The position numbers were made by a program, and so were the translations under genes. A DNA stretch of 34,387 nt, from positions 1 through 34,387 of the forward strand of contig JAGTVA010000208.1 in assembly GCA_018224445.1 (NCBI GenBank). Direction: 5' to 3'. Of the stretch, positions 1-34,387 are shown in pieces; within the stretch, counting starts at the first letter, position 1; the number at the start of each line of letters is the position of its first letter. Source of the DNA: Saprospiraceae bacterium (GTDB lineage: Bacteria; Bacteroidota; Bacteroidia; Chitinophagales; Saprospiraceae). The notes beneath the pieces were generated by a model. The model saw only the letters and a list, made by a program, of their open reading frames with translations. It did not search any database and was not told the origin of the DNA.

Positions 1-525
1 AATAAAAATTGCCGTGTATTGCCACATTTGCAAGCCGAAATACTCTCCCTCGATACCAAACGGCAACAGGTTGATCCAAAAGTCGGCACCAAAAGGGAAA
101 AGCGATTCATGAGTCTCTCTGATTACAGGAATAGACTGGGGCGAATAATACCACAAACTGTCGATGCGCTCGAGATATACTCCGGGCAATTGGCGGGGAA
201 AAGGTACGTACACATGGGCGCCCGTGCTGTCCGCATATTCGCTGTTATCGGGAATTCGATCGATGGACACAAACAACCCTTTTCCGTCGTAAACCTGAAA
301 AAGTTGCTCTGCCAAAGTGATTCTATTCTCCTCCTCCATTGTCGGTGGCATGGCCTGAGCGGCTCTCGCGGGATCATAGGAATCGCGCTGGAGGTAGAAC
401 AAGTGAATGTAGGCCGTATTCCTCGGATTTTCCAAAGTTACCTCCGGAAAATCATCCTGTGACTGTGAATGAGAAACTCCCATGAACATCCAGATCGAAA
501 AAAAATAAATCAAAAACTTTTTCAT
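1..525 (-). CDS. MscS-type mechanosensitive channel, N-terminal part (cut by left edge)
   Basis: The frame is open from an ATG at 525 to the window edge, giving 175 residues with no stop. It begins with a signal peptide (MKKFLIYFFSIWMFMGVSHS) and continues with a periplasmic domain containing NPRNTAYIHLFYLQRDSYDP. This resembles the extracytoplasmic N-terminal domain found ahead of the membrane part of Bacteroidota MscS-family proteins. The last visible residues (LQMWQYTAIFI) look like the start of a first membrane helix. The channel pore and the MscS beta domain lie outside the window, so the family call rests on the N-terminal region alone. It is transcribed away from the neighbouring aminotransferase operon on the same strand, after a 142-bp gap with no clear terminator. 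Confidence 0.6.
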   Translation of the reverse strand, partial: MKKFLIYFFSIWMFMGVSHSQSQDDFPEVTLENPRNTAYIHLFYLQRDSYDPARAAQAMPPTMEEENRITLAEQLFQVYDGKGLFVSIDRIPDNSEYADSTGAHVYVPFPRQLPGVYLERIDSLWYYSPQSIPVIRETHESLFPFGADFWINLLPFGIEGEYFGLQMWQYTAIFI

Positions 526-667
526 TCGTTAAAATTTTTGCGAGCGATAGACTGAACCCAGATTATTTATGTGGGCGAAGTTACTATCTCTGTGGCAAAT
601 GGAGGAATTTTTCGGCAGATAATTGGAATAGAACAGTCTAGAGTATCCTTTATAATCCGGGGTATAT

Positions 668-1825
668 TTATAGGGCTCGGACTATCCTCTCCCCGGCGGC
701 TTTCAGCGTTTTCGGTTTTTTGGCAAAACAAAAACGGACGACTTTGTGGTCGGTTCCCCCGGTGTAAAAAACAGAGACCGGAATGGTCGCCACCCCGTAA
801 TCTACCGTCATCTTTCGGGCGAATTCTACATCGGAAATATTGCTGATGGCCCCGTAGTTAAAGAGTTGAAAATAAGTACCTCCGCAGGGAATGGGCTTAA
901 AAGGGGTGGCCTCCATATGCGCTGCAAAAAAGTCTCTTTTTTCCTGATAGAAATCACTCAGTCCGTCGTAAGTAGAGGAATTGGAGAGGTAGTCTGCAAG
1001 GCCGTACTGAAGGGGGGTGTTGACCGAAAAAACGTTGTATTGGTGTACCTTTCTGAATTCTTTCATCAGTTTTTCAGACCCGGCGGCATACCCCATTTTC
1101 CAGCCAGTATTGTGAAAAGTTTTCCCAAAGGAAAAAGTGGCCAGAGATCGCTCGTATAAATCGGAGTGACCGAGTACACTTTGATGTTTTTTTCCGTCAA
1201 ATACCAAATGTTCGTAGACCTCATCACTGAGTACAATGACATCGGTTCCTTTGAGGAGAGAATGGAGCGCATCCAGTTCCCGGGACTCCATGACCATCCC
1301 ACTGGGATTGTGCGGATTGTTGATGATGATCATACGGGTTTGGGGACCGATGAGGGTACCGAGTTTATTCCAATCGATGCGGTAATAGGGAGGTCCCAGT
1401 GAGTAGGGAACTACTCTGCCCCCGTTGACCAAAACGGCCGGAGCATAACAGTCGTAAGCGGGTTCGATTAAAATCACCTCATCCCCCGGAGATATCAGGG
1501 CAGTTATTGCGGTAAAAATAGCTTGAGTGGCCCCTGCAGTTATGGTAATTTCAGTATCCGGATTGGGCTTCCTCCCGTACAAGCTGTGAATTTTGGCTGC
1601 AATTACTTTACGCAACTCAGGCACTCCGGGCATAGGGGCGTATTGATTAAATCCCCTGTCCATGTAGTGCTTTACCAACATTTTCAAATGGGGGTCGCAA
1701 TCGAAATCGGGAAAACCCTGGGCGAGATTGATCGCCCGGTGCTCGCGGGCCAGTTCCGACATGACCGAAAAAATGGTGGTGCCCAGATGTGGCAATTTAC
1801 TGGCAGGAGATTGAAAGGACATCAT
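668..1825 (-). CDS. PLP-dependent methionine-type aminotransferase (YbdL-like)
   Basis: This 385-residue class I/II fold aminotransferase resembles the YbdL/kynurenine-aminotransferase group, which uses methionine or aromatic amino acids with 2-oxo acids. Visible landmarks are NLAQGFPDFD near residue 33, the NPHNPSG substrate/PLP loop (170-176), SDEVYEHL with Asp201 and Tyr204, and the Schiff-base lysine Lys235 in SFGKTFHNTGWKMGY. An arginine in VVRFCFAK near the C-terminus fits the carboxylate-binding residue. The length is normal. The enzyme is cytoplasmic. The gene starts 11 bp after the pterin dehydratase gene, so the two are probably cotranscribed. A second ATG lies directly after the first (MM), so the exact start is uncertain by one codon. 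Confidence 0.88.
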   Translation of the reverse strand: MMSFQSPASKLPHLGTTIFSVMSELAREHRAINLAQGFPDFDCDPHLKMLVKHYMDRGFNQYAPMPGVPELRKVIAAKIHSLYGRKPNPDTEITITAGATQAIFTAITALISPGDEVILIEPAYDCYAPAVLVNGGRVVPYSLGPPYYRIDWNKLGTLIGPQTRMIIINNPHNPSGMVMESRELDALHSLLKGTDVIVLSDEVYEHLVFDGKKHQSVLGHSDLYERSLATFSFGKTFHNTGWKMGYAAGSEKLMKEFRKVHQYNVFSVNTPLQYGLADYLSNSSTYDGLSDFYQEKRDFFAAHMEATPFKPIPCGGTYFQLFNYGAISNISDVEFARKMTVDYGVATIPVSVFYTGGTDHKVVRFCFAKKPKTLKAAGERIVRAL

Positions 1826-1836
1826 TTAAGCTTTAG

Positions 1837-2106
1837 TTAATCGAGCTTAAATGTACTGTATATTTTTGAAATGGCACCTGCCAGTGCCCTGTCTTTTTCA
1901 GTTATCTTATTGCCCTCGTCGTGGGTACTCAAAGTGATGTGAACATTGTTGTACACATTGTTCCAATCGGGATGGTGATTCATTTTTTCAGCTTCCAATG
2001 CAACAGAGGTCATAAAGGAAAATGCCTGTTTGAAATCCCTGAATTTCAGTTTGGCTGTCAGCTTGTCGTCTTTTTCTGTCCAGTTCATATTCTTGGTTTT
2101 GTGCAT
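1837..2106 (-). CDS. pterin-4a-carbinolamine dehydratase
   Basis: This 89-residue protein has the diagnostic EKMNHHPDW motif (40-48), the PCD/PhhB active-site signature with its two adjacent histidines, followed by a strand NNVHITLSTHD and a C-terminal ITEKDRALA helix. Members of the family dehydrate 4a-hydroxytetrahydropterin during recycling of the pterin cofactor of aromatic amino acid hydroxylases; some members instead act as transcription coactivators. No hydroxylase gene is in this window. The start could be Met7 (MNWTEKDDK), which matches the usual family N-terminus slightly better. It is the first gene of a two-gene unit with the aminotransferase 11 bp downstream. Confidence 0.9.
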   Translation of the reverse strand: MHKTKNMNWTEKDDKLTAKLKFRDFKQAFSFMTSVALEAEKMNHHPDWNNVYNNVHITLSTHDEGNKITEKDRALAGAISKIYSTFKLD

Positions 2107-2218
2107 TTAACAGATTAAATAACAGAAGGTTGAAACTTGAGAAAGGTAAAAATTCAATGATAAAAGGCGGCGGGGATTTAGGGGTATCGGCAGCTGATTT
2201 TTTTCAATTGAGGATAGG

Positions 2219-2944
2219 TCAGGAATCGCTGAGCTGCTTCTTCAATTCTTTGATCTCCGCATCCGTCAGGGGTCGCCATTTTCCTTTTTTCAAATCTCCC
2301 AGATGGATGTTCATAATTCGAACCCGCTTTAATCCGGTAACCTGATATCCCAGATACTCGCACATGCGACGGATCTGCCTGTTGAGTCCCTGGGTGAGTA
2401 TGATGCGAAAGGTGTGCGGATTCCGCTTTTCGACAAAACAGGGGAGGGTTACGGTATCCAGGATAGGAACACCGGCTGCCATTTTTTTTACAAAAGAGGA
2501 AGTTATTTTTTTGTCTACATTGACGATATACTCCTTCTCGTGAGCGTGGGCTGCCCGGAGTATCTTGTTGACGATGTCGCCGTCGTTGGTGAGTAGAATT
2601 AATCCCTCGGAGGGTTTGTCCAATCTTCCTATGGGAAAAATGCGTCGGGGGTGGCCGACAAAGTCGATGATGTTGTTTTTGATGGATCGGTCGGTGGTAC
2701 AAATTATTCCAGGTGGTTTGTGCAGGGCGATATAAATCAATTTCGGTTTGTCTTTTTGCCGTATAATTTTGCCGTCTACTTTCACCTCATCACTGGCAGC
2801 TACCCGGTTTCCGGTGCGCGCTATTTCACCGTTGAGCAGGACCCTGCCCTCGTCGATGAGTTTATCTGCCTGCCTGCGCGAACACATACCTGTTTCGCTG
2901 ATGAATTTATTGAGACTGATCGTTTTCGGTGTATCTGAATTCAT
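2219..2944 (-). CDS. rluF: 23S rRNA pseudouridine synthase RluF
   Basis: This 241-residue protein has an N-terminal S4 RNA-binding domain (about 9-60, with SETGMCSRRQADKLIDEGRV) and an RsuA/RluB/E/F-type catalytic domain. The catalytic aspartate is Asp109 in GRLDKPSEGLILLTND. HEKEYIV and LNRQIRRMCEYLGY are the later conserved motifs. RluF modifies U2604 (and U2605) of 23S rRNA and also tRNA-Tyr in E. coli. The assignment to RluF, not RluB/RluE, rests on overall resemblance. A match to the Bacteroidota promoter element sits 22 bp before the ATG, implying a short leader. Confidence 0.83.
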   Translation of the reverse strand: MNSDTPKTISLNKFISETGMCSRRQADKLIDEGRVLLNGEIARTGNRVAASDEVKVDGKIIRQKDKPKLIYIALHKPPGIICTTDRSIKNNIIDFVGHPRRIFPIGRLDKPSEGLILLTNDGDIVNKILRAAHAHEKEYIVNVDKKITSSFVKKMAAGVPILDTVTLPCFVEKRNPHTFRIILTQGLNRQIRRMCEYLGYQVTGLKRVRIMNIHLGDLKKGKWRPLTDAEIKELKKQLSDS

Positions 2945-2965
2945 GGCTCGTCCTTAATCGTGTGG

Positions 2966-2973
2966 CAAAAATA
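2966..2973 (-). promoter_or_regulatory. TAnnTTTG-type -7 element before rluF
   Basis: The minus strand reads TATTTTTG, an exact match to the Bacteroidota -7 consensus TAnnTTTG, 22 nt upstream of the rluF ATG. No clear -33 TTG is visible at the expected distance. The predicted leader is about 15 nt. Confidence 0.45.
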
Positions 2974-3038
2974 ACAACTTTTGTCGGGAGAAACGAAAGT
3001 GAAGAGGATCGGAATTGTGCCTATGGGAGAACTTCGAT

Positions 3039-3773
3039 TTAAAACTGCCAGATGGCACCAATAGCTGCGAAGTGAAGGAGGGTAAAGTTGTACACTTCAT
3101 CTACGTCGGCTCCGCCCTCCAAAAACCGATACCCAGCTTTGACGTGGAATCCGTCGATTATGGCGTATTTGCCTCCCAAAAAGAAATCGAAGGCGCGCCC
3201 GGGACCCCCTGCCAATCCATCTCCCTCGAGCAGGATGCCCCAGGTCTCCGCATTATAGGCCAGGTGGATATTGACAAGCGGCACAAAACCCAGGTCTGTC
3301 TTTCGGTCTCTAATGGTGCCGGTAGTAAGTCTGACCATTGCATCCCTAATCTTTGCAGTGACTCCCAGTCCCAGGATCCAATTTTCTGAATGGATGAGCT
3401 CCCTTCTGTAAGTCAGCCTGTAACTGTTGAACTTGTAAAAGCCGAATATTTTATCCTCCTTCTTGAAAAGGGTTTGTTGAAACTGAATGTCGAAAGGAGG
3501 ATTTCCCTCGTAATCGATGTTGAGGGGAGCGTACAAAAAAGAGAGGTGGTTTCGGAGTCCGAAGGTGTAATTCACCCGCAATCTGACAGGTACAATGGAG
3601 TTGCTTTTTTCAAAATCATCTGTAAAACTAAAGGAAGTGCCGGTCTCATTAGGTATTCGCACGTCGTTGTACGACTGAAAAGTCAGACCCGTTTCCAAAT
3701 CAATGCCCCATTGAGCCCAACCGGAAGAAAGGGAAAAGATAAAAACCACAAAGATGAATATCAGTTTTCTCAT
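3039..3773 (-). CDS. outer-membrane beta-barrel protein, function unknown
   Basis: This is a 244-residue protein starting at MRKLIFIF. A 19-codon longer frame exists (ATG at 3830), but the start at 3773 places a standard signal peptide (MRKLIFIFVVFIFSLSSGWA, then Q) at the N-terminus. The mature part is a run of amphipathic strands with alternating aromatic residues and Gly turns, such as YTFGLRNHLSFLYAPLNI and WGILLEGDGLAGG, and it ends in ...GAIWQF. A terminal Phe is typical of BAM-inserted outer-membrane barrels. I do not recognise a specific family. It stands alone between rluF and the porP terminator, on the same strand as both. Confidence 0.7.
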   Translation of the reverse strand: MRKLIFIFVVFIFSLSSGWAQWGIDLETGLTFQSYNDVRIPNETGTSFSFTDDFEKSNSIVPVRLRVNYTFGLRNHLSFLYAPLNIDYEGNPPFDIQFQQTLFKKEDKIFGFYKFNSYRLTYRRELIHSENWILGLGVTAKIRDAMVRLTTGTIRDRKTDLGFVPLVNIHLAYNAETWGILLEGDGLAGGPGRAFDFFLGGKYAIIDGFHVKAGYRFLEGGADVDEVYNFTLLHFAAIGAIWQF

Positions 3774-3937
3774 TGAAGTGATTAGATATGAAAAACAAAA
3801 CAGTCCTCGGCGATAAATGTTTGTGTGCACAGGAATTGGCAGTGAGCAGACTGTTTCATAACGCCTTAATGCAAGAGGTATTTTATTTGGGCAAGCACTT
3901 GCAGATTTGAGGATACTCTAGTGGTGCAGGCCAAATG

Positions 3938-3977
3938 AAAAAGCCCGCAAAACGAATATTCATTTTGCGGGCTTTTT
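3938..3977 (-). terminator. rho-independent terminator of the porP gene
   Basis: A perfect 15-bp stem pairs AAAAAGCCCGCAAAA (3938-3952) with TTTTGCGGGCTTTTT (3963-3977) around a 10-nt loop. The A/T ends give a U-tract on either strand. It lies 21 nt past the porP stop codon, so it mainly serves that minus-strand gene. It is the strongest terminator in the window. Confidence 0.88.
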
Positions 3978-3998
3978 ACTTATTTTTTTTATAGAAAA

Positions 3999-5093
3999 TT
4001 ACCATCTCGGACAGTAGACGCCTCTCACTTCTTTACCACAGATGTAATAGATAAAGGAAAATTCAAAGGCACCGTTTCCGTTGGTCGCTCTTCTCAGGTC
4101 ACTGACATTGATGTCGTAGCTGAATCCGAGTCCAAAGTATTCAAAATCAAATCGCGAGGTAAGAATGATGGCATCTGCTCCCACCTTAATATCTTCTTCA
4201 ACTACTGCGGGTTCTACAGAGGTGTTGATTCCCCAGGTGTAGTTGTTGACCAGTCTCACCCAGGCACCTATCTGGAAAGATTGGCGATCCATGCGCGACC
4301 CCAAATCAAAACGTGCACTCAACCCACCGTTAAATTGAAAGGAAGGCCCTTGAAACATGGCCACCACATTGGGCACCAGTGCAAAATCATGTCCCATAGG
4401 TACTTCACCACCTCCGTGCAGGGTGTATTTGGTGTAGAGTTCTATGTCGTTGTCGCCAAAAAAGGATTGATTGGGCCGGTTGACGTGGTGAGCAGCAGCG
4501 CCAAAATACATACTGCGTCCGTTGTTCCAGGTACTAAACCACAACAACCCCAGACTCACGTCCCCGAAAAAGAAATTTTCCCGGTCAAAAGTTTCCTGAG
4601 GATCGGCATTCGGGTCAAAACCACCCTGCCCATCGTGCTGGGTTCCCCAACGCAGTCTGCTAAAGTCCAGATCTCTCTGAGCTACGCCGAAATCGGCTCC
4701 TGCAACCAAGTAACTGGACTTGCTTCGATCGCCTCCCATATATTTACTGAAGGAGCCCGAAAGTCGCCCTTGAGTAGTACTGAAATTGGATTCTCCCGCT
4801 TTATCGCCCCACAGAGAGGCACCTACGCCGAAGTAATCGTCTCTTCCCACCGGAATTTTGTGATCGTAACTCAACGAATAGGTAGAATACGCATTGCCCC
4901 TGAGTACACTCGACCACTGATTTCTGTAGTTAACCACAAATCGGTGATTGCATTGCATCACCCCTGTCATCGCGGGATTCAAATTCAAAGGGGACATATA
5001 AAATTGAGAAAAGTGAATATCCTGTGATTTCGCTTCCTCTCCGTAACTGCCCAGGAAAAACAGCATCGCTAATAGGTAGTAAAATTTTCTCAT
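3999..5093 (-). CDS. PorP/SprF family type IX secretion-associated outer-membrane protein
   Basis: This 364-residue protein has a signal peptide ending near EEAKSQ and then the family hallmark DIHFSQFYMSPLNLNPAMTG. Further conserved segments include NYRNQWSSV and SLSYDHKIPVGRDDYFGVG. The rest alternates in beta-strand fashion, consistent with a 14-strand outer-membrane barrel. PorP/SprF proteins work with the T9SS: SprF is needed for surface delivery of the adhesin SprB in Flavobacterium, and PorP is needed for secretion in Porphyromonas. Bacteroidota often carry many paralogs, each next to a specific cargo. The next gene upstream (7662-5467) is a T9SS cargo, but 373 bp separates them, so pairing is only possible. 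A strong terminator follows. Confidence 0.9.
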   Translation of the reverse strand: MRKFYYLLAMLFFLGSYGEEAKSQDIHFSQFYMSPLNLNPAMTGVMQCNHRFVVNYRNQWSSVLRGNAYSTYSLSYDHKIPVGRDDYFGVGASLWGDKAGESNFSTTQGRLSGSFSKYMGGDRSKSSYLVAGADFGVAQRDLDFSRLRWGTQHDGQGGFDPNADPQETFDRENFFFGDVSLGLLWFSTWNNGRSMYFGAAAHHVNRPNQSFFGDNDIELYTKYTLHGGGEVPMGHDFALVPNVVAMFQGPSFQFNGGLSARFDLGSRMDRQSFQIGAWVRLVNNYTWGINTSVEPAVVEEDIKVGADAIILTSRFDFEYFGLGFSYDINVSDLRRATNGNGAFEFSFIYYICGKEVRGVYCPRW

Positions 5094-5466
5094 GCTAAGT
5101 TTGTAATGTTTCTATTGTTAAATTAGATCGATAAAGGTATATATAATTTTTTGAAAAATTCAGTAATTGGGGTCTCCTTTAACATATTTAAAAATCAAAT
5201 ATAAGAGTTTATTTTAATATTAAGTATCCCCGACTGCATTTTTGCATTTATATATTATAGAGTCCTGCCGTGGCAAAAACGTTGGATGGAGAGTGAAATT
5301 AATTCCTTTTTTAACATTTAGGTGGTTGAAATTTTTTTGAACGCCGGGTGAAAGATAGTTAATTTAGGCCGAATTACCTGCCAGTAATTTATGGCAAACA
5401 CTTCATTCCATTCATTGATAGGGTCAAAAATCTCTCCTATATGATTTGTCGAAAAATTAATTGAGG
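5094..5466. other. 373-bp AT-rich gap upstream of porP
   Basis: No gene is supported here; the longest ATG frames I checked are under 20 codons. The gap contains the candidate porP promoter (5196-5203). No hairpin terminator for the upstream C25-like gene was found in it. Confidence 0.6.
5196..5203 (-). promoter_or_regulatory. TAnnTTTG-type -7 element before porP
   Basis: The minus strand reads TATATTTG, an exact consensus match about 100 nt upstream of the porP ATG. The -33 region is only AT-rich, without a clear TTG. The leader would be about 95 nt, longer than at most other genes here. Confidence 0.4.
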
Positions 5467-7662
5467 TTAGGGAGAGCTGCCTTTAATCAAAGTTCGTACA
5501 CCCATGCCTTCATCTGTTTTTACAGTCAAGAAATAAACGCCCGGTGAAAGGTTTCCTGGAACTTCCACCACGAGTTGCTTTTGACTCGTCTTTGGAAAGA
5601 GGTGAAGAATTGTTCTTCCGAGGACATCCGACAGTATGGCCTCCTTAATTTCTTGTTCGCTCCCTCCTTCAATATTGAATTCACTACTGAAGGGAATGGG
5701 AAAAACCGAAAATTTAAAGGCCGACTCCTCGTGAACCGAAGATATAATAACACTCACCTCCATTTCTATGGTGTCGGAAAAACACTCGTTGACGGCTATG
5801 AGTGAAACTGTAAAAGTCCCGGTCTCCCGGTAAGTATGAATGGGTGATTCTTGGGTGGAGGAATTACCGTCGCCAAAATCCCAGAAAAATTGATCCGCCT
5901 TTTCTGACCAATTTTCAAAGTACACCGTACCCTCTTCGATCTCTACCGTAAAATCAGCAAGGGAGTGATTGTCGATTGAACTCAAAATGCTTTCCACCGT
6001 GCCCTGAGCCAGATGGTAAAAACTCCCCCCACTTGATTCCACCAATTTCACTTCCCGGATCATATATTGATATACTGAATCGACCCTGAGGCAGGGATCG
6101 CAATAGGATTTTTCAGTAATCGGTTCCTCATTTATCAAAGTATACAGTTGACTCCCACTGCTTTTTTTGTAGAGGTAAAAGGGGCGGAGATCGGCTCCAT
6201 CGTAGTCCCAGCTCAACTCAATGCAGTCCTCTTTTTCAGTCAGAGATAGATCGGCAACTGCTCCAATCGGGTACATATTCAGCGTTGGGTCTCCCATCAG
6301 AGCGAGGTTGGTCGACCGCGCAAAATTGCTAAAGTATACCCCTGTAAAGGCATTCTGGGTTTTTCTCACACTAAAGCCGACACTTTCACCCATGCCCATG
6401 GAGTGGAAAACAAAAGCCGGTCTCCCAGCCCATACATTGGTCAATACCGTACCCGAAGCCAATGCACCCCTGAGCAGATTGTTGGAATTGTCCCAATCTC
6501 CAAAATAGCTTCCGAACAACATGGTAAAAATGGTTTGAAGGGAATCGGAAGCGAGCTGATTGACATTTATAATGCCGCTTGCATGGGTATAACTACCGGG
6601 GCCACAACCGTAGGACCACAGCCAGGGTTCGTTGGTAAGCGCGGCGCGGTAATTTCCGTATTCCACCGCATCGGGACCCAACAGATTGCCAAAGTTTTTT
6701 AAACCGCTTTGCCCGAAGCCCTCGGGAAAGTTTCCGAAATTGTTTTGAACGATTCCGCGCATCTGGGTGGGAATTTCACCTCGGCGATAGGAAATGTTCT
6801 TTCTGAGGTATTGCAGCGTCAGCTCGGCCTCCGGTGCATCAAAAGCCGGCAATCTCGACATGTCTACCCTTCCGACCTCCAGTTCGAGTTGAGAGAAAAC
6901 GACGTTTTGATCAAATTTCCCGTCTCCCGGTAGATTGTGATTTTCAGGTCGATCAGCCACCGCAATGTTCACATAACTATCGGTCCAGTTTCCCGTCATA
7001 TCACCGTAATAAGTATCTGCCGGCCAGGCCCCGCGGTGGTCCGGAACATGCCCATCCGGGGCCATGTCTCCACTGTAGGGTACGGGGATATTTCCCAGCA
7101 GCAACACCGATCTCAAATCAGTGTGTAGACCGTAGTGATTGACAATGTGATCTTTCACCTCCCCCACTCCATCGGATTCATTCACTTCAATGACATCTAC
7201 AACCCAACCTGATTTATTTACCTCCAGGCAGTAATCCATTAAGTCTGGCTTTATTTCCTCTGCCAGAGATTCTACGACCAGTATGAGCAATCTGCCTTGG
7301 TAATGCCTCGGAGCCTTTTCTATTCCGGTTGCTATAAATCCGGTTCCCACTTCGTCATTAATGAATCGCGTTACTCTGTACTCATAAATTTTTTCCGTCT
7401 CTACCGTTGAATCCAAAAAGTGAGTGCTGTCTCCGGGAAGCAGTGCCAAAGCAGAGAAGGGGCCCGAGTAATTTTCTCTCCTCGCCACCTGGTAATAAGT
7501 GGCCTCAAACCAATTGTCCCAACTCAATTTAATAGAAGGCGTTTCTCTGTCGATCTCCACTTCAATAATTACGGTCGCCATAGAGTCGTGGATTTGGGCC
7601 TCCAGGGGCATCATAAACATTAAAGCTACCGGAAGTAATAGCATCAAATAAACAGCTCTCAT
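5467..7662 (-). CDS. secreted gingipain-like (C25 fold) protein with T9SS sorting domain, probably inactive as a protease
   Basis: The 731 residues run as follows: signal peptide (1-22), FN3-like domain (about 28-112), caspase-like C25 domain (about 122-466), a linker with Cys pairs, PKD domain (about 568-640, with FFWDFGDGNSS), and a type A T9SS C-terminal domain (about 650-731, FPIPFSS...GVYFLTVKTD). The C25 assignment follows from RLLILVVESLAEEIKP, SVLLLGNIPVP, ADTYYGDMTG, EVGRVDM and LMGDPTLNMYP. At the place where gingipains have the catalytic His-Gly the sequence is YGCGPGS (Cys353). Where they have the catalytic Cys (ACVNGDF in RgpB) it is GSYFGDW (Ser385). Both catalytic residues thus appear replaced, suggesting a binding or structural role. 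A consensus promoter lies upstream. Confidence 0.75.
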   Translation of the reverse strand: MRAVYLMLLLPVALMFMMPLEAQIHDSMATVIIEVEIDRETPSIKLSWDNWFEATYYQVARRENYSGPFSALALLPGDSTHFLDSTVETEKIYEYRVTRFINDEVGTGFIATGIEKAPRHYQGRLLILVVESLAEEIKPDLMDYCLEVNKSGWVVDVIEVNESDGVGEVKDHIVNHYGLHTDLRSVLLLGNIPVPYSGDMAPDGHVPDHRGAWPADTYYGDMTGNWTDSYVNIAVADRPENHNLPGDGKFDQNVVFSQLELEVGRVDMSRLPAFDAPEAELTLQYLRKNISYRRGEIPTQMRGIVQNNFGNFPEGFGQSGLKNFGNLLGPDAVEYGNYRAALTNEPWLWSYGCGPGSYTHASGIINVNQLASDSLQTIFTMLFGSYFGDWDNSNNLLRGALASGTVLTNVWAGRPAFVFHSMGMGESVGFSVRKTQNAFTGVYFSNFARSTNLALMGDPTLNMYPIGAVADLSLTEKEDCIELSWDYDGADLRPFYLYKKSSGSQLYTLINEEPITEKSYCDPCLRVDSVYQYMIREVKLVESSGGSFYHLAQGTVESILSSIDNHSLADFTVEIEEGTVYFENWSEKADQFFWDFGDGNSSTQESPIHTYRETGTFTVSLIAVNECFSDTIEMEVSVIISSVHEESAFKFSVFPIPFSSEFNIEGGSEQEIKEAILSDVLGRTILHLFPKTSQKQLVVEVPGNLSPGVYFLTVKTDEGMGVRTLIKGSSP

Positions 7663-7711
7663 CTTTTTTCGTTATTTATTAGACAAAACCCCATCGGACT
7701 CATGGCTTGGC

Positions 7712-7744
7712 CAAAGATAAGGGTAAAAAAGTAAACTCTGCCAA
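7712..7744 (-). promoter_or_regulatory. promoter of the C25-like gene
   Basis: The minus strand has TATCTTTG (7719-7712), an exact -7 consensus, and a TTG (7744-7742) 22 nt further upstream, an acceptable -33 spacing for Bacteroidota. The element lies 50 nt before the ATG at 7662, within the 163-bp region shared with the divergent GSCFA gene. Confidence 0.55.
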
Positions 7745-7800
7745 TTTGCTCATTATATACTTTTTTTAAGACTCAGTTTATAAAAAATTCAAAACCTGCT

Positions 7801-7808
7801 TACCTTTA
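7801..7808 (+). promoter_or_regulatory. weak -7-like element before the GSCFA gene
   Basis: TACCTTTA matches TAnnTTTG at all but the last base and sits 18 nt before the TTG start codon, the same spacing seen for stronger matches in this window. The -33 region is poor. Confidence 0.3.
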
Positions 7809-7825
7809 GAAAAAATCTGTTTGTT

Positions 7826-8851
7826 TTGAAGTGGAAAACCAGTGTCGATCCGGAGCCTTTGCCCGAAAAAATAAGTACCGACAGTAAAATATCTGCCATT
7901 GGATCCTGTTTTGCAGAGCATCTGAGTAACTTTTTGACGAGTAGAAAATTCGATCTTACTTCAAATCCATCCGGCATTATTTACAACCCCCATTCGATTG
8001 CAGAACTCCTTCACGACCTGTGTGATAAAAACCCCATCGATGAAAAGGAGTTGTTTTTACACCGGGGATTGTGGCATCATTTCCAATTCCACGGAAAATT
8101 TTCTAACAGGGATAAAAATGCAGCTCTTCAAAAGATGAACCAAAGCCTTCAAATGGCCGCGGATCAATTGATTACTTCTGACTTTCTCATACTTACCCTG
8201 GGGACCTCTTTTGTATTCAGAGAAAAACCGGGGGGAAGTTTGGTGTCCAACTGCCACAAAATGCCAGGGGAGGAGTTCAACAGAGAATGGTTGAGCCCTT
8301 CAAAAATTCACAAAGACTTGTCTGCGGCACTGACCAGGTTGCTGAAGATCCGCCCTGAGTTAAAAATTATATTCACCGTCAGTCCCGTCCGCCATATTCG
8401 CGATGGCATGGTAGCAAACAACCGAAGTAAGTCAGCCCTTCACCTTGCGGTTCACTATTTGCAGGCCTCCATGCCGGACTCGGTTTTTTACTTCCCATCC
8501 TATGAAATTATTTTGGACGAGCTCCGGGATTACCGATTTTACAAAGAGGATCTCATTCATCCCAGCGATCAGGCTATTCAATACGTACTTTCAAAATTTG
8601 CCAATGCAGCCCTGAGTGATGAGGCAAAGGTGTTTTGCAGTCGAATGGAAGGTGTTTTAAGGGCAATGGATCACAGACTTCTCCAGCCGGGAACCTCTGA
8701 TCACATGGCTTTTATAAAAATGCAATTAAAGAATATTGAAGACCTTCATAAAAGCTATCCCAGATGCAATTTTCAAAGGGAATTCAACCATTTCCAAAAT
8801 CAACTAAAGGAACATTTTGATATCGGAGGAGATGGAGGGGAAAGTGTTTGA
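7826..8851 (+). CDS. GSCFA-domain (SGNH-hydrolase-like) protein
   Basis: This 341-residue protein has the name-giving motif IGSCFAEHLS (from residue 25), then TSNPSGIIYNPHSI, a TLGTSFVF block, FTVSPVRHIRDGM and a C-terminal EDLIHPSDQAIQYV. The Ser of GSCF and the Asp/His of DLIHP fit the SGNH hydrolase layout. The biological substrate of GSCFA proteins is not established. Translation starts at TTG (7826): no ATG or GTG lies in frame between it and the upstream stop at 7781, and LKWKTSVDP matches the usual N-terminus of the family. No signal peptide is present, so it is probably cytoplasmic. It is transcribed divergently from the C25-like gene. Confidence 0.87.
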   Translation: MKWKTSVDPEPLPEKISTDSKISAIGSCFAEHLSNFLTSRKFDLTSNPSGIIYNPHSIAELLHDLCDKNPIDEKELFLHRGLWHHFQFHGKFSNRDKNAALQKMNQSLQMAADQLITSDFLILTLGTSFVFREKPGGSLVSNCHKMPGEEFNREWLSPSKIHKDLSAALTRLLKIRPELKIIFTVSPVRHIRDGMVANNRSKSALHLAVHYLQASMPDSVFYFPSYEIILDELRDYRFYKEDLIHPSDQAIQYVLSKFANAALSDEAKVFCSRMEGVLRAMDHRLLQPGTSDHMAFIKMQLKNIEDLHKSYPRCNFQREFNHFQNQLKEHFDIGGDGGESV

Positions 8852-8963
8852 ATAGCTTTATATTAATATTATCTAAATTTAATTTAAGTTTACTCTAATA
8901 AAAAGTTTAGAAAGCCTAATAAATAAATCAAAAATTATTTTGTACATTGGATAAATTTTTTCT

Positions 8964-9761
8964 ATGAAGTTCTACACTTGTATTTTATTTTTTGTGATCC
9001 TGGGACTATCGCGGACAGATGCCTCTGGAGTGTTGGATAATCCCGCATCCATAGACAGTTTGCCACAAGTTAGGCTGGGAATTCCGGAAGGACAATCAGA
9101 GGACCCATTCGAAAAAAAAGAAGACCCTTTAATTGACCTTCATTACGGGCTGTTAATTGATGTCAATCCGGTTTATTTCCGTTCTTTTCAAAATGTGGTT
9201 GGATTTGACAACCTCGAGTTGTTGGATCAGTCTATAGTCAATTTTGGACTGGAGAGTGGTTTTACCATCAATCGTTGGCAGGTTTCCATTCAGTTGGGGT
9301 TTATGAAACAGTACAACACCGATTTGGATTCATTACACTTGAGCGTGGGGACGATTTTCAGTGCATTTGATTTGGGGTATAAAATTATCGACAGCAGAAG
9401 AATATATGTAATTCCCAAGCTGGGGGTGAGGTGGCACAGGTATCGATTACTAAACAGCAATAAGGAATACGTGATCGACATCGACCGTCATTTGGAGGAT
9501 AGGGATTTGGATCTGAGGTTCAACCAGGGACTGGGGTCACTGGGGCTAAGAGTGGGCTATAAAATAAACGACTCCTACAATGCCAACAAGTATTTTACCA
9601 GCTATTCGGTAGGCTTTTATGCCGCTCACTCCTTTAAGTTACACCATCGGCCAGGAGTATTTTCCCGTAGGAATCAATTGAGGACCGAGGGCAGATTGCA
9701 TTACGACCAATATATTGTAGGAATTTATTTCAACTCTCATTTGAGTTATCCCGGCCGGTGA
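8964..9761 (+). CDS. exported barrel-like protein, function unknown
   Basis: This 265-residue protein has a signal peptide (MKFYTCILFFVILGLSRTDA) and a polar, charged stretch (about 35-60) followed by alternating strands with aromatic girdles, for example VNFGLESGFTINRWQVSIQLGFM and YFTSYSVGFYAAHSFKL. This is the look of a small outer-membrane beta-barrel, although it ends in ...SYPGR without a terminal aromatic residue. I do not recognise a family. It follows the GSCFA gene by 112 bp on the same strand. Its last 16 bases overlap the 3' end of the convergent flavoprotein gene. Confidence 0.65.
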   Translation: MKFYTCILFFVILGLSRTDASGVLDNPASIDSLPQVRLGIPEGQSEDPFEKKEDPLIDLHYGLLIDVNPVYFRSFQNVVGFDNLELLDQSIVNFGLESGFTINRWQVSIQLGFMKQYNTDLDSLHLSVGTIFSAFDLGYKIIDSRRIYVIPKLGVRWHRYRLLNSNKEYVIDIDRHLEDRDLDLRFNQGLGSLGLRVGYKINDSYNANKYFTSYSVGFYAAHSFKLHHRPGVFSRRNQLRTEGRLHYDQYIVGIYFNSHLSYPGR

Positions 9762-10981
9762 GCTTTTGACATGCTGCTTCCCGCTATCCACCCACCGCTC
9801 CAGGCTGCCTGAAAATTAAATCCGCCGGTAAGGGCGTCAATATTTAGGACTTCTCCGGCGAGAAAGAGATTGGGGTAGTCCACACTTCTGAATTCCCGGA
9901 GATCTAAGGCTTTTAGGTTTACACCACCTGCGGTGACAAACTCCTCCTTAAATGTGCTTTTGCCATCGACCTTCAGTCTGCAGTTGGAGAGTTGTTCGCC
10001 AAGGGCATTCATATGCTTTTTGCTCAGGTCGGCCCAACGGGTCTCTTCTGATATTCTCAGGTATGCTACCAGGCTTCTCCAGAGTCTTACGGGAAATGCG
10101 ACAAAGGGTTTTTTGTACACTTTTTCCGACGGGTGCATCGCTCTGGAGTCTTCAATTAAATTTTGGGCATTTTCAGCACTCATCCATTTGACCACGAGTT
10201 CAAAGCGGTAATTCATTTCCGCGAGTTGGCGAGCTCCCCAGGCGGAGAGTTTGAGGATAGCCGGCCCACTCAAGCCCCAATGGGTAATCAGTAAGGGACC
10301 TGTGCTCTTCAACGGGGTTCCGCTAATCTTCAATTCAACTACAGGCAGTGAAATTCCCTGAAGGCCTTTAATTCTGGGATCATTTATGTTAAAAGTAAAG
10401 AGGGAGGGATGGGGTTCCACCATCGGCAATCCCAATCCTCTGAGTACAGCCCACATGGCCGGGCTGCTTCCGCTCCCTACAAACAACTGCTTACAACGGT
10501 ATTGATTTTGGCTTGCCTGAAGGTCCCATGTTCCGTCGTTCAACCTTCTAATTTTTTTTACATTTTCACCTGTTATTACAGCAATTCCGTACTTTTTTAC
10601 CTCATCCATCAGGCAGTCTACAATGCTTTGAGAGTTATCGGACACGGGGAAAACTCTTCCGTCCGCCTCAGCCTTCAACTCCACCCCTCTGCGTTCAAAC
10701 CACTCCACGGTATCACGGGAGCCGAACCGATTAAAAGGCCCGATCAGGCTTTTTTGCCCGCGCGGATAATTTTCGCTCAATTCGCGTGGATCGGTGATGG
10801 TGTTGGTCACATTGCATCGTCCGCCTCCCGATATACGCACCTTATTCAACACGGTCTTTCCCTTTTCCAGAATTGCACAGTTTATTCCAGGCACCAATTC
10901 AGCCAGTCTAATGGCAGCAAAAAAGGAGGCCGCGCCCCCTCCGATAAAGATCGCTTCGAAATGCCCGGATTCAGTATTCAT
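9746..10981 (-). CDS. BaiN/YhiN (HI0933) family FAD-dependent oxidoreductase
   Basis: This 411-residue flavoprotein begins MNTESGHFEA. It has an N-terminal FAD-binding Rossmann motif (AIFIGGGAASFFAA, Gly14-16), the family signature RISGGGRCNVTN (49-60), a middle domain (LLITHWGLSGPAIL), and the C-terminal FAD motif LFLAGEVLNIDALTGGFNFQ. Members are annotated as NAD(P)/FAD-dependent oxidoreductases; BaiN acts on bile-acid intermediates, but the role of most is unknown. An 11-codon longer start exists (11014), but a consensus promoter element lies at 11004-11011, which favours the start at 10981. Its stop codon lies inside the convergent barrel-protein gene. Confidence 0.9.
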   Translation of the reverse strand: MNTESGHFEAIFIGGGAASFFAAIRLAELVPGINCAILEKGKTVLNKVRISGGGRCNVTNTITDPRELSENYPRGQKSLIGPFNRFGSRDTVEWFERRGVELKAEADGRVFPVSDNSQSIVDCLMDEVKKYGIAVITGENVKKIRRLNDGTWDLQASQNQYRCKQLFVGSGSSPAMWAVLRGLGLPMVEPHPSLFTFNINDPRIKGLQGISLPVVELKISGTPLKSTGPLLITHWGLSGPAILKLSAWGARQLAEMNYRFELVVKWMSAENAQNLIEDSRAMHPSEKVYKKPFVAFPVRLWRSLVAYLRISEETRWADLSKKHMNALGEQLSNCRLKVDGKSTFKEEFVTAGGVNLKALDLREFRSVDYPNLFLAGEVLNIDALTGGFNFQAAWSGGWIAGSSMSKAHRPG

Positions 10982-11003
10982 ATTTAATGCCTTTTGAAAC
11001 GGG

Positions 11004-11011
11004 CAAAAATA
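11004..11011 (-). promoter_or_regulatory. TAnnTTTG-type -7 element before the flavoprotein gene
   Basis: The minus strand reads TATTTTTG, an exact match 23 nt before the ATG at 10981. It overlaps the longer reading-frame start and therefore helps to choose the shorter one. No clear -33 TTG. Confidence 0.45.
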
Positions 11012-11093
11012 CAAACTAAACCCCAGTAAGAATGGAGATGCAGTGAAACTATTTCAACCCCGGTCGGATCCCTGTTATAAATTGTGAACAGTA

Positions 11094-14000
11094 CTATCGG
11101 ATTTCCCAGGTAAAATTCAGTCCGTATTCCACTCTCAACTGATCGAATCCCCATTCCTCAAAGAGTAGGTTGCCATAGGCATTGAAATCCAATCTGTCAT
11201 TTATCGGATAATCCAATTTGGCTCCTACGGGCCACTCTGTCAATTCTTTTTTCAGATTGGAGTTTGAACCCGGCAACAAATGGAAGGAGGTTTGTCGGTA
11301 ACCCACAGTCAGATCCAGATTTTCAAAATTTGGAAAAGGCTGAAAACCTATGCCCGGTTGCAGTGTATTTGCCTTGAAGGGATAGGAAAACCCACTGCCG
11401 TAATCCGCGATGTATCCCGAGGAAAACTGCAATAACCCGGTAAACGAAACCCTTGAGTCTGCCTGGCTTAGGCTGAAACTGAATCCGGTTCTTTTATGGG
11501 AAACAATCACACTCTCAGAGGTAATACCCGGCAGTTCGGGAATCCCGTTTGGGTCGGTTGTAAGAGCGCTAAGAAAATCTTCGTCCACCAACGCCGTCTG
11601 TCCCGAGAAGGTGAATTTCAATGGATTGGGGGACGTTAAAGCCCATGGATTACTTGTAAAACCAGCTACTACCTCTACTACAAGTACTTCGGAAAAGCAT
11701 TCGAAAGCATCCAGAACTATCATCTCATAAATACCTTCCGATACATTGTCAATTTGAAAGTTGCCGGGGGGTTCCAATCCCGGAAACTCCATGTCATTTA
11801 CAAACAAGGTATAGGGCGGAAAGCCACCAACTATATTGACAATGATAGATCCGTCGTTGGCTGAGGGGTCACTGGGTGGAATTACTTCCACCAAAGTCAA
11901 CTCAGGTAAATCGGGCTCCGGGAGTTGAATAATTACGCTCTGTGCACAATCCGCACCTGCTATTTCATCAATAATGGTGAAGGTCCACAGCCCAGGGGTC
12001 AGAGGGAAAAAATCTCCCCACGATTGAACCCCTTCCGGGATATCGGCAATGAAGACGTCACCTTCCGGAGATTCAGCCTGTACATTCAAAAAATCGGACC
12101 CTACACTTTCCAGTTCAACCACCAGTTCAGGTGGAGTATTACAACTGCCGGGAGCCACTTCTGAAGATACCAAATATTGGCCTTCGGGCTCCTCATCTAC
12201 AAACACTTCGAAATTTTCCGTACAATCGGTTTCCGGATCGTAAATTTCCAGGCCGTAGGTCCCTGTGGGTACATTTTCGAGAAAAAGCCCCCATTGCCCA
12301 TTGCTCCAGGTAAGCACCAAATCGTCGTTGAAGGGGATGATGTCCGCCGCCACAAACCCTGTAGAAATTCCGCAGCCCGATGGTGTTACTATAAAGTTAA
12401 CTTCAAACTCTTTACATGGAATCCTCTCTACAATAAAACCGATGGAAGCAGTAATCTCCCGTCCACAAATGTCTGTAACCGTAATAGAACTCACATATTC
12501 GCCGGGCTGGGAAGTGAAAAAACTCATCAATCCATTGGATTCTACATGAAAATCAGCCCCGGATATATCATCGAAATTTACTACACTTAATTCTTCACCA
12601 ATGGCGTAATCATCCAAAAAGTTAAGGGTGATCTCTTCTCCTGCCATTAAAGTGAAAGTGGCATCTTCTACATCAAAGGGAACTTCCTCCTCCGGAATTA
12701 GAAAATCGAACACTTGGGTGCAACGATCCTGGGCCCCTTCAACAGTAAAGGTCAATTGAACGGGACCTAAAAGAAAGTCTTCTCCCAGGTCTCCTTCCAT
12801 CAATTGCAAGAGAGAGAACTCCGATTCTCCAATCGAGTATTCAAAATCACCAAAGTCGGTACTCACAGATAAAAAATCAGTAATAAGGGGGCCTTCATTT
12901 ACGATAATCATAATATCTCCTGAGGTGTGACAGTTACCGGGAGTAATCTCAGTCTCCAGAGAAACATCAAATGGGTTTTCGTCTATTAGGCCCGTAAATT
13001 CTTCTCTGCAATTCGCATTTTCCGCATCGATTACTGTAAATACATAGCTTCCTGGAGCCAGGTTTTCAACTGTATCCGAAGCGGGTTCTCCATCGATTAA
13101 AAAGTTGTAAGATCCGAACAACTCTTCGGTAGCAAATACCAGCACTCCATTGTCCAATCCGCAATCAGAGGGGGTGACGACCAAGTCTCCGTTTATTTCA
13201 CAGGGTTCGTCGCTGACAAATATTGTAATATTTCCGGTGGCCTCCGATTGACAGGCATCTCGTACAGTATAGGTCAGCGTAATTTCACCGGTAAAATCGG
13301 GACTCAGGGTAATACTCACTTCTCCGTCGGGGGTAAAAACCGCTTCACTGATTCCCGCGTGATCTCCGAGGTCAATCAATTCGCAATCGTCGCAACCGAT
13401 AGATTGTAATACGTTGAATTCAACCAGGCCGCCCACCTCGCCTTGAAAACTCAAATTCTGCACATTTAAAGGGGGCCTTTCTACCACCACAAAAACGGTA
13501 GCCTCTGCCGAAAGCCCGTCCTCGTTGACCACCGTATAAGTAATTTCAAAATCTTCAAAAGCGGAGGGGGAAATTATGATCAAATCTCCCTCTTGAGAAA
13601 CCCAGTCGGTAGAAGAAGTGAATGATTCCAAAATGAGTCCTTCACCCTCGTCGTTGAGTATGGGATTTACAGATCCTCCTTCCCCGCACGTTACCGTGAT
13701 AGTGACATCATTGGCTACGGGTGGATCTCCGTCCGGATGGACTTCAATAATGACGACGGACGAAGCCACAGGTGGACAAGGAGGTTTTCTAATGCTGTAG
13801 TTGATTTCCAGGGTACCGAAAAAATCGGGATCGGGAATGGCTGTAAATTCACCGCTGGAGTTAAAGGTCACTGCGTTGAGATTGGGGTGGTCTCCCAAAT
13901 CAATTAATTCACAATCACTGCAGTTGATTAAATTGAGAAGGTTTCCCTGCAGGGTAACGCCCTGTTCGGTTTCCAGTTGAACACTGGGCGCGTCCAACGG

Positions 14001-15044
14001 GGGAATGTTAACGGTAACAGACACAGTGGCCTGATCGGTATTTCCATTGGCATCCTCAACTGTATATGCGATGGTAAAATTATCGGTTACTGCAGGATCA
14101 ATGACCAGTATATTTCCGTTTTGACTGACCAGGCCCGACGGAGCATCAAAGCTTTGTAACATCAGGCCGACTCCCTCATCGTTGGAAAGCGGATTGACAG
14201 TACCTCCCTCTCCACAATCGACGGTAATGGAGAGGTCATTGGCAACCAAAGGCACATCGGGATCGTCGTCGTCGTCAGTGAGTAGGACAATACCCACCCC
14301 GGTTACTACTGCTCCACCACCTGCATAAATCCACCAGGGGACTCCCGGTGCTTTAGGTTTCATACGGGCAGAGGTGAGGTCGATATTGTCCCATATGGAA
14401 GAATCATAGGAAAATTCCTCATCATTAGCGGCTTGCTCCTCATTGGTTTCCTCTTCATTACTATCCGAAGGATTGCTTTCATCCTCCTCTACAGGAGGCT
14501 CGCATTCTTTTTTCTTCTCCTTTAATTCTGCTATCTTTTTATCCACTGCATCCATTATCTCCTGATCCTTTCCCTCGATTGTTTTACCTCTTTTTGCTTC
14601 TCTTTCTTTTTTTGCTTCTTTTTTCTCTTCTTTTTCCTTTATTTTTTCTAAATCCTTTATGGCATCATCAATGCCTTTTTTTCCTTTATCATAATCTCCT
14701 TTATCACAATCCTTTTTAGCTTTTTCAACTGCTTTATCAGCCTTTTCAAATTCTTTTGATAAAGACTCCCAATCCTTAATTTTACCCAATCTTCCTTTGG
14801 CTCTTTCGGCTGATTCAGCTGATTTGTATTTCCCCTTTTTGTAGGCCTCTTGGGCTTCCTCAAATTTTACCTTTGCTTCATCAAATTTTTCTTTTGCTAA
14901 TTTGTAGTCTCCCTTTTTTACAGCTGCTTTAGCTTCCTGCAAAGCCCTATTTGCTTCTGAATAGGTGGTTGCCGGATTTTGTTGACCGTTAGCTGATAGC
15001 ACTAGCAATAGGATTAAATTAAGTACTAAAAAAAGAGCTTTCAT
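11094..15044 (-). CDS. giant envelope protein: coiled coil, membrane helix, tandem Ig-like repeats, barrel-like C-terminus
   Basis: This 1316-residue protein has a signal peptide (MKALFLVLNLILLLVLSANG), then a Lys/Glu-rich helical region (about 25-185) with repeated AxKKGDYxxAK units that look like TPR/coiled-coil repeats. An acidic linker (185-215) and one hydrophobic helix (236-255, WWIYAGGGAVVTGVGIVLL) follow. Next come two tandem 176-residue cadherin/Ig-like repeats (267-442 and 443-613), then SprB-like modules with TPSxCG and APGSYVFTVID motifs, and a C-terminal part of about 200 residues resembling outer-membrane barrel strands, ending LRVEYGLNFTWEIR. No T9SS sorting domain is evident. 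It is the last gene of the four-gene caspase cluster, 34 bp after the caspase gene. Function unknown; a surface scaffold is an inference. Confidence 0.75.
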   Translation of the reverse strand: MKALFLVLNLILLLVLSANGQQNPATTYSEANRALQEAKAAVKKGDYKLAKEKFDEAKVKFEEAQEAYKKGKYKSAESAERAKGRLGKIKDWESLSKEFEKADKAVEKAKKDCDKGDYDKGKKGIDDAIKDLEKIKEKEEKKEAKKEREAKRGKTIEGKDQEIMDAVDKKIAELKEKKKECEPPVEEDESNPSDSNEEETNEEQAANDEEFSYDSSIWDNIDLTSARMKPKAPGVPWWIYAGGGAVVTGVGIVLLTDDDDDPDVPLVANDLSITVDCGEGGTVNPLSNDEGVGLMLQSFDAPSGLVSQNGNILVIDPAVTDNFTIAYTVEDANGNTDQATVSVTVNIPPLDAPSVQLETEQGVTLQGNLLNLINCSDCELIDLGDHPNLNAVTFNSSGEFTAIPDPDFFGTLEINYSIRKPPCPPVASSVVIIEVHPDGDPPVANDVTITVTCGEGGSVNPILNDEGEGLILESFTSSTDWVSQEGDLIIISPSAFEDFEITYTVVNEDGLSAEATVFVVVERPPLNVQNLSFQGEVGGLVEFNVLQSIGCDDCELIDLGDHAGISEAVFTPDGEVSITLSPDFTGEITLTYTVRDACQSEATGNITIFVSDEPCEINGDLVVTPSDCGLDNGVLVFATEELFGSYNFLIDGEPASDTVENLAPGSYVFTVIDAENANCREEFTGLIDENPFDVSLETEITPGNCHTSGDIMIIVNEGPLITDFLSVSTDFGDFEYSIGESEFSLLQLMEGDLGEDFLLGPVQLTFTVEGAQDRCTQVFDFLIPEEEVPFDVEDATFTLMAGEEITLNFLDDYAIGEELSVVNFDDISGADFHVESNGLMSFFTSQPGEYVSSITVTDICGREITASIGFIVERIPCKEFEVNFIVTPSGCGISTGFVAADIIPFNDDLVLTWSNGQWGLFLENVPTGTYGLEIYDPETDCTENFEVFVDEEPEGQYLVSSEVAPGSCNTPPELVVELESVGSDFLNVQAESPEGDVFIADIPEGVQSWGDFFPLTPGLWTFTIIDEIAGADCAQSVIIQLPEPDLPELTLVEVIPPSDPSANDGSIIVNIVGGFPPYTLFVNDMEFPGLEPPGNFQIDNVSEGIYEMIVLDAFECFSEVLVVEVVAGFTSNPWALTSPNPLKFTFSGQTALVDEDFLSALTTDPNGIPELPGITSESVIVSHKRTGFSFSLSQADSRVSFTGLLQFSSGYIADYGSGFSYPFKANTLQPGIGFQPFPNFENLDLTVGYRQTSFHLLPGSNSNLKKELTEWPVGAKLDYPINDRLDFNAYGNLLFEEWGFDQLRVEYGLNFTWEIR
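13206..14246 (-). repeat. two tandem 176-residue repeats inside the giant envelope protein
   Basis: Residues 267-442 and 443-613 share VANDxxITVxCGEGG, NDEGxGLxLxSF, VSQxG, YTV, PPL, CxDCELIDLGDH and PDFxG at matching positions, each repeat holding two Ig-like subdomains. The CxDCELIDLGDH segment is almost identical in the two copies, which suggests a recent duplication or strong constraint on a Cys pair. Confidence 0.85.
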
Positions 15045-15078
15045 GACAATGCTTTTTAAATTAAGAGATTTTGTTTTT

Positions 15079-18000
15079 TTACTTCCACAACTTGGCCCTG
15101 AGGCCTATATCATGCGAGGAGTTCCAGACTGACCATAAACCGGTGTTCATTTCCTCCATAGTTTTTTCATCTTTTATATTTATATTATGGTCAGGCATTG
15201 TTTCCCTTACCATATCTATTGACCGCTTTTTAAAATCTTCAAACTGATACCCGGTGCCGGTCAGATAACTGTTGTAAACCCAGGTTAAATTCTGAAGCAC
15301 ACTATACCTTTGCAAGTGTCCCGAATAACCGTAGGGGGTATGCAGCGCCTTGCTGTAGTGAAAATCATCGTACACTGCTCCGGTAACAGCTCTGGCTTTA
15401 AGGTGAAGTTCTCCCAATTGCTTAAAATAAGCAACCTGGTCAGCTTCAGATAATTTCTTTAAATCCGTGGGGATCGGGTTTAACAATTCATCGGTTCCGG
15501 GTTGTAATAATTGCACTTTATCAGAAACAGGTGATTTTGAAGGACTGAATCCAGCAAAATTTGGATCTGTCATTCTGCCATCCAGCGCTATCCAATCTGT
15601 AGCAGGATTTGCGGTGGATCCTTTTTTGGGTGGACTTTTATCAAAATCCATACAATGGCCAAAAACCTCCAATGAAGTCGTTTCACCGGGAAGAAGTGAA
15701 ATTTCCGTTTTTTCCGGCAAAATAAAACCCTGGGTCTTTTTACCGGGGGGCACTACGTAAGGTCCCAATTCGCATAAAACGGGTTCATCTCCTGTGTTGG
15801 TTACCTTCAGATTAAATACATTCCCACTCACCTGACCAGTTGCTGTACTGCCTATATCCAAAACGGAGGGATCGGGGCATTGGCACTCATTCTCTTTTTT
15901 TATGTAAAAAAACAGGTGGAGTGTATCCTGAAATTGGTAATTCAGTTCGGCGGTATTAATATCCTCCACTTCACCTTCGTCTTTTTGATCTCCTCTCCAA
16001 AAACTCAGGCGGTAACCCCGGCCGGGTTCAAGTCCCGAAATGGTATTGAATCTGACTTTTCTCGTCTCAAAAGGTTCCAATTGATAAAAGTCCACGTAAT
16101 CGGTGTATATAGCGGATGTTTCAAAATTGGGCACATTGGCTCTCGACCGGACTGATTCTGTGCGGTGAGGATTGCGCTGGTGCAGAGCTTCAAAAAGGCC
16201 CGGAGAAGTAAGGTCTATGGTTTCCTGAAGGTAGGCATCGGATTCATTTACAGCCAGTTGTTTGATCCACTCTACAATTCTATCCAAACAGTTCTCTTTA
16301 TCCGGGCAACGTACTTCCAAATCACTCTCAGGACGCCCGATTGTTTCTGTTAGATAATCTGAAAAATAATTTTTCAACCCCTCTAACTCTTCAGTTGAAA
16401 ATTCAGGTTGCGACCCCGCAGATTCTTTAGCTTCACTCCACAGCTCATTCACTTCGTCTCTCAATTCTCCAGCATCACAACCTGCGGATTCGTGTAGAAG
16501 GGCATTGGAAAAGGCGCCTACTGAACTGATTTTGCTTTTGTAATCAAAGTCCAATTGATAGTATTTGGCAGTTTGGCCGGAATAATGGTTTTGAGTGGGG
16601 GAACTGTGGTTTCTCAGATAGGTATTTTTCCATCGAGTTAAATTAGGGGCTCTTTCCTCGAGTTTTTCCCGGGGTATTTTTCTCAGATAATTCATTAGGT
16701 AAGCAGCTCTCAGAGTGGAATATATTTTATCTTTGATTTGCTCCAGTGATACCGGAAAGGCGCAGGATTGCAACCAACCTTCACAGCCTGAGGGGAAGAC
16801 TGATAAATCTATATCCGGACGGTCGCCTTCCGGGGTTTTGAAATCGCTACCGTCCATTAGAGTTTGCAGGACATCAAGATTATCCGCATTCGTGTAATTT
16901 TCCTTTTCGGGAAGCTCATCGAGGGGGTAGAGCGCTAAATGTATCCTTCCTCTGTAGGTTTCTCTGTCCTTATTGAGTAGGTATATGGAGGGTAGAACAG
17001 ACTCCAGGGTGCCGGATTGGTCAATAGTATGGTCTTTCAATCGGGTATGCGATACACTACCCCTATCCCGTGGTTGTGGAACCCAACCATTTACAACCCA
17101 TAAGCTTGAATCTGAAGTTCCGGGAACCCGCATTGATAGCCAAATATTGTCACAGCTTTCTAATGGCCGGGTTCTTTCAACTACAATAGTATCTAAAAAT
17201 CCAATAAAGATGGTATCCCTAACCTTTATCAGGGAATCGAGGTGCTTTATTTCTTCCTCTGAAATTCTGGCGCGGTCGTAACCGTATCTCCTGAGCCAGG
17301 GCTCTCTGACCTCAAACTCAATAATCCCATTTTCCCTGTCAATTCCGGTAATATGAACCAGTCCTCCAAGATATCTTCCAAAAGGGCGGAGGGTATCAAC
17401 CGGAGTTGCAGACCCTGTAGGATCGATAATGTTGACATCTTGTTGAATCCACCTGCAAACTGAAATCTGTGAATCGGAATCTAGATCTTCAGAGGGATAA
17501 TCAATCCACAATTCTCTGCAGAACATATGTCTTGGCCAGGTGGTGTGCACCTTGGCCCGGTTTTCCCGAACTTCCATGACGTGGGCTGAGATCAATTCGC
17601 TATCAGGTGGATCTGCATCAACCAAATCACCGATGTTTTCTCTGAGTCCATTGGGTTGTTCATAGACGATTTGGGTTGAAATCCATTGACATTTTCTGAA
17701 ATTAAGCCATGCAACAGGCTCTGTCAACAATACGGTATCCAACTCTCCTCTCCTCCACTTTGGGTCGTAAATTTCTATTACGACAAAGGTGAATCCCGAA
17801 AGACCACTATTGTATAGAACATTGCGTATATGGCCCCGGACATCAAAAGTATCCACTCTATATCCCTCGGGACGTTCACCCTCTTCCCAATCACTAGCTG
17901 GAACTTTGTCGCGAGCATCGCCATGTGCTTCATCAATTACTTCATCAATTGGATTATCCTCATCAACCAATTCATCCATCTTAGTAATTAATCGCCTTAA

Positions 18001-18576
18001 ATAAGAAGAAGATATGGAATCCAGAGCATTTAAAGCCTGCCGGTAATACATAAGAGCATCCGCAGTGGTAGCTGTAAACACCCGCTTTATATGTTCTTCC
18101 CTTGACAGTGGTTCAATAGCGCTTCCTGAGTGACAGGCGTTTAAAATAAAGTGAATTTTGCAACAGCATTCCGGATCGTTGGCAAATATTGCCGCTGCAA
18201 TTTCCCTATAACTTAAAAATCGATCTCTATTTTGTTCTCCTTTTGAAAAAACTATTCCCCCGGGAAAACCATGACCTGAAAAAACGAAGTACAAAGTATC
18301 TCCGCATTCACAATCCATATCCAATATAAAATCTAATAGTGCCTCAGCGGAATCAATCCTTGTTTCATCAGCATGAGGTACATGTTTCCGAAAAGCAGTC
18401 ATAAAATCATCGAGCAAACCAGTAATAGCTCTATCAAAATCTGTAGTCTCGGGACCTGGATCAAAGCCTCCGTCAATGGTTATTACTCTCGTTCTTCCGT
18501 CTGACTCAAAGACTATCATCAGGGCCAATAAAACCAATAGCAAGCCTTTCCAATATTTTTTTACATGACAGCTCAT
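15079..18576 (-). CDS. exported caspase-like (peptidase C14 fold) protein with shared C-terminal module
   Basis: This 1165-residue protein has a signal peptide (hydrophobic core GLLLVLLALMIVF, residues 11-23). The caspase-like domain (about 29-240) contains the catalytic pair His102 in FSGHGFPGG and Cys148 in LNACHSGSA, followed by KRVFTATTADALMYY. The long middle part (about 240-900) is beta-rich and unrecognised. The last 230 residues, from GPYVVPPGKKTQGFILP (938), are homologous to residues 119-329 of the first gene of the cluster. Both catalytic residues are intact, so protease activity is plausible, with cleavage after basic or acidic residues not predictable. Most bacterial caspase homologs are cytoplasmic; an export signal on one this large is unusual. 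Its ATG overlaps the stop of the preceding gene (ATGA), indicating translational coupling. Confidence 0.85.
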   Translation of the reverse strand: MSCHVKKYWKGLLLVLLALMIVFESDGRTRVITIDGGFDPGPETTDFDRAITGLLDDFMTAFRKHVPHADETRIDSAEALLDFILDMDCECGDTLYFVFSGHGFPGGIVFSKGEQNRDRFLSYREIAAAIFANDPECCCKIHFILNACHSGSAIEPLSREEHIKRVFTATTADALMYYRQALNALDSISSSYLRRLITKMDELVDEDNPIDEVIDEAHGDARDKVPASDWEEGERPEGYRVDTFDVRGHIRNVLYNSGLSGFTFVVIEIYDPKWRRGELDTVLLTEPVAWLNFRKCQWISTQIVYEQPNGLRENIGDLVDADPPDSELISAHVMEVRENRAKVHTTWPRHMFCRELWIDYPSEDLDSDSQISVCRWIQQDVNIIDPTGSATPVDTLRPFGRYLGGLVHITGIDRENGIIEFEVREPWLRRYGYDRARISEEEIKHLDSLIKVRDTIFIGFLDTIVVERTRPLESCDNIWLSMRVPGTSDSSLWVVNGWVPQPRDRGSVSHTRLKDHTIDQSGTLESVLPSIYLLNKDRETYRGRIHLALYPLDELPEKENYTNADNLDVLQTLMDGSDFKTPEGDRPDIDLSVFPSGCEGWLQSCAFPVSLEQIKDKIYSTLRAAYLMNYLRKIPREKLEERAPNLTRWKNTYLRNHSSPTQNHYSGQTAKYYQLDFDYKSKISSVGAFSNALLHESAGCDAGELRDEVNELWSEAKESAGSQPEFSTEELEGLKNYFSDYLTETIGRPESDLEVRCPDKENCLDRIVEWIKQLAVNESDAYLQETIDLTSPGLFEALHQRNPHRTESVRSRANVPNFETSAIYTDYVDFYQLEPFETRKVRFNTISGLEPGRGYRLSFWRGDQKDEGEVEDINTAELNYQFQDTLHLFFYIKKENECQCPDPSVLDIGSTATGQVSGNVFNLKVTNTGDEPVLCELGPYVVPPGKKTQGFILPEKTEISLLPGETTSLEVFGHCMDFDKSPPKKGSTANPATDWIALDGRMTDPNFAGFSPSKSPVSDKVQLLQPGTDELLNPIPTDLKKLSEADQVAYFKQLGELHLKARAVTGAVYDDFHYSKALHTPYGYSGHLQRYSVLQNLTWVYNSYLTGTGYQFEDFKKRSIDMVRETMPDHNINIKDEKTMEEMNTGLWSVWNSSHDIGLRAKLWK

Positions 18577-19031
18577 CTGATGATATTTAAGTCTGAATAA
18601 ATCATAATATTACTGTTGTTTCGAGCAGAATCTGACATAAACAAGTTGATCCCATTTAGATAAGGCCACCACTGAAAATGATGGATATCGTATTCTCCAG
18701 TCTGTTGATTGATAATAACTACTCTGGTCGGGTGTGCAAAACCAGCCGTAGGATAATCATCAACCCACGCCAACCAGGATGGATTGCTAATGGTAATCTT
18801 TTGATGGTTGCTGTTTATAAATGGTTCAACTTCATCACCGGGCAAGAGTTTTTCACCGTGTACAAAAATAGAAACCGGACCCTCGTGATGAGCCGGAGGG
18901 GATATTTTACTCATGACCAGGTCAATGGCATCATTTCTCGAAAATTCCTCTTCCTCACTTTGCGCTGAGACTATGTTATAGACAAAGAAAATCATAAAAA
19001 AAACGGCTGATAATTTCATATAAATCTTCAT
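18573..19031 (-). CDS. small exported protein coupled to the caspase-like gene
   Basis: The 152 residues start at MKIYMKLSAVFF, whose hydrophobic core (SAVFFMIFFVYNIVSA) is a signal peptide cut near Q. A longer frame from 19067 adds 12 polar residues and is less likely. The mature part has the distinctive NPSWLAWVDDYPTAGFAHP and TRVVIINQQTGEYDIHHFQWWP segments. The V-I-I-N-x-x-T-G-E-Y pattern recalls PepSY/propeptide-type domains, which often act as intramolecular chaperones or inhibitors of secreted proteases; this is only a resemblance by eye. The stop (TGA) overlaps the caspase start codon, so the two proteins are probably made in step. A role as chaperone or inhibitor of the caspase is therefore a reasonable hypothesis. 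Confidence 0.8.
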   Translation of the reverse strand: MKIYMKLSAVFFMIFFVYNIVSAQSEEEEFSRNDAIDLVMSKISPPAHHEGPVSIFVHGEKLLPGDEVEPFINSNHQKITISNPSWLAWVDDYPTAGFAHPTRVVIINQQTGEYDIHHFQWWPYLNGINLFMSDSARNNSNIMIYSDLNIIR

Positions 19032-19094
19032 GAGTCTTTGTTTTATGTTTGTATTAGTCCTTTTCAAAATTCATGTTCAACAGGGTTTAATCAC

Positions 19095-20933
19095 TTATCT
19101 GGATTTAATGGTAACTGTTATTTCCCTTGTAAAGGAGGCCGGTTTACAGCGGGATTGGTAATCTGATCCACACTCGCCAACAGCTACTATTGTGATTTTT
19201 GCACTTACATCCACTTCCCTGTCTTCTCGTCTGCCCTCCACTATTAATTCCAGATTACAGCCGTTTTCTCTCCACAATTCCGCTTCTCTCTTGTTTCTGA
19301 TCTCCTCTAATCTGTCGGCATAGGATCTTCTTAAAATGCTATCGCTTCTATTCAGATCGCGGTCCAATTTTTTTATTCGTCTTTCCAAATCACTGTTTTC
19401 CCCTCTCAGTGCATTTCTCCTCTCTCTTTCCTCCCTTTCTCTGGTTCCACGCAGTTCGTCAATAATTCTTTGGTTTTCCTCTATTTTTGCTCTTAACCCA
19501 GCCAGTTCTTCTAGCAATTCTTCTTTGAGTTGCTCGAGTCGACTTTCCTCCTCGTTTTCCAGGATTTCATTAATCTGACTTACTTTTTCTGATGTTAAAC
19601 TGCTCAAATCAGAAGTATTAAATTTTGTGTGATCCACTCTATTGGGATTACAAGGGGATGTGAATGTTTGGGTACTTGTTCCTCCCCCCGGGGTTCTCCT
19701 CCTCGTCTGGATCACACATTCGCATTCCACCTCGGGTTCGCATTCTACTTTAATTTTTGTACCGGGAAGCAGTCTGCCCACCATAAAATCTCCCTGGTCA
19801 TCAACAGTAATTTCTTCACTTTCTCCCGCAGGGGTGATTACCTGTATTTTGATATTGAATTCAAATGAGGAGACACTGCAGGCTTCACGGTTATCTTCAT
19901 CATCTTCATCGGTTTTTTCCGGAGAAAGGACTGCTGATCCCTTGGAGATGACCTTCGCCTCCACACCTACGAGGGTTGCAATATTCCAGAAATCCTGAAT
20001 ACCTGCATTTATATTCTCTTTTTCCTCTTCGTTTAAATTTCCTCCGGTTTCCGGCAACTGATCAAAAATGCGCTCTCCCCATTCCGTTTGGGTAAATTCA
20101 TCCCCCGAGAGAGCAGCAGCAGCTCTCCATACCAATTGCTGAATGACCGCATTCCTTTCCTCCAATGGCCGATCAGTAAGAGGTGTAATTATTTCTCCGA
20201 CATTGGATAAATAATCGTAAGTATCGATTATTCTGCCGACATAATTCCCGATCAGGTCAGCTACCTCCTCCGGGTAGGCTGCAATATCGATCACGTGATT
20301 GAGATCGTTTTCCGTAATCGGATTCAACAATGGGCTTTCCAGATCGGGCTCCCACCCCGTGGTTGGGTTGGGCTCCCAGTCATCGGGAAGCGGGTTTATA
20401 CTGATCCAGTCCCCAAAGTCTGTTCCTTTATCTCCACTTCCCAAAGGGGGTTTATCAGGGTCGATGCAAATTCCGTCTACAGGAACGGTAATGGTACCCC
20501 CCGGTGGGACCTCTACTTCTGTAGTTCCCGGAATTACATAGGCTTGAGTTTTTCCCTTTCCGGGGACCAAAACAGGTCCGATGGTCATTCTTCCGGGCCT
20601 GTTATTATCCCTGTTTTTAATTTCTAAAAGTAAAACCTGGCCTATCGTCTGACCGGTGCCTCTTACTTTTACATTCAGTTGGTCTGAATTTAAAACCCCG
20701 GTTTCCCGGACTGAATAGTCAGGTTCTAAAGAAAAAATTGAGGTAACTTCAGTCCACTGATTACCAGAATTTAAATATTTGCATTCTGCAAGGTGGTTCA
20801 AATGGAATACGTCAATTTGGGCCGGATTGTCAAATTCCATTGACATGCGAGCATTATTCCCTTCCTGCTGAACAAATAAGAAAGCAATTGGAAATACAAA
20901 CCACAGGCACAAAGAGTAGAAGTGAATTTTCAT
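19095..20933 (-). CDS. exported coiled-coil protein sharing a module with the caspase-like protein
   Basis: The 612 residues start at MKIHFYSLCLWFVFP (signal peptide or anchor); a start 11 codons upstream (20966) is possible. Residues about 119-329 form the module shared with the caspase tail: GPVLVPGKGKTQAYVIP, TEVEVPPGG, CIDPDKPP, SPLLNPIT, QQLVW and FWNIATLVGVEAKV. A Cys-rich segment follows (CEPEVECECV), then a charged coiled coil (about 450-560, rich in EEL, REREERERR, LERRIKKLDRDL), and a small beta domain at the end with three cysteines. No enzyme motif and no T9SS sorting domain are seen. It is the first gene of the four-gene cluster, 63 bp before the small coupled gene. Confidence 0.78.
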   Translation of the reverse strand: MKIHFYSLCLWFVFPIAFLFVQQEGNNARMSMEFDNPAQIDVFHLNHLAECKYLNSGNQWTEVTSIFSLEPDYSVRETGVLNSDQLNVKVRGTGQTIGQVLLLEIKNRDNNRPGRMTIGPVLVPGKGKTQAYVIPGTTEVEVPPGGTITVPVDGICIDPDKPPLGSGDKGTDFGDWISINPLPDDWEPNPTTGWEPDLESPLLNPITENDLNHVIDIAAYPEEVADLIGNYVGRIIDTYDYLSNVGEIITPLTDRPLEERNAVIQQLVWRAAAALSGDEFTQTEWGERIFDQLPETGGNLNEEEKENINAGIQDFWNIATLVGVEAKVISKGSAVLSPEKTDEDDEDNREACSVSSFEFNIKIQVITPAGESEEITVDDQGDFMVGRLLPGTKIKVECEPEVECECVIQTRRRTPGGGTSTQTFTSPCNPNRVDHTKFNTSDLSSLTSEKVSQINEILENEEESRLEQLKEELLEELAGLRAKIEENQRIIDELRGTREREERERRNALRGENSDLERRIKKLDRDLNRSDSILRRSYADRLEEIRNKREAELWRENGCNLELIVEGRREDREVDVSAKITIVAVGECGSDYQSRCKPASFTREITVTIKSR

Positions 20934-21249
20934 AGACTTAGCTTTTTCCTGAACAATAAACTGCAAAGCGGGATATTTAATCGTGCCACCTGTGTGTCTC
21001 GATTCACATCACAAATGCGAACAGCCTAAACCTCGATTAAACCATATCATTTATTTGAACTAGAATCAATTTATCTGAGGTTTAATACTTTTTAATTTCA
21101 AATTTAAAGTATATGAATGTCTTGTATTTGCCCATTTCCGACAATCTTTTGACTTTTTGCGACAAATAGAAGCAAATGAGAGAGAATAAGCAGGCCTTCA
21201 GATATAATCGGCATTATTGTTGCGACGTTTAAAATGACAAATTCCAGGT
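20934..21249. other. 316-bp divergent regulatory gap between the caspase cluster and queD
   Basis: No gene is supported. It holds the candidate cluster promoter (21099-21106) and two direct TTGCGAC copies (21157-21163 and 21220-21226) on the queD side. I saw no preQ1-like riboswitch fold. Confidence 0.5.
21099..21106 (-). promoter_or_regulatory. TAnnTTTG-type -7 element for the caspase cluster
   Basis: The minus strand reads TAAATTTG, an exact consensus match, about 165 nt upstream of the first ATG of the four-gene cluster. No matching -33 TTG is present, so the call is tentative. Confidence 0.35.
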
Positions 21250-21606
21250 ATGCAAATATTCAAACAGTTTACTTTTGACTCGGCTCATTTTCTTCCACAT
21301 GTTCCCGAGGGCCACAAATGCAGGAACATGCATGGCCACACGTATAGATTGGTCGTATATCTCGAGGGGCCACTTCACCCACACCTTCAGTGGGTCGAGG
21401 ACTTTGCGGTGGTAAAAAACGCAATTAAGCCCGTTGTGGATCAGTTGGATCACCAGGTGATGAACGATATCCCCGGATTAGAAAATCCCACCTGCGAGCG
21501 CATTGCTGTATGGATATGGGAACAGATAAAACCCCATCTGCCTCAACTGGAAAAAATAGAGCTTCACGAAACTCCCACTTCAGGAGTAGTTTATACCGGA
21601 GAATAG
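21250..21606 (+). CDS. queD: 6-carboxytetrahydropterin synthase QueD
   Basis: This 118-residue protein of the PTPS/QueD family carries the zinc ligands His13 (SAHFLP), His28 and His30 (RNMHGHTY), the catalytic Cys24 (KCRNMHGH), the LDH motif (66-68) and Glu107 in ELHETPTSG. QueD converts dihydroneopterin triphosphate to 6-carboxytetrahydropterin, an early step towards queuosine. The short form with CRNMHGH spacing fits QueD better than mammalian-type PTPS. No other queuosine genes are nearby. It is transcribed divergently from the caspase cluster and convergently to the TlpA-like gene. Confidence 0.9.
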   Translation: MQIFKQFTFDSAHFLPHVPEGHKCRNMHGHTYRLVVYLEGPLHPHLQWVEDFAVVKNAIKPVVDQLDHQVMNDIPGLENPTCERIAVWIWEQIKPHLPQLEKIELHETPTSGVVYTGE

Positions 21607-21742
21607 GGGGGGGGCAAAAAATAAGTAGTGTGGATTCGCCTTTGATAGCTTGTCAGTGTTTGAATATGTCAAAGTCATTAGGGCTCCGTTTACACGGTGC
21701 CAACTCCCAACCACTTCTGTAATAATTGCTATTCCACTTCGC

Positions 21743-23167
21743 CTACAAACTTTCAGTTTGGGCCAGGTATTTATCCAGGCTTAATCTTATATTTCCGGAG
21801 GGTCTTTCTGCCGAGGTTTCCAGAATCTTGCCGTCTGCATCCAGCAGAATGAATCGAGGAATACCCCTGACGAGAAAATGGGTTGCAAAATCGGATTGCC
21901 ATGCATCTTCTGTAAACCAGTGAATACCGGACAACTCTTTTTCCTCCACCATTTTAATCCACGGTTCTATGGTATTGTCAATAGAAACAGCCAGAAAGTG
22001 GACATTTGACTCGCTGTATTCCTCGAGAAGTTCTTCCCAGTAAGGGTGTTCTCTGATACAGGGGCCACACCAGGTTGCCCATACATCGATATACACTAGA
22101 CTCCCGCGAAGATCTGAAAGTTTTACCTCGTCTCTGTCGGTGGTTAGGAATTCAAAATCAGGAACCTCATTTCCCGGGCGGATTTTTTCCCATTCATTCA
22201 TTTTTGCCATCAATGTATGAGTATAAAAATCACTTTCTGCCTCGTCTATAAATTCCTCGTAAATGGGATCGATGGCTCCCGGCCCGGAATAGGAAATGGC
22301 ATCGAGTAAATACTTGAATTTCAGGTACTCCTGTACTTTTTTATCGGTAAAAATACTATCTACTGTTTCGTATTCAGCCCTGAATATGGTGCTCTTATCT
22401 TTATCGTAAATATCTTCGGCTATTTCCCTTTCAAAAGCCTTGTGCATTTGATACTGGAGGACTTCTCTGAATATGGGAAGGGGGAGTAAATCCGCTCGGG
22501 TATGGTCCAGGTCCATAAATTTTTGATCGGACTCCTCTGTGGGGAAATCTATTTCTTCCGTTTCCGTATCTGTCAAAAAGCTGTGGTATTGAGTATAATG
22601 AGTGTTGAGCAAAGCTACGTGAAAAGTGGTAAAGTTTCCTTCCATCTCAATAAACCGCTGATCTGCTTCAGGATTGGATGCCAGTGAATCGCAATGCACA
22701 TTCAGCGCATTGCTGCCACTGGCAATGGCTTCGAAATAGGAATCTGGATCCAGCTGGAATAAAGCCCGGTAATTATTCCAATTATTTTCCTCTAATAGAT
22801 CTGACTTAGTCAATAGGTATTGGTTTTCAATGACCCGATCTCCTGAAATTACCGTATTCTCATCTATTTTTCCATTTTCAAAACTGAGATGAATACTGTC
22901 GCCCGGCACCAGATACAAGGTAATTTCCTGTCGCTCGGCTCTCAGGGAGTAGTAATTCGCTTCTTCTGCATCCAATTCCAAAAAAAAGTAGCCGGTGCTG
23001 TCGGCAGTGGTTTGCGCCAATTTTACTTCTCGGTGGACCTCCAGACTCATTCCGTCGCCTCCCATTCCACTGATTATTACTTTATCCTGCTGCTCCTGAG
23101 GAGCTTCCCCACAGGCTGACCAAATTATAGCCAAACTGAAAAACAAAATGTATTTTATTGAATTCAT
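21743..23167 (-). CDS. TlpA-family thioredoxin-like lipoprotein
   Basis: This 474-residue protein has a lipoprotein signal (IIWSAC, lipid-bearing Cys19), an N-terminal beta domain (about 28-115) of the kind often found before Bacteroidota TlpA domains, a helical middle part (about 118-325), and a C-terminal thioredoxin fold (about 333-474). The redox motif is WATWCGPC, with Cys367 and Cys370, and the cis-Pro loop is in VRGIPRFILLDADGKI. Such proteins reduce or oxidise disulfides in the periplasm; the partner is unknown. It is an isolated gene between queD (convergent) and aspS (same strand, 323 bp upstream). Confidence 0.88.
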   Translation of the reverse strand: MNSIKYILFFSLAIIWSACGEAPQEQQDKVIISGMGGDGMSLEVHREVKLAQTTADSTGYFFLELDAEEANYYSLRAERQEITLYLVPGDSIHLSFENGKIDENTVISGDRVIENQYLLTKSDLLEENNWNNYRALFQLDPDSYFEAIASGSNALNVHCDSLASNPEADQRFIEMEGNFTTFHVALLNTHYTQYHSFLTDTETEEIDFPTEESDQKFMDLDHTRADLLPLPIFREVLQYQMHKAFEREIAEDIYDKDKSTIFRAEYETVDSIFTDKKVQEYLKFKYLLDAISYSGPGAIDPIYEEFIDEAESDFYTHTLMAKMNEWEKIRPGNEVPDFEFLTTDRDEVKLSDLRGSLVYIDVWATWCGPCIREHPYWEELLEEYSESNVHFLAVSIDNTIEPWIKMVEEKELSGIHWFTEDAWQSDFATHFLVRGIPRFILLDADGKILETSAERPSGNIRLSLDKYLAQTESL

Positions 23168-23354
23168 CGGTTAAATTTTTTTGATTAATTGAATGAAGTT
23201 GGAAGGTTTAAAATCACCTTTTACGGCTCTACAAAAGTTACAATTATTGACTTGTGCAGTAGTAATTTGCGCTTCAGGGACCGTTTATCCTGTCGGGCAT
23301 TTTAACAATGGTAAAGAGGACTTCTAAATACTTTTATCGCAGACAGTTTTACAA

Positions 23355-23372
23355 TACCATTATATAATGGTA
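23355..23372. repeat. 18-bp perfect palindrome, possible operator
   Basis: TACCATTATATAATGGTA is self-complementary. Its half-site AATGGTAAA recurs at 23307-23315, 59 bp away, in the same orientation as the right half. It lies about 190 bp upstream of the TlpA-like gene. Confidence 0.4.
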
Positions 23373-23424
23373 AAACTAACAATAAAAATCAATAGCGTTG
23401 AGAAAATTAAAAATTATTACCTAT

Positions 23425-23449
23425 AAAAAACCCAAAGGAAGGGTATTTT
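23425..23449 (-). terminator. probable terminator of aspS
   Basis: On the minus strand AAAATACCC pairs with GGGTTTTTT across a 7-nt loop, nine pairs with one T-T mismatch, ending in six U residues, 42 nt after the aspS stop codon. Confidence 0.5.
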
Positions 23450-23490
23450 CCAGAAAATAAAATTTCAAAATAAATAAATTTCTTGAGGCT

Positions 23491-25254
23491 TTAATCTTTC
23501 AGGTCCAGTCCCAAGTCCTTCAGCTGCTCTTTATCAATGGGGGCTGGAGCATTGATCATAAGGTCTCGTCCCATGTTGTTTTTGGGGAATGCGATAAAGT
23601 CCCTGATGGAATTTTGGTGATTCATCACTGCGCACAGTCGGTCAAATCCAAAGGCGATTCCCCCGTGCGGAGGGGCTCCGTATTCAAAGGCACCCATGAG
23701 GAATCCAAATTGTTCTTCTGCTTCTTCGGCTGTAAAGCCCAGCAACTTAAAGTTGCGCGCCTGTAGTTTTCGATCGTGAATTCGAATGGATCCTCCACCA
23801 ATTTCAGCCCCGTTAATGACCAGGTCGTAGGCATTGGCCTTGAGGTTTTTGAGCACTTCCCGATCGGGGGAATCCATTTTGTAAATATCCTCTGCGGCGG
23901 GTGCCGTAAAAGGGTGGTGCATGGCGTAAAAGCGCTGTGTATCCTCATCCCATTCCAGTAGAGGGAAGTCCAATACCCAAAGGGGTTTGAATTCAGTGGA
24001 ATCCAGATAGCCGAGTCTCTTTCCCATTTCCAGCCTCAACGCTCCCAATTGTTTGAGACTATTGTCTTTATCCCCTGCGAGAATAAGCAAGAGATCTCCT
24101 TTAGAACCTTCTGCGCGATCCAACCACTCAAGCAATTGATCGTCGTTGAAAAACTTACCTACTGAAGACTTGATACTACCGTCGGTTTGGAATTTGGCGT
24201 AAACCAGTCCTTTAGCTCCAATTTGAGGGCGCTGAACCCATTCCGTCAGCTTTTTGAGGTCTTTATTGGAGTACTCATCGGCCACGCCGGGAACACAAAT
24301 ACCCCCTACGTACTCTGCGGAATCAAATACGACAAATCCACTGTCCTTTACAGTTTGATTCAGGTTGTGGATAGGCATGTCAAACCTCAGGTCGGGTTTG
24401 TCAGATCCGTATTTTTCAATGGCCTGATTGTAATCCAAACGAGGAAAATCACCCAATTCTATATTGAGGGTAGATCTAAAAAGGTGTTTGGTCAGAGATT
24501 CAAAGGTATCCAGTACTTCCTCTCTATCGACAAAGGCCATTTCACAGTCTATTTGGGTAAATTCCGGCTGCCGATCTGCTCTGAGATCTTCGTCTCTGAA
24601 GCACTTTACAATTTGAAAATAACGCTCCATACCGGACACCATCAACAACTGTTTAAAAGTTTGAGGTGATTGAGGGAGGGCGTAAAACTCCCCTTTATTC
24701 ATTCTACTGGGGACCACAAAATCGCGGGCTCCCTCGGGCGTACTCTTGATTAAAAACGGTGTTTCCACCTCAATAAAATTCTTACTGTCGAGGTATTTTC
24801 TGGTCTCCAGGGCCAACTTACTTCTGAATATCAATTTCTTCTGGATGGTATCCCGTCTGATGTCCAGGTATCTGTATTTCATTCTCAACTCTTCCCCTCC
24901 GTCGGTTTCCTCCTCTATAGTAAAGGGGGGCGTTTTTGAGGGATTGACCACCGTGAGGTCTTCTACATTTATTTCAATTTCTCCTGTGGGCCGGTCTGGA
25001 TTTTTATTGCTTCTTTCGGTAACTTCACCGCTTGCGGTAATCACAAATTCTCTCCCGAGAGACCTCGCTATTTTACAGAGGGATTCATCGGTATCCATAT
25101 TAAAGACCAGCTGCGTAATGCCGTATCTGTCCCGCAGGTCAATAAAGGTCATTCCTCCCAGGTCACGTCCTTTCTGCACCCAACCCGAGAGCACTACTTT
25201 TTGGCCTACATCCGAAATTCTCAATTCTCCACAATGGTGGCTCCTGTAACTCAT
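23491..25254 (-). CDS. aspS: aspartyl-tRNA synthetase
   Basis: This is a bacterial-type AspRS of 587 residues from [18 protein letters not shown]. It has an N-terminal OB-fold anticodon-binding domain ([20 protein letters not shown]), class II catalytic motifs, the motif 2 region [18 protein letters not shown], a GAD insertion domain, and motif 3 in [13 protein letters not shown]. It charges tRNA-Asp in the cytoplasm. Two upstream in-frame ATGs exist (25263 and 25287). The family N-terminus (MxYR/MRTxxCGELR) and a promoter element at 25275-25282 both favour 25254. The bacterial-type length with GAD domain is complete. Confidence 0.96.
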
Positions 25255-25274
25255 AAGATTCATTTTTGAAGGCT

Positions 25275-25282
25275 CAAAATTA
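25275..25282 (-). promoter_or_regulatory. TAnnTTTG-type -7 element before aspS
   Basis: The minus strand reads TAATTTTG, an exact match ending 21 nt before the ATG at 25254. Transcription starting just after it would exclude the longest reading-frame start at 25287. The -33 region lacks a clear TTG. Confidence 0.45.
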
Positions 25283-25364
25283 AACATTTATTAGGGAACG
25301 GCCGGAAAAATTCATACAGATTAAACCTGGAGAGTCCATTCGTTTGCTTTTTGGGTTACAAATC

Positions 25365-25395
25365 TTGCTTTTACGCATTAAAATAATTATATTTG
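25365..25395 (+). promoter_or_regulatory. promoter of the DoxX gene
   Basis: TTG (25365-25367) lies 20 nt before TATATTTG (25388-25395), matching both the -33 and -7 elements of Bacteroidota promoters. It is the best promoter match in the window. Predicted transcription start is near 25402. Confidence 0.65.
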
Positions 25396-25497
25396 CTTGT
25401 CAACTTTTAGCTTAAGAATATCAATATTATAGCCTTTAAAGGCCTTTTAAGACAGGACCGATCAAGGCTTATTTTCTTATTCGGTTTATTTTGGCTT

Positions 25498-25914
25498 ATG
25501 TTTTTTTTAGTAGCCGGACTTCAGAAATTTATCTTCTCCGATGCCATGGGACCGGGTAGATTTGATGAAATGGGTTTTACCAATCCGGAGTTTGTTGCTT
25601 ACTTCGCAGGGATTTTTGAAGTCCTTGGTGCCATACTAATACTGGTGGGATTGCTTTCCCGATTCGCTGCTGTACTATTAATTTTTATTATGATTGTGGC
25701 CATATCGACTAAAAAATTTCCGCTTATTACTTCAGAAGAGTTTTGGCCTTTTTTTAATGCCATAAGATTGGATTTCAGCATGTTGCTTGCCGCTCTCTTT
25801 TTGCTGGTAAACGGTTCAGGAAAAAAGTCCCTGGACTACTTACTTTTCGACGACAAGGAAGATACTTCCTTTAAGCCTTTAAGGACTAGGATTAGTACTG
25901 AAAAAATGACATAG
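25498..25914 (+). CDS. DoxX-family membrane protein (true start unclear)
   Basis: From the first ATG the protein has 138 residues with about four membrane segments: MFFLVAGLQKF, FAGIFEVLGAILILVGLL, FAAVLLIFIMIVAIS and LDFSMLLAALFLLV. The GIFEVLGAILILVGL segment is typical of DoxX/DoxD-like proteins, whose roles range from thiosulfate oxidation to redox-related membrane complexes. The frame stays open upstream to a stop at 25408, and the upstream codons read LLRQDRSRLIFLFGLFW, which completes the first membrane helix. No ATG, GTG or TTG occurs in that stretch, only ATC (25420), ATT (25426) and ATA (25429). So either the ATG cuts the first helix or a rare start codon is used. Confidence 0.75.
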   Translation: MFFLVAGLQKFIFSDAMGPGRFDEMGFTNPEFVAYFAGIFEVLGAILILVGLLSRFAAVLLIFIMIVAISTKKFPLITSEEFWPFFNAIRLDFSMLLAALFLLVNGSGKKSLDYLLFDDKEDTSFKPLRTRISTEKMT

Positions 25915-25915
25915 G

Positions 25916-25930
25916 AAATCCGGCGGATTT
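25916..25930. terminator. small hairpin between convergent genes
   Basis: AAATCC and GGATTT pair around a 3-nt loop (GGC) directly after the DoxX stop codon and 28 bp before the stop of the convergent lipoprotein gene. There is no good U-tract, so termination is only possible. Confidence 0.3.
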
Positions 25931-25957
25931 TGCCCTAATGGTTTTGTTTGAAGCAAA

Positions 25958-27085
25958 TTATTTGGGCACTCCCACTGCAATCCATCCCCTGAGATTGTGC
26001 ACTTCGAGAATTTCATTTTCAGTGTTTTGGAGCGTGCAATTCAATTCGATTAACAGTGCCCGGGTAGGTTCTTCCTCCGGATTATTCCTGTGCATTTGCT
26101 GGTCGAGTATCCGCAGGGAGTTGTTTTCCCCTTGTTCCGGAGCTAAAATCCAATCTCGACCCGAACCATCGGTATATTTAAATCTAAAAGAGCTGGTTTG
26201 AACCCGGTCCACTGCGGTCACCTCGTTGCGCCATTCAGCGGAGAGTGACAGGTCATTGCCGTAGGTACTGTACTCATCTTGATTGTCATCGTACAGGAGG
26301 TCTTTTTTATGTGAAAAAATTCTTCCATTTTCATCTTTGGCTTTTACTTCATAAGTACCCTCTCTGTTCACTATAAGCTTGGATTCTTCACTGTATTCTC
26401 CGTCCCAGTTGAACAGATATCCCGCATTGGAATTGTTCATCTTCGCCGCAAGTTTGATTTGATTTCCGCTGTGTTCAGCCACCACCCAATTGGCAACGGG
26501 AATCGCTCCATTTTGATCTGCTGATATTTCCGAACAGAAGCTCCCTTTTTGGCCGGTAATGGTCTCGTAATCTGCGCAGGCGGTAATGGATTTTCTCTCG
26601 TTGAGTTGAACTATTAAAATATGGCTGGAGGCCTGTTGGCCGGATTGATTGGCGAGGTAAAAACGGGTCAATTCTATTGAGTCGTTGTGATCAGCGGAAA
26701 GGTGTACCGGATATCGCCTGGTCTCAATTCCCCGGTGGTTGTATAAATTCCAATTTTCCCTATCGAATACTTCCCCGGTATTTAGGGTGATTTGTCTTCC
26801 TTTAAAATTGGGCCTAAACGCCATTTTGAAGGAGGGGCCGGAAACCCCCTGGCGGGGGCCTAAATAACCCGAAAATTCCCAAATGGAATCCCTTTCATCA
26901 AAAGTGGAATAGGTTCTCATGAGGTTGTCTTCATTGTCTATCCCCACCGAGAGGTCTTCGCCGTCTATTTTTCCTTCCAGTTTAAATAATATTCCCTCTA
27001 CCTTCGGCTCGGGTATTTCCACTTTTTCACAGGAGAGGAAAGCTACAGCCAGAAGAGAAATAATGAATAATATCGACTTTGTCAT
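25958..27085 (-). CDS. lipoprotein, function unknown
   Basis: This 375-residue protein has a lipoprotein signal (MTKSILFIISLLAVAFLSC, lipid-bearing Cys19). The mature part begins EKVEIPEPKVEG and then FKLEGKIDGEDLSVGI, a pattern common in Bacteroidota surface or periplasmic lipoproteins. The centre has ITACADYETITG and an Ig/PKD-like strand pattern (AGYLFNWDGE, LIVNREGTYEVKAKDENG). I do not recognise a family. It lies 83 bp downstream of the anti-sigma-like gene on the same strand, so it may belong to the sigma-factor unit. Confidence 0.7.
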   Translation of the reverse strand: MTKSILFIISLLAVAFLSCEKVEIPEPKVEGILFKLEGKIDGEDLSVGIDNEDNLMRTYSTFDERDSIWEFSGYLGPRQGVSGPSFKMAFRPNFKGRQITLNTGEVFDRENWNLYNHRGIETRRYPVHLSADHNDSIELTRFYLANQSGQQASSHILIVQLNERKSITACADYETITGQKGSFCSEISADQNGAIPVANWVVAEHSGNQIKLAAKMNNSNAGYLFNWDGEYSEESKLIVNREGTYEVKAKDENGRIFSHKKDLLYDDNQDEYSTYGNDLSLSAEWRNEVTAVDRVQTSSFRFKYTDGSGRDWILAPEQGENNSLRILDQQMHRNNPEEEPTRALLIELNCTLQNTENEILEVHNLRGWIAVGVPK

Positions 27086-27168
27086 TGGTTTAAATTTTTA
27101 CTCAGCCTATTTCTGTCGACCAGAATGCCCGTCCACTCGCTTTGCTCTTCCTTCGCTAACAGACCGTT

Positions 27169-28527
27169 TCATTGCAAATGATATTTAAGGTTAATGGACA
27201 AATGGAATTTATTTTCGACGAGTTCCCATCTGTCATTATTGTTTTCGCTGTATGTATTTGAATTGAGGTCGTATTCAGAAGCGTGGTTCTCATCGATCAA
27301 CCCGGAAGGGTAAAAGGCAGAGGATAAGCCAATCGTCCATCGGGTAGCCACTCTGCAACTCACCCCTAAATTCAGGGAGAAAGCAGTGGTTTTAATCCCT
27401 TCCCGACCGATCCAACCCTCACTTTGTTCTTCACTAACCACCGTTGATGGATTGGTTTCTCGGTTGTACTCGTAGCTCCATAGTTCACCTCGCACTCCCA
27501 AAAGGTAGTTCAGGGATGCGCCTCCGTACACAGTCCAGGGACCGTATATTTTCCCCAGATGAAGGTGAGCCTGCGCATAGACAGTTGATTGAGGAAGGAG
27601 TTGATACCCCGAGGTTGTTTTTTCAAAATCGTAAATCAGATGGGGGTGGTCCATTTGAACCCCAAAAGTACCCCGCCTCCACATCAAACCCAGTTCTGAG
27701 CTTATGCTCCAATTCCTGTTGAATTCCACTGTAATCTCTCCACCAACAGACCCACCTAGAATAAAATGCCCATCTCCTGCACTTCCGGGCTTAAAAATTC
27801 CGGAGGCCAGCAAGCTGTAATAGTGAGTCGTTTTATTTTCAGATGAATTGCGGAAGGAAAATTGATTATCTACTGAAAAATCCTGAATAGATATTGGGTT
27901 TGACAGCGGTTTTAGCAGACTTTTTAATAGGTTTATTCCGGCAAGGGACTCCCCTTTCAAACTGCTCGTTTCCCCAAAAGAATTTTTATATGAATCCCTA
28001 TTTAGATTGCCATCAATTTCAAATTCCCCTTCATTGGATTGCCGGCGCATATCTTCTGGTGGAGTCACCTCTCGTTGGGGGCGATAGGCTGGATCATCCA
28101 CTGTACCTCTGGAGGAGAAGTCATAGGGTAAATCAGCCTGAGTTAAATTGCCATTTAAATCCTTAGGCTGTTTGGCGTTGTTTTTGAAAAGCGGGATATT
28201 TTCACGCAATGTATTTTGCCCGGCAGTAGGTCCGGCATAAGCAGAATATTCAGGGAGGTCAAAGGCGGTGAATTCGATTGCTTCATTTTCATGAGAGGAT
28301 GCAGCTATGGAGTCTGTTGCATTTCCGCTGAATGGATAAAGCCCGAGCAAAATTACAACCCCAATACCCAATGAGACGAGCAGCAGCAACAAAAGTCCCG
28401 TCAGCTTCCAGAGGTTGAGTTTATCTTTTTGAGCCATATAGCTCGCAAATGAATCCCAGTGTTCAGCCTGGTAGGTGAATTTTTGTTGGTCTGTCTTTTC
28501 TCGAATCCAACGATCAAATTTATTCAT
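27169..28527 (-). CDS. membrane-spanning anti-sigma-like protein with outer-membrane barrel-like domain
   Basis: The 452 residues start with a short cytoplasmic-looking segment (1-38, MNKFDRWIREKTDQQKFTYQ, AEHWDSFASYM) resembling the N-terminus of Bacteroidota anti-sigma proteins. One membrane helix follows (about 39-62, LWKLTGLLLLLLVSLGIGVV), then a long polar linker (about 65-220) and a C-terminal region (about 228-452) of barrel-like strands such as EITVEFNRNWSISSELGLMW and FSLNLGVSCRVATRWTIGLSSAF. There is no cleavable signal peptide. The ATG overlaps the end of the ECF sigma gene by 8 bp, so coupled translation is likely. The neighbourhood suggests it holds the sigma factor at the inner membrane; the barrel could sense the outer envelope. 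That role is inference. Confidence 0.72.
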   Translation of the reverse strand: MNKFDRWIREKTDQQKFTYQAEHWDSFASYMAQKDKLNLWKLTGLLLLLLVSLGIGVVILLGLYPFSGNATDSIAASSHENEAIEFTAFDLPEYSAYAGPTAGQNTLRENIPLFKNNAKQPKDLNGNLTQADLPYDFSSRGTVDDPAYRPQREVTPPEDMRRQSNEGEFEIDGNLNRDSYKNSFGETSSLKGESLAGINLLKSLLKPLSNPISIQDFSVDNQFSFRNSSENKTTHYYSLLASGIFKPGSAGDGHFILGGSVGGEITVEFNRNWSISSELGLMWRRGTFGVQMDHPHLIYDFEKTTSGYQLLPQSTVYAQAHLHLGKIYGPWTVYGGASLNYLLGVRGELWSYEYNRETNPSTVVSEEQSEGWIGREGIKTTAFSLNLGVSCRVATRWTIGLSSAFYPSGLIDENHASEYDLNSNTYSENNNDRWELVENKFHLSINLKYHLQ

Positions 28528-29092
28528 GTGCTACTTTTTTTTTAGATGAAGCCACTTCCATCCTATCCATTAACTTTTTTCTGGCTGTGCTCACGTGCCA
28601 CCTCACAGTGGATTCTGTAATATTGAGTTTATCAGCAATTTCACTGTATTTAATTTCTTCCAATGCAAAGAGCATAAATACCTTAGCGGTCATTTCGGGC
28701 AATTCGCGTATCATTTCAATAATCTCATCGGCTTCAAAAATAAGGTCAGCCAGATCGGAGTCAAAATTGGTGTGTGTGTTTTCGTAAACAAGAAAATCCT
28801 CTACCGCAATTTCATTTTTCCTGTATTTCTTGTGTTTTCGATAGTCGTCGATAATTGAATTGACCATAACTTTTCTCGCCCAAAGGTGATAGGGGATATT
28901 TTTTTTCTTTCGCTTAAGTCCCTTGAGGATTTTGTAGAATCCACCATTAAAAAAACTCATGGCCTCCTGGTCATCTCTGCTGTACAGGCGACATACCTTC
29001 ATTAAAAAGGGGAAACAGGCCTTGTGTAAGGCCCGTTGAGCCCTTTTATCCCCGGACATACATCCGTCGAGTATTTCCTGTTCAATATACAT
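28520..29092 (-). CDS. ECF-type RNA polymerase sigma factor
   Basis: This 190-residue protein has a sigma-70 region 2 (about 25-92, including HLWARKVMVNSIIDDYRK) and a region 4 helix-turn-helix (about 130-182, YSEIADKLNITESTVRWHV followed by STARKKL). The spacing and size fit the extracytoplasmic-function group. Region 2 is somewhat atypical (SFFNGGFYKILKGLKRKKK). The last eight bases overlap the start of the anti-sigma-like gene (ATGAATAA). A T9SS cargo gene ends 65 bp upstream on the same strand, so the three may form one unit. Confidence 0.9.
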   Translation of the reverse strand: MYIEQEILDGCMSGDKRAQRALHKACFPFLMKVCRLYSRDDQEAMSFFNGGFYKILKGLKRKKKNIPYHLWARKVMVNSIIDDYRKHKKYRKNEIAVEDFLVYENTHTNFDSDLADLIFEADEIIEMIRELPEMTAKVFMLFALEEIKYSEIADKLNITESTVRWHVSTARKKLMDRMEVASSKKKVAHE

Positions 29093-29157
29093 CCAAACCC
29101 ATTGGTTTTCATACAGTAATGGTATTCAAATATGCATTAAATAATCCAAATGCAGGG

Positions 29158-30888
29158 TTATTTTTTAATAAATTTACTGGTATGCAATTGGTTATCACTT
29201 CTGATAACAATGAAATATATCCCCGGATTCAAATGGGAGAGGTTGAAACTCAGCTCTTCTCCAGACGTATAGTCCCTCGCTGTATAATGCTCCATTACAG
29301 TCTTCCCCTGAATATCTGTAATAGTCCATTTACTTCCTGTAGAAATAGGTTGGTCTATCTGAACGTAGATATCCTGTGCGGTGGGATTGGGGTAGAGTTC
29401 GATAACTGTAGAGGAAAAATTATTGTTGAATTTTGGATCCATTTGGATGTCGATGGTATATTCAGTTACTTCTCCATCGTTGAAAAGGGCATAGGCGGTA
29501 TACGATCCACTCTCGTCGACGATTAGGTAGTCTCCATAGGTTCCATCGGACCAAATCACATCAATTTCCTCTCCCTCCACTGAAGTTGCTTTCAGCAGTT
29601 TTGCCTCGTAATCCGGTAAATAGACGGAGCTGATGGAAATATTTCTAGCTGCATTGGCAGGCACTACACACGCTCTGGCTAAGCACCTTTGGGTTTTTAT
29701 GGCTACACAGTATTCAGCATCGGGATTGGTAACCAGAATGGTTTGGCTATTTTCGCCGGTGCTCCAGCGGTATCGAACTAATGCTCCAGTCGTGTCAAAG
29801 GGAGTGACTGCTGTCAATTCATAACCCTGGGCAGTTTCCTCTACTTCAATTTTTACACTGCAATCGGCATTATTGAGGTTGACAAAAACTCTTTTGCGGA
29901 CTATGCAGTCGTTGTCTCTGTCGTAAATAGTGACGATATACACTCCGGATTGAGTTACGGTGATGCGGTCGGTTGTTTCTCCTGTATTCCATTCGAATTC
30001 CAGATTGAGATTGGGGTCGTAATTAATCACCAAGTCAGCATAGGAGCGATCGGGAGCGTAATTAATGAGGATATCGGCCTCCAGACAATCCACATGGTCA
30101 TCATTTGGCCTTCCTATCCATACACAGGTTCTGGCAATACACCCATCGGCGCTGATGGCTTCTACGCAATACCTCCCGGGTTTATCTACAAAAATTGATT
30201 GCGTGGTATCTCCGGTATTCCACCTAAAGTTCACTCCATTTTGATTCGGCTTAAAATTGGCAAAAAGGTAAAATCCATTGAGGGCGTTTGAGGGTAAGCG
30301 GGTAATTTTAACTTTGCACTCGGCATCCGGCCGGGTACCGTGGCAAATCACATCTTGACATCCTGTAGCATCCGTCATAGTCACACAGAACACCCTGTCT
30401 TCGGGCAATTTAAAAGTATCTCCTGTGGTGCCGTCGCTCCATTCATAACTAAAAGGAGCAGTCCCTGAACCTCTCGCAATGATTAGAATATCTCCTGAAT
30501 TGTCTCTTACTCTCCGCAAATGTAATTTACAGTCATTAGTATTGGAATTTCTGCAATAGAGTAGATCTACGGTAAGTTGATGCGAATTGGGCGGCAGCAT
30601 TTTGTGAACTTTTTGATAGGTATTGTCGCAGTCCAAATAGGTAAATATTATTTTTGCCGTAATAACTCCGGGTCGGTTGAGCATCAATTTAAATTCTCCT
30701 TGTGCATCCGTAATTAATTGGTGATGTTCCCCAGCCGAATTTGTCCATTGTATTTCCAACTCAATGGGGTGATCGGTGACGGGATTGCCATCGGGATCCA
30801 ATAAGAAGCCATTGATATTGATGGAGGCCAAAATAAAACCTGTACAGAGAAGGTTCCAAAAGAAAAACAATAGGGTTGACTTTTTCAT
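29158..30888 (-). CDS. T9SS-exported protein with Cys-rich repeats
   Basis: This 576-residue protein has a signal peptide (about 1-22) and a carboxypeptidase-regulatory-like beta domain (about 23-110, GFLLDPDGNPVTDHPIELEI with LITDAQGEFKLML). Five repeats of about 75 residues follow, each centred on W-S/N-D/T-G-x-T (Trp near 150, 223, 300, 375 and 446), most with paired cysteines (YCVEAISADGCIARTC). A type A T9SS C-terminal domain (about 490-576, ELYPNPTAQDIYVQI to GIYFIVIRSDNQ) directs export to the cell surface. The repeats resemble SprB-type adhesin modules. No enzyme domain is visible. It lies upstream of the ECF sigma gene, which may link its expression or folding state to envelope signalling. 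Confidence 0.85.
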   Translation of the reverse strand: MKKSTLLFFFWNLLCTGFILASININGFLLDPDGNPVTDHPIELEIQWTNSAGEHHQLITDAQGEFKLMLNRPGVITAKIIFTYLDCDNTYQKVHKMLPPNSHQLTVDLLYCRNSNTNDCKLHLRRVRDNSGDILIIARGSGTAPFSYEWSDGTTGDTFKLPEDRVFCVTMTDATGCQDVICHGTRPDAECKVKITRLPSNALNGFYLFANFKPNQNGVNFRWNTGDTTQSIFVDKPGRYCVEAISADGCIARTCVWIGRPNDDHVDCLEADILINYAPDRSYADLVINYDPNLNLEFEWNTGETTDRITVTQSGVYIVTIYDRDNDCIVRKRVFVNLNNADCSVKIEVEETAQGYELTAVTPFDTTGALVRYRWSTGENSQTILVTNPDAEYCVAIKTQRCLARACVVPANAARNISISSVYLPDYEAKLLKATSVEGEEIDVIWSDGTYGDYLIVDESGSYTAYALFNDGEVTEYTIDIQMDPKFNNNFSSTVIELYPNPTAQDIYVQIDQPISTGSKWTITDIQGKTVMEHYTARDYTSGEELSFNLSHLNPGIYFIVIRSDNQLHTSKFIKK

Positions 30889-31001
30889 GATAGGTGATTT
30901 TTGTGATTACAAAGTGTCGCTTGTCTATATTAGGTACGGATGACTTTTAAATTCTGTTGGGAGAGTACGAGATTTTTTACAAATAAATCCAACTATTAAT
31001 T

Positions 31002-31009
31002 TAATTTTG
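31002..31009 (+). promoter_or_regulatory. TAnnTTTG-type -7 element before the 54-aa protein
   Basis: TAATTTTG is an exact consensus match 64 nt upstream of the ATG at 31074. The -33 region has only AT-rich sequence. Confidence 0.4.
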
Positions 31010-31073
31010 CGCTCCGTAAATGGAATTTTTTTATTCTAACACGCATTGAGTAAAGCAAAATTAAACAATAAAT

Positions 31074-31238
31074 ATGTCTTTTTCATCCAAGCACAGGCGA
31101 TTGAACAGAAGGGAGCGATACAAGAGGGACAGCCGAAATTTTAAGGTCACTGTTATTTTCGTGGCCATAGGCTTGGTGGTTTATGCAGTAATGCGTCGCA
31201 GCGACATCCTCTTTTGGCTGAAGACTTATTGGGTTTAA
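31074..31238 (+). CDS. small single-pass membrane protein (54 aa)
   Basis: This ATG frame ends at TAA (31236). The product has a strongly basic N-terminus (KHRRLNRRERYKRDSRNFK, residues 6-24), one hydrophobic helix (25-40, VTVIFVAIGLVVYAVM), then RRSDILFWLKTYWV. The basic N-terminus next to a single helix predicts an inner-membrane protein with a cytoplasmic N-terminus. A consensus -7 element lies upstream, and no other gene occupies the region. I do not recognise a family, but the clean architecture favours a real gene. Confidence 0.6.
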   Translation: MSFSSKHRRLNRRERYKRDSRNFKVTVIFVAIGLVVYAVMRRSDILFWLKTYWV

Positions 31239-31245
31239 CTCCTTT

Positions 31246-31363
31246 TAGTGTCAAGTCAAGCATACTCAGCCGGCCCAAGGCTTGGTCTTTTCTCCTTTTT
31301 CTGCCTTGAAAAAGAATAAAAGTCCGGCTACTTAAAAGACACAGTACACTTGACTTGACACTA
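31246..31363. mobile_element. 118-bp element with 15-bp perfect inverted ends (possible IS630-type MITE)
   Basis: TAGTGTCAAGTCAAG (31246-31260) is the exact reverse complement of CTTGACTTGACACTA (31349-31363). Inside are further nested pairs: AGCCGG (31268-31273) with CCGGCT (31324-31329), and CAAGGC (31276-31281) with GCCTTG (31303-31308). The ends are flanked by TA, as left by IS630/mariner-type insertion, although TA is itself part of the palindrome. The right end supplies the TAG stop of the flippase gene. It lies between two convergent genes and could instead be a long hairpin that terminates both. No coding capacity. Confidence 0.45.
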
Positions 31364-32863
31364 GGTAGCAATTAACTCCCTCAATTTGTGTTTTTCCCGC
31401 AGCCACACCACAAATAAAAATCCTATGATCAACATCATCCGCACCGGATATACCGTCCAGGTTCCTTCCATCGATGGTGAAATGAACTGGTCGTGCAGAA
31501 AAAAGACAGCCAGTGCCAAAAAGAGGTAGAGAAATAGGTTTTTCCATTCATAAGGGAGCCGGAAATAATTCCTTCCGATATAGTAAGATGCCACACACAT
31601 GATTCCGTAACAAATAAAAGTGGCCCATGCCGACCCCGTGTATCCAAAAATAGGAATCCACCAGATGTTCAAAACTGCGGTAATCAGTGCTCCTCCCAAA
31701 CCAATCCAACTCGCCATAATGGTTTTATCGGTGAGTTTATACCAAACGGAGAGGTTGTAATACAATCCGAGGAATAAATTGGCCAATAGTAAAATGGGTA
31801 CGACGCCCAATCCTTCCCAATATCCCTCCCTGCGGAGGAAGTGTTTGAAAACATCCAGATAAAGGGTAACCACCAGGAAGGCCACCAACCCCACCACAAA
31901 AAAGTACTTTCCAATAGCCGCGTACAATTCCGGTGCCTTTGCGTTTTTTGCATTCTGAAAAAAGAAGGGTTCTGCGGCGTAGCGAAATGCCTGCGTAAAT
32001 AAGGCCATAAATATGGCCAGCTTGTAACAGGCGGAATAAATCCCCAACTGCCGCTCGTTTTCTTCCAGGGAAAAGGGAAGCAAGTGTTTGAGAAGCACGC
32101 GGTCCAACATCTCGTTGGTAATTCCCGCGAGTCCCGCAATAATCAGTGGGGAGGAGTACCAAAACATTTTCTTCCACAAGCCTGTGTCAAATTGAAAGGC
32201 AAAACCACTCCACTGGGGGATGAGTAGAACCAGGGCAGTCAGGCTGGCAATAAAATTAGCGACAAACACATATCCGATACCGAAATCGGGGTCGTACCAA
32301 GGCTCGATAAATCCGTGTAAAAAACTCCAACTCTCAGATTGCAATAGATAAGGGCACAGCAGGAGAAAAAACAAATTCATGCCGATGTTCACCCCGATGT
32401 TGGTGAGTTTTATGCCCGCGAACCTCAGTGCTTTTCCCTCCAGCCTGAGTCGGGCGAAGGGCATTTCACAAAGTACGTCCATGGCCCAAATAAATACGAG
32501 TATTTTGATCAAGGGTTGATGTACTTCTCTCAACTTTATCAATTCGCCAAAGGGATTGGCGAGCAACATAAAAACGACTGCAAACAACAGGGTAGACAGT
32601 ACGATCGAACTCAATCCCGTGTTGAATACGCGCTGCCTGTTTTCCCTATCTGCCCCAAATCGAAAATACGCTGTCTCCATTCTGTACAGCAGCAAGACCA
32701 TGACAAAAGCAGTATAGGCGTACAACTCAGATACTATACCGTATTGGCCCTCTGCAAAAACATATGTGTAGAGTGGAACCAGCAAATAATTGACCACTTT
32801 ACCCAGTACTGAGGATAAACCGTAAACTGTGGTATCGCCGGCTAGTTTTTTGATCAGAGCCAT
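31361..32863 (-). CDS. polysaccharide/lipopolysaccharide flippase (MOP superfamily)
   Basis: This 500-residue polytopic protein has about 12-14 membrane helices. The N-terminus MALIKKLAGDTTVYGLSSVL followed by VPLYTYVFAEGQYGIVSELY is typical of Wzx/oligosaccharide flippases of the MOP superfamily, which move lipid-linked sugars across the inner membrane. No glycosyltransferase genes are adjacent, so it is not embedded in an obvious surface polysaccharide cluster. The final residues (EKHKLRELIAT) run directly into the inverted-repeat element, whose first bases form the TAG stop; only a short tail could have been lost. A good promoter lies just upstream. Confidence 0.88.
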   Translation of the reverse strand: MALIKKLAGDTTVYGLSSVLGKVVNYLLVPLYTYVFAEGQYGIVSELYAYTAFVMVLLLYRMETAYFRFGADRENRQRVFNTGLSSIVLSTLLFAVVFMLLANPFGELIKLREVHQPLIKILVFIWAMDVLCEMPFARLRLEGKALRFAGIKLTNIGVNIGMNLFFLLLCPYLLQSESWSFLHGFIEPWYDPDFGIGYVFVANFIASLTALVLLIPQWSGFAFQFDTGLWKKMFWYSSPLIIAGLAGITNEMLDRVLLKHLLPFSLEENERQLGIYSACYKLAIFMALFTQAFRYAAEPFFFQNAKNAKAPELYAAIGKYFFVVGLVAFLVVTLYLDVFKHFLRREGYWEGLGVVPILLLANLFLGLYYNLSVWYKLTDKTIMASWIGLGGALITAVLNIWWIPIFGYTGSAWATFICYGIMCVASYYIGRNYFRLPYEWKNLFLYLFLALAVFFLHDQFISPSMEGTWTVYPVRMMLIIGFLFVVWLREKHKLRELIAT

Positions 32864-32883
32864 TCGAGATGAAGTTGTTACCG

Positions 32884-32916
32884 CAAATGTATCAAACTTT
32901 TGGGCGTAATGGCCAA
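32884..32916 (-). promoter_or_regulatory. promoter of the flippase gene
   Basis: The minus strand reads TACATTTG (32891-32884), an exact -7 match, with TTG (32916-32914) 22 nt upstream. The ATG at 32863 follows after 20 nt, giving a leader of about 15 nt. Confidence 0.55.
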
Positions 32917-32985
32917 TTTTTTACAATTCAATACCTGTTCCGAGGCTGGTGTAGTGGTAGTACAGGAGTTTATACAGGTGATTTT

Positions 32986-33423
32986 CTAGTTGTCAAAGCG
33001 CTGTTCGAGGTAGTGGTTTTCTTTTGCAGTCATCTCTTTCTTTTCTCCGGGTAGTTTATCGCCGTATCCGACCAGGTGTAACAATCCGTGGACCATGACG
33101 CGATGCAACTCCTCTTCAAAGGAAACGCTTAATTCCTCGGCATTTTCCTCCACTCTTTCTGTGGAGATGAATAAATCTCCGGATATGGGAGAAGTCTCTG
33201 AAAAGGGAAAGGTTATGATATCGGTAAAAGTGTCGTGATTGAGATGTTCTACATTTAGGCGATACAGGTATTCGTCGCTGCAAAAAATTATATTCACCTC
33301 ATCCAATCGGGAGTTTTCACTTTCTGCTACCCGGGTTAACCACAATTTTGTTTTTAGGGATTCTATATCGGGCATGGGAACATCTTCACAAAAGAACTGG
33401 ATGGCGCTTTTTTCTTCCGTCAT
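32986..33423 (-). CDS. ybeY: endoribonuclease YbeY (16S rRNA maturation)
   Basis: The 145 residues start at MTEEKSAIQFF. A 31-codon longer frame (33516) lies wholly inside the preceding gene and is rejected; the chosen ATG overlaps that gene's TGA stop (ATGA). Conserved parts are LNHDTFTDIITFPF and SGDLFIS, and the metal-binding motif VHGLLHLVGYGDK with His112 and His116. The usual third histidine (HGxLHxxGYDH) is replaced by Asp122, as I recall is common in Bacteroidota YbeY. The protein acts in 16S rRNA 3'-end maturation and ribosome quality control. Confidence 0.92.
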   Translation of the reverse strand: MTEEKSAIQFFCEDVPMPDIESLKTKLWLTRVAESENSRLDEVNIIFCSDEYLYRLNVEHLNHDTFTDIITFPFSETSPISGDLFISTERVEENAEELSVSFEEELHRVMVHGLLHLVGYGDKLPGEKKEMTAKENHYLEQRFDN

Positions 33424-33806
33424 ATTCGAAAACAGAGTTGAACGACACTTCCATTTCTGTGGTAGTGGACGGAGTGGCAAATTTGATTTATCAGAAAAAC
33501 TCCTCTTCCACCGCAATTGTGAATGTTTTCAGGATCGGTGGGATTTTTGATATTTTTGGGATCGAAACCATTTCCCTGATCTTCAACATAAATGTGGAGG
33601 CGGTCTGTATTTTGCTTGAGGTGAATATTGACCTTTTTTTGGCAGTCTTTTTTATTGCCGTGCAGGATGGCATTATTAACAGCCTCAGTTAGGGTAATTA
33701 AAATATCGGCATAAAGATTGTCATCCAGATGATATTTATCCGCTATTGACCGCACAAATGCTTCCAATTCACAGACTGATTCCGGTTTAGATTCCAGTTC
33801 GAACAT
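33420..33806 (-). CDS. RsbW-like anti-sigma factor/serine kinase (HATPase)
   Basis: This 128-residue GHKL ATPase has an N-box EAVNNAILHGN (41-51), a G1 box EDQGNGFDP (75-83) and a G2 box GGRGVFLI (99-106). It is a single-domain protein like RsbW/SpoIIAB, which bind or phosphorylate partner proteins in stress signalling. No anti-anti-sigma (STAS) partner is nearby. Its stop overlaps the ybeY start, and it begins 44 bp after the DUF4175-like gene, so the three are probably cotranscribed. The frame and length are complete. Confidence 0.9.
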   Translation of the reverse strand: MFELESKPESVCELEAFVRSIADKYHLDDNLYADILITLTEAVNNAILHGNKKDCQKKVNIHLKQNTDRLHIYVEDQGNGFDPKNIKNPTDPENIHNCGGRGVFLINQICHSVHYHRNGSVVQLCFRI

Positions 33807-33850
33807 GAATTCTTAAAATTAGACCATCATTTAAAACTCTCAGGGATGCC

Positions 33851-34387
33851 TCAATTAGAGCGCAAAGACCGATAGTATTCATCAACTAAATACTGATAAT
33901 AAGGAGATAAACCCGGAGAAACCGATCGGTAGAAGTTGATTTCAGATTCTCTCTGGCGAAGGTATTCCTCCAATTCGGGAGGCATTTCCCTGGCTCTGTT
34001 TTGAGCTACTTCGCCTCTTCGTTTTTCATCCAACTCTTTCTCTCTGTCGGCTTGCTCTGCTCTCAACAGGTGTTTCAGTATATCCTGTTGCCTTTCAATG
34101 AGCTCCCTATTCAATCTTTTATTAACCAAATCTTTTTCATTCTCGTTCATTTTATCGATGATTTCCTGAAGTTCCTGTGAACCAAGACCTTGTTCTGCTC
34201 GTCCCTTTTGAAGATTTTCCAGCATTTTGCGCAGCGCGGCCTGTTCCGCAGCCATGCGGGCAAACTCCTCGGATGACCCCTCCTTGCCCTGGCCCTGTTG
34301 TTCTCCCATTTTTTCCATCTGCTCCCCGAGTTTGTCCTGGCCTTCAGTAATCTTATCTACGGGTGCTTCCCCATCACCACCCTCTCC
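33851..34387 (-). CDS. DUF4175-like large coiled-coil protein, C-terminal part (cut by right edge)
   Basis: The frame is open from the right edge to a TGA at 33851; 178 residues are visible. The sequence is helical and rich in Glu, Gln and Arg (EQQGQGKEGSSEEFARMAAE, LVNKRLNRELIERQQDI, EKELDEKRRGE), and it ends LSPYYQYLVDEYYRSLRSN. This matches the C-terminal coiled-coil end of the long Bacteroidota DUF4175 proteins, which carry membrane helices near the N-terminus. The N-terminal part is outside the window. It is followed by the RsbW-like and ybeY genes, a plausible conserved neighbourhood. Confidence 0.65.
   Translation of the reverse strand, partial: GEGGDGEAPVDKITEGQDKLGEQMEKMGEQQGQGKEGSSEEFARMAAEQAALRKMLENLQKGRAEQGLGSQELQEIIDKMNENEKDLVNKRLNRELIERQQDILKHLLRAEQADREKELDEKRRGEVAQNRAREMPPELEEYLRQRESEINFYRSVSPGLSPYYQYLVDEYYRSLRSN

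What the first reader, a model, noticed from the sequence alone, without database searches (positions are those of the whole stretch)
11094..20933. Four-gene exported caspase cluster, possibly an undescribed envelope system
Four consecutive minus-strand genes are packed with gaps of 63 bp, an ATGA overlap and 34 bp, and every product has an export signal. One is an 1165-residue caspase-like protein with an intact dyad (His102, Cys148). The others are a coiled-coil protein that shares a large module with it, a small coupled protein, and a giant trans-envelope repeat protein. Caspase-like enzymes in known bacterial systems are mostly cytoplasmic (for example CHAT proteins with gasdermins); I know of no described system with this composition. 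Function is unknown: surface proteolysis, competitor killing or envelope quality control are guesses.
Basis: partly seen in the sequence, partly recalled or inferred. Interest (0 to 1): 0.8.

Follow-up and report, generated by a model that had tools for sequence, protein, structure and literature searches.

The report
Caspase riding a shared exported module
In an uncultured Saprospiraceae-like bacterium a caspase-like enzyme is fused to an exported protein module without a known family, and because that module usually sits beside a repeat-rich envelope-type protein in the related bacteria that have it, the caspase looks like a rare passenger of a two-gene unit rather than part of a fixed four-gene system.

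Summary
The four genes are real and the coordinates hold, but they are not a fixed four-gene system. P0004 and the C-terminus of the caspase P0002 share a ~260-residue module (M) without a family in Pfam, NCBIfam or PDB sequences. M has one invariant Cys (37/37) and an invariant Gln and Trp (36/36); AlphaFold predicts a sandwich plus helices (pLDDT 89). In 31 of 44 loci that can be judged, M lies in one run with, or is fused to, a P0001-type partner. Partners carry a W..I.LTG..AK motif (22 of 34 genes after M genes), and in some of them it repeats the register of M's own C-terminal helix. The caspase and the small gene are an insert seen in one other genome. M is elsewhere fused to another peptidase-like domain, eCIS_core. 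Best reading: M docks payloads, here a caspase, on an envelope stalk, and P0003 is the caspase's dedicated companion. Docking, location, companion role, activity and substrate are inferred. A Cys-Gln thioester in M is an open, testable alternative.

The parts
19095..20933 (-). P0004, 612 aa, signal-like N-terminus: module M (about residues 82-332) followed by a coiled-coil extension
19938..20690 (-). module M of P0004; Gln130, Cys156, Gln265, Trp269 (alignment A3 positions 63, 89, 198, 202)
18573..19031 (-). P0003, 148-152 aa, signal-like N-terminus, coupled by ATGA to the caspase; no Pfam family; 73-76% identical in the only other genome found with the caspase
15079..18576 (-). P0002, 1165 aa caspase-like protein with signal-like N-terminus and a C-terminal module M
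17677..18504 (-). clan CD (caspase-like) region of P0002, residues 25-300; His102 codon at 18271-18273, Cys148 codon at 18133-18135
15082..15873 (-). module M at the C-terminus of P0002 (residues 902-1165); Cys975, Gln1095, Trp1099
11094..15044 (-). P0001, 1316 aa partner: signal-like N-terminus, coiled coil, W motif, Gly-rich hydrophobic stretch, Big_9 Ig domains, unassigned C-terminal region
14358..14393 (-). partner motif WDNIDLTSARMK, residues 218-229 of P0001
14280..14336 (-). Gly-rich hydrophobic stretch, residues 237-255 of P0001
9746..11014 (-). downstream flavoprotein-like gene that also lies beside the P0001 relative in G006 and G001 (synteny marker, not part of the system)

Best explanation
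The cluster is a local version of a two-component envelope unit of Saprospirales-type Bacteroidota. Module M (a predicted Ig-like sandwich plus helices) is a docking domain. The partner (P0001 here) is a stalk with Ig-type repeats and, in short relatives, an outer-membrane-barrel-like domain. M proteins bring different payloads to that stalk: coiled coils, an eCIS_core peptidase-like domain and, in this genome, a caspase-like cysteine peptidase. Docking would use the partner's W..I.LTS..MK peptide, which in some partners lies near the likely mature N-terminus and repeats the register of M's C-terminal helix (in P0001 it follows a coiled coil and the likeness to M is weak). P0003 is the caspase's dedicated exported companion, most likely an inhibitor or folding helper. 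The result would be a peptidase of unknown specificity held at the cell envelope. Shown: gene order, module sharing, motif, conservation, distribution. Inferred: docking, location, companion role, activity.
For: M shared by P0002 and P0004. Of 53 loci, 27 have a partner in the same-strand run and 4 have M and partner-like repeats in one chain; 13 have none and 9 are cut by contig ends: 31 of 44 assessable. The 27 rest on the motif in 24 and on repeat similarity alone in 3. One partner can go with two or three M genes (L055, L108, L113). Motif in 22 of 34 distinct non-module genes directly downstream of M genes against 2 of 452 other ORFs, and those two also lie directly downstream of M genes; Fisher p 2e-27, though the pattern was drawn from the same partners and some are close relatives. 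Check not drawn from partners: a matrix built from M C-termini alone scores 8 bits or more in 7 of 30 partners and 3 of 341 controls, two of which are themselves partners. Two fused proteins have a partner-like motif after M (L054, L109). M fused to eCIS_core in two proteins (9.5e-12; 1.4e-7). Short partner L119 hits OMP_b-brl at 35.5 bits, cut-off 28.7. A two-sequence caspase profile against PDB returns 18 rows, 17 of them caspase-1, best E 0.039. Caspase and small gene stay coupled in G007 and are constrained (caspase domain dN 0.21, dS 1.45, near saturation).
Against: No binding was measured or modelled. 13 of 44 assessable loci have M without a recognised partner. P0001's own motif scores only 1.3 bits with the M matrix, and at thresholds of 0 to 6 bits controls score too (24 of 341 at 0, 6 at 6); the strict motif pattern fits 40 of 62 module ends and neither of the window's two. 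In two of the four fused proteins the strict pattern finds only M's own end. A partner-like paralogue of about 1500 aa stands without an M gene nearby in the four genus members looked at. P0001-type repeats match 46 of 60 relatives, so repeat similarity alone is weak evidence. No barrel is detected in P0001, and its hydrophobic stretch, if a true stop-transfer helix, would not fit a simple exported topology. Pfam C13 and C14 scores are below cut-off (20.4 vs 22.8; orthologue 18.2 vs 21.4); the single-sequence caspase model failed (pLDDT 36.2). No P0001 orthologue was found in G007, the only other genome with the caspase (74% complete, contigs end).
Confidence: 0.4

Rival explanations
1. M is a diderm thioester domain: its invariant Cys bonds with an invariant Gln and reacts covalently with targets, so the unit is a covalent adhesin on a stalk, and the caspase either trims M or is carried to the bound target.
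For: Cys 37/37 and the only Cys in 23 of 37 modules; Gln63 37/37, Gln198 and Trp202 36/36. [quoted passage not shown] No invariant His, so a Cys-His hydrolase is unlikely. 3 of 7 short partners have no Cys after the motif, so a general disulfide to the partner is unlikely.
Against: No Pfam TED hit in any of 20 modules up to E 10; no PDB sequence match; no TED among the listed fold matches (which does not exclude it). In that paper's domains the thioester Gln is not the Gln of the helix motif, which was not essential; in three of its structures it comes well after the Cys (e.g. Cys109-Gln261), whereas here the only other invariant Gln precedes the Cys. In P0002 the helix motif reads LQNLTW.
Confidence: 0.2
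2. Antagonism: P0002 is a contact-dependent protease toxin displayed on the surface and P0003 is its immunity protein.
For: Small ATGA-coupled exported-looking companion found only with the caspase. M genes in two loci lie near genes that look like contractile-injection spike genes (L112, L057), and two M proteins carry eCIS_core.
Against: P0003 is as conserved as the caspase (73% vs 70% identity), but two sequences cannot show toxin-immunity divergence either way. Spike-like genes were noticed at 2 loci only. A Sec-type signal argues against injection.
Confidence: 0.15
3. Envelope maintenance: a periplasmic caspase-like peptidase, scaffolded by P0001, that processes or degrades envelope proteins.
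For: All four proteins look exported; exported-looking caspase homologues are known and 3 more occur in this genome.
Against: This caspase is rare (window genome and G007 only in the samples searched), unlike a housekeeping protease.
Confidence: 0.15
4. The four genes are neighbours by chance and act separately.
For: M+partner occurs without small+caspase.
Against: The caspase carries M itself, and M with partner recurs in 31 of 44 assessable loci, four of them as one chain.
Confidence: 0.07

Closest known systems
Prokaryotic caspase homologues / orthocaspases, peptidase clan CD (C14, C13)
   Same: His-Cys dyad in SGHG and NACHS motifs; 17 of 18 PDB profile rows are caspase-1
   Different: Below Pfam cut-offs; fused to module M; coupled to a small exported-looking gene
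Gram-positive thioester domains (TED; Cpa, SfbI)
   Same: Invariant Cys in a Y/F-C context, a Q..(Phi)W(Phi) helix motif, exported proteins on Ig-like stalks
   Different: No match to the TED model, different order of Gln and Cys, head and stalk mostly in two chains, diderm host; [quoted passage not shown]
Big_9 / SprB / HYR repeat surface proteins of Bacteroidota
   Same: P0001 and other partners carry Big_9, and some HYR or SprB, domains
   Different: Partners have a W motif, a Gly-rich hydrophobic stretch (giants) and an M gene in the same run
eCIS_core (DUF4157) proteins
   Same: Two M proteins carry this domain above its cut-off
   Different: They have signal-like N-termini by eye; no injection-system operon was seen on the stretches held around those two
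Caspase/CHAT-gasdermin defence (recalled)
   Same: Caspase-like peptidase
   Different: No gasdermin match in the cluster, exported-looking

Membership tests
Clan CD caspase-like peptidases | His-Cys dyad in the expected motifs, conserved | tested here: met
   motifs recalled, residues read in the sequence; both kept in 2 of 2 sequences
Clan CD caspase-like peptidases | score above the Pfam cut-off for C14 or C13 | tested here: not met
   C13 20.4 bits vs 22.8; orthologue C14 18.2 vs 21.4. Placed in the clan by motifs and profile ranking, not filed in a Pfam family
Clan CD caspase-like peptidases | caspase-hemoglobinase fold | tested here: inconclusive
   single-sequence model pLDDT 36.2; caspase-1 chains first at E 0.039
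Clan CD caspase-like peptidases | proteolytic activity | not testable with these tools
   needs an enzyme assay
[quoted passage not shown]
   Cys 37/37; residue before it Y or F in most rows, but I, H or W in others, including both window modules
Thioester domain (TED) | TQxx(Phi)W helix motif (kept in most TEDs) | tested here: met
   Q198 and W202 36/36 in a predicted helix; the leading T is not kept
Thioester domain (TED) | thioester-forming Gln in a strand after the helical part | tested here: not met
   no invariant Gln after W202; the other invariant Gln (63) precedes the Cys
Thioester domain (TED) | match to the TED family model | tested here: not met
   none of 20 modules up to E 10
Thioester domain (TED) | TED fold | tested here: inconclusive
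Big_9 Ig-repeat protein (P0001) | Big_9 domains above cut-off | tested here: met
   84.3 bits vs 23.6, 4 stretches
Outer-membrane barrel protein (P0001) | OMP_b-brl domain | tested here: inconclusive
   not in P0001 up to E 1; above cut-off in short partner L119
T9SS cargo | recognised T9SS C-terminal sorting domain (model names recalled) | tested here: not met
   no such NCBIfam model among the hits of the four proteins up to E 1
Caspase-gasdermin defence system | gasdermin gene beside the caspase | tested here: not met
   no gasdermin among Pfam hits of the other three proteins up to E 1; best PADLOC hits E 0.01 (P0003, pAgo) and 0.022 (P0002, caspase)

The most novel reading that the evidence does not exclude
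M plus partner is an undescribed payload-display system of diderm bacteria: an exported docking domain with a reactive Cys (possibly a Cys-Gln thioester) is held on an outer-membrane stalk by peptide mimicry between the partner's N-terminal region and M's C-terminal helix, and exchangeable enzymes, including a caspase, are put on the cell surface this way.
Probability: 0.25. Interest if true: 0.78.

Novelty: new variant of a known kind. Interest (0 to 1): 0.55.

Why it matters
The module matched no family in the libraries searched, yet it occurs in 26 of 248 sampled genomes of the family, usually with a defined neighbour, and has invariant residues that invite a chemical test. If it is a docking domain, it suggests how these bacteria place unrelated proteins, including peptidases, at the envelope. 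If it is a thioester domain, it would extend covalent adhesion to diderm bacteria. Either way a one-off caspase cluster becomes a testable two-component system.

Tried and rejected
Fixed four-gene system: rejected, since module-giant pairs occur without caspase and small gene in G003, G005 and G006. In G006 the module gene directly before the giant is 78% identical over 120 residues to the gene upstream of small gene and caspase in G007.

TED membership: motifs suggestive, but the family model and the Gln order fail. The two PDB sequence hits from alignment A1, a designed repeat protein at 2.8e-6 and a hydrolase at 1.4, were gone with the larger alignment A3. Foldseek had no match at E 0.001 or better; its top row was complement C4 (E 0.018, probability 0.20, TM 0.17, rmsd 22), and other complement rows follow. 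VIA-align's best rows are Z 5.4 and lower: four of the five with Z 5 or more lie on residues 15-110, one (8j2y_B, Z 5.0, rmsd 4.3) on 91-270. These are within what the tool calls common, so they are not taken as thioester evidence or as a fold assignment of the helical half.

Caspase model from a single sequence: unusable. Injection-system effector: spike-like genes noticed at 2 loci, not tested for enrichment. Disulfide between M and partner: not general, 3 of 7 short partners have no Cys after the motif.

Prior-description searches: (thioester with adhesin and Bacteroidetes; Saprospiraceae with caspase; Saprospiraceae adhesins; internal thioester with Gram-negative). I saw listings and abstract beginnings only, and none names such a unit; the library holds open-licence PMC papers only.

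Rows dropped or chosen: L145, L146 (partial matches) and L065 (slice of L026) were left out; the 53 loci are stretches from different contigs, not independent events (G003 and G005 are close relatives, L060 and L061 come from one genome). In one search the 30 partners were picked by hand; two partners left out of that list, L105:1615 and L124:1925, appear among its controls. One search looked at 440 distinct ORFs of 200 aa or more; the dyad pattern fits 5: the two module caspases and three of the four Pfam C14 proteins.
Full report
Observation. The window is a whole contig (C208, 34387 bases) of an 85.6% complete genome of 2.49 Mb in 208 contigs. Four minus-strand genes lie at 19095-20933, 18573-19031, 15079-18576 and 11094-15044, spaced by 63 bp, a 4-bp ATGA overlap and 34 bp. 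All begin with signal-like N-termini by eye. Residues 906-1163 of P0002 match residues 86-328 of P0004 (E 2e-23). On the downstream side G007 keeps four neighbouring genes at 74-84% identity.

The caspase. P0002 has His102 in YFVFSGHG and Cys148 in HFILNACHS. Pfam scores are just below cut-off (C13 20.4 vs 22.8; orthologue C14 18.2 vs 21.4). A two-sequence profile against PDB chains returns 18 rows up to E 10, 17 of them caspase-1, best E 0.039. A profile comparison with the four C14 proteins of the same genome aligns both motifs (hhalign probability 25.8%, E 0.0007). The single-sequence fold failed (pLDDT 36.2). I take it as a clan CD, caspase-like domain; activity and specificity are unknown. 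Between window and G007 the caspase domain shows dN 0.21 and dS 1.45, the module dN 0.21 and dS 2.12, the small gene dN 0.18 and dS 1.37; dS is near saturation, so this says only that all parts are constrained.

Distribution of the caspase pair. Of 60 relatives, 12 match some part of P0002, but only G007 along its length (67%); the rest match the module. P0003 matches only the window's genome and G007 in the same sample. The caspase domain matches only the window's own genome among 298 of the order (G007 was evidently not in that sample, as it would have matched). In G007 small gene and caspase overlap as in the window, and the gene before them is another module protein. In G006 a relative of that gene (78% over 120 residues) lies directly before the giant, with no caspase or small gene between. 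In G005 and G003 a module gene lies directly before the giant. So small gene plus caspase behave as an optional two-gene insert. In G007 no P0001 orthologue was found; both relevant contigs end there.

The module. An alignment of 37 modules (A3) has invariant G27, G31, N40, P57, Q63, G87, C89 and W109, and Q198, W202 and W249 in all 36 rows that reach them. C89 is the only Cys in 23 of 37; the P0002 module has four. Pfam gave only stray single-member hits for 20 modules up to E 10 (best 0.052), NCBIfam stray hits for 37 up to E 1 (best 0.1), PDB sequences none up to E 10. AlphaFold gives pLDDT 89.3, pTM 0.86: strands between 19 and 89, helices between 154 and 258. Foldseek has no match at E 0.001 or better; VIA-align's best is Z 5.4, mostly on the sandwich, which resembles common Ig-like domains. 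These lists do not show that the fold is new.

Where the module occurs. 26 of 248 genomes of the family, 23 of 189 good ones; 2 of 395 sampled across the phylum, both of the same family and one the window's own. A scan of named genome contigs with one short peptide pattern found 29 loci: mostly Saprospiraceae or Saprospirales labels, with Chitinophagaceae, Chitinophagales, Sphingobacteriales and plain Bacteroidetes labels, one Gammaproteobacteria-labelled MAG and two partial matches in Pyrinomonadaceae.

The partner. Of 53 loci, 27 have a partner in the same-strand run (gaps under 400 bases), 4 have M and P0001-like repeats in one chain (L054, L109, L126, L131), 13 have neither and 9 are cut by contig ends. 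The 27 rest on the motif in 24 and on repeat similarity alone in 3 (L110, L133, L140). As P0001's repeats match 46 of 60 relatives, repeat similarity alone is weak. Of the 13 without a recognised partner, four (L028, L103, L121, L122) are followed by a 286-353 aa protein; that of L028 (the same contig as L118) hits OMP_b-brl weakly. Several M genes can go with one partner (L055 three; L108 two before and one after; L113 two). Giants carry Big_9 and in part HYR or SprB domains. A short partner, L119, hits OMP_b-brl above cut-off (35.5 vs 28.7); L118, L120 and L123 hit it below cut-off. P0001's C-terminal region has no match.

The shared motif. Genes directly downstream of M genes carry W..[ILVF].[ALIVMF][TVSA][GS]..[AMFSV]K in 22 of 34 distinct cases against 2 of 452 other ORFs; those two are themselves downstream of M genes (L105, L120). 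Shuffled partners give 0.01 hits per set. The pattern was drawn from the partners and some are near relatives, so the contrast with controls is the evidence. The same spacing (Trp, small residue at +7, A-K at +10/+11) occurs at the end of M; the strict pattern fits 40 of 62 module ends, neither of the window's two. A matrix built from M ends alone reaches 8 bits in 7 of 30 partners and 3 of 341 controls, two of which are partners; P0001 itself scores 1.3. In six of seven short partners checked the Trp is the third or fourth residue from a Gln that looks like a cleavage site by eye (the Bacteroidetes Q-rule is known to me from the abstract listing of PMC5837995); in L120 likewise if cleavage precedes Gln. 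In P0001 the motif lies at residues 218-229, between the coiled coil and the hydrophobic stretch. Fused L054 and L109 have a partner-like WDKIELT motif after M; in L126 and L131 only M's own end fits.

Payloads. Two M proteins carry an eCIS_core domain above cut-off (L127 45.4 bits; L059 32.0 bits). Of 26 module proteins scanned whole with Pfam (2, 4, 10, 10; the two Pyrinomonadaceae proteins not counted), no other has a domain above its cut-off; the caspase is below its own. So 'exchangeable enzymatic payload' rests on three proteins and two domain types.

Mechanism and rivals. I prefer docking of M onto a stalk, because of gene order, fusions, several M genes per partner and the motif. Nothing here measures binding, and the mimicry is clear only in a subset of partners. 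The thioester reading rests on an invariant, often lone Cys, two invariant Gln and a helix motif like that of TEDs (PMC4450167, abstract and passages read), but the TED model does not match and the order of Gln and Cys differs. Antagonism and envelope maintenance remain possible. P0003 as inhibitor or folding helper is a guess from coupling and co-occurrence in two genomes.

Known literature. Exported-looking caspase homologues were noted in 2012: 46 sequences with a single N-terminal helix that may be a signal peptide, and the highest count, 28, in Haliscomenobacter hydrossis (PMC3501461, passages). The listings of searches name no such module-partner unit; they cover open-licence papers only.

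Verdict. A real and orderly cluster, framed too widely as a four-gene system. The new object is the module and its partner; the caspase is a rare passenger.

Noticed in passing
L145:8035-10461 and L146:8395-9831: Pyrinomonadaceae homologues of the short partner of L137 (35% over 171 and 31% over 318 residues, E 2e-27 and 3e-37) carry an embedded 26-40 residue copy of the module's conserved helix region (62-73% identical); the L146 protein has no Cys.
   Followed up: partly
L112:4786-7539 and L057:1780-12484: Genes that look like tail tube, VgrG and PAAR lie directly upstream of a module gene in L112; Hcp-, VgrG- and PAAR-like genes lie around a module gene in L057 (names by eye).
   Followed up: partly
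L127:628-1191 and 6499-6918: The module-partner pair of L127 is flanked on both sides by near-identical transposase-like ORFs, so the pair may move (by eye).
   Followed up: no
L064, L158, L159, L160: A second giant paralogue of about 1500 aa, with the strict motif in 3 of 4 copies, stands without a module gene on the stretches held in four genus members.
   Followed up: partly
L030:2044-11443: Three tandem exported-looking C14 caspase proteins (831, 1078, 1097 aa) elsewhere in the window's genome, without module M.
   Followed up: no
L141:8761-18177 and L142:8899-18090: Module M near the N-terminus of proteins of over 3000 residues in Chitinophagales MAGs.
   Followed up: no
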